64,000 nucleotides of DNA, taken from Hymenobacter monticola. GTDB lineage: Bacteria > Bacteroidota > Bacteroidia > Cytophagales > Hymenobacteraceae. The DNA lies in contig NZ_CP094534.1 of the NCBI RefSeq assembly GCF_022811645.1, positions 2,232,001 through 2,296,000 on the forward strand, given 5' to 3'. The translations under genes and the position numbers were made by a program. Positions 1 through 64,000 of this stretch are shown here, piece after piece (position 1 is the first letter of the stretch; each line of letters starts with the position of its first letter). A model generated the notes under the pieces. That model saw nothing but the letters and a program-made list of their open reading frames with translations, was not told where the DNA came from and did no database searches.

Positions 1-1
1 G

Positions 2-580
2 GAACTGGTGGACCGCAGCGTGGAGCCCGCCATTGCCGAGCGTTTCAGCAGCCTGATGAAGGCTTATGGCGACAGCGCCGTGGCCGTGGGCTCGGGCTTC
101 GATATGAACCCCTCGCCCGGCAACATTCGCGACGGCTTGATTACGGACGCCATGAAATCGGCCGGCGCGGCCCGCAAAGGTGGCTCGTCGCCTGTGGTGG
201 CCGTGCTCGACTACCCGGAGCCCGTGACCAAGCCCGGCCTGAACCTGCTCTGCACCCCCGGCAACGACGTGGAATCGACCACGGCCGAAGTAGGGTCGGG
301 GGCTAATATTGTGCTCTTCACCACCGGCCTGGGCACGCCTACCGGCAACCCCATTGCCCCGGTTATCAAAATAGCCAGCAATACGGCCCTGGCGCGTCGC
401 ATGCCCGACATCATCGACGTGAACACCGGAACGGTGATTGACGGCGAAGAAACCATCGAGCAGGCCGGCGAGCGCATTCTCGACTACGTCATTCGCGTAG
501 CCAGCGGCGAGGAAGAAATTGCCGCCGTGCGCCACGACCAAACCGACTTCATCCCGTGGAAGCGCGGGGTGAGCTTGTAA
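2..580 (+). CDS. uxaA: altronate dehydratase, C-terminal part (cut by window start)
   Basis: The reading frame is open from base 2 and has no start of its own, so the gene begins upstream of the window; 192 residues are visible. The segment matches the C-terminal half of altronate dehydratase (UxaA/GarD family), including the glycine-rich stretch [20 protein letters not shown] and the [19 protein letters not shown] region. The enzyme dehydrates D-altronate to 2-keto-3-deoxy-D-gluconate in the cytoplasm. The next genes (uxaC, kdgK, kdgA, exuT) supply the isomerase, kinase, aldolase and importer of the same pathway, which supports the call. The missing altronate oxidoreductase (uxaB) may lie upstream. 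A long inverted repeat follows the stop. Confidence 0.9.
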
Positions 581-592
581 ATACTTACCATC

Positions 593-694
593 TGTCATCC
601 TGAGCACAGCGAAGGACCTTATCGCGTCAGCTTCGGCTGAGTTACTGCAGGTCGTTTTGGCGTGATAAGGTCCTTCGCTGCGCTCAGGATGACA
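593..694. repeat. 102-bp palindromic intergenic element, copy 1
   Basis: The left arm 593-626 and right arm 661-694 are 34 bases each and pair at 32 of 34 positions. The loop is 34 bases and includes its own small stem (tcagc-ttcg-gctga). It shares the arm core gcgaaggacctt, the total length and part of the loop with copy 2 at 2277-2378. It lies between uxaA and uxaC and could form a strong hairpin in the mRNA or a cruciform in DNA. A processing or terminator role is inference. Confidence 0.9.
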
Positions 695-833
695 GCTGAT
701 TGCAAACTGCCTACGCAACCGTTTTCGCTAATAAATACTGCTCTGTGAAGAATACGGCCCCGGCGGCGGCCTACCTTCGGTGCTGGAAGCAGCCGCACTA
801 ACCGGGTCCCACCCCCATCCATCTTAGTTGCTC

Positions 834-2267
834 ATGAAGCCTTTCCTCAACGACGATTTTCTGCTGCAAACGGCCACGGCCAGCACGCTCTACCACGAGT
901 ATGCCAAGCAGATGCCCATTATCGACTATCACAACCACCTCATTCCTGAGCAGATAGCCGAAGACAAGCAGTTCGAAAACATCACCCAAATCTGGCTCTA
1001 CGGCGACCACTACAAGTGGCGCGCCATGCGGGCCAACGGCATTCCCGAGCGCTACATCACCGGCAACGCGTCGGACTGGGAGAAGTTTGAGAAATGGGCC
1101 GAAACCGTGCCCTATACCCTGCGCAACCCGCTTTACCACTGGACGCACCTGGAGCTGCGCCGCTACTTTGGCATTACCGAGCTGCTGAATAAGGACAGCG
1201 CCCGCCGCATCTACGACGAGTGCAACGCCAAGCTGCAAACCGCCGAGTACTCGGTGCAAAACCTGCTGAAAATGATGCAGGTGGAAACCCTCTGCACCAC
1301 CGACGACCCAGCCGACGCGCTGGAGCACCACCAGGCGCTGGCCGCCTCGGGCTTCGCCGTCAACGTGCTGCCCACCTTCCGCGCCGACAAGGCGATGGCC
1401 CCGGAATCGGCCGCGGCCTACAACCAGTACCTCGACAAGCTGGCCGCTGCCGCCGAGCTGGAAATTCGCACCTTCGCTGACCTGGAAAAGGCCCTGCGCC
1501 GCCGCCACGACTTCTTTGCCAGTGTGGGCAGCCGCCTGTCGGACCACGGCCTGGAGCAGATTTACGCCGCCGACTACACAGAGGCCGAAATCGACGCCAT
1601 CTTCTCAAAGGTGCGCGGCGGCGCCGAGCTGACGGCGGATGAGGTGCTGAAGTTCAAATCGGCAATGCTGGTGCTGCTGGCTGTGCTGGACTGGGAAAAG
1701 GGCTGGACGCAGCAGTACCACATCGGCGCGCTGCGCAACAACAACTCCCGCATGCTGCGTGAGCTGGGCCCCGACACGGGCTGGGACAGCATTGGTGACT
1801 TCTCGCAGGGCCGCGCCCTTTCCGCCTTCCTCGACCGCCTCGACGGGCAGGACAAGTTGGCCAAAACCATTATCTACAACCTGAACCCGGCCGACAACGA
1901 GCTGATTGCCACAATGATTGGCAACTTCAACGATGGCTCGGTGGTGGGCAAGATTCAGTTCGGCTCCGGCTGGTGGTTCCTCGACCAGAAGGACGGCATG
2001 GAAAAGCAAATCAACGCCCTGAGCAACATGGGCTTGCTGTCGCGCTTCGTGGGCATGCTCACCGACTCGCGCAGCTTCCTCTCGTATCCGCGCCACGAGT
2101 ATTTCCGCCGCGTGCTCTGCAACCTGCTCGGCAACGACGTGGAAAACGGCGAGCTGCCGGCCGATATGGATTTGCTCGGCACGATGGTGCAGAACATTTG
2201 CTACGGCAACGCCAAGCAGTATTTCGGTTTCGGCAAAGTGGCCGAAACGGCGGCCGTAACGGCGTAA
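834..2267 (+). CDS. uxaC: uronate isomerase (glucuronate/galacturonate isomerase)
   Basis: The 477-residue product has the usual length of UxaC, an amidohydrolase-fold enzyme that interconverts D-glucuronate with D-fructuronate and D-galacturonate with D-tagaturonate. The metal-binding DYHNH motif lies at residues 31-35, and the family stretches NPLYHWTHLELRRYFGI and LTDSRSFLSYPRHEYFRR are present. ATG 834 is preferred over an in-frame TTG six bases earlier because it gives MKPFLNDDF, the normal family N-terminus. It sits between uxaA and kdgK, with a 102-bp palindromic element on either side. The product is cytoplasmic and without a signal peptide. Confidence 0.95.
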   Translation: MKPFLNDDFLLQTATASTLYHEYAKQMPIIDYHNHLIPEQIAEDKQFENITQIWLYGDHYKWRAMRANGIPERYITGNASDWEKFEKWAETVPYTLRNPLYHWTHLELRRYFGITELLNKDSARRIYDECNAKLQTAEYSVQNLLKMMQVETLCTTDDPADALEHHQALAASGFAVNVLPTFRADKAMAPESAAAYNQYLDKLAAAAELEIRTFADLEKALRRRHDFFASVGSRLSDHGLEQIYAADYTEAEIDAIFSKVRGGAELTADEVLKFKSAMLVLLAVLDWEKGWTQQYHIGALRNNNSRMLRELGPDTGWDSIGDFSQGRALSAFLDRLDGQDKLAKTIIYNLNPADNELIATMIGNFNDGSVVGKIQFGSGWWFLDQKDGMEKQINALSNMGLLSRFVGMLTDSRSFLSYPRHEYFRRVLCNLLGNDVENGELPADMDLLGTMVQNICYGNAKQYFGFGKVAETAAVTA

Positions 2268-2276
2268 AATACCGCC

Positions 2277-2378
2277 TGTCATCCGGAGCGCAGCGAAGGA
2301 CCTTCTCACGTTTGCATTGGTCGAATCACTGCAAGCTGTTCAGTCGTGAGAAGGTCCTTCGCTGCGCTCCGGATGACA
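2277..2378. repeat. 102-bp palindromic intergenic element, copy 2 (perfect arms)
   Basis: Arms 2277-2310 and 2345-2378 are perfect 34-base reverse complements separated by a 34-base loop. Arm sequence and loop resemble copy 1 at 593-694 (both loops carry an actgca core), and the total length is identical. It separates uxaC from kdgK within what should be one transcription unit, so it may modulate read-through or mRNA stability. Confidence 0.93.
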
Positions 2379-2417
2379 GATGAATACCAAAACCCTAAGA
2401 CCCCAAGTCCCCAATAG

Positions 2418-3428
2418 ATGAAGCAAGTTGTCACGTTTGGCGAAATCATGATGCGGCTATCGCCGCCGCTGAATTACCGGTTCGCGCAAGCCCAAAGCCT
2501 GGAAATTACCTACGGCGGCGGCGACGCCAACGTGGGCGCCTCGCTGGCTGGCCTGGGCGTGCCCGCCGCCCACGTCACCTGCTTCCCTAACAACGACTTG
2601 GGCCGCGCCGCCGCCCAGCAGTTCCGCGCCCTGGGTGTGAATATGGATGCTACCGTATACCAGGGCGACCGCCTCGGGCTGTATTTCTTGGAAGTAGGGG
2701 CGGGGATGCGCCCCAGCAAAGTGGTGTACGACCGCGCCAACTCGGCCTTTGCGAACCTTGACCCAGCTGCCTTTAACTGGGATGAAATTCTGAAGAATGC
2801 CGGCTGGCTGCACTGGACGGGCATCACGCCCGCCATCTCGGCCAGTACGGCCGAGGCCACGCGCCAGGCCATTGCCGCCGCGCGCCGTTTGGGCATCACC
2901 GTGTCGGCCGACGTGAACTACCGCCGCAACCTATGGCAGTACGGCCAGACGGCCCAGTCGGTGATGAGCGAGCTGGTGGAAGGCTGCGACATTGTGGTGT
3001 GCTCCGAGAATGACGCGGAGGACTTGTTTGGCATCGTGCCTGAGCCGGGAACGGACAATAAATTCGTGTCGGTGGCGCGTCAGGTGATGGCGCGGTTTCC
3101 GCAAATCAAGCAGGTCATCACCACCCGCCGCAAGACGCACAGCGCCTCGCACAATGGGTTGAAAGGCATTTACTACGACGGCAAGCAGTTTCTGGAAACC
3201 GTCACCTACGACATCAACCCCATTGTGGACCGCATTGGCGGGGGCGACGCCTTCATGGCTGGCTTCATCTACGGCTCGCTGAACTACGACAACCCGCAGC
3301 AGGCGCTTACCTTCGGGGTGGCCGCTTCGGCCCTGAAGCACACCGTACACGGCGACATCAACCTCGTGACGGTGGCCGAAGTGGAAGAAATCATGAAAGG
3401 CAACACCAGCGGCCGCCTGCTTCGCTAA
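2418..3428 (+). CDS. kdgK: 2-keto-3-deoxygluconate kinase (PfkB family)
   Basis: This 336-residue PfkB-family sugar kinase has the substrate-binding GGGDANVG motif at residues 33-40 and the C-terminal GGGDAFMAGF motif, whose aspartate (about residue 276) is the catalytic base. Given its place between uxaC and the KDPG aldolase gene, it very likely phosphorylates 2-keto-3-deoxygluconate to KDPG with ATP. The N-terminus (KQVVTFGEIMMRLSPP) is typical of KDG kinases, supporting ATG 2418. The stop is 12 bases before kdgA, which implies co-transcription. Alternative substrates such as other ketoses cannot be excluded from sequence alone. Confidence 0.92.
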   Translation: MKQVVTFGEIMMRLSPPLNYRFAQAQSLEITYGGGDANVGASLAGLGVPAAHVTCFPNNDLGRAAAQQFRALGVNMDATVYQGDRLGLYFLEVGAGMRPSKVVYDRANSAFANLDPAAFNWDEILKNAGWLHWTGITPAISASTAEATRQAIAAARRLGITVSADVNYRRNLWQYGQTAQSVMSELVEGCDIVVCSENDAEDLFGIVPEPGTDNKFVSVARQVMARFPQIKQVITTRRKTHSASHNGLKGIYYDGKQFLETVTYDINPIVDRIGGGDAFMAGFIYGSLNYDNPQQALTFGVAASALKHTVHGDINLVTVAEVEEIMKGNTSGRLLR

Positions 3429-3440
3429 CTAACTGAAAAC

Positions 3441-4097
3441 ATGCCCCGACACTCCGCCGAAGAAACCCTCGCCACGCTGCTCCGCTACCCGGTGGTGCCC
3501 GTGTTCTACCACGCCGATTTGGCTTACACGCAGCGCATTCTCCAGGCTTGCTACACTGGCGGCATTCGCGTGTTTGAGTTTGTGAACCGGGGCGAGCAGG
3601 CGCTGGAGGTGTTCACGCAGCTGCAGTCCTTCGTGGCCGAGCAGTGCCCCGACATGATTCTGGGCATCGGCACCATTTACAAGGCCGAGGACGCAGCCAA
3701 GTTCATTGCCGCCGGGGCCGAGTTTGTGGTGCAGCCCTGTGCCACCGCCGAGGTGGCCGACGTGTGCCGCAGCCGCAACATTCCGTGGCTGCCCGGCGCC
3801 ATGACGCCCACCGAGATTTACCACGCCAGCCAGTTTGGCGCGGCCGTGGTGAAGATTTTCCCTGGCAACGTGGTGGGCCCCGACTATGTGAAAGCCCTGC
3901 GCGGCCCCATGCCCCACATCAAGCTAATGGTGACGGGCGGCGTGGAGCCCACCCGCGAAAGCCTCAGCGCCTGGTTTGGCGCCGGGGTGAATGCTGTGGG
4001 CATGGGCTCACAGCTCTTCAAAAATGCCGACGACACCGCTGCCCTCACCGCCAGCATCACGGAGCTGATGCAGACGGTTGACACCCTGAAAAAATAG
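3441..4097 (+). CDS. kdgA: KDPG / 2-keto-4-hydroxyglutarate aldolase
   Basis: The 218-residue class I aldolase has the KDPG aldolase layout. Glu46 and Arg50 in VFEFVNRG match the E. coli catalytic Glu45 and Arg49. Lys138 in VVKIFPGNVVG matches the Schiff-base lysine (Lys133 in E. coli), and TGGVEPT is the phosphate-binding loop. It splits 2-keto-3-deoxy-6-phosphogluconate into pyruvate and glyceraldehyde-3-phosphate, the last step of hexuronate breakdown. It starts 12 bases after kdgK and is followed by a GC-rich hairpin at 4100-4128 before the transporter gene. Confidence 0.94.
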   Translation: MPRHSAEETLATLLRYPVVPVFYHADLAYTQRILQACYTGGIRVFEFVNRGEQALEVFTQLQSFVAEQCPDMILGIGTIYKAEDAAKFIAAGAEFVVQPCATAEVADVCRSRNIPWLPGAMTPTEIYHASQFGAAVVKIFPGNVVGPDYVKALRGPMPHIKLMVTGGVEPTRESLSAWFGAGVNAVGMGSQLFKNADDTAALTASITELMQTVDTLKK

Positions 4098-4099
4098 TG

Positions 4100-4128
4100 C
4101 CCAACGGCGCGCCCTGCGCGCCGTTGGG
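4100..4128 (+). terminator. GC-rich hairpin after kdgA
   Basis: Twelve-base arms (4100-4111 and 4117-4128) are perfectly complementary with a five-base loop. There is no proper T-run afterwards, so it may be a weak terminator or an mRNA-end stabiliser rather than a full stop before exuT. Confidence 0.6.
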
Positions 4129-4174
4129 TTGATTACCGAGTAGTGCCCTGGTTTCAAATTCCCGAACTCGATAT

Positions 4175-5533
4175 ATGGCTTATTCCGCCCAAGCGCCGCC
4201 CACTTCCCCGCTGGCCACTGCCAACGCCGCCGTCGGCAAATACCGCTGGACCATCTGCGGGCTGGTGTTTTTCGCCACCACGATTAACTACCTCGACCGG
4301 GCGGTTATCTCGCTGCTGAAGCCCTACCTGGAAAAGGCCTTCAACTGGAATTCCGGCGACTACGCCAACATCGAAATTGCCTTTAAGCTGGCTTACGCAG
4401 CGGGCATGGTAGGCGTTGGTCGGGTGATTGACCGGCTGGGCACTAAGCTAGGCTACGCACTGTCAACCACGCTGTGGAGCATTGCCGCCATGGGCCACGC
4501 CGTGGTGAGCAGCACCTTTGGCTTCGGGGTGGCCCGGGCGTTCCTAGGCGTGACGGAGGCCGGCAACTTCCCGGCCGCTATCAAGACGGTGGCCGAGTGG
4601 TTTCCGCAGCGCGAGCGGGCGCTGGCCACGGGCATCTTCAACTCGGGCGCCAACGTGGGCGCCATTGTGGCGCCGCTGTCAGTGCCGCTCATTGCCGAGC
4701 AAATGGGCTGGCAATGGGCTTTCATCATCACCGGCGCACTGGGCTTTTTGTGGCTGGTAGCATGGCAGCTGATGTACACGCCACCGGCCGAGAACAAGCG
4801 GCTGAGCAAGGCCGAATTCGACTACATCAATGCCGACATTCCCGTTGGCCTGCCGGCTGAAGGCGTGACGGAAGAAAAGCCCAAGGCCTCGTGGGGCACG
4901 CTGCTGGGCTTCCGCCAAACCTGGGCCTTCGTGGTGGGCAAGTTCCTGACGGACCCCATCTGGTGGTTCTACCTGTTCTGGTTGCCCGATTTCCTGGGCA
5001 AGCAGTACGGCCTGAAAGGCACCGACATTGCGCTGCCGGTGGCGGCTGTGTACGTGCTGTCGAGCATTGGCAGCGTGGGCGGCGGCTACCTGCCGCTGAG
5101 CTTCATGAAGCGGGGCATGCCCGCGTTCCAGGCCCGCAAACGCGCCATGCTGCTCATTGCCTGCTGCGTGTTCCCCATCGTGTTTGCGCAGTGGCTGGGC
5201 GGCATGAATATGTGGCTGGCCGTGCTGGTAATTGGCATTGCCGCAGCGGCCCACCAGGCCTGGAGTGCCAACATCTTCACCACCGTGTCGGACATGTTCC
5301 CGAAGCGGGCCGTGGGCTCGGTCACCGGCATTGGCGGCATGGCTGGTGGCCTGGGCGGCATTGCCCTCACAGCGCTGGTGCAAAAGCGCATGTTCGTGCA
5401 CTTCGAGAGCATCGGCCAGATTGACAAGGCCTACTACATCATGTTTTTCATCTGCGGCGCAGCTTACCTGCTGGCCTGGGTGCTGATGTTCTCGCTGGTG
5501 CCGCGCATGGAGCCCATCAAGCTCGACGAATAG
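4175..5533 (+). CDS. exuT: MFS hexuronate transporter (ExuT-type, anion:cation symporter family)
   Basis: The 452-residue protein has about twelve membrane segments and the ACS-family opening FFATTINYLDRAVISLLKP (residues about 34-52), along with the MFS loop features GVGRVIDRLGTK and FPAAIKTVAEWFPQRERALATGI. Members of this family import glucuronate and galacturonate with protons. Its position at the end of the uxaA-uxaC-kdgK-kdgA cluster makes hexuronate uptake across the inner membrane the likely role. A 5543-5576 hairpin with a following T-poor tail marks the end of the transcript. The precise substrate is inferred from context. Confidence 0.9.
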   Translation: MAYSAQAPPTSPLATANAAVGKYRWTICGLVFFATTINYLDRAVISLLKPYLEKAFNWNSGDYANIEIAFKLAYAAGMVGVGRVIDRLGTKLGYALSTTLWSIAAMGHAVVSSTFGFGVARAFLGVTEAGNFPAAIKTVAEWFPQRERALATGIFNSGANVGAIVAPLSVPLIAEQMGWQWAFIITGALGFLWLVAWQLMYTPPAENKRLSKAEFDYINADIPVGLPAEGVTEEKPKASWGTLLGFRQTWAFVVGKFLTDPIWWFYLFWLPDFLGKQYGLKGTDIALPVAAVYVLSSIGSVGGGYLPLSFMKRGMPAFQARKRAMLLIACCVFPIVFAQWLGGMNMWLAVLVIGIAAAAHQAWSANIFTTVSDMFPKRAVGSVTGIGGMAGGLGGIALTALVQKRMFVHFESIGQIDKAYYIMFFICGAAYLLAWVLMFSLVPRMEPIKLDE

Positions 5534-5542
5534 TAACTTTTT

Positions 5543-5576
5543 AAACGGCGCGGCTTCCTTGGGAGCCGCGCCGTTT
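5543..5576 (+). terminator. terminator hairpin after exuT
   Basis: Thirteen-base complementary arms (aaacggcgcggct and its complement) with an eight-base loop follow the exuT stop by ten bases and close the hexuronate cluster. Confidence 0.75.
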
Positions 5577-5602
5577 GGATTTCTTCACAGGTATACTTCG
5601 AT

Positions 5603-6070
5603 ATGAAAATGCGGCCTTTGCTGCTGGCGTTGTTGCTGGCCTTGCCTGTCCTGACGTTCGCTCAGTCTTCTAACCCGAGAAGCATTGCAATTGTCAAAAC
5701 AATTGAAGCGCTGGAGCGCCAGCGCTTCGAGGCGCAGGTGAAAAAAGACTACGCTTTTCTGGAAAAGGCTTTTGCCGACGACCTGGTGTACACCCATGGC
5801 AGCGGCGTGCAAAACACCAAAACGGAATACATCCAGAGTATAAAGGATGGCAAAAGCCAGTACGGCAAAATCGAAATCGACGCCCTGAATGTGCGGCCCT
5901 ACAACGACGGCCAGACGGCCGTGGTGAACGGCACCATCCGCATCACCTCGCCGCCCCAAGCCGACGGCAGCACCAGCGTAGCCCGCATCAAGTACGTGGT
6001 GGTGCAAATCAAAGACAAGAAGAAAGGCTGGCAGGTAGTGCTGTGGCAGGCTCAGAAGCAAGCCAGCTAG
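5603..6070 (+). CDS. secreted DUF4440 / NTF2-like (SnoaL-like) protein
   Basis: The 155-residue protein opens with a signal peptide (MKMRPLLLALLLALPVLTFA, cleavage before QSS). The rest has the NTF2-like cone fold pattern seen in DUF4440: an N-terminal helix (IEALERQRFEAQVKKDYAFLEKAFADDLVYTHGSG), then alternating strands ending in KGWQVVLWQAQ. Proteins of this type bind small molecules or act as simple hydrolases or isomerases, but no substrate can be assigned. It stands alone between the exuT terminator and a perfect inverted repeat at 6083-6150. It is periplasmic or exported by prediction. Confidence 0.75.
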   Translation: MKMRPLLLALLLALPVLTFAQSSNPRSIAIVKTIEALERQRFEAQVKKDYAFLEKAFADDLVYTHGSGVQNTKTEYIQSIKDGKSQYGKIEIDALNVRPYNDGQTAVVNGTIRITSPPQADGSTSVARIKYVVVQIKDKKKGWQVVLWQAQKQAS

Positions 6071-6082
6071 AATCAATAAACG

Positions 6083-6150
6083 GTTAACAGTGAGCAGTTA
6101 ACAATCGACCCTATTACCCAAAAGCAACCTGTTAACTGCTCACTGTTAAC
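6083..6150. repeat. perfect 20-bp inverted repeat upstream of fbp
   Basis: Arms 6083-6102 and 6131-6150 are perfect reverse complements (gttaacagtgagcagttaac and its partner) separated by 28 bases. The arm is itself built from a gttaac-N8-gttaac repeat. It lies between the DUF4440 gene and fbp, ending 16 bases before the fbp start, so it could sit in the fbp leader. Confidence 0.85.
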
Positions 6151-6165
6151 TGCCAATTGACCTCC

Positions 6166-7173
6166 ATGTCCCAAGCCAACGAAAACACCCTGGCCACGCC
6201 CGTCGGCACCACCCTCGAGCGCTACATCAAGCGCAAAGAAGCCGAGTTTGCCTACGCCACCGGCGAGCTGAGCCAACTGCTGCGCGATATTGCCCTGGCC
6301 GGCAAAATTGTGAACCGCGAAGTGAATCGGGCAGGCCTCTCGCGCATAACCGGCAGCATGGGCGAGAAAAATGTGCAGGGCGAGCACCAACAAAAGCTCG
6401 ATGTGGAAGCCAACATCCGCTTCATCCGGGCCCTCACCAACGGGGGCGAGGCCTGCGCCATCTTGTCGGAGGAAGATGAGCACATCATCGAAACCGGTAA
6501 CACCAACGGCAAGTACGTGGTGGCCATCGACCCGCTCGACGGCTCGTCGAACATCGACGTGAACGTGAGCATCGGTACCATTTTCAGTATCTACCGCCGC
6601 GTGTCGCGCATCGGTGGGCCGGCCCGCAAGGAAGACTTTTTGCAGGGCGGCCGGGCGCAGGTGGCGGCGGGCTACATCCTGTACGGCTCCAGCACCATGC
6701 TCGTGTACACCACCGGGCACGGCGTGGCGGGCTTCACCTACGAAAACTCGCTGGGCGAATTCTTCCTCTCGCACCCCGACATCAAGATTCCGCGCCAGGG
6801 CCCGGTGTTCAGCTGCAATGAGGGCAACTGGTTCGACTACCCCGAGTTCGTGCGCACTTTCCTGATGAAATGCAAGGAGCGCCGCCTCACCGCGCGCTAC
6901 GTGGGCTCGCTGGTAGCCGATTATCACCGCAACCTGTTCACGGGCGGCATCTACCTCTACCCACCCACTACGGCCAAGCCGGAGGGCAAGCTGCGCCTTC
7001 TCTACGAAGGCTACCCGCTGGCCTTCCTCATCGAGCAGGCTGGCGGCATGGCCGTGACCGGCGCCGACGTAGTGCTTGACGTGCACCCGAACGCCGACCT
7101 GCACCAACGCGCCCCCCTGTTCGTGGGCTCGGCCGATTTGGTGGAGGAGCTGCAAGCCGTGGCGGCGCAGTAA
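6166..7173 (+). CDS. fbp: class 1 fructose-1,6-bisphosphatase
   Basis: This 335-residue enzyme hydrolyses fructose-1,6-bisphosphate to fructose-6-phosphate, the committed step of gluconeogenesis. It carries the metal-binding ILSEEDE motif, the class 1 signature DPLDGSSNIDVNVSIG beginning at residue 122, and the substrate-binding region YVGSLVADYHRNLFTGGIYLYP followed by GKLRLLYEGYPLAFLIEQAGG. ATG 6166 (MSQANENTLATP) is preferred over TTG 6157. The gene ends four bases before the next CDS, so the two are probably co-transcribed. The link to hexuronate use, which yields triose and pyruvate and needs gluconeogenesis, is contextual. Confidence 0.96.
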   Translation: MSQANENTLATPVGTTLERYIKRKEAEFAYATGELSQLLRDIALAGKIVNREVNRAGLSRITGSMGEKNVQGEHQQKLDVEANIRFIRALTNGGEACAILSEEDEHIIETGNTNGKYVVAIDPLDGSSNIDVNVSIGTIFSIYRRVSRIGGPARKEDFLQGGRAQVAAGYILYGSSTMLVYTTGHGVAGFTYENSLGEFFLSHPDIKIPRQGPVFSCNEGNWFDYPEFVRTFLMKCKERRLTARYVGSLVADYHRNLFTGGIYLYPPTTAKPEGKLRLLYEGYPLAFLIEQAGGMAVTGADVVLDVHPNADLHQRAPLFVGSADLVEELQAVAAQ

Positions 7174-7177
7174 GTCC

Positions 7178-9166
7178 ATGCGGAGGCACGGAAAGTACCT
7201 TCTATGCCTGTTGGCGGCCCTGAGCGCGGCCTTCAGCGCCCGTGCTCAGCAGCCCACGGCCAACGTGCTGGATTGGAAAGCGCCGGCCACGCTCAGCACC
7301 TATTTGATACAGCAGATGCACGCGCAGTACGCTCCCCGTGCCGCCGAACTGGAGCGCGCCGCGCAATCGGCGGCCGGTGCCGTGGTCTACCGCGACAGCG
7401 TGCGGGCGCGTTTCCGGCAGGTGCTCGGGCCACTGCCGACGCGCACGCCGCTGCGAGCCCAGGTGACGGGCAAGCTGGCTCGCGAGGGCTTTCGCATCGA
7501 AAAAGTCATCTACGAGAGCACGCCCAACCACCACGTCACGGCCAATCTGTACGTGCCGGCGGGCAAGGGCCGCAAGCCGGGCGTGCTGCTGTTCTGCGGG
7601 CACGAGCAGGAATCGAAGGCGACGGTTTCGTATCAAAAAACAGCTATTCTGCTGGCGCAGCACGGCTTCGTGGTGTTCGTCATCGACCCCATTTCGCAGG
7701 GTGAACGCCTGCAGCTGACCGATGCCGCTGGCAAGCCGCTCACCCGCGGCGGTACTACCGAGCACACGTTGCTTAATGCCGGTGCTGCCCTAGTGGGCAC
7801 CACCACACCCGCCGAGCAGTATTGGGACAACAAGCGCGGGCTGGACTACCTGCTGACCCGAGCTGAAGTGGATACGTCGCGCCTGGGCTGCCTGGGCAAC
7901 TCCGGCGGCGCCACCCAAACGGCTTACTTCATGGCCCTGGAGCCGCGCATGAAGGCGGCGGCGCTGTGTAGCTACGTGGCCGCCGGCGAGCACAACTTGG
8001 AGATAACCGGTCCGGCCGACGGCTGCGTGATGCTGCCCGGCGCCGGCCGCGCCCGGCTCGACCTCGCCGACTGGCCCATCATGTTTGCGCCCAAGCCGCT
8101 GCTTATTCTGGCCGGCCGCTACGATTTCGTGGACTACACCCAGATTCAGGCGGCTACCACCGAAACCCGCGGCATCTACGCCGCATTGGGTAAGGCCGAG
8201 CAGGTCGATTTGTTTACCTACGACGACGGCCACGGCATTTCGCAGCCCAAGCGTGAGGCGGCGGTGGCTTGGTTTCGGCGGTGGCTGTACGGCGATTCGA
8301 ACCCGGTTCACGAAAGCAGCTTGACTGCTTCAACTGAAAAAGAATTGCGCTGCACCAGCACGGGCCAGGTCAACACCGCTTTCAAGAAAGAGGAAACATT
8401 GGCGTCGCAGCATGTGGCTGCCGCCCAAAATCTGGCAAAGCAGCGGGGCGCGGCGCCGGGTGCGGAATGGCTCAAACGGGTGGCCGCGGCAACCGCGGAC
8501 GACGACGCGGCTTCGCCTAAACGCATGTCCATTTCGGTGGTTGATATCATGGAACGGGACGGCATTGCCTGGCAAAAGGTGATTTTGCGGGCCGAGAACG
8601 AGCCGCCGCTGCCGCTGCTGCTGGCGCTGCCTGCCGGCTCTGAGCCCAGCAAAGTGTTGCTTTGGCTGCCCGATGCGGGCAAAGCCGCCGCGCTCGATAG
8701 CGCGCGGCGGCTGCAAGCCTACCTCCGGCAGGGCACGGCTGTGGTGCTGGCCGACCTGCGTGGCCTGGGCGAAACCACCGACCCCGCCGCCTTCAACGAC
8801 CCGAAGTACTACAACCGCGAGTACCGTAACGCCATGCTGGCCCTGCACACGGGCCGGCCCCTGCTGGCCCAGCGTATGAATGACATCGCCCAACTGCGCA
8901 TGTTCGTGCGCAACACCGAGCACCTCGACGCAGCCCCGCTCGAAATCCGGGCCAGTGGCCGGGCGGCGCTGCCGGCCCTGCTCACGGCCGTGCTTGTCCC
9001 CGCCATCACAAAAGTCACCGTCGAGCAACTGCTCCCGTCATTTCAGCAGCTGTTGGAACAGCCGGCCACCAAAGATGCTTACTCCCAGGTGCTGCCCGGC
9101 GTGTTGCGCTACTGGGACGTGCCGGAGGTGCGGCAGGCGCTGGGCGCGCGGTTGCTCTTAAAGTAA
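7178..9166 (+). CDS. secreted alpha/beta-hydrolase (acetyl-xylan-esterase-like) with second degenerate hydrolase domain
   Basis: The 662-residue protein starts at ATG 7178, four bases after the fbp stop, with a signal peptide (CLLAALSAAFSARAQ). The N-terminal half is an alpha/beta-hydrolase with nucleophile Ser242 in GNSGG, Asp316 in GRYDFVD and His352 in DDGHGIS, a complete triad. The oxyanion-side region is GVLLFCGHEQES. The C-terminal half (about residues 430-660) repeats hydrolase-like strands (VLLWLPDAGKAAALDSARRL, AVVLADLRGLGE) but lacks a GxSxG nucleophile. Enzymes of this sort deacetylate sugars or cleave esters of plant polysaccharides; the substrate here is unknown. A bidirectional terminator follows. 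Confidence 0.75.
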   Translation: MRRHGKYLLCLLAALSAAFSARAQQPTANVLDWKAPATLSTYLIQQMHAQYAPRAAELERAAQSAAGAVVYRDSVRARFRQVLGPLPTRTPLRAQVTGKLAREGFRIEKVIYESTPNHHVTANLYVPAGKGRKPGVLLFCGHEQESKATVSYQKTAILLAQHGFVVFVIDPISQGERLQLTDAAGKPLTRGGTTEHTLLNAGAALVGTTTPAEQYWDNKRGLDYLLTRAEVDTSRLGCLGNSGGATQTAYFMALEPRMKAAALCSYVAAGEHNLEITGPADGCVMLPGAGRARLDLADWPIMFAPKPLLILAGRYDFVDYTQIQAATTETRGIYAALGKAEQVDLFTYDDGHGISQPKREAAVAWFRRWLYGDSNPVHESSLTASTEKELRCTSTGQVNTAFKKEETLASQHVAAAQNLAKQRGAAPGAEWLKRVAAATADDDAASPKRMSISVVDIMERDGIAWQKVILRAENEPPLPLLLALPAGSEPSKVLLWLPDAGKAAALDSARRLQAYLRQGTAVVLADLRGLGETTDPAAFNDPKYYNREYRNAMLALHTGRPLLAQRMNDIAQLRMFVRNTEHLDAAPLEIRASGRAALPALLTAVLVPAITKVTVEQLLPSFQQLLEQPATKDAYSQVLPGVLRYWDVPEVRQALGARLLLK

Positions 9167-9210
9167 GTAGTTGGAAGAAAGGAAAACCTACCCGCTACTG
9201 CATTAACGCA

Positions 9211-9260
9211 AAGCCCCGGCGGGGCGGCTTCGGTCTACGAACACCGCCCCGCCGGGGCTT
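9211..9260. terminator. bidirectional terminator between convergent genes
   Basis: Seventeen-base GC-rich arms (9211-9227 and 9244-9260) are perfect complements around a 16-base loop. The element lies between the hydrolase gene on the plus strand and the oxidoreductase gene on the minus strand, so it can serve both. Confidence 0.8.
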
Positions 9261-9280
9261 CTGATTACACTCGAAAAGGT

Positions 9281-10309
9281 TTAGCTGGCAGCGGGAGCCT
9301 CTAGCAATTCGTTCTGCCACAGCAGCTGCTCGGCCCGAATAGGGTAGGGGGCATCGTGGCGGATGGTCTGAAACACGGCCTCGAACAAGCCCAGGTAATT
9401 GCCGGGCGCGGCCGGGTCGGGCGTGGTGCTCAGCGCGCCATCGGGGCCGGCTAGGGTGAGGCGGGCTTCGTCGCCGGGCTTTTCGCAACCGTACTGCGGA
9501 GCCGTGGGCGGCGTGCCAACGAGTAGCTGGGGTTCCTGCGGGTCGGTGCGGTGTTTTTGGTAGCTGCCGTGGGCTCCGTGTAGCACGTAGGCGGGCACGG
9601 GGTCGGCGATGAGCAGGCCGGAGGTCAGCCACACGTTCAGGCCCTGCGGGTAGCGCAGGTGCAGCGAGAAATAGTCGTCGACCTGGGTGCCTTCGCGGTA
9701 ACGGCCCACGGTTTTGTGGTAGCTCAAAGGGCGGCCAAACAGGCTGATGGCCTGGTCGATGAGGTGCGGTCCCAGGTCGTAGAGCAAGCCGCTGCCGGGC
9801 AGCACTTCTTCCTTGAATTTCTTGGGGTTGAGGGTTGGCTTATAGCGGTCGAAGCGGAAATGCACTTCGATGAGTTGGCCCAGCTGGCCGCTTTCCACCA
9901 CGCGGCGCACGGCGCCGAAGTCGGTGTCCCAACGACGGTTGTGGTAGGCCAGCAAGTGACGGCCCGCCTGCTTAGCCAGCGCCAGCAGTTCCTGCAGCTG
10001 CGCTACCGAGGTGGCCACAGGCTTTTCGAGCAGCACGTGCTTGCCGGCGCGCAGGGCTTGGCTGGCCAACTCGAAGTGGGTGTTGCTGGGCGTGTTCACC
10101 ACCACCAGCTCAATGCTGGGCTCGGCCAGCAGCTCGGCCACGCTGGCGTAGCTGCGGATGCCGGGGTAGTCGCGGTGCATGCGCTGCTCGGTGCGCTCGG
10201 CCACGGCAAACAGCTCAAACCCGGGATGGGCGGCCACGAAGGGCGCCTGAAATAGCTTGCCCGACATGCCGTAGGCCAGCAGGGCGGTGCGAATGGGGGC
10301 AGTGGTCAT
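9281..10309 (-). CDS. Gfo/Idh/MocA family NAD(P)-dependent oxidoreductase
   Basis: The 342-residue protein has an N-terminal Rossmann domain, with the loop AYGMSGKLFQAPF in place of the classic GxGxxG, and the family EKP motif at residues 95-97. The C-terminal alpha/beta domain has DLGPHLIDQ at residues 178-186, whose His182 and Asp185 match the catalytic pair of the family. It resembles the YvaA/scyllo-inositol dehydrogenase group, which oxidises or reduces sugars or inositols with NAD(P). The substrate cannot be read from sequence. It is transcribed alone, convergent with the hydrolase gene. Confidence 0.87.
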   Translation of the reverse strand: MTTAPIRTALLAYGMSGKLFQAPFVAAHPGFELFAVAERTEQRMHRDYPGIRSYASVAELLAEPSIELVVVNTPSNTHFELASQALRAGKHVLLEKPVATSVAQLQELLALAKQAGRHLLAYHNRRWDTDFGAVRRVVESGQLGQLIEVHFRFDRYKPTLNPKKFKEEVLPGSGLLYDLGPHLIDQAISLFGRPLSYHKTVGRYREGTQVDDYFSLHLRYPQGLNVWLTSGLLIADPVPAYVLHGAHGSYQKHRTDPQEPQLLVGTPPTAPQYGCEKPGDEARLTLAGPDGALSTTPDPAAPGNYLGLFEAVFQTIRHDAPYPIRAEQLLWQNELLEAPAAS

Positions 10310-10717
10310 GCCTCAAAGTAACGCAGGGACGCGGCAAACCGGAGCGGCGCTCCTGGCCTGGCCATGGCGCCCCGGGCAGATACAGTAGGGTGGGGGAGGC
10401 GCCGAAAAATGAACATTCGCAAGAATCATGGAATGGATACTATTTAGAAAATTGTTGATAATCAACAGGTATTATGAGCCATTGTAAACATTGGCTGGAT
10501 TGCTTTTTTGATTGTGCCTAACTTGTACCGGGTTTTTAGCGCAAGGCTGGGCACTATCCTTCGTGCCAAGCGTTTGCGTTAAAAAAAGCAGCCCGTCGGT
10601 TCGGGCCCGCGTCGTTGGGCGAGGCGGACTTAACCGGGTTTGCCGGCTGGAACATTGAAAATTTGGGGCGATGCGGGGCTTGCTGGGCAAGCCACACTAC
10701 TACCGAAAACAGACTTT
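10310..10717. other. divergent intergenic region of about 410 bases
   Basis: The region lies between the minus-strand oxidoreductase and the giant plus-strand gene. It contains an AT-rich patch at about 10400-10520, as expected for promoters, but no clean TAnnTTTG box, RNA gene or repeat could be assigned. The open frame extending upstream of 10718 is not supported as coding. Confidence 0.5.
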
Positions 10718-13700
10718 ATGAATCGATATTTGATATTCACGGCGTGGTTGGGCTTGGTGCTGGGCAGCTATTCGGCGGCCCAGGCCCAGACGAAAGCGGC
10801 GCCCGGTACCGCGCCGGCCGCCGCGGCCCCGCGCTACAAAGTGGGTACCCTGGCCACCGACCCGGCGCAGTACATCCTCGACGCGCAAAGCATGATGGCC
10901 GCCACCCGCAACGCGGGCGCCATGGCCGCGGCTGCCCGCTTAAAGGAGCTTTGGGGCACCAACCGCCTCACTTCCTCGCAGCAAGCGCGCATCGTGGCCT
11001 TGTCGCAGGTGATGCTGACCCAGCATTTCCGGCCGCGGCCGCATTTCGAGAACCTGTTCGGCGCCATTGTGGGCGGGGCCACCACGGCCAAGCTCAGCGA
11101 CGCGCAAATGGACCAGTACCTCGACGTGCTGGGCCAGACCCTGCAAAAGGAAGCGCCGCAGGAAACCGAGAAGTTCATCACGTCCACCAACCGCTACCTC
11201 AACGGCGGCTACCTCTACCGCACGGGCTTCAACTCGCTGCGGGCGGTGGGCGGCACCGTGTCGTTTGCGTACTCGCCCATCGCAGCGCCGGCTTCCAACC
11301 TCGACTTTGGCAGCGCCACACCGGCGGCACCCAAAGAGGAGCCGCTGCCCGCCGCACCCAAGCCGGCCGCTAAGAAGCCCGCTGCCGCCAAGCCGGTGGC
11401 CAAACCCGCCGCCAAGCCTGCACCCAAAAAGAAAGCCAGCAGCAGCGGCTGGGACACGGCCGATTTGTGGTCATCGCCCTCGGGCGGCGGCTGGGGCGAT
11501 GCCGACGACGGCTGGGGCGCGCCCGTGAAGAAAAAAGCACCGGCCAAAAAGCCCGTGGCCAAAGCCGCGCCCGCCACCAAAGCCAGCCCGGCCGCCACCA
11601 AAACGCCTTCGGCCTCGGAAGTGGCCGCCAAGGCCGCCGATTTTGAGACGCCCACCGCCAGCTTCACGCCCTCGGCCACGCCGTATGAAGAGTACCTGGC
11701 GCCGCCGGTTCGCGGGGCCGTGCTGGTCATCAAGGACGCTGATTTGTTTATGGCTTCGGCCGGCGACTCGGTGTTCATTAAGAAGGTGAGTGGCACGGCG
11801 GTGCCCAATTCCAGCCGCTTTATCGGCACGGGGGGGCAATTTGTCTGGTCCATCAACAGCAATCTGGTAACGGCCGAGCTGGCGGGCTTTGACTTCGACC
11901 TGAGCAAGCCCGAGTTCACGGCGCAGCCTGTGACGCTGACCTACCCGGCCGTGCTGGAGGCCCCCGTGAAGGGTGCCCTCAGCTACAAGGCCGTGCGTCG
12001 CAAGCCCGGCCAGACCGACAACGGCTACCCGCGCTTCATCTCGCTCACCAACGACGCCCGCATTAAGAGCTTGGGCGATAACATCAAGTACCGCGGCGGC
12101 CTGTCGATGGCGGGCAGCAAGGTGCTGAGCGCGGCCCTCGACGGCTCGCTTTCGAACCTCACGGTGAGCCTCGACGGCAAGCCCAAGTTCAAGGCCGCCT
12201 CCCGGGCCTACGTGCTCGGCGACTCGCTGATTACGGCCAGCCGCGCCGCCGTCACCATCTACGAAGGCGCCAAGGACTCGGTGACGCACCCCGGCGCGCA
12301 GCTCAAGTACTCGAAGGCCAAGCAGCAGCTCAAGCTCTCGCGCGAAGAGGGCTTATATAAGAACACGCCCTACAGCGACTCCTACCACCAGATGGAAATC
12401 CGGACGCAGGCCCTGACCTGGAACCTGCACCAGCCCACGGTGAATTTTGAGGTGCTTTCGTCGAAAAACCAGCAGTCGGCTGATTTCGAGAGCAAGGAAT
12501 TCTTCACCAACAACCGCTACCAGCAGCTTAAGAGCATCAACCGGCTGCACCCGCTGCAGATGCTGGTGGGCTACAGCCAGGCCCACGGTAATGCGAAAAC
12601 CATCAACGTGAGCGACCTGGCCCGCGACCTGCAAACCTCGGAAGACAACATGCGCAGCGCCGCCTCGGGCCTGACGCGCGACGGCTACGTGGCCTGGAAC
12701 GCCCAAACCGGCGAGGTCACCATTCTGCCCAAGGGCTTCCACTACGTGGCCTCGGCCCGCGACAAGAAGGACTACGACCACATTGCCATCAAGTCGTTGT
12801 CGGGCTCGGGACGCAATGCCACGCTCAACCTGAACACCAACGAGCTGCTGGTGCGCGGCGTGGAGCGCTTCAACTTCTCCGACGACTCGGCCACGGTATT
12901 CGTGAAACCGGACAGTGCCATCATTCGCATCCAGAAAAACCGCAACATTGATTTCGGCGGCACGGTGGTGGCCTCAGCCATGCGCTTCAAGGGGCGCGAG
13001 TTCAAGTTCGACTACGACGGCTTCTACGTCGACATGGCCAAGATTGACTCCATTGTGATTCGCAGCGAGGCCAAGGACGCCAAGGGCAAGCCCACCGGCA
13101 AACGCGCCGATTTTGCTCTTACCAACAAGGGCAAGACGTCGAGCGGCCGCCTCTACCTGAACGACCCCAAGAACAAGTCGGGCCGCAAGAAAAAGCCGCA
13201 GTATCCCTCGTTTGATTCCAAAACCGGCTCCAACGTGTTTTTCGGCAAGCAGGACGTACTGGGCGGCGCCTACGACTCCACGATGGTGTTCGACATTCCG
13301 CCCTTCAAGCTCGATTCGCTCAACGGCATCGGCAAAACGGCGTCGGGCTTCGATGGCACCTTCCGCAGCGGCGGCATTCTGCCCGATATCAAGACCAAGC
13401 TCACGGTGCAGGAAGACGGCTCGCTGGGCTTCACCTACGACGTGCCCAAGGACGGCTTCCCGCTCTACAAGGGCCGGGGCCGGGTGTTCAACAAGGTGAA
13501 GATGGACGGCAAGGGCCTGCAGGCCGATGGTACCGTAACGTACCAGTCGGGCACGTTTACCTCGAACAGCTTCGTGTTCTACCGCGACTCGGTGGTGGCC
13601 GTGGGCAAAACCGGCTCCATCGCCGCCAAGAAAACCGCCACGGCCGACATTCCAAAGATGACCCTGCCCACCGGCTACCTCATGAACTGGAATGTGAAAC

Positions 13701-16294
13701 AGGACTCGATGTACCTGGCCACGCCGGCCAGCGGCGAGGCCATCAAGCTCTATTCGGGACCCGTGGACCCCAAAACCAAAACGGCCTCAGGCTACAGCTT
13801 CAAAGGCACGGCCTTGCTGACGCCGCGCAACGCGGGCGGCAGCGGCCGGCTGGACGGGCCGCAGTCCTTCATCAAGTCGCCGGAGTTCACCTTCAAAACC
13901 GACAGCTACTCGGGGCGCAATGCTGCGCTCAGCGTGAAATCGGCCGAGACGAACAAGCCGGCCCTCACGGCCAACGACGTAGCCTTTGAGTACAACCTGC
14001 AGAAGGGCTACGCCGACTTCAAGCGCGAAGAGGGCAGCAAGGCCAGCATCGACCTGCCGTACTCCAAGTTCAAGACCACGCTGAGCGACGGCCACTGGGA
14101 CTTCAAGAAAAAGCAGGTAAAGCTGCGCGTGGCGGCCAATTCCGACTCCACCAGGTCGTACTTCTACTCCACCAACCCCGACCAGCAGGGCTTGAAATTT
14201 AAGGCAGCCACCGCCACCTACGACCTGGCCAAATACCGCATGCAGGTAGGCGGCGTGCCCTACATCGCCTCGGCCGATGCCTGGGTGTATCCGGACTCGG
14301 GCAAGGTGAGCATCGGGGCCAACGGCAAGCTGCAGCGCTTCCGGAATGCCACGGTGGTGCTCGACTCGCTGGCCAAGTTCCACCGCCTGAGCAAGGGCGC
14401 CATTGAAGTGGTGTCGAAAACGACCTTCACCGGCACCGCCGAGTACACCTTCAAAACGGCGCGCGACTCGGTGGCTTTGCGCTTCTCTAACTTCCAGGCC
14501 GACTCCGGCGCCGTGGCCGGCACCCGCAAGGGCAAGGGCCTGCTGAGCCGCAAGCCCAAGCCCGCCGCCGACGGCGAAACACCCGCCGGCCCGGCCACCG
14601 TGGCCACGGCCGTGGTGAACGCCAACAGCAAGTTCCAGCTCACGCCGCGCATCGGCTACCGCGGCAACGTGCAGCTGAACTCGCAGCGCCGCGGCTTCGC
14701 CTTCGATGGTCAGGTGCAGCTGCAGTTTGGCAAAAACCGCGCGTCGGCCGAGTGGATTGCGGTGAAGGACTCCATCGACCCGAAAAACTTTAGTCTGAGC
14801 CTGCAGGACATCAAAACCGAGGACGGCACGCCGCTCATGACGGGCCTGTTCGTGTCGGACCAGAGCAACAAGGTGTACCCGCTCTACGCCGCCACCGTGC
14901 CCAACAACACCGACATTCCGCTCTTCAAGGTGGATGGCAAGCTGCGCTACGACGACCGCAAGGGCATCTACAGCATCTCGCGCCGCGACCTGGAAGACGT
15001 GAACGCCTACGAGGGCGCGGCCATGACCTACACCGACGAGACGAACTCGCTCAGCTTCCGCGGGCCGATGTCGTTCATTGGCGGCAGCAAGGACTACAAG
15101 ATGGTGGCCAGCGGCGTGGGCACCGCCAACCCCGACAGCGCCCGCTACTCGGTAGACGCCCTGCTGGGCCTCGACATCAACATGCCGGCCAAAGCCATTG
15201 AGGCCATGGGCGCCGACCTAGCCCGCGTCACCAAGGGTTCGGCCGAGGCCCAGGACGGCTCCACTAACGAGCTCTACAAGCTGGCCCAGTTCATTGGCGA
15301 CAAAGGCGCCGAGGGCTACGCCGGCCACCCCGGCGGGGCCGAGTCCATCATGAAGCTCTCGCCCAAGCTGGTGCACACCATCTTGCTGAGCAAGGTGAAC
15401 CTGCGCTGGAGCGAGAAAAAGCGCGCCTGGTACTCGGTGGGCCCCATTGGGCTGGCCGGCGTGGGCAAAACGTCGCTCAACGCGCTGGTGAATGGCCACG
15501 TGGAAATCCGCCGCGAAAACTCGACCGACGTGGTAGAGCTGTACCTGGAGCCCGAGCCCCAGACCTGGTATTACCTAAAATACGCCAACAACCTGTTGCT
15601 AGCCAAAGCCTCGAACGAAAGCTTCGACGGCGAGATTGGCGGCAAGCAGAAAGGCGACTACCAGACGGCCACCGCCTACGGCACCTTCCTGGGTGAATTC
15701 TCCGACGTGGACAACTTCCGTTCGCACTTCCAGAAGGACTACCTGGGCCAGAGCGGCAAGCTGGCTGCCCGTCCGGCCGCCCCGGTGCCTACCGGCAACT
15801 TCGACAACTTCGAGGACAAGAAGAAAAAGAAGAAGGGCAAGAACGACGACCCCTTCGGCAGTGAAGACGCCAGCGCCAACCCCGGCAGCGCCCCCGCCGA
15901 TGCCGCCCCGGCCGCCAGCAAGAAGGCGAAGAAGAAAAAAGACAACGACCCCTTTGGCGATGGCGCCGTGGACGAGCCCGCCCCCGCGCCGGTGACCAAG
16001 GAAAAAACCAAAGACAAGGAAAAAGCCGCCGAGCCCGCTGCCGCTGACTCCCCGGCTCCCGAGCCTAAAAAGGAGAAAGCCAAGGAAAAAGCTGCTGACC
16101 CTGCTCCTGCCGCCGATGCTCCCGCTACCGAGCCCGACGCCGCGCAGTCTAAGAAAGACGCCGAGCGCGAAGCCAAGGAAGCCGAAAAGCGGAAAAAGGA
16201 GGAAGAAAAAGCCGCCAAAGCCGCCGAAAAGGCTAAGCAGGAGGAGGAAAAGCGCAAGAAGAAAAACGAAAACGACCCCTTCGGGGACAGCTAG
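10718..16294 (+). CDS. giant secreted beta-rich protein with lysine-rich tail and three DPFG motifs, function unknown
   Basis: The product is 1858 residues from ATG 10718, chosen because it begins a clear signal peptide (MNRYLIFTAWLGLVLGSYSA, cleavage after AQA). After a helical N-terminal region (about 30-195) comes an Ala/Lys/Pro linker (about 205-325) that holds a tryptophan/glycine patch (SSSGWDTADLWSSPSGGGWG). A long body (about 330-1690) is rich in short beta strands with repeated motifs such as FKTDSYSGR and DGKPKFKAASRAYV. The tail from about 1700 is highly charged. Three times a run of lysines is followed by DPFG (codons at about 15850, 15948 and 16277), the last ending the protein as DPFGDS. 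I do not recognise a named family. The body looks like surface or periplasmic beta-helix or jelly-roll material. No T9SS C-terminal domain is seen. Confidence 0.85.
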   Translation: MNRYLIFTAWLGLVLGSYSAAQAQTKAAPGTAPAAAAPRYKVGTLATDPAQYILDAQSMMAATRNAGAMAAAARLKELWGTNRLTSSQQARIVALSQVMLTQHFRPRPHFENLFGAIVGGATTAKLSDAQMDQYLDVLGQTLQKEAPQETEKFITSTNRYLNGGYLYRTGFNSLRAVGGTVSFAYSPIAAPASNLDFGSATPAAPKEEPLPAAPKPAAKKPAAAKPVAKPAAKPAPKKKASSSGWDTADLWSSPSGGGWGDADDGWGAPVKKKAPAKKPVAKAAPATKASPAATKTPSASEVAAKAADFETPTASFTPSATPYEEYLAPPVRGAVLVIKDADLFMASAGDSVFIKKVSGTAVPNSSRFIGTGGQFVWSINSNLVTAELAGFDFDLSKPEFTAQPVTLTYPAVLEAPVKGALSYKAVRRKPGQTDNGYPRFISLTNDARIKSLGDNIKYRGGLSMAGSKVLSAALDGSLSNLTVSLDGKPKFKAASRAYVLGDSLITASRAAVTIYEGAKDSVTHPGAQLKYSKAKQQLKLSREEGLYKNTPYSDSYHQMEIRTQALTWNLHQPTVNFEVLSSKNQQSADFESKEFFTNNRYQQLKSINRLHPLQMLVGYSQAHGNAKTINVSDLARDLQTSEDNMRSAASGLTRDGYVAWNAQTGEVTILPKGFHYVASARDKKDYDHIAIKSLSGSGRNATLNLNTNELLVRGVERFNFSDDSATVFVKPDSAIIRIQKNRNIDFGGTVVASAMRFKGREFKFDYDGFYVDMAKIDSIVIRSEAKDAKGKPTGKRADFALTNKGKTSSGRLYLNDPKNKSGRKKKPQYPSFDSKTGSNVFFGKQDVLGGAYDSTMVFDIPPFKLDSLNGIGKTASGFDGTFRSGGILPDIKTKLTVQEDGSLGFTYDVPKDGFPLYKGRGRVFNKVKMDGKGLQADGTVTYQSGTFTSNSFVFYRDSVVAVGKTGSIAAKKTATADIPKMTLPTGYLMNWNVKQDSMYLATPASGEAIKLYSGPVDPKTKTASGYSFKGTALLTPRNAGGSGRLDGPQSFIKSPEFTFKTDSYSGRNAALSVKSAETNKPALTANDVAFEYNLQKGYADFKREEGSKASIDLPYSKFKTTLSDGHWDFKKKQVKLRVAANSDSTRSYFYSTNPDQQGLKFKAATATYDLAKYRMQVGGVPYIASADAWVYPDSGKVSIGANGKLQRFRNATVVLDSLAKFHRLSKGAIEVVSKTTFTGTAEYTFKTARDSVALRFSNFQADSGAVAGTRKGKGLLSRKPKPAADGETPAGPATVATAVVNANSKFQLTPRIGYRGNVQLNSQRRGFAFDGQVQLQFGKNRASAEWIAVKDSIDPKNFSLSLQDIKTEDGTPLMTGLFVSDQSNKVYPLYAATVPNNTDIPLFKVDGKLRYDDRKGIYSISRRDLEDVNAYEGAAMTYTDETNSLSFRGPMSFIGGSKDYKMVASGVGTANPDSARYSVDALLGLDINMPAKAIEAMGADLARVTKGSAEAQDGSTNELYKLAQFIGDKGAEGYAGHPGGAESIMKLSPKLVHTILLSKVNLRWSEKKRAWYSVGPIGLAGVGKTSLNALVNGHVEIRRENSTDVVELYLEPEPQTWYYLKYANNLLLAKASNESFDGEIGGKQKGDYQTATAYGTFLGEFSDVDNFRSHFQKDYLGQSGKLAARPAAPVPTGNFDNFEDKKKKKKGKNDDPFGSEDASANPGSAPADAAPAASKKAKKKKDNDPFGDGAVDEPAPAPVTKEKTKDKEKAAEPAAADSPAPEPKKEKAKEKAADPAPAADAPATEPDAAQSKKDAEREAKEAEKRKKEEEKAAKAAEKAKQEEEKRKKKNENDPFGDS

Positions 16295-16301
16295 CACGTC
16301 A

Positions 16302-16470
16302 CTCCCCCTCGTTACCAAGGAGGAGACATTTCAGCGAAGCTGAAATTGGGGTAGTTGAATCGTTGAACGATGCCCGAACGAAGCCAACGCGCCGTTCATC
16401 CATCGTTCCACGACTCAACCACCCCAATTTTGCTTTCAGCAAAATATCCCCTCCTTTGCAAGGAGGGGAG
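16302..16470. repeat. 169-bp composite inverted repeat between the giant gene and plsY
   Basis: Left arm 16302-16372 and right arm 16401-16470 are about 70 bases each and imperfectly complementary. Each arm also holds nested small palindromes (tttcagcgaagctgaaa in the left, ttttgctgaaagcaaaa and a ctcctttgcaaggag stem in the right), so a branched structure is possible. It starts eight bases after the stop of the giant gene and ends 26 bases before plsY. Confidence 0.85.
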
Positions 16471-16496
16471 TACCGCCGCCCTACATTTATCCCCGC

Positions 16497-17141
16497 ATGC
16501 ACTATCTCTACATCGCCCTCGCCTTCCTCGCCGCCTATCTGCTCGGCTCCGTCCCCACGGCCCTGTGGGTAGGCCGCCGCTTCTTCAACCTCGCCGACAT
16601 CCGGGAGCACGGCTCCGGCAACGCGGGCGCCACCAACACCTTTCGGGTGCTGGGCCCCAAGGCGGGCTCCTTCGTTTTGTTCGTGGATGCGCTGAAGGGC
16701 TTCGTGGCGGCGTTTTTCCTGCCGCAGTGGCTGGTGGCGCAGGGTGCCATCGCACCCGAGCACGAGCTGTATTACCGCCTGGCCTGTGGCGCCCTGGCCG
16801 TGGTGGGGCACATCTACCCCGTGTTTGCGCAGTTTCGGGGCGGCAAGGGCGTGGCCACTATCCTGGGCATGATGCTGGGCGTGGCCCCGGCCACGGTGGG
16901 CGTGTGCATCCTCGTCTTCATCGTGATGCTGCTCTTGTTCCGCTACGTGTCGCTGGCCTCCATGACGGCGGGCGTGTGCTTCGCGCTGCTGCAGCTGCTG
17001 CCGCAGTTCCGGCCGCAGCAGCCGTTTCTAATTTATGTGGGTTTCGTGCTGGCGGCGCTGCTCATCTACACCCACCGGGCCAACATTGGTCGGCTGCGCG
17101 CCGGGACGGAGAGCCGCGTACCGCTGCCGTGGGCGAAATAG
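16497..17141 (+). CDS. plsY: acyl-phosphate:glycerol-3-phosphate acyltransferase
   Basis: The 214-residue inner-membrane protein makes lysophosphatidate from acyl-phosphate and glycerol-3-phosphate, the first acylation in phospholipid synthesis. The three PlsY motifs are present: GSVPTALWVGRRF, HGSGNAGATNTFR (about residues 40-52) and GHIYPVFAQFRGGKGVAT (about 102-119). Five or so hydrophobic segments agree with the family. Its start at 16497 follows the composite inverted repeat. The next downstream gene is a tiny membrane ORF that is probably separate. Confidence 0.95.
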   Translation: MHYLYIALAFLAAYLLGSVPTALWVGRRFFNLADIREHGSGNAGATNTFRVLGPKAGSFVLFVDALKGFVAAFFLPQWLVAQGAIAPEHELYYRLACGALAVVGHIYPVFAQFRGGKGVATILGMMLGVAPATVGVCILVFIVMLLLFRYVSLASMTAGVCFALLQLLPQFRPQQPFLIYVGFVLAALLIYTHRANIGRLRAGTESRVPLPWAK

Positions 17142-17185
17142 GTAAAGCCAAATGCAATGGTTGCCAATTGTCGCGTTAGGGGAAC

Positions 17186-17299
17186 ATGACCAATTCTCAG
17201 CGTGTGCTTCGACTTATCAGTACCATACTATTCATCATTTCAGGCGGCGGATTGGCGATTGTGCTGTTTTATGTCCTGTTTAAAGTTTTTTCTGAATAA
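17186..17299 (+). CDS. possible 37-residue single-span membrane protein
   Basis: An ORF too short for usual gene callers: MTNSQRVLRLISTILFIISG followed by a hydrophobic stretch ending FYVLFKVFSE. It has an N-terminal polar, arginine-bearing head and one long membrane span. It begins 44 bases after plsY on the same strand, with agggg six bases before the ATG. The base composition is lower in GC than the neighbours. Whether it is translated is not known; the coherent topology is the only support. Confidence 0.45.
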   Translation: MTNSQRVLRLISTILFIISGGGLAIVLFYVLFKVFSE

Positions 17300-17373
17300 A
17301 CGCGGAGAAAATTGAGCTGGCCGCGCCCGGCGCCACCCCGTATAGCCAAGCTCCACCAGTCACGCCTTGCCCG

Positions 17374-17964
17374 ATGCTACGTCCCCTCGTTTTGGCCGTG
17401 TGCGGCCTGCTACTGATGCGCCCGGCCGCGGCCCAAACCACTCCACCGCCCACCGCCGGCCGCACAATTACGGCGCCCGTGGGCTACAACTGGCAGCTGC
17501 TGCCCGAAGTAAACGCGGCTGTGCTCAAGCCCTTCACCTGGAACTACAAGGCCGAGGCCAGCCGCGACGCGCAGGCCTATTTCGTGACGCGCGAAAGGAT
17601 TATGCCCGGCAAGCAGTTTAAAACCGGGCTTTCGCTGAACGTGGTGCGGCGCATCAGCGCCCGGGCCAAGCAGCCGGCTGATGCCTACGCCCGGGCTTTC
17701 GCAGCCCGCAGCGGGCGCGGGGCCGGGCAGCAGGTGCTGGCCCAGGAAACCAAGGCGCAGGGGCCACTGCGCCTCTACGGCGTGCGCTACCGCGTGGCCA
17801 ACAGCGGGGCCGACGCCAAAATCATTCAGCAGTGGGCCATTGCCAATACCGCCACCGATACCTTCTACCTGCTGCTTTTCGAAAGCCCCGAGAAAGACTG
17901 GCCGCTGGCCTGCAAATTCGGCCAGGAAATGATAAAGCAGATTCGACTCGATGCGAAAGTGTAG
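17374..17964 (+). CDS. secreted protein of unknown function, first of a tandem pair
   Basis: The 196-residue product begins with a signal peptide (MLRPLVLAVCGLLLMRPAAA, cleavage before QTT). The mature part matches the next gene: GYNWQLLPEVNAAVLKPFTWNYKAE here against GFNWQPLPESKAAALLPAGWYYKAE there, and DTFYLLLFESPEKDWPLACKFG against DTLYLLTFESPEKEWAEAWKLG near the end. The pair clearly arose by duplication. No catalytic motif is visible; the pattern of an alpha/beta sandwich ending in FESPEKxW resembles PsbP-like or stress-type lipoproteins, but that is only an impression. The gene ends 20 bases before its paralogue. Confidence 0.8.
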   Translation: MLRPLVLAVCGLLLMRPAAAQTTPPPTAGRTITAPVGYNWQLLPEVNAAVLKPFTWNYKAEASRDAQAYFVTRERIMPGKQFKTGLSLNVVRRISARAKQPADAYARAFAARSGRGAGQQVLAQETKAQGPLRLYGVRYRVANSGADAKIIQQWAIANTATDTFYLLLFESPEKDWPLACKFGQEMIKQIRLDAKV

Positions 17965-17984
17965 CGGGTGCTAGCTTCGCCGGT

Positions 17985-18560
17985 ATGTTCCGTTTCATCT
18001 TCGCCGTGGTGGCCGTGCTGCTGGCGCTGCCCGCCGCCGCGCAACGCTACAACACCAAGCTGACGGCCCCACTCGCAGGCTTCAATTGGCAGCCGCTGCC
18101 CGAAAGCAAGGCCGCCGCGCTGCTGCCCGCCGGCTGGTACTACAAAGCCGAAGGCGAGAAAAGCGCGCCCACCTACTACCTCACCCAAGAGGAGCTGGGG
18201 GAAACCGGCGAGTACCAAACCGGCCTCTCGCTGCAGGTGGTGCGCAAGGCCAAAGCCAAAACCCGCCACGCCGCCCCCGAATACGCCGAGCTGCTGATGA
18301 TGCGCACCGGTTTCGGCCGCGGCCAGCAGCAGCTGGAGAAAACGGCCGCCACCGAGGGCCCCTGGCACAAGCGCACCGTACGCTACCGCGACGCCCCGCC
18401 CGATGCCGAGCCCCGCGTGGTATACCAAATGGCCCTGGCCAACGCCAAAACCGACACGCTCTACCTGCTCACCTTCGAAAGCCCCGAAAAAGAATGGGCC
18501 GAGGCTTGGAAGCTGGGCGAAGTGATGGTGCGCGAGCTGGTGCTGGACGCGCGGCAGTGA
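17985..18560 (+). CDS. secreted protein of unknown function, second of a tandem pair
   Basis: The 191-residue product starts at ATG 17985, where a signal peptide opens (MFRFIFAVVAVLLALPAAA). An open frame extends further upstream into the preceding gene, but that extension is antisense-like shadow and not needed. It is a paralogue of the preceding gene throughout its length (see the shared GFNWQPLPE, GLSLQVVRK and TFESPEKEW segments). Close spacing suggests co-transcription. Its stop is directly followed by a 98-bp inverted repeat that separates it from the peptidase gene. Confidence 0.8.
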   Translation: MFRFIFAVVAVLLALPAAAQRYNTKLTAPLAGFNWQPLPESKAAALLPAGWYYKAEGEKSAPTYYLTQEELGETGEYQTGLSLQVVRKAKAKTRHAAPEYAELLMMRTGFGRGQQQLEKTAATEGPWHKRTVRYRDAPPDAEPRVVYQMALANAKTDTLYLLTFESPEKEWAEAWKLGEVMVRELVLDARQ

Positions 18561-18561
18561 G

Positions 18562-18659
18562 CCGGGCCGAAACGTGTACCCCGAAGCTCCTGCTTCGGCT
18601 CGCGTCTGCTTCGTTCAACGGGCCGAAGCAGGAGCTTCGGGGTACAAGTTTCGGCCCGG
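18562..18659. repeat. 98-bp inverted repeat upstream of the M20 peptidase
   Basis: Arms 18562-18599 and 18622-18659 are 38 bases and pair at 37 positions around a 22-base loop. The arm contains the nested palindrome ccgaagctcctgcttcgg. It begins immediately after the stop at 18560, so it will be at the 3' end of the upstream mRNA. Confidence 0.92.
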
Positions 18660-18709
18660 AACCGCCTACTTTTACCGCCGCATTCCCAACCCCTAAAACT
18701 TCGCTTCGC

Positions 18710-20077
18710 ATGGCCAATTACCTCGCCGATAATCAAACCCGCTTCCTCGATGAGCTGCTCGACTGGCTCCGCATCCCGTCCGTGTCGGCCGACCCCAAGT
18801 TCCACGGCGACGTGCTGCGCGCCGCCGACTACCTCAAAACCCGCCTCGAAGAAGCCGGCGTGCAAAACGTGGAAATCTGCCCCACGGCCGGCAACCCCAT
18901 TGTGTACGGCGAATACCTCGTGGCTGGCCCCGGCGCCAAAACCGTGCTCGTGTACGGCCACTACGACGTGCAGCCCGCCGACCCCTACGAGCTGTGGACT
19001 TCGCCGCCCTTCGAGCCGGTGATTAAGGACGAGAAAATATACGCCCGCGGCGCCTGCGACGACAAAGGCCAGGTGTACATGCACGTGAAAGCCTTCGAGA
19101 TGATGATGCGCGACGGCCAGGGCGGCGTGCCCTGCAACATCAAGTTCATGTTCGAAGGCGAGGAGGAAATTGGCTCCAACAACCTCGAAATCTTCGTGCG
19201 GGCCAACAAGGAGAAGCTCAAGGCCGACGTCATCCTCATCTCCGACACCGGCATCCTGGCCAACGACGTGCCCAGCATCGAGGTGGGCCTGCGCGGCCTG
19301 AGCTACCACGAAGTGACCGTGACCGGCCCCAACCGCGACCTGCACTCCGGCCTCTACGGCGGCGCCGTACAAAACCCCATCAACGCCCTGTGCGAGATGA
19401 TTGCCAGCCTGCACGACGAAAACGGCCACATCACCATCCCCGGCTTCTACGACAACGTGGATGAGCTGAGCGCCGACGAGCGCGCCGAGATGGCCAAAGC
19501 CCCGTTTTCGGAAGAGGAGTTCAAGCAAAGCATTGGCCTGCCCGACAGCTACGGTGAGAAAGGCTATAGCAGCATGGAGCGTACCAGCATCCGGCCCACG
19601 CTCGACGTAAACGGCATCTGGGGCGGCTACACCGGCGAGGGCGCCAAAACCGTCATCGCCTCGCAGGCCCACGCCAAAATCTCCATGCGCCTGGTGCCCC
19701 ACCAAACCTCAGCCGAAATCACCGAGAAATTTAAGCGCCACTTCGAAAGCATTGCGCCCCAGGGCGTGACGGTGGAAGTGCGCCCCCACCACGGCGGCGA
19801 GCCCGTCGTCACGCCCACCAACTCGGTGGCCTACCGCGCCGCCGCCGATGCCATGGAAACCACCTTCGGCAAGCGCCCGGTGCCCACACGCGGCGGCGGC
19901 TCCATCCCCATCGTGGCCATGTTCAAGTCGGAGCTGGGCCTCGATACCGTGTTGCTCGGCTTCGGGCTCGACTCCGACGCCATCCACTCGCCCAACGAGC
20001 ATTTCGGCGTGTTCAATTTCCTGAAAGGCATCGAAACCATCCCGCACTTCTACCGCAACTACGCGGCCGCCGAGTAA
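18710..20077 (+). CDS. M20 family metallopeptidase (dipeptidase, carnosinase-like)
   Basis: The 455-residue cytoplasmic enzyme starts at ATG 18710 (MANYLADNQTRFLDELLDWL). Zinc-ligand motifs of the M20 family are clear: His84-x-Asp86 in VYGHYDVQPAD, Asp117/118 in ACDDKGQ, the catalytic EGEEEIGS around residues 149-155, and the dimerisation domain with NRDLHSGLYGGAVQNP. A late DAIHSPNEHFG supplies the last histidine. The layout matches CNDP-like dipeptidases, which cleave dipeptides or acylated amino acids. An open frame upstream of the ATG is not supported. A tacttttac box at about 18669 could be a weak promoter. A terminator follows at 20103. Confidence 0.93.
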   Translation: MANYLADNQTRFLDELLDWLRIPSVSADPKFHGDVLRAADYLKTRLEEAGVQNVEICPTAGNPIVYGEYLVAGPGAKTVLVYGHYDVQPADPYELWTSPPFEPVIKDEKIYARGACDDKGQVYMHVKAFEMMMRDGQGGVPCNIKFMFEGEEEIGSNNLEIFVRANKEKLKADVILISDTGILANDVPSIEVGLRGLSYHEVTVTGPNRDLHSGLYGGAVQNPINALCEMIASLHDENGHITIPGFYDNVDELSADERAEMAKAPFSEEEFKQSIGLPDSYGEKGYSSMERTSIRPTLDVNGIWGGYTGEGAKTVIASQAHAKISMRLVPHQTSAEITEKFKRHFESIAPQGVTVEVRPHHGGEPVVTPTNSVAYRAAADAMETTFGKRPVPTRGGGSIPIVAMFKSELGLDTVLLGFGLDSDAIHSPNEHFGVFNFLKGIETIPHFYRNYAAAE

Positions 20078-20102
20078 GCGGTGCCCGGTTGAGGCCCACG
20101 GC

Positions 20103-20134
20103 AAAGCCCCGTCCCCGCAAGAGGGCGGGGCTTT
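20103..20134 (+). terminator. terminator between M20 peptidase and the first outer-membrane barrel gene
   Basis: Twelve-base arms (aaagccccgtcc paired with gggcggggcttt, one wobble) and an eight-base loop lie between convergent genes, so it may act in both directions. Confidence 0.8.
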
Positions 20135-20801
20135 ACTTTGAACGTTCCGGGGCGGACCGGTCCCGGAAAATGAGGCCGGCGTAGAGCTGGAACACCTGGT
20201 TGTGCACATCGGGCTCGCCGGAAACGTTCGAGTAGCTCGCGTAAACGCCGGTGCGCAACACCGAAGTCAGGCCCGCGCAGTAGCGCACGCCCAGCATCAA
20301 CCCGTTTTCGGCCTGAAAGCCGCCCCCCAAAGCGTAGCCCAGCTCGAACGGCTTGACCTTGCTGCGGTTTTCGTACAGGCTTTGCCCGTTCGATTCGAGG
20401 CGGGCGCTGAGGAGGTAGGAAAAAGTGGGGCCGGTTTCGACGAATAAGCCCAGCGGGATGCGCAGCTTGGCCAGCACCGGTACTTCCAGATAGGCCAGAC
20501 GCTGGTCACCGCTCACATACTGGTTGTTGGGCAGTGGAAAGCCTTGGCTACGGGCGCCTTTTTGCGAGTACAGCAGCTCGCCCTGCACCGAAAACACCGG
20601 CCCGAGGGGCAATGCCAGCACCCCGCCGCCGCAGTAGCCGCCTAGGTTGCCATTGCCCACAAACGTGTCGTTGCCCCGGTACTGGGCCAGGCTGCCCCCC
20701 AGCTTGAGGCCCACGCGGGGGCGTTGGGCGGCGGCGGGCGGGCTGCCCGCCAGCAGGGTGAGAACAGCGGCCAAAGCCAGCGCGTTGGGCATAAGAAACA
20801 T
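20133..20801 (-). CDS. outer-membrane beta-barrel protein (PorT family), paralogue 1
   Basis: The product is about 222 residues from ATG 20801; a second ATG at 20792 gives the cleaner signal peptide (MPNALALAAVLTLLAGSPPA), cleaved before QRP. An ATG at 20834 is unlikely because the upstream gene's terminator overlaps it. The mature chain has the PorT/OmpW-like pattern VGLKLGGSLAQYRG, GELLYSQKGARSQGF, YLEVPVLAKLRIPLGLFVETGP and a final aromatic strand VFQLYAGLIFRDRS. Such eight-stranded barrels lie in the outer membrane. It is the last of four related minus-strand genes. Confidence 0.8.
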   Translation of the reverse strand: MFLMPNALALAAVLTLLAGSPPAAAQRPRVGLKLGGSLAQYRGNDTFVGNGNLGGYCGGGVLALPLGPVFSVQGELLYSQKGARSQGFPLPNNQYVSGDQRLAYLEVPVLAKLRIPLGLFVETGPTFSYLLSARLESNGQSLYENRSKVKPFELGYALGGGFQAENGLMLGVRYCAGLTSVLRTGVYASYSNVSGEPDVHNQVFQLYAGLIFRDRSAPERSK

Positions 20802-20832
20802 TTGAAGGGAAAGGATGCCGCAAATCAAACGC

Positions 20833-20867
20833 AAAAGCCCGGCTTCCGCAACGGCCGCCGGGCTCTT
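20833..20867 (-). terminator. terminator of barrel gene 2
   Basis: Eleven-base complementary arms (aaaagcccggc and a near complement) flank a 13-base loop. It sits just downstream of the gene ending at 20891 on the minus strand. Confidence 0.72.
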
Positions 20868-20890
20868 AAATCAGGACTGAGGCCGGCCGG

Positions 20891-21478
20891 CTACCGCCCG
20901 AACGAATACGTCACGTATAGCTGGAAAGCGCTGTTGCGGATGCTGTTCTGCAGCTTCACATTGCCCACCGTCACGGCTTTCTCGATGTTGGTAAAGCCGC
21001 CGTTGTAGCGCAGGCCGATGCCCGGGCCCTTTTTGCGCTGAAAGCCCAGCCCGGCCAGGTAGCCAAAGTCCAGCGAGTTGTAGATGTTTTTGGTGTCGAT
21101 GGATGCAGTACCCACTTCTTGCTGCGCCCCCACCAGAAAGCCAATCTGCGGGCCGGCTTCAAAGAAAAGCCCGTCGGCGTTCACGTGAAACGCCAGCGGT
21201 ACATCAACGTAGTGCAGGCGTTTTTTGACATCGGTGAGGTTGGAGACGGAACCCTTCTGCGAGTAGATGATTTCGGGCTGAAACGCGAACATGTCCGTCA
21301 GGCCAATATTGGCGAACGCGCCCGCGTGAAATCCCCATATATACTCATCGTTGACGGTCTGCTTGCCAACAAAGCTCGAATACGTTGCGCCCGCCTTCAG
21401 GCCAAGCGACACATCTTGTGCCTGCGCGGCACCCGTGAGCCCGGCCAGCAGCGCGAGGGTGAAAAGGGTCTTTTTCAT
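20891..21478 (-). CDS. outer-membrane beta-barrel protein (PorT family), paralogue 2
   Basis: The 195-residue product starts at ATG 21478 with a signal peptide (MKKTLFTLALLAGLTGAAQA, cleavage before QDV). Family features run in order: LGLKAGATYSSFVG, FQPEIIYSQKGSVSN, LHYVDVPLAFHVNADGLFFE, and a terminal strand LQNSIRNSAFQLYVTYSFGR that ends in an aromatic residue plus arginine, typical for BAM-inserted barrels. A TAnnTTTG box lies on the minus strand at 21503-21510. It shares most with the genes on either side. Confidence 0.85.
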   Translation of the reverse strand: MKKTLFTLALLAGLTGAAQAQDVSLGLKAGATYSSFVGKQTVNDEYIWGFHAGAFANIGLTDMFAFQPEIIYSQKGSVSNLTDVKKRLHYVDVPLAFHVNADGLFFEAGPQIGFLVGAQQEVGTASIDTKNIYNSLDFGYLAGLGFQRKKGPGIGLRYNGGFTNIEKAVTVGNVKLQNSIRNSAFQLYVTYSFGR

Positions 21479-21502
21479 AAGCGAAGTAGATAGGTGATGC
21501 CG

Positions 21503-21510
21503 CAAAGCTA
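21503..21510 (-). promoter_or_regulatory. Bacteroidota -7 box (TAGCTTTG) of barrel gene 2
   Basis: On the minus strand the bases read TAGCTTTG, matching the Bacteroidota sigma-A consensus TAnnTTTG. The box is 25 bases ahead of the ATG at 21478, which fits a short leader. Confidence 0.6.
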
Positions 21511-21569
21511 CGCCGGCCGCCCTGCGCGTCGGTCCGCCCAGGCACCCTTTCTGCGGCCGGCAAGCACAC

Positions 21570-21604
21570 AAAAGCCCGGTTTCCAGTGCGAAAACCGGGC
21601 TTTT
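21570..21604 (-). terminator. terminator of barrel gene 3
   Basis: Thirteen-base perfect arms (aaaagcccggttt with its complement) around a nine-base loop lie 28 bases after the minus-strand gene ending at 21632. Confidence 0.82.
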
Positions 21605-21631
21605 GCCGCAAGGGCGTTGCCGTTGTCGGCC

Positions 21632-22213
21632 TTAGCCGCCAAACGAGTAAGCCAGTACCACCCACACGGCGCTCGACTTGAACTTGCCCGTGCCCAGCAC
21701 CGTGGAGGCGTTGCTTTTGAAAAGGTTGGAGGCGCCGCCGTCGTAGCGCACGCCCAGCGACGGGCCTGCGCCAAAGCGGTAGCCCACGCCGGCCATGTAG
21801 TTGAGCACGACGCTGTTTAGCTCGCTCTTGGTGTCGGCCGCATCCTCGTTCACGGCCTTGATGGGAAAGCCCACTGCCGGGCCCGCCTCAAAAAACAGCC
21901 CGTTGAGGCGGTAGCGCACCAGCAGCGGCACGTCGATGGACGTGATGTCACGGTTCAGGCTTTCGTCGTTCGACGTGTCGAAATAGCGCTTGCTGTAGAG
22001 CACCTCGGGGTGAAAGCCCACCTTGTCCGACACCTTGAAGTCGGCCGTGAGGCCGGCCTGGTAGGCCGAGTGGGCCACCGACGTGTACTGGTTGTTGCTC
22101 AGAATCCGGTCGCGGCCGTAGCCCACCGTTATGCCAAATGTGGTAGCGCTCTGGGCCTGGGCCGCGCCGTAGGCCCCAAGCAGCAGGGCCAGGGTGGTGA
22201 TGATTTTTTTCAT
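21632..22213 (-). CDS. outer-membrane beta-barrel protein (PorT family), paralogue 3
   Basis: The 193-residue product starts at ATG 22213 with the signal peptide MKKIITTLALLLGAYGAAQA. The mature protein follows the family order (GITVGYGRDRILSNN, FHPEVLYSKRYFDTSN, SIDVPLLVRYRLNGLFFEAG, GYRFGAGPSLGVRYDGG) and closes with AVWVVLAYSFGG. The longer open frame up to 22438 is not supported because it begins inside the terminator of paralogue 4. Function is unknown beyond an outer-membrane barrel; the family includes receptors, adhesins and PorT of the T9SS. Confidence 0.85.
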   Translation of the reverse strand: MKKIITTLALLLGAYGAAQAQSATTFGITVGYGRDRILSNNQYTSVAHSAYQAGLTADFKVSDKVGFHPEVLYSKRYFDTSNDESLNRDITSIDVPLLVRYRLNGLFFEAGPAVGFPIKAVNEDAADTKSELNSVVLNYMAGVGYRFGAGPSLGVRYDGGASNLFKSNASTVLGTGKFKSSAVWVVLAYSFGG

Positions 22214-22395
22214 AACAAAGAACAAAGATGAAGATTGGATGAAGCTGATTTTGTGAGAGTTAGCTTTGCAATCCTGTATACTGTGCGTTTTGTAAATGGT
22301 TATCATCTTCCCCTTATTGGTGCAAAAAAATCCGGCTTGCTGGCCTAACCGGCAGTGGCCCACTGCCCTGCACCGGAAGTGGGTAGGCATAAAAA

Positions 22396-22428
22396 AAGGC
22401 TGGCGACCCGAGGTCGCCAGCCTTTTCA
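22396..22428 (-). terminator. terminator of barrel gene 4
   Basis: Fifteen-base perfect arms (aaaaggctggcgacc and complement) with a three-base loop and flanking A/T runs make a classical intrinsic terminator 21 bases after the stop at 22450. Confidence 0.88.
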
Positions 22429-22449
22429 GCCGGTTCAAAGCAATGAAGC

Positions 22450-23223
22450 TTATTTGCCCAGCGGCAGCAGGTAGCCTACCTGCAGCGTGAAGGCGTTGTT
22501 GAAAGCCTTGGGCTCGTTTTTCGTGTCTTTCGAATCAATCAGCGAGTTGAAGCCTTGGGCGAAGCGCAGGCCCAGGCTCAGGCCGCCCTCGGTTTGGTAG
22601 CCCACGCCGGCCACGCCGGCGATGTCGAACTGCGCCAGGTCCGACTTATCGGAACCGCTCTGGAAAGCGCCGGTGTAGTTCTGGAAGGTGCCATTGTCTT
22701 CCACTTTGTCTTTGGTGCCGTTGGTGTACTTGGTGGTGGTTTGCTGCTTGTTCTTGGAACCGAACAGGAAGCTCACCTGCGGGCCGAGCTCAAAAAACAG
22801 GCCGCCGGCATTGATGCGGGCCAGCAAAGGCACGTCGAGGTAGTGTAGCACGCGCTGCTGCTCAAACTCGATTTTGGAAATGTTGGAGCCGGCTGCAAAG
22901 CCAGTGGATTGCTGCGAGTTGATTTCGTATCCCTTGCGGTTGTACAGCAGCTCGGGAGCGAAGGCAAAGAAGCCGTCGCTGCTCAGCGGGATGATGGCAC
23001 CAACACCCGCGTTGTAGCCCAGCTTATAAGAGCCCAGCTCGGAGTTAAAATTGGGGCCCGCGATTTGGGATACGCTGCTGCCGTTGAGGCTGGAATACGT
23101 GGCACCGACTTTCACACCGAGGCGAAAGCCACCGCTGTCCTGCGCGTTGGCAACCGAGATGCTGAATGCCGACAGGGCCAGTACGGCCGCTTTTTTTGCG
23201 ATGCTGGAGGAGGTAATGGTCAT
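22450..23223 (-). CDS. outer-membrane beta-barrel protein (PorT family), paralogue 4
   Basis: The 257-residue product starts at ATG 23223 and has a signal peptide ending ISVANA before QDSGG. It is the longest of the four because of inserts between strands (for example FGSKNKQQTTTKYTNGTKD and FQNYTGAFQSGSDKSDLA). The conserved core is VKVGATYSSLNG, FAPELLYNRKGYEI, HYLDVPLLARINAGGLFFE, GLSLGLRFAQGFNSL and a final AFTLQVGYLLPLGK. The long polar inserts are probably extracellular loops. No ligand can be named. Confidence 0.85.
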   Translation of the reverse strand: MTITSSSIAKKAAVLALSAFSISVANAQDSGGFRLGVKVGATYSSLNGSSVSQIAGPNFNSELGSYKLGYNAGVGAIIPLSSDGFFAFAPELLYNRKGYEINSQQSTGFAAGSNISKIEFEQQRVLHYLDVPLLARINAGGLFFELGPQVSFLFGSKNKQQTTTKYTNGTKDKVEDNGTFQNYTGAFQSGSDKSDLAQFDIAGVAGVGYQTEGGLSLGLRFAQGFNSLIDSKDTKNEPKAFNNAFTLQVGYLLPLGK

Positions 23224-23794
23224 AAAATGGGGGTGGTTAAAAAAAGGTGAAATGGGCAAAAAAGAATAGATGATACTCTCAATGAATTTCCCTTTCAGGC
23301 CTGTCCTTATAGCGCATCGAAGGGCCAATAGGTTGCTGAAAAGCAATTAAATTTTGAGGTTAAGTAACTGTTAATGCAATAGTTATGCTTGTTAATGGGC
23401 GCGAAGGGATAAGGCCTGCTGCTGGGCCGATGACGCGGTGCGGCAAGCACCTGAAACAACCGTGGTGATTTTATGCTGGCAGACCCATAGTTGCGGTGGG
23501 AGGCGGCCCTATCGGGCCCGGCTATTTTCGTTGCTATTTGCCAACTGCTCGTATCGGTGCCGCCCGGCGTTCCGGACGCTTGCAGTGAAGTTCCAGAGGC
23601 ACTATACTGATGGGAATGGAAAAGGGTTGTGCCAGTGGTAGGGGCACCGCCCGGCTGGCCCGGCTGGTTGCACTGCAAGGCAAACGAAGTCAGGCCGCTA
23701 CTGCGTGGGCACAGGGCCAAAAAAAGACGACGGGCAGAAGTGGGCCAAACGCTGGCGGCGCGTCGTAATTTTGAAGCCAGTGAGCTAGGAGCCT
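23224..23794. other. intergenic region of about 570 bases between divergent genes
   Basis: This stretch separates the barrel array (minus) from the PagL-like gene (plus). It begins AT-rich (to about 23400) and then returns to normal composition. Short frames on both strands lack recognisable features. A plus-strand TAATTTTG box at 23766-23773 is a promoter candidate for the next gene. No RNA gene or repeat is apparent. Confidence 0.5.
23766..23773 (+). promoter_or_regulatory. Bacteroidota -7 box (TAATTTTG) upstream of the PagL-like gene
   Basis: The octamer matches TAnnTTTG and lies 21 bases before ATG 23795. No good -33 TTG is seen at the usual distance, so confidence is moderate. Confidence 0.5.
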
Positions 23795-24922
23795 ATGAAG
23801 TTTCGTTTGTTTAAGACTGTTTTGGTCGGGTTAATGTTGTGGAGCGGTGCCACTGTGGCGCAAGCGCAGAGCTCAGACACCACCGTGGCCGCCGCCCCGC
23901 CCCGGGCTCCGCTGGTGGTGGGGGCCTACGCGCAGGGCAGCATCATCATGGCGCACACCTACGCCATCCGGCACCTGGTGGCCTCGCACCCCACGGGCTT
24001 CGAAATCAACCTGCAGCGCCAGACCACCGGCGCAGCACCCTGGCACGGCTGGTACAAGTACCCCAAAATTGGCTTGGCGCTCACCTACTACGATTTTCAC
24101 AATCCCATCCTGGGCCACGCGTTTTCGGCCAGCCCTTACATCAGCAAGACGTTTTCGCGCGGGCCCAAGCACGATTTCAGCTTCCGACTGGGCGCGGGGC
24201 TGGCCTACCTCACCAACCCCTACAGCCAGGAAACCAACCACAAAAACACCATCGCCAGCTCGGCCCTGAACGCCACGCTGCAGTTCCGGTTCGAGTACGA
24301 CTACGCCCTCACGCCGCACCTGGGCCTGCTGGTGGGCGCCGGCCTGAACCACTACTCCAACGGCGCCACCTCCAAGCCCAACTTCGGCGTGAACCTGCCC
24401 TCGCTGGTGCTGGGCCTGAACTACCACGAGCAGCGCCACCCCGCCCAAACCAACCCCAACGCGCCGGCGCCCGAAGACGTGGGCAAGCTGTTCTACAACG
24501 TGAGCACCAGCCTGGGCTACAAGCAGCGCTCCGAAGGCGACAAGCAGAAATACTTGGTGAACTCCGTGACGCTGGCCGTAGGCCGGCGCATGAACCGCAA
24601 ATCCAACCTGCTGCTCGGGGTCGAAGGCTTCAACGACCGCAGCCTGAAAGCCACCCTGGATGATACCACTCGCGCCGGCCTTAAGCAGCCCGACGTGAAA
24701 AAGGCGGGCGTATTCATCGGCCACGAACTGCTATTTGGGCGGCTGGCGTTCGACTCGCACCTGGGCTTCTACGTGTACGCGCCCTACAAATCGAGCACGC
24801 CCTACTACGAGCGGCTGGGCCTGAAATACCACTTCACCAACCTGCTGTTCGGCGCCGTCGACCTGAAAATCCACCGCGGCGCGGCCGATGTGATTGAGTT
24901 TAAAGTAGGGGCGAAGCTGTAG
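23795..24922 (+). CDS. PagL-like lipid A 3-O-deacylase (acyloxyacyl hydrolase family)
   Basis: The 375-residue protein has a signal peptide (VLVGLMLWSGATVAQA before QSS) and an outer-membrane barrel pattern. GAGLNHYSNGATSKPNFGVN contains His186-x-Ser188-Asn189, matching the PagL catalytic His-Ser pair in the HxSN context. PagL-type enzymes remove the 3-position acyl chain of lipid A in the outer membrane, altering surface properties. At 375 residues it is about twice the length of Pseudomonas PagL; the extra C-terminal half (after about 230) has further barrel-like strands and ends in DVIEFKVGAKL. The Bacteroidota acyloxyacyl hydrolase family is often this long. Confidence 0.78.
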   Translation: MKFRLFKTVLVGLMLWSGATVAQAQSSDTTVAAAPPRAPLVVGAYAQGSIIMAHTYAIRHLVASHPTGFEINLQRQTTGAAPWHGWYKYPKIGLALTYYDFHNPILGHAFSASPYISKTFSRGPKHDFSFRLGAGLAYLTNPYSQETNHKNTIASSALNATLQFRFEYDYALTPHLGLLVGAGLNHYSNGATSKPNFGVNLPSLVLGLNYHEQRHPAQTNPNAPAPEDVGKLFYNVSTSLGYKQRSEGDKQKYLVNSVTLAVGRRMNRKSNLLLGVEGFNDRSLKATLDDTTRAGLKQPDVKKAGVFIGHELLFGRLAFDSHLGFYVYAPYKSSTPYYERLGLKYHFTNLLFGAVDLKIHRGAADVIEFKVGAKL

Positions 24923-25055
24923 CCGGGCCGCCGCTTCGTCGGGCTGATTGGGTAGCCCGGCACCCAAAACGGACGCTTGAGTCATGTTTTCAACGGGCTG
25001 GCGGCCGAGGCATGTCATCTTTCGGACGCGGTTCGATCAACCCGCGCCCGTTCGC

Positions 25056-25703
25056 ATGGAAACCTTCTTTCTCGCCAACCGCTACCTGCACATTGCCACC
25101 GGATTTGTCGGGTTTTTTGTGGCGCCCGTGGCCCTGGCCGTGCGCAAAGGTGGACCGGCGCACCGGCTTTGGGGCCGGGTGTTTTTCTGGGCCATGGCGG
25201 TAGCCGGCACCACGGCGCTGGTGGGTGCGCAGCACATTCACAACCTGTTTCTGCTGCTCACGGCGGTTTTCAGCCTCTACATGGCGGCGTTTGGCTACCG
25301 CTCCCTGTATCTGAAGCCTTTGGCCTGGGATGCGCGGGTAGCCCCTGGCGACTGGGCGACGGCGGGTGTGGGGCTGGCCGTATTTCTGGGTACGGTGGGC
25401 TATGCGGTGGTGGCGCGCAACATCCCGGTGGGCATTTTCGGCGCCATCGGGGGCCTCACGGCCGCCCGCCAACTGCGCGGCTACGCCAACGCCGGCCGTT
25501 GGAATAAAAACCAATGGCTGCTCAACCACATTTCCGGTTTCATGGCTGCGTACATCGCAGCGGTGTCAGCATTTTCGGTCACCAGCCTGCACTTCATTCC
25601 CTTTCCCTACAATTTCTTGTGGCCCACCGTGCTGGGTGTGCCCGTCATTGCCTGGTGGCAACGCCGGGTGCAGCGGCAACAAGGGGTGCCGGTGGCCCGC
25701 TAA
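25056..25703 (+). CDS. DUF2306-like integral membrane protein
   Basis: The product is 215 residues from ATG 25056 (METFFLANRYLHIATGFVGF); an earlier in-frame start at 24984 would add a charged leader that breaks the first span. Six or so membrane segments carry scattered histidines (LHIATG, AQHIHNLFLL, LLNHISGFMAAY), a pattern seen in DUF2306 and cytochrome b561-like families, so haem binding is possible but unproven. It follows the PagL-like gene by 133 bases and is convergent with yifB. Confidence 0.6.
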   Translation: METFFLANRYLHIATGFVGFFVAPVALAVRKGGPAHRLWGRVFFWAMAVAGTTALVGAQHIHNLFLLLTAVFSLYMAAFGYRSLYLKPLAWDARVAPGDWATAGVGLAVFLGTVGYAVVARNIPVGIFGAIGGLTAARQLRGYANAGRWNKNQWLLNHISGFMAAYIAAVSAFSVTSLHFIPFPYNFLWPTVLGVPVIAWWQRRVQRQQGVPVAR

Positions 25704-25749
25704 GCGTCGATGTTGAAAAGCAAGGGTTTGGCTATTGGTGCATAACAGG

Positions 25750-27285
25750 TTATCCCGCCCAGCCTTCGCGGTCGAGGCTGCGGTACTGAATGGCCTCGGC
25801 TAGGTGCGGCAGCTGAATGTCTTCCGCGCCGGCCAGGTCGGCAATGGTGCGGGCCACTTTCAGAATCCGGTCATAGGCCCGGGCCGAGAGGCCGAGGCGC
25901 TCCATGGCCGTCTTCAGCAGCGTGCGGCCGTCCTCGCTGATGGCGCAAATGTCTTTCACCATCTGCGGCGGCATCATGGCGTTGGAGTGGATGTCGGCGT
26001 AATCGCGGAAGCGGGCTTCCTGCACGGCGCGGGCCCGGTCTACGCGGGGCTGAATGTCGGCGCTGGTTTCGGCCTTCCGCGTTTCGGTCATCTGGTCGAA
26101 GGTCACGGGCGTCACTTCCACGTGCAGGTCGATGCGGTCGAGCAGCGGGCCCGATACCTTGTTCAGGTACTTCTGTACCACGCCGGGGCCGCACACGCAT
26201 TCCTTCTCGGGGTGGTTGTAATAACCACAGGGACAAGGGTTCATGCTGGCTATCAACATGAAATTTGCCGGAAACTCAATGCTCACCTTGGCCCGCGAAA
26301 TGGTCACGCGGCGCTCCTCCAGTGGCTGGCGCATTACCTCCAGCACCGTGCGCTTGAACTCGGGCAGCTCGTCCAGAAACAACACGCCGTTGTGGGCCAG
26401 CGAGATTTCGCCGGGCTGCGGGTTGCCGCCCCCGCCCACCAGCGCCACATCGGAAATGGTGTGATGCGGCGCCCGAAAGGGCCGGCTGCTCAGCAGCCCG
26501 CCCCCGCCCAGTTTCCCGGCCACCGAGTGAATTTTGGTGGTTTCCAGCGCTTCCTGCATGCTCAGGGGCGGCAAAATGCTGGGCAGGCGCTTGGCCAGCA
26601 TGGTTTTGCCCGCACCGGGAGGCCCAATCATAATCACGTTGTGGCCGCCGGCCGCCGCTATTTCCAAGGCCCGCTTGATGTTCTCCTGGCCCTGCACGTC
26701 GGCAAAATCGGCCGTGTATTTATTGACGGAATGCTGAAACAGCTCGCGGGTATCGACGGTGGTGGGCGCAATTTCCAAACGGCCCTCGAAGAAGCCAATG
26801 GCCTCCTGCATGCTGCTCACGGCAATCACGTCGAGGTTGTTCACAATGGCCGCTTCTTCGGCGTTGGCTTTAGGCAAAATAATGCCTTTGAAACCTTCTT
26901 TACGGGCCTGGATAGCAATGGGCAGCACACCCCGAATGGGCCGCAGCTCACCATCCAGCGCCATTTCGCCCATGATAATGTACTCAGGCAGCCGCTCCGT
27001 CATCAATTGCTGCGAGGCGTGCAAAATGCCCAGCGCAATGGGCAGGTCGTAGGCCGCGCCTTCTTTGCGGATGTCGGCCGGGGCCATATTCACCACCGTT
27101 TTGGTGCGCGGCATGCGGTAGCCGCGGAATTTCAGCGCCGCCTCAATGCGCTGCTGACTCTCCTTGATGGCGTTATCCGGCAAGCCCACCACATTGAACC
27201 CCGTTCCGGCCGAAACCACCACTTCAATAATGATGGTGTAGGCGTTGACGCCCTGCACGGCCGAGCCGAAGGTTTTGGTAAGCAT
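25750..27285 (-). CDS. YifB/ComM family Mg-chelatase-like AAA+ ATPase
   Basis: The 511-residue protein has the three-part YifB layout: an N-terminal Lon-protease-like domain (residues about 1-165, NVVGLPDNAIKESQQRIEAAL), a Mg-chelatase AAA+ core with Walker A GPPGAGKTMLAKRLPSILPP and Walker B GVLFLDELPEF, and a C-terminal domain with DRIDLHVEV and a four-cysteine zinc-type insertion (CPCGYYNHPEKECVCGPG). The best-studied relative, ComM, is a branch-migration helicase that helps integrate DNA during natural transformation. Length and motifs are complete. Start ATG 27285 follows a TAGGTTTG box on its strand. Confidence 0.93.
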   Translation of the reverse strand: MLTKTFGSAVQGVNAYTIIIEVVVSAGTGFNVVGLPDNAIKESQQRIEAALKFRGYRMPRTKTVVNMAPADIRKEGAAYDLPIALGILHASQQLMTERLPEYIIMGEMALDGELRPIRGVLPIAIQARKEGFKGIILPKANAEEAAIVNNLDVIAVSSMQEAIGFFEGRLEIAPTTVDTRELFQHSVNKYTADFADVQGQENIKRALEIAAAGGHNVIMIGPPGAGKTMLAKRLPSILPPLSMQEALETTKIHSVAGKLGGGGLLSSRPFRAPHHTISDVALVGGGGNPQPGEISLAHNGVLFLDELPEFKRTVLEVMRQPLEERRVTISRAKVSIEFPANFMLIASMNPCPCGYYNHPEKECVCGPGVVQKYLNKVSGPLLDRIDLHVEVTPVTFDQMTETRKAETSADIQPRVDRARAVQEARFRDYADIHSNAMMPPQMVKDICAISEDGRTLLKTAMERLGLSARAYDRILKVARTIADLAGAEDIQLPHLAEAIQYRSLDREGWAG

Positions 27286-27341
27286 GGTAGAAGTAGCGTA
27301 GTAAGCGTTAGGCCTTAGGCGGAGGATAATGAGACTTCCTA

Positions 27342-27349
27342 CAAACCTA
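27342..27349 (-). promoter_or_regulatory. Bacteroidota -7 box (TAGGTTTG) of yifB
   Basis: On the minus strand the bases read TAGGTTTG, 57 bases ahead of the yifB start. The -33 element is not clear. Confidence 0.45.
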
Positions 27350-27377
27350 CTACTTCATCTTCAATCGGTATACACCT

Positions 27378-27965
27378 TCACACCACCAGCTTCTCAATCA
27401 GCATAATCAGGATGTGAATCACCTTGATGTGAATTTCCTGAATCCTATCCGCATACCCAAAATGCGGCACCCGGATTTCCACGTCGCTCAGGCCGGCCAA
27501 CTGCCCGCCGTCTTTGCCAGTAAGTGACACCACTTTCATTCCAAGCTCCTTGGCGGCTTCGGCGGCGCGCAGGATGTTGGGCGAGTTGCCGCTGGTGCTG
27601 ATGGCCAGCAGCACGTCGCCGGGCCGCCCCAAGGCCTCCACGAAGCGGCTGAACACGAACTCGAAGCCAAAATCATTGGCCACGCAGGTCATGTGCGAGG
27701 CCTCGGTGAGGGCGATGGCGGCCAGGGCGCGGCGGTTTTGGCGGTAGCGGCCGCTGAGTTCTTCGGCAAAGTGCTGGGCGTCGCAGAGGCTGCCGCCGTT
27801 GCCGCAGGTAAGGGCCTTGCCGCCGGCGCGCAAGCTGCTGGCAAAAACTTCAGCGGCTTCGGCAATGCGGGCCAGATTGGCCGGGTCGGCCAGAAATTGG
27901 TCGAGCACGGTGCGGGCTTCGCTGAGTTCGGCGTGAATGAGGTCGGAAAGGCTGGTTTCAGGCAC
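27378..27965 (-). CDS. gmhA: D-sedoheptulose-7-phosphate isomerase
   Basis: The 195-residue protein matches GmhA closely across its length: [36 protein letters not shown] and the C-terminal [20 protein letters not shown]. GmhA converts sedoheptulose-7-phosphate to D-glycero-manno-heptose-7-phosphate, the first step to LPS-core or S-layer heptose. GTG 27965 is preferred since it gives the normal N-terminus ([16 protein letters not shown]); an ATG at 28001 would add twelve residues encoded next to a repeat-like sequence. It is the last gene of the minus-strand run that also contains the ABC exporter. GmhB/HldE homologues are not in the window. Confidence 0.93.
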
Positions 27966-28003
27966 GTTGAAACGTCTTCGATTTGAAAAATCGCCTGCCA
28001 CAT

Positions 28004-28024
28004 TGAGCGGGGCTCAGCATGACA
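28004..28024. repeat. short remnant similar to one arm of the palindromic family
   Basis: On the minus strand the bases read tgtcatgctgagc, matching the outer end of the arms of the 102-bp elements (tgtcatcctgagc). No partner arm is visible nearby. It lies between gmhA and the gene upstream of it. Confidence 0.5.
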
Positions 28025-28049
28025 GGCGGTTGGTTGTGGCTTGAATTGA

Positions 28050-28556
28050 TTACGCCAGCGGCGGGCGCTCGGCGGGTGGGGTGTTGGGCAGGCTGGGGTC
28101 GCTCTGCGGGAAAGTGGGCTGGGGCAGGTGGTCGGGCGTACGGTGCTCGGTGTTGCTCATTGTGCCGACAGCCTGGCTCTGGGTGGGCTGGGCAGGCAGT
28201 GGCTCGCTGAGGATGCGGCCGTCCACGGTGCGGGCCGTGGGCACGCCTACCGGGCCAGCGCTGCGTTGCTGGTGGTCATAAAGCTTGGCCTTGAGCTCGT
28301 TGATTTTGTTTTCCTGCTGGCTCACCGAACGACGCAAGAGCACGCTGTCCAGGTTTTCGGTGATGAGGTGCAACGCCAGCAGGCCGGCCCCAATCAGGAA
28401 CATAGTGTAGTAGAAGCTGCGCTCTTTTTCCAGCGCCGACAGGCCGGAGCCCATGTCCATCACGGTGGTGCGCACAGCAGGAGCCAGCACGAACAACAGC
28501 GCCAGTAACAGGTAAACCATGACGGCGACGGTAACAATGCGTTTGAGGGCAAGCAT
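28050..28556 (-). CDS. membrane protein of unknown function
   Basis: The 168-residue product has two N-terminal membrane segments (residues about 7-27 and 50-66: VTVAVMVYLLLALLFVLAPA and YTMFLIGAGLLALHLITENL). These are followed by a short coiled-coil (VSQQENKINELKAKLYDHQQ) and a proline-rich tail that looks disordered. No family is recognised. It lies 38 bases after the ABC exporter gene and before gmhA on the same strand, so it probably belongs to the same transcript. Confidence 0.7.
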   Translation of the reverse strand: MLALKRIVTVAVMVYLLLALLFVLAPAVRTTVMDMGSGLSALEKERSFYYTMFLIGAGLLALHLITENLDSVLLRRSVSQQENKINELKAKLYDHQQRSAGPVGVPTARTVDGRILSEPLPAQPTQSQAVGTMSNTEHRTPDHLPQPTFPQSDPSLPNTPPAERPPLA

Positions 28557-28594
28557 GGCGAAAAAGTTGGTTAAAGGCGAAAGATAAAATGTCG

Positions 28595-30439
28595 TTAGAC
28601 CAGCGCGGCGTTGGTTTGCAAGGAGCTCAGGCGCTGGTACACGCCGCCTTCGCGCCGCACCAGCTCGTCGTGGGTACCGCGCTCCACGATGCGGCCGTGC
28701 TGCAGCACCACAATTTCGTCGGCGTGCTGCACGGTGCTCAGGCGGTGGGCAATGACAAGCGAGGTGCGGTTTTGCATCAGACGCTGCAGGGCTTCTTGTA
28801 CGAGTTTTTCGCTTTCGGTGTCGAGGGCCGAGGTGGCTTCGTCCAGAATCAGGATGGGCGGGTTGCGCAAAATGGCCCGCGCAATGCTCAGCCGCTGCCG
28901 CTGCCCGCCCGAGAGCCGCCCGCCCCGGTCGCCAATCACCGTTTGGTAGCCCTCGGGGCTGGCCACGATGAATTCGTGCGCGTTGGCAATGCGGGCGGCT
29001 TCCATCACCTCCGCCTCGGTGGCCTGGGTGTTGAAGCGGATGTTGTTAAAGATGGTGTCGTTAAACAGAATGCTCTCCTGCGTCACAATGCCCATTTGGT
29101 CGCGCACCGAATGCAGGGTGCAGGCGCGCACATCATGCCCGTCGATGAGAATCTGGCCAGCGCTGGGGTCATAGAAACGGGGAAGCAGGTCGGCTAAGGT
29201 GCTTTTGCCGCCGCCGCTGCCGCCCACCAGCGCCACCGTTTGGCCTTTCTTGATGCGCAGGTTGATGTCGTAGAGCACGGGCTTGTCGCCGTAGCTGAAG
29301 CTCAGGTTCTGGAACTCGATTTCGCGCTCGAACGGCGGCAGCTGCGCCGCGTCGGGCCGGTCCCGAATGGCGGGCTCGGTGTCGATGATGCTCAGCACCC
29401 GCTCGCCGGCCACCAGCCCGCGCTGGATGTTGCCGAAGGAGCTGGACAGCGCCTTGGCCGGCGTGAGCACCTGCGAAAACAGGATGACGTAGCCAATAAA
29501 CGTCTCGCCATCGAGCGCCGACTGCCCGCCCAGAATGAGCGTGCCGCCGAAGTACAGCAGCCCCGCCACCACGCTCACGCCCGCAAACTCCGAAAACGGC
29601 GAGGCCAAATCCCGGGTGTTGTCAATACTGCGCGAGGTGCGGGCGTACTGGTTGTTCTGCTCCTCAAACTTGCCCTTGATGTATTCCTGTGCGTTAAACG
29701 CCTTGATGACCCGAATGCCGCCCAGCGTCTCGTCAATCACCGACAGCATGGTGCCCAGCGTTTTCTGGCTTTGCTTGGCCTGGGTGCGCAGGCGCTTGGC
29801 AATGGTGGCAATAATGCCCCCGGAAACGGGCAATAGCACCAAGGTGAACAGCGTGAGCGGCACCGAGATGTGGAACAGCACCAGGAAATACGCCACAATG
29901 GTGAGCGGCTCCTTGATGACGGCCGTGAAAGTATTCACCACCGAGGTTTCCACTTCCTGCACGTCGGCCGTGAAACGCGACATCAAATCGCCCTTGCGCT
30001 CGCCCGAAAAGAAGCCCAGTTGCAGGTTGATGATGCGATGGTACAAGTCGCGCCGCAGGTTGCGAATCACGCGGGCCCGCACCTTGGCCAGCAGCCGCAG
30101 GCTCACGTAGCGAAACACGTTGCTCAGCAGCACCGACAACACCACCACGCCGCACACAAAAGCCAGCGCGCCCATCTTGCCGTGCGTGGTGAGCACGTCG
30201 GCAAAGTAGTAGTTGAACGTGTCCGTCACCCACGTGATGGTGGGCTTGAACGCGGGCAGGTGCGCGGGCGCTTTCAACGGAACCTTGTCCGTTTTGTCGA
30301 ACAGCACCTTCAGCAGCGGAATAATCAGCGTGAAGTTGCCGATGCTGAAGAAGATGGTCAGCACCGTGTAAAGCAGGTACTGCGGCAGAAAGGACATCAG
30401 CGGCCGCGCGTATTGCAGAATCCTGAGATAAGTCTTCAT
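28595..30439 (-). CDS. MsbA-like ABC exporter (fused membrane and ATPase domains)
   Basis: The 614-residue half-transporter has six membrane spans in the first 330 residues and an ATPase domain with Walker A GGSGGGKST (about 400), signature LSGGQRQRLSIARAILR, Walker B ILILDEATSALD and the H-loop IAHRLST. The coupling region FFSGERKGDLMSRFTADVQEVE is typical of MsbA/LmrA exporters. With gmhA and the Wzi-like gene nearby, lipid A/core or another lipid-linked glycan is the most natural cargo, but drug export cannot be ruled out. The protein works as a dimer in the inner membrane. Confidence 0.87.
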   Translation of the reverse strand: MKTYLRILQYARPLMSFLPQYLLYTVLTIFFSIGNFTLIIPLLKVLFDKTDKVPLKAPAHLPAFKPTITWVTDTFNYYFADVLTTHGKMGALAFVCGVVVLSVLLSNVFRYVSLRLLAKVRARVIRNLRRDLYHRIINLQLGFFSGERKGDLMSRFTADVQEVETSVVNTFTAVIKEPLTIVAYFLVLFHISVPLTLFTLVLLPVSGGIIATIAKRLRTQAKQSQKTLGTMLSVIDETLGGIRVIKAFNAQEYIKGKFEEQNNQYARTSRSIDNTRDLASPFSEFAGVSVVAGLLYFGGTLILGGQSALDGETFIGYVILFSQVLTPAKALSSSFGNIQRGLVAGERVLSIIDTEPAIRDRPDAAQLPPFEREIEFQNLSFSYGDKPVLYDINLRIKKGQTVALVGGSGGGKSTLADLLPRFYDPSAGQILIDGHDVRACTLHSVRDQMGIVTQESILFNDTIFNNIRFNTQATEAEVMEAARIANAHEFIVASPEGYQTVIGDRGGRLSGGQRQRLSIARAILRNPPILILDEATSALDTESEKLVQEALQRLMQNRTSLVIAHRLSTVQHADEIVVLQHGRIVERGTHDELVRREGGVYQRLSSLQTNAALV

Positions 30440-30458
30440 CAGTTATAAGAACAGACTA

Positions 30459-30809
30459 TTAGGGACGCCGGAACTCCGCTGTTACTTCAATCCGGCCCCG
30501 AATGTGCTGATTGAATTCGGCCAGCTGCTCAGCCGGCACCCACAGCTCGTTGTGCTGGGCGTCGCCCACGTTTTGCACCGGGAACTGGCTCAGGTAAGCC
30601 GTATCAACCGCAAACCGCACCACGTAGCCCACGCCGTAGTAGGGCACGTTCCAATCGCGGCTGATTTGGATGGCGTACTCCTCGTTCGTGACCGGGTAGA
30701 AGATGGGCTGCTCCGGCAGCCGGGGCGGAAATTCCCGCCAGCCGCTGGCCGCAATCAAATCCAGCTCCTGCTGGTTCACGGGACGGAATAAATCGGTGGT
30801 TTCGGCCAT
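30459..30809 (-). CDS. conserved small protein (database name 'ADP-ribosylation/crystallin J1')
   Basis: The 116-residue soluble protein opens ETTDLFRPVNQQELDLIAAS and has RLPEQPIFYPVTNEEYAIQI, YVVRFAVDTAYLSQF and ELWVPAEQLAEFNQHI. From memory, close relatives in Bacteroidota carry the label ADP-ribosylation/crystallin J1, but this chain is far too short for the ADP-ribosylglycohydrolase fold and shows no acidic metal site, so the name should not be taken as function. It lies three bases after the Wzi-like gene and 19 before the ABC exporter gene, in one probable operon. Confidence 0.7.
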   Translation of the reverse strand: MAETTDLFRPVNQQELDLIAASGWREFPPRLPEQPIFYPVTNEEYAIQISRDWNVPYYGVGYVVRFAVDTAYLSQFPVQNVGDAQHNELWVPAEQLAEFNQHIRGRIEVTAEFRRP

Positions 30810-30812
30810 GGC

Positions 30813-32765
30813 TTAAAACTCGTGCAGGCGTTGGGCAATGTTCCAGCGCAGGGCCACGGAGGCGTACGTTTCGTTGCCGTTGAGAGCGGGTGTGAGCGAA
30901 TAGGTTTGGTGGCGCGCAATCAGCTTAGCGTCCAGAAACAGGTTGAGGCGCGGCTGGTAGGTGGCCGTGAAATCGGCGTGCAGCAGGCGGCTCTTGTTGC
31001 CCTGGGCGGTGCGGTTGTCGTACTCGGCCACGCGGGTGTTGTAGGACTTGAGCACGTTGCCGCCGTAGTTGGCGCCCGCTACGTCGAAGTTGTTTAGGTC
31101 GAGGCCTTGCTCCGTGTAAAAGGCCTTGCCCACCAGCATCAGGCGGGGCAGGGGCTGGTAGCTGAGCACGCCCAGAATCTCGGCCAGATTGGCGCCCATA
31201 GGGTGGGCCAGGGGCTGCATGTAGTGCGTGTAGGCCGTGTAGTAGTCCTCGTGCTGGTAAGTGTAGGGGCGGATGTAGTTGAACTCTACCTGCAAATCGA
31301 GGTTGCGCACGCCGGCCACGTCGATGTACTTACCACCCAGCTGAAAAGCTTGCTTGTTGCCCCACCAACCGTTGCGGGCCCGCACTTCGCCAATCTTAAA
31401 CTCATCGAGCACTAGTTGCCCGTAGACCTGCGCCGTGTGGAAAATATTCCACTTAAAATCAAGGCCCAGAACGGCATTGTCGGCCGAGCCAACCTGCTGC
31501 TCCACGGCGCGGTAGAAGATAATCGGGTTCAGGTATTGCAGCTCCAGCCCGCGCCCGGGGCCACCGGCAATTTCCGACTCAAACACGCCGATGTTCAGGT
31601 TTGAAGTCACATCGAGGCTGAGGTGGTGCAAAGCCAGGTATTTCTTCGGGTACACGCCATCGACGGGGCTGCCGGCCGAATTGTAGGTGCGCCGGCCCGT
31701 GAGCTCGGCAAACAGGTTCTGGTAGTTCAGCTTCCAGACGCGGGTGTTCAGCTTCAAAAAGAAGTACGGCGTGCTGTAATCCGACAGAATCAGCGAGCGG
31801 TAACCGTTGCCGATGAAGTTGCGGTCGTGCCCCAGCTGCACGTTGATGTGTTTGGTGGCCGCGTAGGTGAGGTAGCCCCGCGCCGAGAAGAAATCGTACT
31901 GGCCGGCGCCTGTTTTGTAGGGCTTCCAGTAGCCTTCGTGCGGCACAATGGTGTCGCGCGCAATGCGGTTTTGCACGTACTGCGGCACCCGTTCCTGGTT
32001 ATCAGTCAGGAAGGCGTAGAAGCCCAGTCGCTGGTCGATGGTACCTTCCAACTGGGCCCCGCGCGTGTTCACGTAGCGGATGCCGTCGCTGTTCTGGTTG
32101 TCCTTGCCCACCGACAGCAGCGCCACCGGGTTCACGCGCAGCGTAAAATCTTTGCTGTCGACGTGGTAGAAATCGGTCTGGTCGCGGTAGAAGTAGTTGA
32201 GAAACGGACGGGCGCTCTGGTTCAGGTCGTTGCCCTGCGCCGAGTTGGCCCAATTGTCTTTCAGCAAGTATTGGGCATTGAAGCGGTCGGCCCGCGAGAG
32301 GCTGCCGCTGCGCGTGGCCTGGGCGCTGTCGGGTCCCAGCATGCGCTCGCCGAGGTGGGCGGCCGCCGTGCGCGTGTAGGGCCGCACGCTGGTGTGCGGG
32401 TCGCGCAGCGAATCAGAGCCAAATTTGATGGCGTAGCGGTCGATGAGGCGGTAAATGTCAGGGTCGAGCGGCACATAAGTTGCGCCTTGCGTCGCCTCAA
32501 ACCCGTTGCGCGACACCTGAGCCGTGCGCTGAGGGCTACCGGGGGCCGGAGCGCGGCGCACCGCTCTTTCGCGCGTGGCGCGCCGCTTGGGCGTGTCGGC
32601 CACGCTGTCGAGCGGCTGGTCAAAAATCAGCCAGGGCGACTTTTCGGCGGCGGGCGCCGGGGAGGTCGGCGTGCCAGGAGCAGGCACGGCCGGCACCGGC
32701 ACCGTTTGGGCGGCAGCAGCCCCGGCCAGCAGCGTCAGGCCAATCAGGAACAAGGTTTTGGGCAT
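30813..32765 (-). CDS. Wzi/RemB-like outer-membrane protein
   Basis: The 650-residue protein has a signal peptide (FLIGLTLLAGAAAA before QTV) and a proline/alanine linker, followed by a barrel-like body. Segments such as LGHDRNFIGNGYRSLILSDYS, YFFLKLNTRVWKLNYQNLF, LELQYLNPIIFYRAVEQQVG and VLGLDFKWN match the capsule-assembly Wzi domain as found in Bacteroidota, where the gliding protein RemB is one annotated member. The role could be capsule anchoring or surface motility. It is the first gene of the minus-strand run to gmhA, with a TAGGTTTG box upstream. The exact subfamily needs a profile search. Confidence 0.65.
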   Translation of the reverse strand: MPKTLFLIGLTLLAGAAAAQTVPVPAVPAPGTPTSPAPAAEKSPWLIFDQPLDSVADTPKRRATRERAVRRAPAPGSPQRTAQVSRNGFEATQGATYVPLDPDIYRLIDRYAIKFGSDSLRDPHTSVRPYTRTAAAHLGERMLGPDSAQATRSGSLSRADRFNAQYLLKDNWANSAQGNDLNQSARPFLNYFYRDQTDFYHVDSKDFTLRVNPVALLSVGKDNQNSDGIRYVNTRGAQLEGTIDQRLGFYAFLTDNQERVPQYVQNRIARDTIVPHEGYWKPYKTGAGQYDFFSARGYLTYAATKHINVQLGHDRNFIGNGYRSLILSDYSTPYFFLKLNTRVWKLNYQNLFAELTGRRTYNSAGSPVDGVYPKKYLALHHLSLDVTSNLNIGVFESEIAGGPGRGLELQYLNPIIFYRAVEQQVGSADNAVLGLDFKWNIFHTAQVYGQLVLDEFKIGEVRARNGWWGNKQAFQLGGKYIDVAGVRNLDLQVEFNYIRPYTYQHEDYYTAYTHYMQPLAHPMGANLAEILGVLSYQPLPRLMLVGKAFYTEQGLDLNNFDVAGANYGGNVLKSYNTRVAEYDNRTAQGNKSRLLHADFTATYQPRLNLFLDAKLIARHQTYSLTPALNGNETYASVALRWNIAQRLHEF

Positions 32766-32834
32766 AAAATCGGATAAGCGCCCGTCGGGGCCACGCCGCG
32801 CGGTCGCAAAAAGTCAGACAAGGCAATTTCTTAA

Positions 32835-32842
32835 CAAACCTA
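32835..32842 (-). promoter_or_regulatory. Bacteroidota -7 box (TAGGTTTG) of the Wzi-like operon
   Basis: On the minus strand the bases read TAGGTTTG, 70 bases before ATG 32765. The same octamer precedes yifB. No clear -33 partner is seen. Confidence 0.45.
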
Positions 32843-33000
32843 CGCAGCAGGCCGTTGGCGGGCTGATATCGGGCACGGGCGCGGGGCGGCGGGCGCCGAC
32901 GTTTTTCGGCTCGTTTTCTTGCCCACGCCCGGTTTTGGTGCCAACTTCGGGGCGTTGGCCGCGCCTGTTGCTTGGCTACTCTCCTCAACGCCCTGTTTCT

Positions 33001-33708
33001 ATGGCCACGCCACACGCCTCTTCCGCCCTTCCCTCGCCCGCTACCGAAGCAGCCGCGGCCATGGCCAACATCCATGTCGTGTGCGCCGAGCCCAGCATTG
33101 CCAACCATTTCCTGGCCGAGCTGCGCGACAAAGACGTGCAAAAAGACAGCCTGCGCTTCCGCCGCAACCTGCAGCGCCTGGGCGAAATCATCGCCTACCG
33201 CATCAGCGCCCACCTCAGCTACACCGACCAAACCATTCAGACACCCCTGGCCGAAACCACCGGCAAGCTCCTGCACGACTTCCCCATTCTGGCCACGGTG
33301 CTGCGCGCCGGATTACCTTTCCATCAAGGTTTTCTGAATTATTTCGACCAGTCGCCCAGCGCCTTCGTAGCTGCCTACCGCATCGAGGGCACGGCCCAGG
33401 TACAGGTGCAGGTCGATTACCTCTCCGCGCCGCGCCTCGACGAGCGGGTGCTCATCCTGGCCGACCCCATGCTGGCCTCTGGCAAAAGCCTGGTGCAAAC
33501 CTACCGGGCCATGCTGCGCTTCGGCACGCCGCGCCAAGTGCACATCGCGGCCGTCATTGCCTCGCCCGAGGGCCTGGCCCACGTGGCCCGCGAAATCCCC
33601 GAAGCCAACCTCTGGGTGGCCGCCATCGACGAAAAGCTCAACGAGCAAGCTTACATCGTGCCCGGCCTCGGCGACGCCGGCGACCTGAGCTACGGCAGCA
33701 AGCTGTAG
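33001..33708 (+). CDS. upp: uracil phosphoribosyltransferase
   Basis: The product is 235 residues from ATG 33001. Family similarity starts at MANIHVVCAEPSIANHFLAE (ATG 33061), so that start, giving 215 residues, is an equally good choice; the first twenty residues are low-complexity. The PRPP-binding loop is VLILADPMLASGKSL and the uracil-binding C-terminus is GDAGDLSYGSK. The enzyme salvages uracil to UMP with PRPP in the cytoplasm. It diverges from the Wzi-like gene, with 235 bases between starts. Downstream is an unrelated small membrane protein with its own promoter. Confidence 0.92.
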   Translation: MATPHASSALPSPATEAAAAMANIHVVCAEPSIANHFLAELRDKDVQKDSLRFRRNLQRLGEIIAYRISAHLSYTDQTIQTPLAETTGKLLHDFPILATVLRAGLPFHQGFLNYFDQSPSAFVAAYRIEGTAQVQVQVDYLSAPRLDERVLILADPMLASGKSLVQTYRAMLRFGTPRQVHIAAVIASPEGLAHVAREIPEANLWVAAIDEKLNEQAYIVPGLGDAGDLSYGSKL

Positions 33709-33768
33709 TGTAGCCACGCGCCAAGACGGAATTTCTCAGGCTGGTTGAACCCTGAACTTCGGAAAAGG

Positions 33769-33776
33769 GTATCTTT
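33769..33776 (+). promoter_or_regulatory. Bacteroidota promoter (TTG-N22-TATCTTTG)
   Basis: TATCTTTG at 33769-33776 is preceded by a TTG 22 bases earlier (33744-33746 region). It implies transcription from about 33783, which rules out starts upstream of that point for the next gene. Confidence 0.7.
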
Positions 33777-33837
33777 GCCACGCGCCCACCCCGCGTTCAG
33801 TTGCCCCTCTTCACCCGCCTGCCTTTCCGCCTTCGCC

Positions 33838-34287
33838 GTGGTTCATCCCGCAGTTAAGTTTGCGTCCGTGTTCCTGCTGAGCACGGTCAAGTTTTTGGGC
33901 GGCCCGCTGGCCGGGACCTCTATGGGCCTGCACTTTTGGCAAACCCTGGCCCTCACCGTGGCCGGCATGATGACCAGTGTGTTCGTCTTTTCCGGCGTGG
34001 GCGGCACCTGGATGCGCCACCGCCAGAAGCAGCGCCGTCTGCGCCGCGAGCCCATCTTCACCAAACGCTCGCGCAACATCATCAAGGTGTTTCGCAAGTT
34101 TGGCATGGGCGGCATCGCCTTTCTCACGCCCATTTTGCTGTCGCCCATCGGCGGCACCGTCATCGCCACGCTGCTGGGCGTGCCGCGGCAACGCATCCTG
34201 CTGCACATGTTTCTGAGCGCAGTGTTCTGGGGCACGGCCCTCACCTTCGCCAGTATCCACTTCGGGCACCTGCTGCACCACAAGTAA
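33838..34287 (+). CDS. small integral membrane protein of unknown function
   Basis: The product is 149 residues if it starts at GTG 33838. An open frame reaches back to TTG 33745, but that lies upstream of the promoter box at 33769, so the shorter form is preferred; GTG 33868 (MFLLSTVKFLGGPLAG) is another option. Three membrane segments are seen (VKFASVFLLSTVKFLGG, LALTVAGMMTSVFVFSGVGG and the last at RILLHMFLSAVFWGTALTFA), with a basic loop RHRQKQRRLRREPIFTKRSR. Part resembles small SNARE-associated/DedA-like proteins (GIAFLTPILLSPIGGTVIA), but too weakly to name. It ends in a bidirectional hairpin with the helicase gene. Confidence 0.65.
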   Translation: MVHPAVKFASVFLLSTVKFLGGPLAGTSMGLHFWQTLALTVAGMMTSVFVFSGVGGTWMRHRQKQRRLRREPIFTKRSRNIIKVFRKFGMGGIAFLTPILLSPIGGTVIATLLGVPRQRILLHMFLSAVFWGTALTFASIHFGHLLHHK

Positions 34288-34366
34288 AAGGGTTGAGTGT
34301 TGAAGGTTGAATGTTGAGTGAAAGATTGGTTAACTCAACATTCAACCTTCAACACTCAACCCTTTT
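34286..34366. terminator. long perfect hairpin, bidirectional, built of 7-mer repeats
   Basis: Arms 34286-34319 and 34333-34366 are perfect 34-base complements around a 13-base loop. Each arm consists of tandem ttgaNNg units (ttgagtg, ttgaagg, ttgaatg, ttgagt). It covers the end of the plus-strand membrane gene and touches the stop of the minus-strand helicase, so it likely ends both transcripts. Confidence 0.85.
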
Positions 34367-35774
34367 AACGCCCGCGCCGCTTCAGCGCCTTCACGCCGGG
34401 GTTCGAGCCGCCTTTTTTGCCCACAAAGGCTTTGGCACCCTTGCGACTCTTCTTCTGGCCTTCCACGAAGGGCTTGCCGGTGCGTTTGTCGATGGTCACG
34501 CCGGGTTTAATCCACTCCTTGCGCTCGTGGAAAGCGCCTTTGAAGTCGGGGTCCAGCTTTTTGCGGCGGTCGTCGAGCTCGCGGCCCATCTTCTGCTTTT
34601 CCTCGAAGGGGGTTTCTTCCACTTTCACTTCCTCGGGCAGCGGCAGCAGCTCAATCTTCTGGTTGATGAGCTGCTCAATCTCGCCGACGTGCACCATTTC
34701 GGCCTCGTTGGCGAAGGTGATGGCGGCGCCCGTGTGCTGGGCCCGGCCCGTGCGCCCAATGCGGTGCACGTAGTCGTCGTGCACAATGGGCACGTCGAAA
34801 TTGATGACGTGGCTCACCTGCGGCACGTCGATGCCGCGCGCGGCCACATCAGTGGCCACCATGTAGCGCACCTCCCCGGCCTTGAAAGAATCCATGCTGT
34901 TCATGCGGGCGTTCTGGCCCTTGTTGCCGTGAATTACGCGCACCTCGCCGGCCGGAGCCTTGCGCTCCAGAAAATGGGCCACCTGGTCGGCGTGCTGCTT
35001 GGTGCGGCAGAACAGTAGCACCCGCGTCATCACCTCCGCGTCGCGGTAGAGCAAGAAATGCAGCAGGTTGATTTTGGTGAGCAGGTTTGGCACTTCGTAC
35101 AGCACCTGGCTCACCGTAGAGGCCGTTTTGGCCGGCGGGCTCACCTCCACCCGCACCGGAAATTCCAAGAACTCCTCGCTTAGCGTCGTCACGCGGTCGG
35201 GCATGGTAGCTGAGAAAAGCGCGTTCTGCCGCTTGCGCGGAATGATTTCCAAAATGCGCCGAATCTGGGGCATGAAGCCCATGTCCATCATTTTGTCGGC
35301 CTCGTCCATCACCAGCGTTTTCAGGTCGGTGAGGCGCACGGCGCCTTTGAGGTAAATTTCCAGCAGCCGGCCCGGTGTAGCCACCAGTATATCCAGCCCT
35401 TCGGCAATGGTTTCAATCTGCGTTTTGGGACCCAAACCGCCGTAAATGGCGAAAATGCGCAGGTCGGTGTTCACGGCCAGCGCCTTGAGGTGCTTCTCAA
35501 TCTGCATGGCCAGCTCGCGGGTGGGAGCCAGCACCAGCGCCCGTGGGTGGGTGCCCTGGGCATATTTTACCTTCATGAGCAGCGGCAGGCCGAAGGCGGC
35601 CGTTTTGCCGGTACCGGTTTGGGCGATGCCCAGCACGTCGTGCCCGGCCAGCAGCAGTGGAATGGTCTGCACCTGCACCGGCGTGGGCTCGGTGAAGCCC
35701 GCCTCGGCCACGGCGGTGAGGAGTTGTTTGTTGAGTTTGAAATCGTTGAACGATGGGGTGGTATTGGGTTCCAT
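34365..35774 (-). CDS. DEAD-box RNA helicase
   Basis: The 469-residue protein starts at ATG 35774 (MEPNTTPSFNDFKLNKQLLT); an earlier frame to 35852 crosses a repeat and is not supported. Motifs in order: Q-motif region (FNDFKLNKQLL...EPTPVQ), Walker A AQTGTGKT, PTRELAMQ, DEAD in VMDEADKMMDMGF, SAT in FSATMPDR, and the helicase C domain with VATDVAARGID and HRIGRTGR. The C-terminal tail is basic (KKSRKGAKAFVGKKGGSNPG), as in RhlE-type helicases that act on ribosomal or structured RNA. The placement gives no clue to its target. Confidence 0.93.
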   Translation of the reverse strand: MEPNTTPSFNDFKLNKQLLTAVAEAGFTEPTPVQVQTIPLLLAGHDVLGIAQTGTGKTAAFGLPLLMKVKYAQGTHPRALVLAPTRELAMQIEKHLKALAVNTDLRIFAIYGGLGPKTQIETIAEGLDILVATPGRLLEIYLKGAVRLTDLKTLVMDEADKMMDMGFMPQIRRILEIIPRKRQNALFSATMPDRVTTLSEEFLEFPVRVEVSPPAKTASTVSQVLYEVPNLLTKINLLHFLLYRDAEVMTRVLLFCRTKQHADQVAHFLERKAPAGEVRVIHGNKGQNARMNSMDSFKAGEVRYMVATDVAARGIDVPQVSHVINFDVPIVHDDYVHRIGRTGRAQHTGAAITFANEAEMVHVGEIEQLINQKIELLPLPEEVKVEETPFEEKQKMGRELDDRRKKLDPDFKGAFHERKEWIKPGVTIDKRTGKPFVEGQKKSRKGAKAFVGKKGGSNPGVKALKRRGR

Positions 35775-35825
35775 TCCGCAAAGGTCGGGATTTTTCGAGC
35801 GAGCGACTGCCTGCCGACATAAAAG

Positions 35826-35924
35826 AACGTCATGCAGCGTGCTGCGAAGCATCTTTGCCGCTTCGTTGCATTAGCATTGATTACTACCGCTGTAAAGATG
35901 CTTCGCGGCGCTTTGCATGAAGTT
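35826..35924. repeat. 99-bp palindromic intergenic element, copy 3
   Basis: Arms 35826-35856 and 35894-35924 are 31 bases, imperfectly complementary, around a 37-base loop. The arm shares the gcgaagcatctt core (gcgaaggacctt in copies 1 and 2) and the loop has a gattactaccgctgt stretch resembling the aatcactgcaagctgt of copy 2. It lies between the helicase gene and tRNA-His. Confidence 0.8.
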
Positions 35925-35982
35925 TCGCCGTGCGTAATGGCGTCAGGCGAGAACTTTTTTTGCCGTTTCTCGTCTCTTTTCT

Positions 35983-35990
35983 TATCTTTG
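35983..35990 (+). promoter_or_regulatory. promoter of tRNA-His (TTG-N20-TATCTTTG)
   Basis: The -7 box TATCTTTG lies about 20 bases before the tRNA and a TTG lies 20 bases further upstream, matching the Bacteroidota consensus. Confidence 0.75.
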
Positions 35991-36008
35991 CCCCACCAAA
36001 ACAAACAC

Positions 36009-36083
<75 letters not shown>

Positions 36084-36094
36084 CACCCAAAAGA

Positions 36095-36124
36095 AAGTCC
36101 CCGGAATTATCCGGGGACTTTTTT
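36095..36124 (+). terminator. terminator of tRNA-His
   Basis: Ten-base perfect arms (aagtccccgg with its complement) and a following T-run form an intrinsic terminator twelve bases after the tRNA. Confidence 0.88.
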
Positions 36125-36193
36125 GTTGCTTGCAAGGAATCCGCTTTAATGCGGCTTTAATTTGACCGTTTTTATTCACCACAATTTACCTGC

Positions 36194-37135
36194 ATGAGTC
36201 TGCTCGTCATCGGCAGCGTCGCGTTCGACGCTCTGGAAACGCCTTTCGGCAAAACCGATAAAATCATCGGCGGCGCCGCTACCTACATCAGCCTTTCGGC
36301 GTCGTATTCGCTGAAACCCGTGAAGCTGGTGGCCGTGGTGGGCGAAGATTTTCCGCAGTCCGACATCCTGCTCCTTGAAGAGCACGGCGTCGACACCGAA
36401 GGCCTGCAAGTGAAGCAGGGCGAGAAGTCGTTCTTCTGGTCGGGCAAATATTCTAAAGACCTGAACTCGCGCGAAACCCTCGTGACCGAGCTCAACGTGC
36501 TGGCCGATTTCGACCCTATCATTCCCGACGCGTACCAAGACTGCAAATACCTGATGCTGGGCAACCTTGCCCCGCAGGTGCAGCGCCTCGTCATTCAGCG
36601 CCTCGTGAACCGGCCCAAGCTGATTGTGATGGACACGATGAACTTCTGGATGGACATTGCTCTCGACGAGCTCATCGCCACCATCGAAATGGTGGACGTG
36701 CTGAGCATCAACGACGAGGAAGCCCGCCAGCTCTCTGGCGAGTACTCGCTGGTGAAGGCCGCGAAGAAAATCATGGCCATGGGCCCGAAATTCCTCATCA
36801 TCAAAAAGGGCGAACACGGCGCGCTGCTCTTCCACAAAAACAAGGTGTTCTACGCCCCCGCGCTGCCGCTGGAAGAAGTTTTCGACCCGACCGGCGCCGG
36901 CGATACCTTCGCGGGCGGCTTCATCGGCCACCTAGCCGCGACGGACGACATCAGTTTCGAGAACATGAAGCGCGCCGTCATTCACGGCTCGGCCATGGCT
37001 TCGTTCTGCGTGGAGAAGTTTGGCACCGAGCGCCTGCTCAACCTCAGCACGGAGGAAGTGGAAGCCCGCGAGGCCCAGTTCGCCGAGCTGGTGAAAGTCG
37101 TGCCGGCATCAGCCGTGGCCAATGTGCCGGCCTAA
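36194..37135 (+). CDS. PfkB family carbohydrate kinase
   Basis: The 313-residue protein starts MSLLVIGSVAFDALETPFGK and has the family signatures IIGGAATYISLSASY (residues about 28-42) and DPTGAGDTFAGGFIGHLA (about 233-250, catalytic Asp in GAGDT). The overall shape is ribokinase-like with a short lid. Close Bacteroidota relatives are labelled sugar kinase or PfkB kinase; residues that would fix ribose, adenosine or fructose-phosphate specificity cannot be judged here. It stands alone after the tRNA-His terminator. Confidence 0.85.
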   Translation: MSLLVIGSVAFDALETPFGKTDKIIGGAATYISLSASYSLKPVKLVAVVGEDFPQSDILLLEEHGVDTEGLQVKQGEKSFFWSGKYSKDLNSRETLVTELNVLADFDPIIPDAYQDCKYLMLGNLAPQVQRLVIQRLVNRPKLIVMDTMNFWMDIALDELIATIEMVDVLSINDEEARQLSGEYSLVKAAKKIMAMGPKFLIIKKGEHGALLFHKNKVFYAPALPLEEVFDPTGAGDTFAGGFIGHLAATDDISFENMKRAVIHGSAMASFCVEKFGTERLLNLSTEEVEAREAQFAELVKVVPASAVANVPA

Positions 37136-37230
37136 GGCGGCATAATTTGGGCATTGGGCTGCGGGCGCACAACTCTTTGGCGGCGGTGTGGGTAAAAGGA
37201 AACATCATTCCACCTTTTGCCTTCCACGCC

Positions 37231-37524
37231 ATGTCTGATAAGAAAACCAACCTGCCCGACGAACAGCCTTCGGTAGTGCCCTATGAGAATGAGCACCACA
37301 AGAAGACCAAAACCCCCTCGGTCGATTCGTCTACGAATCAAAACGTGAATCAGAACCACATCACCGAGCAGGGCAACGAAACCAAAGGCAACACGCCCGG
37401 CGGTAATTTCAACGAGGTGCGCCACACTCAGGCCAACAAGCCCCGTAGCAACCCGCAGGGCAACAGCCCAATGTCCATCGACACAAATAGCCCCAAAAAA
37501 GGCCCTGGCAGCAAAGCCGACTAG
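37231..37524 (+). CDS. small hydrophilic, probably disordered protein
   Basis: The 97-residue product starts at ATG 37231 (MSDKKTNLPDEQPSVVPYEN). It is almost devoid of hydrophobic residues and rich in Asn, Lys, Thr, Gln and Pro (NQNVNQNHITEQGNETKGNT), so it is likely unfolded. No family is recognised. A longer frame from 37147 adds a leader with no support. A bidirectional terminator follows at 37543. Confidence 0.65.
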   Translation: MSDKKTNLPDEQPSVVPYENEHHKKTKTPSVDSSTNQNVNQNHITEQGNETKGNTPGGNFNEVRHTQANKPRSNPQGNSPMSIDTNSPKKGPGSKAD

Positions 37525-37542
37525 GTTCTTCTAAGTTGACAA

Positions 37543-37576
37543 AAAAGCCCCGCCGGACGATTCCGGCGGGGCTTTT
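37543..37576. terminator. bidirectional terminator between convergent genes
   Basis: Fifteen-base perfect arms (aaaagccccgccgga and complement) with a four-base loop and A/T flanks end both the small plus-strand gene and the M61 peptidase gene on the minus strand. Confidence 0.88.
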
Positions 37577-37592
37577 CTATTGGGGAGATGCG

Positions 37593-39326
37593 TTAAAACT
37601 CCCAGCCCAGCCACTGCTGAAACCCGCGCTGTTGCGCTGCATCGGCTATTTCCAGCGTGTCTACCGCGTAGCGCTGCCCGAAGCGGACGCCCGGGGTGGC
37701 GGCCAGCGTCACGGTCAGCAACCGGTTCTGACGGAACACGCTTACTTCATAAGCCGCTTCGTCAGTGCTTAGCAGGCTTTGCAGGTTCATATCCACGCGG
37801 CGGCCATTCACAGCCACGATTTCGTCGTCTACGGTCAGGGCCGCGGCAGCGGGAGAGTTTGGCCAAATGGCGGTGACTTCGGTGCGCTCGTTCTTTACCA
37901 CCGTGCGAAAACCAAAGTGGCCCTCCGATGCCGACGCATTCTCGCCTACCAACAATTGGCAGCCCACGGTGCGTAGCACCCGGTCCAGCGTGTCCTGCAA
38001 GGGCGCGGTGCCGTAGATGAACTTATCGAAATAAGCCTGCATGTCGCGCCCGGCCACTTCATTCACAATCCGGATGTAGTCGGCCTCGGTGTAGCCGATG
38101 CCGGTTTTGCCAAACTCCTCGTACAGTCGCCGCATCACGTCGTCGAGGCTGCGGGCGTGGCCGGAAAGCTGCCGGATGGTGAGGTCCAGAATCAGAGCCA
38201 CCAAGGCGCCCTTGTGGTACACCGATACCTTGCGGTCGGGCACGCCGGGCTTGTAGCCGTCGAGCCACAGGTCCATGCTGGCGTCGGCCAACGAGAGGCT
38301 GTCGCCGCCGGCATCGTCGTAGTGCTTGCGCAGCACGGTGTTCAGCTCCTCAAAATACTGGGCCGGCGTGCGCACGTGGCTGCGGGCCAGCAGGTACTCG
38401 CCATAATAAGTCGTGATGCCCTCGGCGATGAAGCAGGTGCGGAAGTAGTTCTCGCGGCTGTAGTCGTAAGGCTGCATCTCGGCTGGCCGGATGCTCTTGA
38501 TGTTCCAGGTATGAAATAGCTCGTGGCAGCTCACGCCCAGCAGCTCCTTGTATAAGCCTTCGCTCATAATGAGCTCTGCTGGCCCCAGCGTAATCACCGT
38601 GGAGTTGTTGTGTTCCACGCCGTGGTAGTGTTTGTAGGGCAGAAACTGGTTTAGAAAGTGGTATTCGGCCACCGGAAAACCGCCGAACAGCTGTAGCTGT
38701 ACTTCTGAGAAAGCTTTAAAATCGGTCAGAATCTGCGGCCAATTCAACTCCGCTTCCCCCTGCACCCACACGTGGAAGGGCAGCCCGCCGGCCTCGTACT
38801 CGTGGTGCACCAGTGTGGGACTGGCAATGAGGGGCGAATCGGCCAGCTGGTCGAAATTCTGCGCCGTGAGAACATTGGGACCGGTTTGGGGCAGCCCGCA
38901 GGCTATCTGCCAGTCGTCGGGAATGTCCAGTGTTAGTTCGCACGCTTCCTCCTGCCGGCCCTCGGCATACATCAGCGCCTGCACGGGGTTCAGGTACAGC
39001 TGCGACTCATCGAGCCAGGAGCCACCCGCGTCCATCTGGTGGGCGTAGAAGTTGTAGCGCACCCGCACGCTACGGCCGGCCGCGTTGGGCACTTCCCACC
39101 GGTCTTTGGTAAGCTTGCGGTAGGGGAGGGGCTGGCTGGTGGTTGCGTCTTCCACCACCACGCGCTGAATCTTTTGCGCAAAGTTCTGCAACTCGTAACG
39201 GCCCGGCCGCCACGCCGGAAGCTGCAGCTCCAGCGGCGCTTGGGCGTCGGCGGCTACATCCAGTGTCAGCTCTATCTGCAGATAAAACGTGAGGGGATTC
39301 TCGAAGGAAACGCGGTAGTGAATCAT
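37593..39326 (-). CDS. M61 family glycyl aminopeptidase-like metallopeptidase with PDZ domain
   Basis: The product is 577 residues from ATG 39326 ([20 protein letters not shown]). The N-terminal beta domain (to about 170) is typical of M61. The zinc site is HELFH at residues 268-272 with the downstream glutamate in [17 protein letters not shown]-terminal PDZ domain (about 480-560, [39 protein letters not shown]) binds peptide tails. No signal peptide is seen at this start; an upstream frame to 39413 overlaps the rpmH promoter and is rejected. M61 enzymes cleave N-terminal glycine or alanine. Confidence 0.9.
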
Positions 39327-39425
39327 CGCCAAAACGGTGTAAAGGGCCTTAAAACTACTGCCTACGTGCTGCCTCGCGTAAAAGTGGCTGAGGCCCTTGC
39401 CTTTTCCAGACAAAGCCCGTACCTT

Positions 39426-39433
39426 TGCCGGCC
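39426..39433 (+). promoter_or_regulatory. rpmH promoter (TTG-N20-TACCTTTG), position approximate
   Basis: TACCTTTG near 39418-39428 with a TTG 20 bases upstream matches the consensus. It lies about 40 bases before the rpmH ATG, so rpmH and rnpA have their own promoter. Confidence 0.7.
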
Positions 39434-39467
39434 CAACTCGAAACTCGTCTTTTTAAGATTCCTTGAT

Positions 39468-39626
39468 ATGAAACGTACCTTCCAACCTTCGAAACGTAAG
39501 CGCGTGAACAAGCACGGCTTCCGCAGCCGCATGGAAACCGCCAACGGCCGTAACGTACTGGCCCGCCGTCGCGCCAAAGGCCGCAAGCGCCTCACCGTAT
39601 CCGACGAAGGCAAGCACAAGCGCTAA
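39468..39626 (+). CDS. rpmH: 50S ribosomal protein L34
   Basis: The 52-residue basic protein is a textbook L34: [20 protein letters not shown], then [20 protein letters not shown] and RLTVS. It binds 23S rRNA in the large subunit. The start ATG 39468 is fixed by the MKRTFQPS motif; the longer open frame upstream is spurious. rnpA follows, as in most bacteria, with a hairpin in between. Confidence 0.98.
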
Positions 39627-39632
39627 GCCTTA

Positions 39633-39714
39633 GTGCTCGGTTGTTGGTGCATGGTGCGTGGCAGTTCAAATTGAACTCATTTATGCCAAGCACTGAGCAC
39701 CAAGCACCAAGCAC
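39633..39714. repeat. imperfect long hairpin between rpmH and rnpA, overlapping the rnpA start
   Basis: Left arm 39633-39666 and right arm 39681-39714 (about 34 bases each, mostly complementary) consist of tandem ggtgctt-like units (gtgctcggttgttggtgc against gagcaccaagcaccaagcac). The rnpA start ATG 39683 and its first ten codons fall inside the right arm. Confidence 0.8.
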
Positions 39715-40123
39715 CCGAAAACACGCTTTCCCGAAAGAGGAACACCTGTGCCGCAAAAAGCTTATTGAAGAGCTTTTTGGGAAGCAGAGTTCCTCTTTTG
39801 GCGTTTACCCCCTGCGCCTCGTCTACACCAAAACCGCGGCGCCCACCACGGCCCCGCCGCAGGTGCTCATCAGCGTGAGCAAGCGCAGCTTTAAGCGGGC
39901 CGTCGACCGCAACCGCCTCAAACGGCTCATCCGGGAGGCCTACCGGCTCAATAAATATCGATTGCTGGAGCAACCAAACGGGCATCAAGTCGCTCTGCTG
40001 GGTATTATCTTCACGGGGAAGGAAAAAAGTCCATTAGCAGTAGTGGAAAAAAAATTAATTTCCGGTATTCTTCGTTTGATGGGCACGACTATTGACGCAT
40101 CCGCGCCACCGCCGGCCTCGTAG
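39683..40123 (+). CDS. rnpA: ribonuclease P protein component
   Basis: The product is 146 residues from ATG 39683. RnpA features are clear: FPKEEHLCRKKLIEELF, RLVYTK, VLISVSKRSFKRAVDRNRLKRLIREAYRL with the RNR motif. It is the protein subunit of RNase P that matures tRNA 5' ends. Conserved sequence begins near residue 13 (KHAFPKEEHL); the preceding MPSTEHQAPSTR is encoded by the right arm of the intergenic hairpin and looks like a repeat-derived extension. The next gene (S41 protease) starts 26 bases later. yidD and yidC are not next in line as they are in many bacteria. Confidence 0.93.
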   Translation: MPSTEHQAPSTRKHAFPKEEHLCRKKLIEELFGKQSSSFGVYPLRLVYTKTAAPTTAPPQVLISVSKRSFKRAVDRNRLKRLIREAYRLNKYRLLEQPNGHQVALLGIIFTGKEKSPLAVVEKKLISGILRLMGTTIDASAPPPAS

Positions 40124-40149
40124 ATTCGCCCAGCCGCTATCCGTTCCGT

Positions 40150-41844
40150 ATGACTATCCGCAAAAAGCTACTCGCTGCCCTGGCCCTGAGCACGATGGGT
40201 TTGGTATCGTTCCGCGCCGCTTCCGACAACGAGCGGTACTTCGAAATCGCGAAGAACCTGGACATTTTTGCCACGCTTTTTAAGGAGGTCAATACCTATT
40301 ACGTCGACGAGATTACGCCTGCCAAGCTGGTGAAAACCGGCATCGACGCCATGCTGCGCTCGCTCGACCCTTACACCAACTACATCCCGGAAGATGACAT
40401 CGAGGACTTCCGCACCATGACCACCGGCCAGTACGGTGGCATCGGGGCCTCGGTGGCGAAGCGTAGCGGTAAAGCCGTGGTGACGAGCACGCTGGAAGGC
40501 TACCCGGCTCAGAAGGCCGGCCTGCTTCCCGGCGATGAAATCATCGATATCAACGGCGTGGTGGTGGATAAAAAGTCGAATTCTGATATTGGCAAGCTCC
40601 TGAAGGGGCAGGCCAATTCGACGGTGAAGCTGCTCGTGACCCGCTACGGCCAGGAAAAACCCGTGCTGATTGAAATCGCCCTGGATAAAATTCACCTGGA
40701 CAACGTGCCCTACACCGGCATGATTTCCGGCGATGTGGGCTACTTCCAGCTGAGCGGCTTCACCGTGGACGCGGGCAAGGAAGTGCGCACGGCCATCACC
40801 AAGCTCAGGGAGCAGGGCGCGAAGAAAATCGTGTTCGACATCCGCGACAACCCTGGTGGCTTGCTCAACGAAGCGGTGAACATTTCCAACTTGTTCATCG
40901 ACAAAGGCCTTGACGTGGTAAGCACCAAGGGCAAGGTGACGGAGTGGAACAAGACCTACAAGGCCCTCGACGTGCCGCTCGATACCCAGGTTCCCATTGC
41001 CATCATCACGAGCAACCGCTCGGCGTCGGCGTCGGAAATCGTATCGGGCGTGCTGCAGGACTACGACCGCGCCGTGCTCGTGGGCGAGCGCACCTTTGGC
41101 AAGGGCCTCGTGCAGGCCACCCGGCCGCTCAGCTACAACTCGCAGCTGAAGGTGACCACCGCCAAGTACTACATCCCGAGCGGCCGCTGCATCCAGGAAA
41201 TCGACTACGCCCACCGCGCCGAGGACGGCACGCTGGGTAAATTCCCGGACTCGTTGCGCACGGCCTTCAAAACCACGGCCGGTCGCACCGTGTACGACGG
41301 CGGCGGCGTGGCCCCCGACATTGAAGTGCAGGACCGCGAAATTGCCGACATCACCCGCATCCTGCTCCAGAAAAGCTACCTCTTCGACTACGCCACCCGC
41401 TACCGCGCCGAGCACGCCACCATCGCGCCGGCCCGCCAGTTCAAGCTCTCTGATGCCGACTACCAGAAGTTTGTGGCTTACCTGCAAGGCAAGAACATCA
41501 GCTACAGCACCGATGCCGAAAAAGCCCTCACCGACCTCAGCAAGAAGGTGAAGGAGGAAAAGCACTACGACGACGTGAAACAGGAACTCGAAGCCGTGCG
41601 CAAGAAAATTACCGTAAACAAGGCCAACGACCTGCAGCGCTTCAAACCTGAAATAAAGGAGTTGCTGGAGCAGGAAATTGTGTCGCGCTACTACTTCGAG
41701 AAGGGCCGCACCGAAGCCGGCTTCGACGACGACCCCAACATCATCGCCGCCGTGGCCGTGCTGAACGACCCGAACCGCTACGCCGCCCTGCTGAAGCCCA
41801 CGGGCCAGGCCGCCAGCGCCCGTAAGTCAGCCGGGACGAAGTAA
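40150..41844 (+). CDS. S41 family C-terminal processing protease (CtpA-like)
   Basis: The 564-residue protease has a short hydrophobic N-terminus (LLAALALSTMGLVSFRA), then a helical cap, a PDZ domain (about residues 85-165, YGGIGASVAKRSG and YPAQKAGLLPGDEIIDINGV) and the S41 core. The catalytic Ser293 lies in NRSASASEIVSG and Lys318 in FGKGLVQ, 25 residues apart as in E. coli Tsp. It acts in the periplasm on C-terminal tails. A long C-terminal helical region (about 430-545) follows. Its spacing of 26 bases to rnpA suggests co-transcription. A terminator follows. Confidence 0.93.
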   Translation: MTIRKKLLAALALSTMGLVSFRAASDNERYFEIAKNLDIFATLFKEVNTYYVDEITPAKLVKTGIDAMLRSLDPYTNYIPEDDIEDFRTMTTGQYGGIGASVAKRSGKAVVTSTLEGYPAQKAGLLPGDEIIDINGVVVDKKSNSDIGKLLKGQANSTVKLLVTRYGQEKPVLIEIALDKIHLDNVPYTGMISGDVGYFQLSGFTVDAGKEVRTAITKLREQGAKKIVFDIRDNPGGLLNEAVNISNLFIDKGLDVVSTKGKVTEWNKTYKALDVPLDTQVPIAIITSNRSASASEIVSGVLQDYDRAVLVGERTFGKGLVQATRPLSYNSQLKVTTAKYYIPSGRCIQEIDYAHRAEDGTLGKFPDSLRTAFKTTAGRTVYDGGGVAPDIEVQDREIADITRILLQKSYLFDYATRYRAEHATIAPARQFKLSDADYQKFVAYLQGKNISYSTDAEKALTDLSKKVKEEKHYDDVKQELEAVRKKITVNKANDLQRFKPEIKELLEQEIVSRYYFEKGRTEAGFDDDPNIIAAVAVLNDPNRYAALLKPTGQAASARKSAGTK

Positions 41845-41869
41845 TTTTGAGTTGCGTTAGAATTAGAAG

Positions 41870-41899
41870 AGCAGGCGCTGAGAGGTGCCTGCTTTTTTT
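41870..41899 (+). terminator. terminator after the S41 protease
   Basis: The stem agcaggc/gcctgct (with inner gct/ggt pairs) is followed by a run of seven T residues, an intrinsic terminator. Confidence 0.85.
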
Positions 41900-41915
41900 A
41901 CTGGTTAATATTTGA

Positions 41916-42455
41916 ATGGAACAAACGATACTGAAGGCAAAATCTTGGCAAGTATTTTTAGTATTAATCGCCAGCTATTTTATTTCATGGTTTATTAAGG
42001 ATACTGATGCAGGCGAATTGCTGAAACTGCTCGGCTTCAGTGTCTTTTGCATCTGGCTTGCGCTCATCGGCAATACATTGAGCCGGCTTAGCCAAACACA
42101 AGAAAAGAAAAAGACAGGCTGGTTTATATTCAATATCGCGGTAACAATGGCGGCCCCACTTGTGAGCCTGATGGTATCAGACCCGGACTTTGTTGTGACA
42201 CCGACGAGTTTCAGCGCAAAAGGCATATGGGTGCTGCCTACTTTTTATTTAGCTGTCGCCTACGTTCAAACTCATTGGTTCGTAGCCTCAGCAATGGTGG
42301 CGAAAGAGCGGGGGCAAAAGCCGGAGTTTAGTCAAGTATTAGGTACGGCCATCTTAATCTCTCTTTGGCCTATCGGCGTTTGGTTCGTGCAGCCACGCCT
42401 CAACCGTATTAACAACGTCATCAACGTAGATACCATTGCTGCTTCTCTCCCTTGA
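41916..42455 (+). CDS. polytopic membrane protein of unknown function, lower GC
   Basis: The 179-residue protein has about five membrane spans (VFLVLIASYFISWFI, LLGFSVFCIWLALIGNTL, GWFIFNIAVTMAAPLVSLM, VLPTFYLAVAYVQTHWFVAS, LGTAILISLWPIGVWFV). No family is recognised. The coding region is visibly richer in A and T than its neighbours and uses codons such as tta, att and aaa freely, which suggests recent transfer. Its stop lies 20 bases inside tsaB, so the two are translationally overlapped. Confidence 0.7.
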   Translation: MEQTILKAKSWQVFLVLIASYFISWFIKDTDAGELLKLLGFSVFCIWLALIGNTLSRLSQTQEKKKTGWFIFNIAVTMAAPLVSLMVSDPDFVVTPTSFSAKGIWVLPTFYLAVAYVQTHWFVASAMVAKERGQKPEFSQVLGTAILISLWPIGVWFVQPRLNRINNVINVDTIAASLP

Positions 42456-43128
42456 AACCTCCTCGCCCGTCTGCTCAGTGGCCCTACACCGCCTCGCCGA
42501 CGGCTCCCTCATCGGCCAGTCGGAATTGCGACTCGATAAGTCGCACTCCACCCACCTCACGGTGCTCATCGAGCAGTTGCTGGCCAATACCGGTCACGCA
42601 CTTGCCGACCTTGGCGCCGTGGCCGTGAGCGACGGTCCCGGTTCCTACACCGGCCTGCGCATTGGTGGGGCCGCGGCCAAGGGCCTGTGCTTCGCGCTCG
42701 ATATTCCGCTGGTGGCCGTGAGCACGCTGCGGGCGCTGGCGGCGCAGGTGGCGGCCGTCACGGCGCGGCCCGAAACCCATCTGTACTGCCCCATGCTGGA
42801 TGCCCGGCGCACGGAAGTATACGCCGCCCTCTACACCCACGAGGGGCAGGAAGTGCTGGCACCCACGCCGCTGCTGCTCGATGCCGACACGCTGGCCGAA
42901 CAATTGGCCCACCGTTCCGTGTTATTCTTTGGTCACGGCGCGGCAAAGTTTCAGGCGGTGCTGGGGGCGCATTCCAACGCGGGTTTCCTGGCGGGGATTG
43001 AGCCTTCGGCCATTGCAGTGGGACAACTGGGCGTGGCAGCTTTTCACCAGCAGGAGTTTCAGGACGTGGCCTACTACGAGCCCTTCTACCTGAAAGAAGT
43101 GTACACGACTACGCCTAAAGCGAAGTAG
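42436..43128 (+). CDS. tsaB: tRNA threonylcarbamoyladenosine biosynthesis protein TsaB
   Basis: The 230-residue protein has the ASKHA-fold N-terminus LLLSLETSSPVCSVALHRLA and the family core SHSTHLTVLIEQLL, DGPGSYTGLRIGGAAAKGLC and PLVAVSTLRALA. TsaB partners TsaD and TsaE to make t6A at position 37 of ANN-decoding tRNAs. The only sensible start is TTG 42436, because no ATG or GTG lies near the conserved N-terminus; it overlaps the previous gene by 20 bases, suggesting coupling. The C-terminal half is normal in length for the long form of TsaB. Confidence 0.9.
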   Translation: MLLLSLETSSPVCSVALHRLADGSLIGQSELRLDKSHSTHLTVLIEQLLANTGHALADLGAVAVSDGPGSYTGLRIGGAAAKGLCFALDIPLVAVSTLRALAAQVAAVTARPETHLYCPMLDARRTEVYAALYTHEGQEVLAPTPLLLDADTLAEQLAHRSVLFFGHGAAKFQAVLGAHSNAGFLAGIEPSAIAVGQLGVAAFHQQEFQDVAYYEPFYLKEVYTTTPKAK

Positions 43129-43211
43129 CGCGGGCTTTGTAGTCCGCGTCCCTGCGCCCGTAGAGTCATTCACCAACAATTACGCGAACAAGAAAGTCCG
43201 CGCTACAGCAT

Positions 43212-43733
43212 ATGGAACCCCTTTTCGTCAACCGCGTCGCCAATTCCGGCCTCATTACCCTCAACTTAGAGGAGTTTATCCACCCCGGCGAGCGGGTGGT
43301 GTACGACATCAAGGACAACCTCTTCCACGGCCTGATGCTGCGCGAAAAGGACTTCCGCGAATTTGTGAAAACCCACGATTGGACGCAGTACGACGGCCAA
43401 AATGTAGCCATCATTTGCTCGGCCGACGCCATTGTGCCTACCTGGGCCTATATGCTGCTTGCCACCAAGCTGCAGGGCCACGCCCACCGTTACGTGTTCG
43501 GCGGCCTTGAGGCGCTGGAGCAGTCGCTGTTTGAGGAAGCCATTGCCGGCATCAATGCCGAGGAATACCGCGACGCCAAAGTAGTGGTGAAAGGCTGCGG
43601 CGATAAGCCCGTGCCCACCTTCGCCTACGTGGCCATCATACAAAAGCTGCTGCCCGTCACGAGTAGCATCATGTACGGCGAGCCGTGCAGTACTGTGCCA
43701 CTGTATAAAAAGCCCAAGGCTGTGAGCGCCTAA
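43212..43733 (+). CDS. DUF2480 family protein
   Basis: The 173-residue cytoplasmic protein matches DUF2480, a Bacteroidota-specific family: NRVANSGLITLNLEEF, REFVKTHDWTQYDGQNVAII, CSADAIVPTWAYMLLATKLQ, and KGCGDKPVPTFAYVAI with a closing MYGEPCSTVPLYKK. Conserved cysteines (CSADAI, KGCG, GEPCST) hint at metal or Fe-S handling; family members often lie near Fe-S genes, but here the neighbours are tsaB and a permease. Function is unknown. Confidence 0.9.
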   Translation: MEPLFVNRVANSGLITLNLEEFIHPGERVVYDIKDNLFHGLMLREKDFREFVKTHDWTQYDGQNVAIICSADAIVPTWAYMLLATKLQGHAHRYVFGGLEALEQSLFEEAIAGINAEEYRDAKVVVKGCGDKPVPTFAYVAIIQKLLPVTSSIMYGEPCSTVPLYKKPKAVSA

Positions 43734-43743
43734 AAATACGTTC

Positions 43744-43947
43744 GTTCCGATGGGAATTCCCGGCATTCCGATGGGGCTTCCCGTCGGCGGGAACACGCGT
43801 CGGAAGGTCGGGAAGACCTAACTAGAGGTCGGAAAGATGCATCGAAAGGTCGGGAAGACGCATCGGAGAGGCGGGAACGGGCAGCGGAAGGTCGGGAAGG
43901 CCCGTCGGAATGCCGGGAACCCCCATCAAAAGGGCGCAAGCGGGCAA
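43744..43947. repeat. 21-bp tandem repeat array (degenerate minisatellite)
   Basis: Seven units of exactly 21 bases run from 43801 to 43947 (consensus near cggaaggtcgggaagacgcat), with an eighth diverged unit at 43780-43800 and two related 21-base units at 43744-43785 in a shifted phase. It fills the gap between the DUF2480 gene and the permease promoter. The units have no spacers of differing sequence, so it is not CRISPR. Read on the minus strand it would give a seven-residue repeat (SRPSDAx), but no gene is supported there. Confidence 0.88.
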
Positions 43948-43963
43948 CGGCGGTCTGCGGGCG

Positions 43964-43971
43964 TACTTTTG
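43964..43971 (+). promoter_or_regulatory. -7 box (TACTTTTG) of the APC permease gene
   Basis: TACTTTTG matches TAnnTTTG and lies 20 bases before ATG 43991. The -33 position would fall in the end of the 21-bp array, and no TTG is found there. Confidence 0.6.
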
Positions 43972-43990
43972 AGCTTTCGTCGCTCATTTC

Positions 43991-45337
43991 ATGCCCGGTA
44001 CTTCGCCCGCCAGCCCTTATAGAATTACCTTCCTCACCGGCGCAGCCATCGTCATCGCCAACATGGTGGGCACGGGGGTGTTCACCAGCCTCGGCTTTCA
44101 GGTGATGGGCATCGAAAGCGGCTTTGCGCTGCTGATGCTCTGGCTTGTGGGCGGCCTCATTGCTCTTTGCGGTGCCGTGAGCTACGCCGAGTTGGCGGCG
44201 GCCATGCCCCGCTCGGGCGGCGAATACCACTACCTGAGCCAGATTTACCATCCCGCGCTGGGCTTCCTCTCGGGTTGGGTATCGGCCACGGTAGGCTTCG
44301 CGGCACCTACTGCGCTGGCCGCGCTGGCGCTCGGCGAATATGCCAAAAGTGTCTGGCCAAATCTGCAGCCCACGTGGCTGTCGGTAGCCGTGGTGCTGGT
44401 GCTAACGGCCGTCCACGGCACCAGCGCCCGCCTCGGCGGCCGCTTGCAGGTTTTTATCACGGCCCTCAAAGTGGCGGTATTGATTGCATTCATTGGCGCC
44501 GGAATGACGGTAGGGGAGGGGCAGCCCTTGAGCTTCGCGCCCGACGCCGCCGGCTGGCGCGCCCTGCTTAGCCCCGCATTTGCCGTTTCGCTGGTGTATG
44601 TGAGCTACGCCTACTCGGGCTGGAACGCGGCCGTGTACGTCACCGGCGAAATCGAAAACCCCCAGCGTAACCTCTCGCGCATCCTGCTGGCAGGTACCGC
44701 TGTCGTGCTCCTGCTGTATGTAGGACTCAATTACGTGTTCCTTCGGTCCACCCCAATAGCCGGTCTGAAAGGACAGGTCGAAGTGGGTTTTGTGGCCGCC
44801 ACATCACTGTTTGGCTCGATGGGGGGCCGGCTGATGGGCGGCATTATCGCGGCGCTGCTGGTTTCCACGGTCAGTTCCATGGTGCTGGCTGGCCCGCGCA
44901 TTGTGCAAACAATGGGGGAAGACATTCCCGCGCTCCGATTTCTGGCGCCAAAAAGCCGCGCCGGCATCCCCGTGCGCGCGCTGTTGTTGCAAACGGCCAT
45001 CACCTTGCTGTTCATCAGCAAGCCGAGGTTCAAGGAAGTGTTGGTTTACGCCGGCTTTGTCCTGAACCTGTTTACGTTCCTCACCGTGCTTGGCCTTTTC
45101 GTTTTCCGCTGGCGCCGGCCCGATGTGACGCGCCCCTACAAAGCGTGGGGCTACCCCTTCACCCCATTGCTTTTTCTGTTTCTCAGCGGCTGGACGCTCG
45201 TGTTCATCCTGCGCGACAAACCTTGGGAGTCGCTATACGGCTTGGCCACGCTGGCTGTCGGAGCAGTGGTCTACTTTATAACGACGCGCATCAGTCGCCC
45301 GGCTGCTGAAGAAGCTCCGGTCCGCAATAGCTATTAA
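43991..45337 (+). CDS. APC superfamily amino acid permease
   Basis: The 448-residue protein has about twelve membrane spans. The first helix carries the unwound substrate motif GAAIVIANMVGTGVFTSLGF, followed by GALSYAELAAAMPRSGGEYH-like sequence (here CGAVSYAELAAAMPRSGGEY), both classic for amino acid/polyamine/organocation carriers. The conserved YSGWNAAVYVTGEIENPQRN lies in helix 6-7. Substrate cannot be read. It is monocistronic by spacing, with the tandem repeat array immediately upstream. Confidence 0.9.
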   Translation: MPGTSPASPYRITFLTGAAIVIANMVGTGVFTSLGFQVMGIESGFALLMLWLVGGLIALCGAVSYAELAAAMPRSGGEYHYLSQIYHPALGFLSGWVSATVGFAAPTALAALALGEYAKSVWPNLQPTWLSVAVVLVLTAVHGTSARLGGRLQVFITALKVAVLIAFIGAGMTVGEGQPLSFAPDAAGWRALLSPAFAVSLVYVSYAYSGWNAAVYVTGEIENPQRNLSRILLAGTAVVLLLYVGLNYVFLRSTPIAGLKGQVEVGFVAATSLFGSMGGRLMGGIIAALLVSTVSSMVLAGPRIVQTMGEDIPALRFLAPKSRAGIPVRALLLQTAITLLFISKPRFKEVLVYAGFVLNLFTFLTVLGLFVFRWRRPDVTRPYKAWGYPFTPLLFLFLSGWTLVFILRDKPWESLYGLATLAVGAVVYFITTRISRPAAEEAPVRNSY

Positions 45338-45456
45338 AGAGTTCAAAACGCTTCTCGCGTTCCAGCCAAGCTTGTCCTCTCCCTTGAGGAGTGCACCGGA
45401 AGGTAAGCCGTCAGAACGAGCAGCCGTAACTTGCGCTTTCAATCACGCTTATTAGA

Positions 45457-46746
45457 ATGTCCCTTCGCACCGTTGCGCTTCGGCTGTTGCCGGCCACTCT
45501 GCTCTTGCTTGCTGCATGCTCTGAGTCGAACCCCAAAACCGACACCGCTTCCGCCAAGGAAGAAACCATGGCCAATACGGCCGATGCCATCGACCACAGC
45601 AAATCGGCTTCGCCCAGCGTCAGCGAAAAGCCATCCGCTACGGCCACCGCAGCCAAGCCCACCGCTGCCCCTGATACCGCCTACGCCCAGGACGTGGCCA
45701 TGTTCCTCGGCGGCCTGCAGCCCAGTCAGCACAGCGACCTAAAGCAACTGGCCGCCACACCCGCCTGGCAGGCCTTCGCCAAAGACCAGGACAAAAGCTG
45801 GGATAAATACCGCGCCACCCACACCACGCGCATGACGCAGTGGGCCAACACTGAGCTCGACTCTGTGCACGCTAGCAGCCCCACCATCTTCTACCCCTTT
45901 AGCGGCCCCGATTTCCTAAACGTCGTCACGATGTTCCCCACCAGCCAAACCTACGTGCTGATGGGCCTCGAACCGGTGGGCAGTATCCCCGCCCGCGCCA
46001 CGCTCGAAAACCCCAGGCTGCTGCCCGCCGTCAAAACCTCGCTTTGGTCGGTGCTCAATTTCAGCTTCTTCCGCACCAACGACATGGCCGTGGACCTGAA
46101 ATCCGTCGAGCTCGACGGCGCCTTGCCGCTCATGATGCTCTTCGCCGCCCGCACCGGCAATCAAATCACCGCCATCCGGCCCGTGCAGCTCGATGCTGCA
46201 GGCCAGCTCCAGGATGCCCCCAAGGACAGCATTGCGCCCCCCGGCCTAAATCAAAAGCCAGCGTTAGTTAAAACCATTCCCGGCGTTGAGATGAAGCTGC
46301 GCGGCCCCAACGGCCAGCCCAAAACCGTCTACTACTTCTCCGCCGACCTCAGCGACTGGAAACTCACCTCCAAGAGCGCCCCACTGGAATTTGTGCGCCA
46401 CCTTGGCCCCCTCACCACCTACGTGAAGTCGGCCACCTACCTCATGCACAAGTCGTACTTCAACAAAGTGCGCCGCACCGTCCTCCGTCGCAGCCGCTAC
46501 ATCCTGCAAGACGATTCCGGTATTGCCATGAAGTATTTCCAAAAAGGCGCGTGGCATTTCAACTACTACGGCACCTACCGCCGCCCCATCAATCTCTTCG
46601 CCAAGCAGTACCAACCCGAGCTCACCGCTGCTTACCACGACACCATCCACCCTCCCAAACAGCTTCCTTTCGGTACCGGCTACAACTGGCGTCAAACCGA
46701 CTCCAACCTGCTCCTCGCCAAGCGCCTAGTCCCCTTGGCCGACTAA
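45457..46746 (+). CDS. lipoprotein of unknown function
   Basis: The 429-residue protein starts with a lipoprotein signal (LRLLPATLLLLAAC; cysteine at residue 21) followed by a serine/alanine/threonine-rich linker to about residue 75. The globular part has FYPFSGPDFLNVVTMFPTSQ, YVLMGLEPVGSIP, and YYFSADLSDWKLTSK. It ends GTGYNWRQTDSNLLLAKRLV. The arrangement FYPFSGPD...VLxGLEP recurs in a Bacteroidota-limited family that I cannot name. It should be anchored to a membrane on the periplasmic side or at the surface. A terminator lies before the next gene. Confidence 0.75.
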   Translation: MSLRTVALRLLPATLLLLAACSESNPKTDTASAKEETMANTADAIDHSKSASPSVSEKPSATATAAKPTAAPDTAYAQDVAMFLGGLQPSQHSDLKQLAATPAWQAFAKDQDKSWDKYRATHTTRMTQWANTELDSVHASSPTIFYPFSGPDFLNVVTMFPTSQTYVLMGLEPVGSIPARATLENPRLLPAVKTSLWSVLNFSFFRTNDMAVDLKSVELDGALPLMMLFAARTGNQITAIRPVQLDAAGQLQDAPKDSIAPPGLNQKPALVKTIPGVEMKLRGPNGQPKTVYYFSADLSDWKLTSKSAPLEFVRHLGPLTTYVKSATYLMHKSYFNKVRRTVLRRSRYILQDDSGIAMKYFQKGAWHFNYYGTYRRPINLFAKQYQPELTAAYHDTIHPPKQLPFGTGYNWRQTDSNLLLAKRLVPLAD

Positions 46747-46770
46747 CCCCCGTACAAAACCAGCCTCACA

Positions 46771-46798
46771 GGGCCGTGGTGGCAACATCACGGCCCTT
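46771..46798 (+). terminator. terminator after the lipoprotein gene
   Basis: Eight-base perfect arms (gggccgtg and complement) with a ten-base loop and a short T-rich tail lie between the stop at 46746 and the next start at 46814. Confidence 0.7.
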
Positions 46799-46813
46799 CC
46801 TATTTTCTATCCT

Positions 46814-48148
46814 ATGAAAACGCCTGCTCAATCTCGCCCCTCTCTATACTATATAATAGGAGTATCCTTTTTACTAGCGATAACGACCCTGCTCACCCTA
46901 GCCGCAGAAGGCCATCTTGCACGAACTGTAAGAGTAAGCCAGGAAATGAAGTCAACGCCGGAAGATTCTCCACTACTGGATTTCCTGCTAAAAGCCAACC
47001 CGCTATTAAAGCGCGTCGCCACCAACCCTCGATACGAGCTTCAAATCATCTATACCCAAATCAACCGCGACGCCCAGAACCGTCCCACCTTCATCCCGCA
47101 TACCTACCACCTCAACTCTCGCCAGTATTTCAACCCCGCCAGCTTAGTCAAACTCCCCGTCGTCGCCCTCTCCCTCGAAAAGCTCAACGACCTCCACAAT
47201 CCTGCCGTCACCCGCCGCACCATCATGGCCACCGGCACCGCCTTCCGCTGCCAAACCCCCGTTCCCTTCGCCGCCCCCGCCGACTCCGACCGCACCGCTA
47301 CCGTCGGCAACTACATCAAAAGAATGCTCTTGGTAAGCGACAACATCGCCTACAATCGCCTCTACGAATTTCTTGGCCAACGTCCGCTCAATGAGCGCCT
47401 CGCCCAGCTTGGCTATCCCAACGCCCGCATTACCCGTCGCTTTGCTCCCTGCGATACCGCCGCAAACCGCCACACTAACCCCATTAGCTTCCACACCCCC
47501 CAGGGTGATACCCTCTACAAACAGCCCGCTCAATTCAACCCCGTGCCCTACAGCAGCCCGCTAGGCCGCGTCCTCAAAGGCCGCGCCCACCAAGCCGGAG
47601 GCCGCATCATCTCCGAACCCTACGATTTTACCACCGCAAATCACCTTCCGCTTCCCGACATCACTCATCTTCTCCAGAGCATCCTCTTCCCCGAATCCGT
47701 CCCCGCCGCCCAGCGCCTCCACCTAGCCGCCACCGACTATGCTTTCCTACGGCGTTACCTCCACGCTACTCCGCACGAGTCCGGCTTCCACCCCTACACA
47801 TCCGCCCGCTATTTCGACGCCTACAAAAAATACCTCTACTACGGTCGCAATCCCGACCTATCCCAACAATCTACCCTCCGCATCTACAACATCGTCGGCA
47901 TGTCCCACGGCTTCCTCGCCGATGTAGCCTATTTCGCCGACTCTTTGCATCAATCCGAATTTCTCCTCAGTGCTGTCCTCTACGTCAACCAAGACAACAT
48001 TATTAACGACGGAGCCTACGAATACGAAACCATCGGCCAGCCCTTCCTTGCCCAGTTAGGCCATCAAATTCGGCAATACGAATCCCAACGTCCCCGTCAG
48101 CACCGCCCCAACCTCACTGAGTTCTTCGCTCCCGAAATTATCCGCTAA
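46814..48148 (+). CDS. class-A beta-lactamase-like serine hydrolase
   Basis: The 444-residue protein has an N-terminal membrane anchor or signal (YYIIGVSFLLAITTLLTLAA). A Ser110-x-x-Lys113 motif (FNPASLVKLP) and a Ser175-Asp176-Asn177 motif (LLVSDNIAYNRLYEFLGQ) match the two key motifs of class A beta-lactamases and related penicillin-binding hydrolases. A KTG box is not obvious; HGFLADVAYF near residue 370 may occupy that place. Real beta-lactamase activity is doubtful given the length and missing motif. Codon use is distinctive, with many ctc and tcc codons and lower GC than neighbours. Confidence 0.8.
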   Translation: MKTPAQSRPSLYYIIGVSFLLAITTLLTLAAEGHLARTVRVSQEMKSTPEDSPLLDFLLKANPLLKRVATNPRYELQIIYTQINRDAQNRPTFIPHTYHLNSRQYFNPASLVKLPVVALSLEKLNDLHNPAVTRRTIMATGTAFRCQTPVPFAAPADSDRTATVGNYIKRMLLVSDNIAYNRLYEFLGQRPLNERLAQLGYPNARITRRFAPCDTAANRHTNPISFHTPQGDTLYKQPAQFNPVPYSSPLGRVLKGRAHQAGGRIISEPYDFTTANHLPLPDITHLLQSILFPESVPAAQRLHLAATDYAFLRRYLHATPHESGFHPYTSARYFDAYKKYLYYGRNPDLSQQSTLRIYNIVGMSHGFLADVAYFADSLHQSEFLLSAVLYVNQDNIINDGAYEYETIGQPFLAQLGHQIRQYESQRPRQHRPNLTEFFAPEIIR

Positions 48149-48254
48149 ATTTTCTCAGAAATTTCTCAAGTTATAAGTAGCTGATTCCGAATCGTACTTA
48201 GCCTGAAAAGCCGCAATGGTACGTTCATCCAATACAAAAGTTTTGAACTGGCCC

Positions 48255-48284
48255 TTGCTTTCTGAAAAAGTCCCGCTACTTTTG
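48255..48284 (+). promoter_or_regulatory. rRNA promoter P1
   Basis: TTG 48255-48257, 19-base spacer, TACTTTTG 48277-48284, followed by cactcccaatcgc. Matches the Bacteroidota TTG-N19-TAnnTTTG consensus. Confidence 0.85.
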
Positions 48285-48434
48285 CACTCCCAATCGCCAA
48301 CCGGGTATCGGGTTTTGCCAAGCAAGCGCTTTGCAGAAAAAGTTGAAAAGGTGCGGAACTTCCCGAAAGCCGGCGTTGTCTGGACTTTTGCGGCGGCCGG
48401 GCAAAGTGCTAGAAAAATAAATTTTCCGCGCCGC

Positions 48435-48466
48435 TTGCTAGAGTCGAAAAAAGGGCCTTACCTTTG
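48435..48466 (+). promoter_or_regulatory. rRNA promoter P2
   Basis: TTG 48435-48437, 21-base spacer, TACCTTTG 48459-48466, followed by cacc. It lies about 180 bases after P1. Confidence 0.8.
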
Positions 48467-48539
48467 CACCCCGCTTCAAAAGGAGGCGGCCAGGAATTGA
48501 AAAGCGGTTCGAAGAAAAATAAAAATTTTCCTCTTTCGC

Positions 48540-48569
48540 TTGCCACTTCAAAACTTCTTCTTACCTTTG
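48540..48569 (+). promoter_or_regulatory. rRNA promoter P3
   Basis: TTG 48540-48542, 19-base spacer, TACCTTTG 48562-48569, followed by the same cactcccaatcgc as P1. It is the promoter nearest 16S. Confidence 0.85.
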
Positions 48570-48812
48570 CACTCCCAATCGCAAGAAAGGGTTTGAAAAG
48601 AAAGAAACATCGGCCGGTAACGGCCACACTATCACGCCAACTGGGCATGGTACACGTTCTTTGAATGTTTGGAAAAGACAAATAGTAAGGGCTTCCGGCA
48701 GCAATGTCGGAAGCAGCAATTACAAGCGTAATACGAAGACATGAACTCGTCAAATACGAGTCGGATTCGCACTCGACATCAGCCCATGTTCGCATGGGTG
48801 TAGAGAAATTTT
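48570..48812 (+). promoter_or_regulatory. 16S leader with boxA-like antiterminator and hairpins
   Basis: The leader holds GTTCTTTGA at 48656-48664, the boxA-like element usual in Bacteroidota rRNA operons, and small hairpins at about 48691-48712 (cttccg...cggaag), 48743-48760 (ctcgt...acgag) and 48782-48798 (gcccatg-ttcg-catgggt) just before 16S. Confidence 0.65.
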
Positions 48813-50328
<1,516 letters not shown>

Positions 50329-50428
50329 GGAGCAGTTCGACTCGTGGGTTCGTGTAAAGTGAGACGCTTATAATGAACAACTTACCGTTGTCTTTTCCAT
50401 CATTCAAATAATACTTGAATCCGAATAC

Positions 50429-50502
50429 GGGCTTGTAGCTCAGGTGGTTAGAGCGCTACACTGATAATGTAGAGGTCCGTGGTTCGAGTCCACGCAGGCC
50501 CA
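50429..50502 (+). tRNA. tRNA-Ile (GAT) in the 16S-23S spacer
   Basis: Acceptor stem gggcttg/caggccc, D-arm, anticodon stem ctaca/tgtag with loop ctgataa (anticodon GAT), T-arm gtgg-ttcgagt-ccac. Discriminator base A at 50502; no CCA encoded. No tRNA-Ala follows in the spacer. Confidence 0.96.
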
Positions 50503-50693
50503 CTTGGTTCGCCAAGTGGTCTGAAAGGTTCAGGATTCTAAATGTATATAGACTATTGGTAATTGACCGATAGTTTACGATGTCACTAAACACCAGAGTG
50601 ACGAACGTTCTTTGACGTAAGGGGTAACAAAAACGAAGCGTAGCGCACTTGCCGCTCTTAATTGAGCGGAATCAAACAAGTGTTGATTACGAA
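50503..50693 (+). promoter_or_regulatory. 16S-23S spacer part 2 with boxA-like element
   Basis: A second GTTCTTTGA lies at 50607-50615, as expected before 23S. The remaining spacer has processing-stem-like sequences but no second tRNA. Confidence 0.6.
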
Positions 50694-53610
<2,917 letters not shown>

Positions 53611-53701
53611 ACTATGTCGTCAAGTGCGCGCCCAGCGCTTCGTTTTTGTCCCCTTGCGTCGAGTTATTGAGTTGTTGCACGAACACGCAACAGCCCGCCA
53701 G

Positions 53702-53813
53702 CAATGGTGGCTTTAGCCCGGGTGTTCACCTCTTCCCATTCCGAACAGAGCCGTTAAGCCCCGGTGCGCCCATGGTACTGCCTTCACCGGTGGGAGAGTC
53801 GGTCGCCGCCAAT
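53702..53813 (+). rRNA. 5S ribosomal RNA
   Basis: The segment contains the terminal helix tggtggc/gccgcca and the conserved core cccattccgaacag. It lies 91 bases after 23S and is about 110 bases long. Borders are approximate. Confidence 0.93.
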
Positions 53814-53825
53814 CTTATCAACAGG

Positions 53826-53870
53826 AAACCCCTCCTCGAACGCTTTCATCAGCGAACCAGGAGGGGTTTT
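53826..53870 (+). terminator. terminator of the rRNA operon
   Basis: Arms aaacccctcct (53826-53836) and aggaggggttt (53859-53869) are perfect complements, with a T-rich tail (ttttgctttt), 13 bases after 5S. Confidence 0.9.
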
Positions 53871-53996
53871 GCTTTTATGCCCCACTTGGCTGATAGTTTC
53901 ATAAGAAATTGACCGATGTGGGCATAAGGATAGTTTTACATAGTATTGAGGGGTGAAATCGGTAATTTTGATAGTGAATAATTAACCGTAATAGTT

Positions 53997-55292
53997 GTGC
54001 AAGTATCACCGGCACGTTATAGCCGAAGTATTGATTGGATTACAGTGCTGCTTTATGCATTACTGGTGGGCTTGGGTTGGGTCTGTATTTATGCCTCTAG
54101 TTATTCGCCGGACGCACCTGCAAATCCGTTGGCCAGCTTGAGTTTTGACAAGCTGATGGCGTTTAACTGGTTTAAGCAGTTGTTGTGGATTGCAACTGCG
54201 GCGGTGCTGGTGGTGATATTGCTTGTAATAGATTATAAAGCTTATGACACGCTAGCTTATGCCTTGTATGGGGGCATGATTTTACTTCTGCTTGTGACAA
54301 TGTTGGTGGCGCGGCCAATTGCGGGCTCGCGCTCGTGGTTGGAACTGGGACCGGTGCGGTTGCAACCGGCGGAATTTGCCAAGTTTACCACAGCGCTGGC
54401 GGCCTCTCGGTTTATGTCGAGTATAAACTTACGCTACCAAGATTGGCGCGACCAGCTGGTACTGGCAGGTATTACCCTGCTGCCGCCCTTGCTAATTGTA
54501 GCGTCGAATGAATCGGGGCAGGCTTTGGTGTTTGGAGCTTTGCTGCTGGCTTATTTTAGGGAGGGGATGTCGCCGCTAATACTTTTGCTGCTGGCAGCGG
54601 CGGGAATTATACTGCTGTCGGCGCTTCTGGTGCCGAAAGTTTGGCTGGTAGCAGCGGCCACTCTCTTCTTGCTGGCAGTTTTGGGGTTGAACCGGCGGGT
54701 GCTAAGGCATCATTTGCCGCTGGCTTTGGGTGTTTGGGTCGTAGTGATTGGCATGGTGGTGGGAATGGATTTCTTTTATAACAAAGTGCTGCAGCCGCAC
54801 CAGCGGCAGCGCATTGAGATATTGATTAATCCCTCGGCGGACCCACTCGGCAAAGGTTGGAATGTGACACAGAGCAAAATTGCCATTGGGTCGGGGGGAC
54901 TTGCTGGCAAGGGGTTTTTGCAAGGCACTCAAACCAAGTTTGATTTCGTGCCGGAGCAGAGCACTGATTTTATTTTTTGCACCGTGGGTGAGGAATTTGG
55001 ATGGTTGGGCAGCCTCGTGGTTCTCGCGCTGTACCTAACACTGCTTTGGCGCATTATTTACGTGGCAGAACGCCAGAAATCGGTGTTTGGGCGCACTTAC
55101 GGGTATTGTGTGGCCAGTGTGCTCTTTTTCCACGTGACGGTGAATGTGGGCATGACCATTGGGCTTGCGCCCGTGGTGGGCATTCCATTGCCTTTCTTTA
55201 GCTATGGCGGGTCATCGTTGTGGTCGTTTACAATCCTGCTGTTCAGCTTGCTGGCAATTGATGCCTATCGAAAGCAGGACTTGGTGCGCTGA
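53997..55292 (+). CDS. rodA: rod-shape-determining SEDS peptidoglycan glycosyltransferase
   Basis: The product is 431 residues from GTG 53997 (QVSPARYSRSIDWITVLLYA). About ten membrane spans and the SEDS motifs are present: ARPIAGSRSWLELGPVRLQPAEFAKF (residues about 103-128), ESGQALVFGALLLAYF, WNVTQSKIAIGSGGLAGKGF, FVPEQSTDFIFCTVGEEFGW and the last VVGIPLPFFSYGGSSLW. RodA polymerises glycan strands of the elongating wall with PBP2. The PBP2 gene (mrdA), often adjacent, is not in the window. Codon use is less GC-rich than in nearby genes. Confidence 0.95.
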   Translation: MQVSPARYSRSIDWITVLLYALLVGLGWVCIYASSYSPDAPANPLASLSFDKLMAFNWFKQLLWIATAAVLVVILLVIDYKAYDTLAYALYGGMILLLLVTMLVARPIAGSRSWLELGPVRLQPAEFAKFTTALAASRFMSSINLRYQDWRDQLVLAGITLLPPLLIVASNESGQALVFGALLLAYFREGMSPLILLLLAAAGIILLSALLVPKVWLVAAATLFLLAVLGLNRRVLRHHLPLALGVWVVVIGMVVGMDFFYNKVLQPHQRQRIEILINPSADPLGKGWNVTQSKIAIGSGGLAGKGFLQGTQTKFDFVPEQSTDFIFCTVGEEFGWLGSLVVLALYLTLLWRIIYVAERQKSVFGRTYGYCVASVLFFHVTVNVGMTIGLAPVVGIPLPFFSYGGSSLWSFTILLFSLLAIDAYRKQDLVR

Positions 55293-55314
55293 GAAATCAG
55301 GTAATTGCTGAGAC

Positions 55315-56382
55315 CTAGCGACCAGTCAAGCGTCGCCAATGCGTGAAACATAGCGCGAGGAGCACGCAGAATGCAGGGGCAAAGAGGTAGCCCATGCGGC
55401 CAAGGTCGCCGGAAAGGAGCATATGAACTGCTACTACGGCAGCGAGGCCCATTTCAGGGGGGCCAAAGCGGGCAAAAATGGACGGTTGCGCGACGCCGTG
55501 CCTTGGATGTTGAAGCCACAAGGCGAAGGCCGGAACCAGCGTGAAAAAGCCGAAAATGCTCAGCAGTTCGCCTATGCCTTTGGGAGAGGCGGCACGTCGG
55601 ACGGAGTAGGCGAGGTTTTCAAAATGCTCAAATGCGTTGGAAACGGCTTGGCTAGTGGTGGCCCCTGTCTGGGCATCGACCCAATTATGCACGGCAAGAA
55701 GCGCTGCCGAGCCGGCCAGCAGGGCCAATAGCTGCTTAAACCACGGCAGGGAGGGGCGGCCGAACCAGAACAACCAAGGCACCAAAAAAACGAATGACTC
55801 TTTGGCCAGAGGCCCGAAGAGCAAGGCTAACGTCAAAGCCCATCCGCCACGGGAACCGCGCCGGATGGCATAATAACTCAGGCTCACGACGAGCAAATAC
55901 AAACTATCGGTTAGGGGCAAGCCCGCCCCGTACACGGCCCAGCGGCTGGTGAGCAATGCCAGCATGGCGAGCGTGGCGGCTTCGGGCGAAGCGCCTGAGA
56001 GGCGGGCTGCATTAAACCAGCAAGCTGCAGCGGCCGCTAGCAGTAGGCAGTTGACCAAATAAAAAGCGAAGCGCAGGGGCCACAAACCGGCGGGGCGCTG
56101 GGGCCAGACCCAGGCGTAGAGTTTGGCTACGGGTGCGGCTACTGCGGCGGCAGCGGCGGGCACGAGCACGCGGTAGCGGTGCGTGACGCGTACGCTATCG
56201 AAACGACCAGCGGCCATGCGCAGGTAGCTGCGCGTGTCGGAGGAGTGCGAAAAGTCATAGTGCACATACATCGGGTAGGCCAGGTTGGCCAAGGCAGCCA
56301 ACGCCAGCAACCACGGCAACAGCCACCGGCGCAGCCGAGCATTTCTATGAAGGACCATCCGATGAGCGCACAATCTAGGCAA
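55315..56382 (-). CDS. polytopic membrane protein, possible GT-C type glycosyltransferase
   Basis: The 355-residue protein has about nine membrane spans and a first extracytoplasmic loop with SSDTRSYLRMA, the place where GT-C enzymes carry acidic catalytic residues. FGPLAKESFVFLVPWLFWFG resembles the ArnT/GT-87 type core. These features make a lipid-linked sugar transferase possible but not proven. The frame starts at 56382, overlapping the stop of the preceding minus-strand gene by eight bases; ATG 56361 (MVLHRN) is an alternative. The overlap implies translational coupling. Confidence 0.6.
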   Translation of the reverse strand: MPRLCAHRMVLHRNARLRRWLLPWLLALAALANLAYPMYVHYDFSHSSDTRSYLRMAAGRFDSVRVTHRYRVLVPAAAAAVAAPVAKLYAWVWPQRPAGLWPLRFAFYLVNCLLLAAAAACWFNAARLSGASPEAATLAMLALLTSRWAVYGAGLPLTDSLYLLVVSLSYYAIRRGSRGGWALTLALLFGPLAKESFVFLVPWLFWFGRPSLPWFKQLLALLAGSAALLAVHNWVDAQTGATTSQAVSNAFEHFENLAYSVRRAASPKGIGELLSIFGFFTLVPAFALWLQHPRHGVAQPSIFARFGPPEMGLAAVVAVHMLLSGDLGRMGYLFAPAFCVLLALCFTHWRRLTGR

Positions 56383-57538
56383 ACTTGCGCTCGATGAGCT
56401 TCAGCAGTTTGTTGACGTGTTCTTCTTTGCGGCCCCACTCATAGCGCTGGGATAAGTCGCCGGTAACATAAGCGCGGGCTTGTTCGGCGGAGGGCAGGGA
56501 GTCGAGGTGCTGAATGGCGGCGTGGTAGTCCATGTTTTCGCCGTTGAACAGCTCGTTGATGAAACTGAAGCGCTGATTGATGGAAATGGCCTCGCGCAGG
56601 GTTTCAACTTTGGGACCGCCGCGCTCAGCCAGGGAGGGCGTGGAGGCATTGGGGCGGAGCGTTTCGGCCAATGGTGCGGCGGCGGGCTGCACTGCCCGCA
56701 GCTTTTCGTGAAGCGGCACGCTGGCGCTATCGGTGTTGGGCAACGGACGCGACGGAGGAGCCGGCGCGGCAACTGGTGCGGGCGCAGGGGCCGAAGGAGC
56801 CACAAAGGTGGGCGGCGTCACGGCCACTGGTTCGACGGGAGCAGGCGCGACCGGGGGCGTGGGCGGAGCTGCGGCCGGCTGAGGGGTTGCCGGCGCGGCT
56901 ACCGGGCCGTCTTCCAACAAGTCGGCCGTGGTGAGGGGAAGCAGCGCGCTGAGCTCGTCAACGAGGCGCTGCATGGGCTGATGGGCTTTGTAATTGGCTG
57001 CGTGGTAGAGTTCGAAGCGATGCGTGAGGAAATCGCGGCTGAGGTCTTGGCTATCGGGCAGGCTGTCGACAAAGCCCTGATAAAACGACTTATCCACGTC
57101 AATGTAACGCAGGTTTTCGCGCAAGCCGGCCAAGTTGGGCTGCTCGGCGGTGCCCAGTAGCAGCCGTTGAAAGCTGCCGATGGGGTCGGCCACTAGGCCA
57201 AGGGTATCGGCGATGGCTTGGGCGAGCAGGGGCTCGTAGGCGGCGCGGCTGAGGCTGATATGCCGCGAGAGCACGTTCATGAACTGCGTAAGGGCCGCCT
57301 GCACGGGGGCCGCTTCGAAATCGAAGTAAGGGCTGCGCAGGCGAGCGGTTTCCGCTTGCCACCGGCCCAGCAACTGGTGCACCACCAGCAAGTTGAGCTG
57401 CCGCACCGGGGTGAATTTGAGCACCGCCGCACCGTCGAGAGCAGGCGCAGCGTTGGCCGTAAAGTATTGGTCGCAGAGCCGGGCGGCCAAGCGGCGGCCG
57501 TATTGGGCGCACTTGGCGAGGCTATATTTGTCGTTCAT
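56375..57538 (-). CDS. cytoplasmic protein of unknown function with Pro/Ala-rich linker
   Basis: The 387-residue product starts at ATG 57538 (MNDKYSLAKCAQYGRRLAAR). A helical N-terminal domain (to about 210) is followed by a proline/alanine linker (about 210-285, PATPQPAAAPPTPPVAPAPV) and a conserved helical C-terminal domain with AISINQRFSFINELFNGENM and DLSQRYEWGRKEEHVNKLLK. The C-terminal pattern ISINQRFxFINELFxGxxxx recurs in Bacteroidota proteins of unknown role. No signal peptide is present. It is divergent from the ferredoxin gene and coupled to the downstream membrane protein. Confidence 0.75.
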   Translation of the reverse strand: MNDKYSLAKCAQYGRRLAARLCDQYFTANAAPALDGAAVLKFTPVRQLNLLVVHQLLGRWQAETARLRSPYFDFEAAPVQAALTQFMNVLSRHISLSRAAYEPLLAQAIADTLGLVADPIGSFQRLLLGTAEQPNLAGLRENLRYIDVDKSFYQGFVDSLPDSQDLSRDFLTHRFELYHAANYKAHQPMQRLVDELSALLPLTTADLLEDGPVAAPATPQPAAAPPTPPVAPAPVEPVAVTPPTFVAPSAPAPAPVAAPAPPSRPLPNTDSASVPLHEKLRAVQPAAAPLAETLRPNASTPSLAERGGPKVETLREAISINQRFSFINELFNGENMDYHAAIQHLDSLPSAEQARAYVTGDLSQRYEWGRKEEHVNKLLKLIERKFA

Positions 57539-57575
57539 AAAAAGGCCGGGTTTCAATGGCCGAAGTTAGGCACAA

Positions 57576-57908
57576 ATGCCCCTGTTGACGATTGAAAACT
57601 TGCTTGGGGCGCGCGTTGAGGTGGCGCCCGGCGCCACCCTGCTGGCGGCCCTGCAAGCCGCGGGGCACGACTGGATGCATGCCTGCGGTGCCAAAGGCCG
57701 CTGCACCACCTGCCGCCTGCAGGTGCGCGCCGGACTCGAAAACCTGACGCCGCCCACCGACGCCGAACTGCGCTACCGTGCCGCCGGCCGCCTGCTGCCC
57801 CAGGAGCGGCTCACCTGCCAAGCCCGCCTGCCGACCGGCGCGGTATCGGGCCGTGTGCCCGAGGCCACCCAACTGCCGCACATGCGGTACGGCGACTTAG
57901 ACCAATAG
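57576..57908 (+). CDS. 2Fe-2S ferredoxin
   Basis: The 110-residue protein has the plant-type ferredoxin motif with cysteines 37, 43, 46 and 81 (CGAKGRCTTC and RLTCQA), binding a [2Fe-2S] cluster for electron transfer. The fold begins TIENLLGARVEVAPGATLL. It carries a short tail after the last cysteine (VSGRVPEATQLPHMRYGDLD). It is divergent from the Pro/Ala-rich protein gene, with only 37 bases between them, so promoters must overlap. Confidence 0.92.
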   Translation: MPLLTIENLLGARVEVAPGATLLAALQAAGHDWMHACGAKGRCTTCRLQVRAGLENLTPPTDAELRYRAAGRLLPQERLTCQARLPTGAVSGRVPEATQLPHMRYGDLDQ

Positions 57909-58090
57909 CCTGTCAAGCCGCAGCCGGCTTTTTCAACGGACAAAAAGAACCCACGCGTGCAAGCGCCTGAAAGCGAGTCGCGGGCCTTAAAAGAATTGGT
58001 TTTGGGCTTGAGGCAAGCCGGCGCCGGCCGTACTTTAGAGGTTCCGTACGGGGAATGTTGCCCCATTTGCTCACTTGTTTTTCTCCGCCT

Positions 58091-58717
58091 GTGTTTATTG
58101 AACCCCGCGTTGGCAACCGCCACAATGCCCCCCGCCGGGGCTGGATTGAAGTGGTGTGCGGCTCCATGTTTTCGGGCAAAACCGAAGAGCTGATTCGCCG
58201 CCTCACCCGCGCCCGCATTGCGCGGCAGCAGGTCGAAATTTTCAAGCCCGCCCTCGACACGCGCTATCACGCCGAAGACGTGGTGAGCCACAACGCCGCG
58301 CGCATCCGCTCCACGCCGGTGGCCGTGCCGTCGGAAATCCTGCTGCTGGCCGCCGGCTCCGATGTGGTGGGCATCGACGAAGGCCAGTTCTTTGACGATT
58401 CGCTGGTGGACGTGTGCGAGCAGCTGGCCAACAACGGTACCCGCGTTATTGTGGCCGGGCTCGACATGGACTACCTTGGCCGGCCCTTTGGCCCCATGCC
58501 GGCGCTGCTGGCCACGGCCGAGTTTGTGACCAAGGTGCACGCCGTGTGCGTGTGTTGCGGCGAAATTGCCTCGTATTCCTACCGCATTGCGGCCAGCGAA
58601 AGCCAGGTGCTGCTCGGCGAAACCGATTCGTACGAAGCACGCTGCCGGCCCTGCTTCCTGGGCGGCATGCAGGTGGGGCGGCCGGCGCCGGAAGCGCGGT
58701 CCACGGCCGCGCACTAA
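58091..58717 (+). CDS. tdk: thymidine kinase
   Basis: The product is 208 residues from GTG 58091 ([20 protein letters not shown]). Walker [11 protein letters not shown], the DEGQFF motif with catalytic Glu, the lasso [19 protein letters not shown] and four zinc cysteines (CVCC and CRPC) mark a type II thymidine kinase, which phosphorylates thymidine to dTMP. A longer frame to ATG 58055 lacks family support. A TACTTTAG box at about 58029 with a TTG 20 bases upstream is a candidate promoter. Confidence 0.93.
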
Positions 58718-58792
58718 ATTGGCAGGGCGGGCGTTGGCATTGGCAGAACCGGCCCCCGGCTTCGCATTCTTCATTCGAATTTTGCTGCGCGT

Positions 58793-61186
58793 ATGACCCA
58801 TCTTTTCCGTTGTTTGCTCGGCTTGGCCGGGCTGCTGCTGCTGGCCGGCCAGGGGCATACCCAAGGCGTGGGCTACGGCGACTGGCAGTTGCACCTGCCC
58901 ACCAACCGTCCGCTGAAATTGGCAGATGCGGGTGACCGGGTCTACGTAGCAAATGAAGCGCGGGCGTTTTATTTCCTGGACAAAAACCAGAATACCACCC
59001 AGGTACTATCGCGCCGCGACGGCCTGAACGCGGCCGGTGTGTCGGCCGTGGCGTATGACTCGGTGACGCGGCAAACCGTGTTGGCGTACAACGACACCAA
59101 CATCGATGTGATACAGCCCAACGGCAAGGTGCGCAACATCGGCGACGTGTACCGGAAGGTGTCGCAGGGCGTGATACAGGCCGGGGATAATCCCATCAAC
59201 CGGGTCTCAATGGGCGGGGGCAAGGCGTACGTGAGTACCAAGTTCGGCTTGGTGGCTATCGACCTGAATAAGTTGGAAATCAGCGACACGTATACCAACA
59301 TCGGGCCCAGAGGTGCCAGGGTCATCGTCTACGATGCGGCCGTGGCCGACGGGTATTTGTTCGCGGCTACCTCGGCAGGCATTTTGCGCGGCTCGCTGGT
59401 GCAAAACCTACTGGACTACAGCAAATGGACGCTCTACCAGCCGGTGCCGGCACTTACGCAGCAGGTGGTGTACCGCTTTCTGGCGGTGGATAACGGGCAG
59501 GTGTACGCGGCCATCGAGGCTGGAGGCAACAGCAACGCCGTGTACCGGTTTGTGGCCGGCAGTAGCACGCCCTGGCAGCAGGTGCCGGGCTCCAACGTGC
59601 CCTATTTCCGCAGCCTGCGGGGCAGCGGGGCGGGCTTGCTCGTCATCGACGATAGTTACGGGGTGCGGCGACTGAACCGAAGCACGGGCGCGCTTACCAT
59701 CGTGGTGCCGCCCATGCCGGGTACCAATACGGAGGACGCGGTGCGCGCGCGCGATGGCTACTATTACGTGGCCAATTACGATAAGGGGTTGATGCGGGTA
59801 GCGCCCGGCGCGGGCCAGACTCCGGAATACTTCGTAGCCAACGGCCCAGAAGGTGCCGCTTCGTTTAGCATTTTGGCCGATGCGCGCTCCAATAAGGTGG
59901 ACGTGTTTTCGGGCGCTTACGAGGAACGGTATGGTCCGAGGGGGGCGGGGCAAGGTTTTTATGAATTTTTCAACGGCCAGTGGACCAACATCACGAAGCA
60001 AACCCAGCCCAGCGCGGCTTATCCCAACCCGGTGCGGCCCGTGCGGGGCGCGCGCACGCCCGACGGCACGCTGTACATTGGGCACTTCGGAGGCGGATTG
60101 CTTGAATGGAAAGGCCCGGGCGACTTTCGGCTTTTCACGCCGAACTCGCCGCCCGGCACCCCGCTGCTGAGCACCACCGGTGGCGGCCCAAGCCGGATAG
60201 ACGTAACCGACCTGGCCGCTACGCCCGAAGGCAAGGTGTGGGTGGTGAACCGGCACATGCAGCCCGGCAACTCCGGCTTGTTTTTATTTGACCCTGCCGC
60301 CACCACTTGGCAGACGGTTCCGTTTTATTTAGGCCTCGACGCCTTAGAACGCATCACACTTGATGACACCGGCAACCCGTGGGTTTCGGTATCGCGCAAG
60401 ACGGATGCCAGCAGCGTGGGCGGCCCGGCCATTGGCCTCTACGCCATCGACGCGACCGGGGCCAACCTGCCGCGTCTGTTCAACACGTCTTCCGGCTTGC
60501 CCGACAACCAGATTTACGAGCTGGCTAAGGACCGGCGCGGCTACATCTGGGCGGCCACCATCAAGGGCGTGGCTTACTTCCGCGAGCCGGAAGGACCGTT
60601 TGCCACCACAGCGGGATTCACGCAGCCCTTCGTGACCCGGGGCGAAGGCACGGGCTTCAATACGTTGTACAGCGAAGCCGTGCGCTGCATGGCCGTGGAC
60701 GGGGCCGACCGCAAGTGGTTTGGCACCGACCGGGGCCTGTGGCTGTTCAGCCGCGATGCCGACGAGGCCTTGCTGCACTTCACCATGGCCAACAGTCCGC
60801 TGCCGTCCGACCGCATCGTGGACGTGAAGGTGAACGACAAAACCGGCGACGTGTGGGTGGCCACCGACGCCGGCGTGGTGACTTACCGCGGCTCGGCTAC
60901 CGTCACGGAGGGCAAGCCCGACTGCACAGCAGTGTTTCCCAACCCCGTGCGGCCCGATTTCGCTGGCACCGTGGGCATCACCGGCCTGGCCAACAATGCG
61001 CTGGTGAAAATCACTGACGTGGCCGGCCACTTGGTGTACGCCACCACCGCCACCGGCGGCACCGTGACCTGGAACCTGACCAACCCCAACGGCGAGCGGG
61101 TGCGCTCCGGCGTATACATGGTGCTCTCGAGCGACGCCGACGGCAAAAATGGCTGCGTAAGTAAAGTGGCCGTACTTAGCAAATGA
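58793..61186 (+). CDS. porZ: PorZ-like T9SS-associated beta-propeller protein with C-terminal sorting domain
   Basis: The 797-residue protein has a signal peptide (GLAGLLLLAGQGHTQG) and two-component-regulator-type propeller blades repeated through the chain (WQLHLPTNRPLKLAD, SGLPDNQIYELAKDRRGYIW, NSPLPSDRIVDVKVNDKTGD). It ends in a typical T9SS type A sorting domain of about 75 residues (VFPNPVRPDFAGTVGITGLA ... RSGVYMVLSSD). PorZ is an outer-membrane component that helps anchor T9SS cargo to A-LPS. The gene precedes recO, the arrangement often seen in Bacteroidota. It suggests a working T9SS in this organism. The stop codon lies in an inverted repeat. Confidence 0.87.
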   Translation: MTHLFRCLLGLAGLLLLAGQGHTQGVGYGDWQLHLPTNRPLKLADAGDRVYVANEARAFYFLDKNQNTTQVLSRRDGLNAAGVSAVAYDSVTRQTVLAYNDTNIDVIQPNGKVRNIGDVYRKVSQGVIQAGDNPINRVSMGGGKAYVSTKFGLVAIDLNKLEISDTYTNIGPRGARVIVYDAAVADGYLFAATSAGILRGSLVQNLLDYSKWTLYQPVPALTQQVVYRFLAVDNGQVYAAIEAGGNSNAVYRFVAGSSTPWQQVPGSNVPYFRSLRGSGAGLLVIDDSYGVRRLNRSTGALTIVVPPMPGTNTEDAVRARDGYYYVANYDKGLMRVAPGAGQTPEYFVANGPEGAASFSILADARSNKVDVFSGAYEERYGPRGAGQGFYEFFNGQWTNITKQTQPSAAYPNPVRPVRGARTPDGTLYIGHFGGGLLEWKGPGDFRLFTPNSPPGTPLLSTTGGGPSRIDVTDLAATPEGKVWVVNRHMQPGNSGLFLFDPAATTWQTVPFYLGLDALERITLDDTGNPWVSVSRKTDASSVGGPAIGLYAIDATGANLPRLFNTSSGLPDNQIYELAKDRRGYIWAATIKGVAYFREPEGPFATTAGFTQPFVTRGEGTGFNTLYSEAVRCMAVDGADRKWFGTDRGLWLFSRDADEALLHFTMANSPLPSDRIVDVKVNDKTGDVWVATDAGVVTYRGSATVTEGKPDCTAVFPNPVRPDFAGTVGITGLANNALVKITDVAGHLVYATTATGGTVTWNLTNPNGERVRSGVYMVLSSDADGKNGCVSKVAVLSK

Positions 61187-61257
61187 GGAGTGAAGAATGA
61201 GGAATGAAGAATTGCTGTTTGGGTAATTCTTCATTCCTCATTCTTCACTCCTCATTT
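61181..61257. repeat. perfect 33-bp inverted repeat spanning the porZ stop codon
   Basis: Arms 61181-61213 and 61225-61257 are perfect 33-base complements with an 11-base loop. Arms consist of tandem gaggagtgaagaat-like units. The porZ stop (61184-61186) lies in the left arm. The hairpin sits between porZ and recO. Confidence 0.92.
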
Positions 61258-61268
61258 TTTTATCGACT

Positions 61269-61988
61269 ATGCTAATCAAAACCCGGGGCATCGTCCTCAG
61301 CTACCTTAAGTATCGCGAAACCAGCATCATTGCGCGCATCTACACCGAGCGCCTGGGCGTGCAAACCTACGTAGTGAACGGCGTGCGCAAAGCCAAGCCA
61401 CCCGGGCGCATTGCGCTGTTTCAGCCCTTCACGCTGCTGGAACTGGTGGCTTACGTGGCGCGCGGCAGCAGCGGCCTCACGCGGCTGTCGGAGTACCGGT
61501 GCGCCGAGCCATTCCAAAGCCTGCCCTACGAGGTGCAAAAAAGCAGCGTGGCGCTGTTTCTATCGGAAGTAGTGGGGCGCGCCGTGCGCGAGGAAGAGCA
61601 GAATGAGCCGCTGTTTCAGTTCCTGCACGATTCCATGCTGGCGTTTGACCGGCAAACCGAGGGCGCGGAGAACTTTGCGCTGGTTTTTCTGCTGCAGCTG
61701 GCCATGTACTTAGGTTTCGGCGTGAGCAGCGGGGCCGAGCTGACGGACCAAGTCATCATGGCCGGGCACGCGCCGGTAGCGCCGGGCGCTAGCAATCCGG
61801 CCACGCTGCGGCTACGCGAGTTTGAAGGCTATTTTGACGAATTGCTGCGCGACCCCAGCACCAGCACCATCCCCAACGGCCGCGTGCGGCACGAATTGCT
61901 GAACGTGCTGATTCGCTACTACCAGCTGCACGTTGAGCAGTTGGGGGAAATTCGTTCGCTGGATATCCTGTCGCAGGTGCTGAATTGA
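61269..61988 (+). CDS. recO: DNA repair protein RecO
   Basis: The 239-residue protein has the RecO OB-fold N-terminus (MLIKTRGIVLSYLKYRETSI, then IARIYTERLGVQTYVVNGVR) and a helical C-terminal domain. RecO works with RecR and RecF to load RecA on SSB-coated gaps. The zinc-type cysteines of some RecO proteins are absent here, which is common in Bacteroidota. It directly follows the inverted repeat after porZ and is convergent with the FKBP genes, only 24 bases apart. Confidence 0.93.
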   Translation: MLIKTRGIVLSYLKYRETSIIARIYTERLGVQTYVVNGVRKAKPPGRIALFQPFTLLELVAYVARGSSGLTRLSEYRCAEPFQSLPYEVQKSSVALFLSEVVGRAVREEEQNEPLFQFLHDSMLAFDRQTEGAENFALVFLLQLAMYLGFGVSSGAELTDQVIMAGHAPVAPGASNPATLRLREFEGYFDELLRDPSTSTIPNGRVRHELLNVLIRYYQLHVEQLGEIRSLDILSQVLN

Positions 61989-62012
61989 GCCCAATAGAGG
62001 TTAAGCCGAAGA

Positions 62013-62966
62013 TTACTGGAAGTCCACCAGCTCCACTTCGAAGCGGAGCACCGCATTGGCCGGAATATCGGCCCCGGCGCCGCGCGTGCCGTAGGCCAGG
62101 GGCGACGGGATGAGTAGCACAGCCTTGCTGCCCTTGTTGAGCATGGCAATGCCTTGGTCCCAGCCCTGAATAACCTGGCCGGCGCCCAGCGCAAAGGCAA
62201 AAGGCTCGTTGCCGTGCTTGGCCGAGGAGTCGAACTCCTGTCCGGTGGTAAGCACCGTGCCGCGGTAGAGCACGCGCACGTTCTGGCCTTTTTTTGGTGT
62301 GGGGCCGGTGCCCAGCTTCTTGAGGATGTAGTAAGTGCCACCAGCGGTTTTGCGAGCCGTGGCGTGATTCTTTTTCAGGTAGACCTGGATGATGGCGTCA
62401 TCCTTGGCCAGCTGCCCGGCCGACTTGGCCAGTTCTTTCTTGGCAAACTCGGCCTGCAGCTTTTCGTGGCGCGCCGTCATTTCGGCCATGGTCACCAACT
62501 CCTGGGCGCTGGCCAGCACCACTAGCGTGTTGCCGCCCTTGCGCAAAAACGGCGGCACGGACTGCCGGAATGTGTTGGCAAAAATGGTGTCGGCCTGGAA
62601 GCGGAACACGGCGCTGTCGCCGGGCAGCAGCAGACCCAGGGCTTCTTCCAAGCCGCCCCGGGTGGGCTGCGCGGGCAGGGCCACGGGCTGCGGCAGGGGT
62701 TGCACAGCGCGCGATTTCATCAGCACGGAGTCGCGTCCGGTGCGAAATTCCATGAACACGGTGAGCACCTGGCCGGCGCGGCTGGCATAGGGCGCGTCGC
62801 TGGGGGCCAGGGCGCGGGGCTGGTAGCGGCCCCCGGCATCTTTGCGAAAAAGCCGGTACTCGGTGCCCGTGGGCAAGCGCGAAAAGCTGCCCTCCGAGGA
62901 TTGGGCCACGGCCGCCCCCCCAGAAAATAACAAACCGAAAACCAGCGCAAACAGAACAGAACGCAT
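62013..62966 (-). CDS. secreted FKBP-type peptidyl-prolyl isomerase, large
   Basis: The product is 317 residues from ATG 62966 with a signal peptide (MRSVLFALVFGLLFSGGAAV). A middle charged helical region is followed by one C-terminal FKBP domain (about residues 215-317), with GQNVRVLYRGTVLTTGQEFD, QVIQGWDQGIAMLNKGSKAV, LLIPSPLAYG and AVLRFEVELVDF. The aromatic and aspartate active-site residues of FKBP (Tyr, Phe, Asp in GQEFDSS) are present. The N-terminal part (about 20-200) may be a second, degenerate FKBP-like domain: it has GVLTVFMEFRTGRDSVLMKS-like strands. It acts on periplasmic or surface proteins. Confidence 0.88.
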   Translation of the reverse strand: MRSVLFALVFGLLFSGGAAVAQSSEGSFSRLPTGTEYRLFRKDAGGRYQPRALAPSDAPYASRAGQVLTVFMEFRTGRDSVLMKSRAVQPLPQPVALPAQPTRGGLEEALGLLLPGDSAVFRFQADTIFANTFRQSVPPFLRKGGNTLVVLASAQELVTMAEMTARHEKLQAEFAKKELAKSAGQLAKDDAIIQVYLKKNHATARKTAGGTYYILKKLGTGPTPKKGQNVRVLYRGTVLTTGQEFDSSAKHGNEPFAFALGAGQVIQGWDQGIAMLNKGSKAVLLIPSPLAYGTRGAGADIPANAVLRFEVELVDFQ

Positions 62967-63040
62967 CAATAACAAGAAATGGCGAGGCAGCCGTTGAAGA
63001 AAAATAGCAGTAAGCAAACAAGAGGTTGATGTACAGCGCG

Positions 63041-63556
63041 TCAGCGCACGCTCAGCACCTGCAGCTCAAACGTGAGGTCTGTGTTGGGCGCAATCAGAAA
63101 CCGGGAGTCGTCGTCGGGGTGGCGCACGCCTTTGGCCCCGTAGGCCAGGGCCGCCGGTATATATACCCGAACGCGAGAGCCCGCCGGCACGAAGGGCAGC
63201 AGCTCTTCCCAGCCGGCAATGGTTTCGTGCCGCCCCACCCGGAAGCGAAACGCGGAGCCCCAGGCCTGGGTGGCGTCAAAAATGCGGCCATCGGGCAGAA
63301 AACCGGTGTAGCGAACGGCCACGCGGCTGCCCGGCACGGCCAGCGCCCCGGTGCCGCGCTCCCGAAAGGCATAGCGCACGCCGCTGGGCGTTTGCTGAAA
63401 GACGAGGCGCGTCGTGTCGGCGCCTTCTACGGGGGCGCTGGGCGCGGTGGGCACCGTCGGCTTGGCGCCCGCCTGCGCGTGGGCGGCGGTGGCGGCCAGC
63501 AATAGTGCCAGCCCCCAAACTCCACCCTTATACCGAAAAGCCCCGCTTCTTTTCAC
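63041..63556 (-). CDS. secreted FKBP-type peptidyl-prolyl isomerase
   Basis: The 171-residue protein has a signal peptide (GLALLLAATAAHA before QAG) and one FKBP domain (about 60-171): SRVAVRYTGFLPDGRIFDAT, ETIAGWEELLPFVPAGSRVR, YIPAALAYG and TDLTFELQVLSV. It catalyses proline isomerisation in exported proteins. It is second in a row of three FKBP genes on the minus strand, 16 bases after the third and 74 before the first. Confidence 0.9.
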   Translation of the reverse strand: MKRSGAFRYKGGVWGLALLLAATAAHAQAGAKPTVPTAPSAPVEGADTTRLVFQQTPSGVRYAFRERGTGALAVPGSRVAVRYTGFLPDGRIFDATQAWGSAFRFRVGRHETIAGWEELLPFVPAGSRVRVYIPAALAYGAKGVRHPDDDSRFLIAPNTDLTFELQVLSVR

Positions 63557-63572
63557 GCGCGTTTTAGGTTAG

Positions 63573-64000
63573 TTAGAGAACGTCGAGGATTTCCACGTCA
63601 AACATCAGGGCCGAATCTGGCGGAATGCCCGTGACGCCATTTGGGCCGTAAGCCAGGCGCGACGGCACCAGCAGCAGCTTGCGGTCGCCCTTGCGCATGA
63701 GGAGCAAGCCTTCGTTGAAGCCGGCAATGCCCCCGCTGCCCCCCGTGAAGACCACGCAGCCGCACTGCGTCTTGTTGTCGGCCGAGTTGTCGAAGATGGT
63801 GCCCTGGGGGTAACTGGGGTTGCCGGCAGAAGCCGGGTAGCCCGAAGAGGTGCCGGGGTTGGCGCCGTTGCTCAGGAAACGGCCTACGTATTTCAACCGC
63901 ACCTGCGCGCCTTTGGTCACCTGCGGGCCCGTGCCGTCAACGATGGGCACCAGATACAGGCCCGAGTTGGTGCGCGTGGCGATGGCCAGCAACCGGTTAC
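63573..64000 (-). CDS. FKBP-type peptidyl-prolyl isomerase, C-terminal part (cut by window end)
   Basis: The frame is open to the window end, so the N-terminus is missing; about 142 residues are visible. They form a complete FKBP domain: AQVRLKYVGRFLSNGAN, GTIFDNSADN, GIAGFNEGLLLMRKGDRKLL, LVPSRLAYGPNG and SALMFDVEILDV. An insert with CGCVVF lies in the bulge region. It is the first gene of the three-FKBP run and probably co-transcribed with the others. Confidence 0.9.
   Translation of the reverse strand, partial: NRLLAIATRTNSGLYLVPIVDGTGPQVTKGAQVRLKYVGRFLSNGANPGTSSGYPASAGNPSYPQGTIFDNSADNKTQCGCVVFTGGSGGIAGFNEGLLLMRKGDRKLLLVPSRLAYGPNGVTGIPPDSALMFDVEILDVL

Follow-up and report, generated by a model that had tools for sequence, protein, structure and literature searches.

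In the Lpt proteins LptA, LptC and LptD (N-terminal domain), a jelly-roll fold is carried by small subunits, whereas the locus described here appears, from its predicted structure, to encode this fold in one giant chain that adds an inserted winged helix, a helical N-terminal domain and peptide arms. The TamB/AsmA proteins of Bacteroidota are alike in being beta rich and about 1,500 residues long, and the TamB protein of F. johnsoniae has a disordered C-terminal end, according to passages of PMC12045153. The giant protein differs from these in having no TamB domain and in its genomic place, and the TamB genes of the same genome have C-terminal ends without DPFG, the peptide that marks the end of the giant protein. 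A further likeness is with the winged helix of the MarR family; here, however, the domain sits within a protein that looks exported, and DNA binding is therefore implausible, so that an interaction role would fit it better. Disordered, charged arms that end in or repeat a short acidic-aromatic peptide are known from the SSB tip and from the DPF/DPW motifs of endocytic adaptors. Our protein, by contrast, would be a bacterial envelope protein, and this last likeness is an analogy only.

The stretch of DNA that was analyzed (the window) comprises 64,000 nucleotides of Hymenobacter monticola. The 1858-residue ORF that an earlier note had read in it is real: it starts with the ATG at 10718, stops at 16292-16294 and encodes 1,858 aa. 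An in-frame TTG lies 26 codons 5' of this ATG, and the same start is usable in several orthologues, e.g. L001, L003, L004 and L013. As the earlier note also proposed, the product looks exported: its N-terminus (MNRYLIFTAW..AQAQ) forms a plausible Sec signal, judged by eye, and a periplasmic location would be expected. The features of the locus are given below; domain boundaries come from structure prediction (for the N-terminal six-helix domain, an AlphaFold model).
10718..16294 (+), giant exported-looking protein, 1,858 aa plus stop; ORF without a credible Pfam or NCBIfam match, with a single matching place in its own genome
10718..10789 (+), putative signal peptide of Sec type, aa 1-24, assigned by visual inspection of the sequence
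10862..11206 (+), N-terminal six-helix domain, aa 49-163, block pLDDT about 89-94
11285..11683 (+), disordered linker, aa 190-322, block pLDDT 30-42; by linker lengths, present in the order and absent from 24 class-level rows
11447..11518 (+), Trp/acidic motifs GWDTADLW and GWGDADDGWG, aa 244-267, from motif positions
12506..12766 (+), inserted winged-helix (MarR-like) domain, aa 597-683, predicted structure
12770..13420 (+), first of two jelly-roll stretches of Lpt type, aa about 685-901, predicted structure
13607..14236 (+), second of these jelly-roll stretches, aa about 964-1173, predicted structure
15188..15739 (+), end of the class-wide body, formed by a hairpin of helices (aa 1491-1536) and a beta domain (about aa 1555-1674), predicted structure
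15785..16291 (+), C-terminal tail, aa 1690-1858, mostly disordered, block pLDDT 27-40; class-level relatives extend only 3-29 residues past the body
15818..15859 (+), Lys-run/DPFG copy 1, aa 1701-1714, from motif positions
15929..15958 (+), Lys-run/DPFG copy 2, aa 1738-1747, from motif positions
16256..16285 (+), Lys-run/DPFG copy 3 (terminal and conserved), aa 1847-1856, from motif positions and homologue ends
16497..17141 (+), plsY, the downstream neighbour, PF02660 at E 2.9e-54 and PlsY comparison

The earlier note had stated that the protein belongs to no recognised family, and as far as sequence goes this is borne out: comparison of the whole protein with Pfam, NCBIfam and PDB sequences, and a profile search of the PDB sequences with the giant family, yielded chance-level matches only, and no recurrent Pfam family emerged when 24 diverse members of the family were analyzed. 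Nothing significant was obtained with hhalign against the OstA protein of the same genome or against LptA and LptC of E. coli, the values reaching 8.3% at most. No model of a type IX secretion C-terminal sorting domain was among the Pfam/NCBIfam hits at E up to 10, a tblastn search of plasmids with the giant protein gave no match, and no literature on the protein was found among open-licence papers. For the body, the same statement stands for sequence but not for fold, which is recognisable in the prediction: the model contains a beta jelly-roll of the Lpt/OstA type, and its inserted domain is a winged helix of the MarR-like type. Because no sequence match to the Pfam families or the members of the Lpt/OstA jelly-roll superfamily was found, we would not file the protein there. 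As a separate observation, the OstA protein of this genome (L158, 622 aa) has a Lys/Ala/Pro-rich low-complexity C-terminal tail without DPFG.

What, then, might the body do? Our tentative preference is for an Lpt-like body that handles lipids or serves as a scaffold, equipped with two tethering arms, a reading to which we give somewhat less than an even chance. The body would be a long periplasmic beta structure of class Bacteroidia with Lpt-type jelly-roll (beta-taco) stretches, which would most likely bind or shield lipid acyl chains (those of an LPS precursor, a phospholipid or a lipidated protein) in transit, or scaffold that route. Since the genome carries an OstA protein, LptC and two TamB proteins elsewhere, such a role would be additional to OstA/LptA, LptC and TamB, and if the giant protein carries lipids, it would provide an extra route beside Lpt and TamB. 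A more far-reaching version of this idea, which we regard as rather unlikely, is that the protein forms a trans-envelope lipid or LPS bridge of class Bacteroidia, i.e. an equivalent of the Lpt bridge that is made of one chain and includes a winged-helix docking module, held in the order by the acidic-aromatic arrays of its two arms on one receptor. The structure comparisons bear on this preference as well as on its main rival, in which the protein carries no lipid and acts in the periplasm as a scaffold or hub for protein interactions: the winged helix, the helical N-terminal domain and the arms would recruit proteins (of the peptidoglycan or the BAM/TamL machinery), with the beta body as a spacer. 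Winged helices, helical domains and arrays of motifs often serve as interaction modules, MORN/CPAP-like open sheets scored almost level with Lpt, MORN1 was the top match of the first model, and sequence kinship with lipid carriers was not found; on the other hand, for the second model, Lpt jelly-rolls fill the top 16 rows, with a lower rmsd than the open sheets. We consider this scaffold a serious but doubtful candidate. LptD was the best match overall, and the region of about aa 1297-1625 gave porin-like rows, as would be expected for an LptD-type outer-membrane translocon consisting of a jelly-roll followed by a beta barrel; we nevertheless judge such a translocon highly improbable. Only slightly better, and still very unlikely, are the chances of a divergent TamB/AsmA protein. 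Several homologues are named Translocation/assembly module TamB in UniRef, and size class and long beta body are the same; however, PF04357 did not match the giant protein at E up to 10, the two PF04357 loci of the genome are elsewhere, and a 1,020-aa piece from one of these PF04357 proteins did not match in the profile comparison by hhalign. Moreover, PF04357 was found in 6 of the 14 control genomes, including E. coli, whereas the giant protein was present in none of the 46 genomes outside the class.

The earlier note regarded the protein as the best candidate in the window for an undescribed component; it is indeed without a curated Pfam/NCBIfam name, but it is not an oddity of one genome. 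The giant protein was detected in 104 of the 118 genomes of an order sample and in 54 of the 60 genomes of a class sample. When 61 genomes of the phylum were searched with a profile, four gave a match (its own, the only other one of the same order, 2/13 of the same class and 0/46 of other classes). These tallies are of samples in which its own genome and genus neighbours are included, and limited sensitivity may account for misses. The 14 misses in the order sample are spread over four families, which account for six (genomes of 0.7-1.2 Mb), four, three and one of them, and the 11 same-class misses of the profile search fall in five families, four of them having already been missed in the class sample. 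Judged by these homologue searches, the protein is widespread in class Bacteroidia and patchily lost. Because it is widespread in the class yet has no curated family name, this component of the Bacteroidota envelope has probably been overlooked or mislabelled as TamB. Named sources include Hymenobacter, Cytophaga aurantiaca, Cytophagaceae, Cyclobacteriaceae and Vicingaceae. The rows left out were L033 and L046 (wrong ORF), L044 (every ORF below the cut-off), L051 (two ORFs) and L052 (the window itself); L103 is a partial sequence. The family has two layers. The 24 class-level rows have 1,449-1,589 aa (1,183 in one partial row), with a linker of 0-2 residues and 3-29 residues past the body; in the proteins of the order, the linker measures 38-159 residues and the tail is mostly longer. 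A FastTree tree of the body, rooted at its midpoint, places the linker-bearing rows on the same side of the root; L082, from a genome of the same class outside the order, falls there too. One same-class genome (G142) has two tandem copies of the gene at L135, and in a marine relative (L051:1254-5860, plus strand) the gene is split into two overlapping ORFs of 835 and 705 aa, by a natural split or an assembly error.

All three Lys-run/DPFG repeats attributed to the tail are present, and the last one, which had been placed at the very C-terminus, is indeed terminal and conserved but stops two residues short of it. A first search found 276 homologues, of which the best 120 were examined, those with names being nearly all from Hymenobacter. 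Among these 120, DPFG followed by one to three residues forms the C-terminal end in 118 (the exceptions being P0043 and P0076), 89 end in DPFGDS, and none has a DPFG in its body. At least one further copy is present within the last 260 residues in 88/120, the number of extra copies being 0 in 32, 1 in 77, 2 in 10 and 3 in one, and the 12 residues before DPFG contain on average 6.1 Lys/Arg, against 2.3 for windows from the whole tail. A second set, translated from DNA, comprises the window and 55 loci of the genus or of Solirubrum, 52 of these being distinct over the C-terminal 300 residues; here DPFG is terminal in 48/56 and DPFA or DPFT in the other 8/56, so that DPF, found at the end of all 56, is the core in this set. 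Thus, the Lys-run/DPFG motifs are not due to chance, and the terminal copy is the conserved element, whereas the number of three copies is not conserved. The proposed peptide array holds in so far as the motif is iterated, conserved and enriched over shuffles.

We think it likely that the tail serves as an array that binds a partner, a proposal more secure than that of lipid transport. That it is instead low-complexity drift, i.e. slippage-expanded charged disorder without a specific function, seems quite improbable to us. Copy number and spacing vary freely, the tail is rich in Lys, Glu and Ala, and its ends differ between lineages, as drift would predict; the retention of the terminal copy described above, and an excess of motifs over shuffles, seen in linker and tail and absent from the body, argue against it. 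Two other roles were considered and judged unlikely. Recognition of the terminal carboxylate, of the PDZ or degron type, fits poorly with an aromatic residue that is last in DDGF lineages but three residues before the end in the DPFGDS of Hymenobacter, and with the internal copies. Against a general sorting tag in this genome speaks the single occurrence, in the whole of it, of the one DNA pattern searched for DPFG-x-(Ser or similar)-stop.

The W/G-rich patch that the earlier note saw in the N-terminal linker is present (aa 244-267), and it looks as if patch and tail are one phenomenon, because the motif family, acidic-(G/P)-aromatic, of which DPFG is a local form, also occupies the linker. 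In Hymenobacter it takes the forms DPFG (tail) and GWGDADDGWG (linker); linkers of other members contain DPFSDWD, FSDWDNP, DPWAAF or FQDWEQE, and other tails contain EEGFGD arrays, a DDGF end or, in L069, 14 DPF copies, nine of them DPFTGEP. Compared with composition shuffles, and with a regular expression written after the sequences had been seen, the motifs are enriched in linkers (42 against 5.6; 19 against 5.2) and tails (37 against 4.2; 33 against 4.5) but not in bodies (54 against 47.6; 61 against 50.2); the group of other rows in this test includes L082, and the class-level rows together contribute only 3 aa of linker sequence and 226 aa of tail sequence. Outside the genus, the motif is present in 13/21 linkers and 11/21 tails, and 19/21 proteins have it in either arm. 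A third homologue search added 112 proteins, of which 33 end in acidic-G/P-F and 40 in LF with at most two residues after it, the other 39 having different ends; given this split, the C-terminal end is, from these sequences, lineage-specific. Such a C-terminal motif was found in 5/625 neighbouring ORFs and in 19/49 giant ORFs, a contrast rather than a probability, as the giants are related and their counts are not independent observations. In the order of the window, the protein would thus have two long flexible arms, the N-terminal linker and the Lys/Glu-rich C-terminal tail, the latter with one predicted Lys/Glu/Ala helix (aa 1810-1848, pLDDT 60-80), both with repeated acidic-(Pro/Gly)-(Phe/Trp) peptides. 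These peptides probably all dock into the same pocket of an envelope partner in a multivalent way and would tether the protein; that linker and tail share this partner is what we infer. The motif arrays provide a direct handle to seek it, with a short peptide as bait.

The genomic context was analyzed at 47 loci (40 regions chosen from hits and seven others, including the window), with ORFs called mechanically and neighbours identified by Pfam and PlsY comparison. prmA is present at 28/47 loci, directly upstream in 26, tpiA at 17/47, and plsY at 18/47, directly downstream in 17 (the ORF caller missed the copy in the window); prmA and plsY flank the gene together at 10/47 loci. In the window itself, no prmA was seen upstream of the giant gene. 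Just 3' of plsY, two adjacent paralogues with 45% identity (17374-17964 and 17982-18560, plus strand) look exported and have no Pfam family. Further downstream are four consecutive small outer-membrane beta-barrel genes (PF13568/PF13505; 20133-23346, minus strand), perhaps a tandem expansion and also found at other Hymenobacter loci, and a 375-aa protein with a PagL-type lipid A 3-O-deacylase domain (23795-24922, plus strand), about 7.5 kb from the giant gene. A complete rRNA operon, with 16S, tRNA-Ile, 23S and 5S, is located at 48813-53814 on the plus strand.
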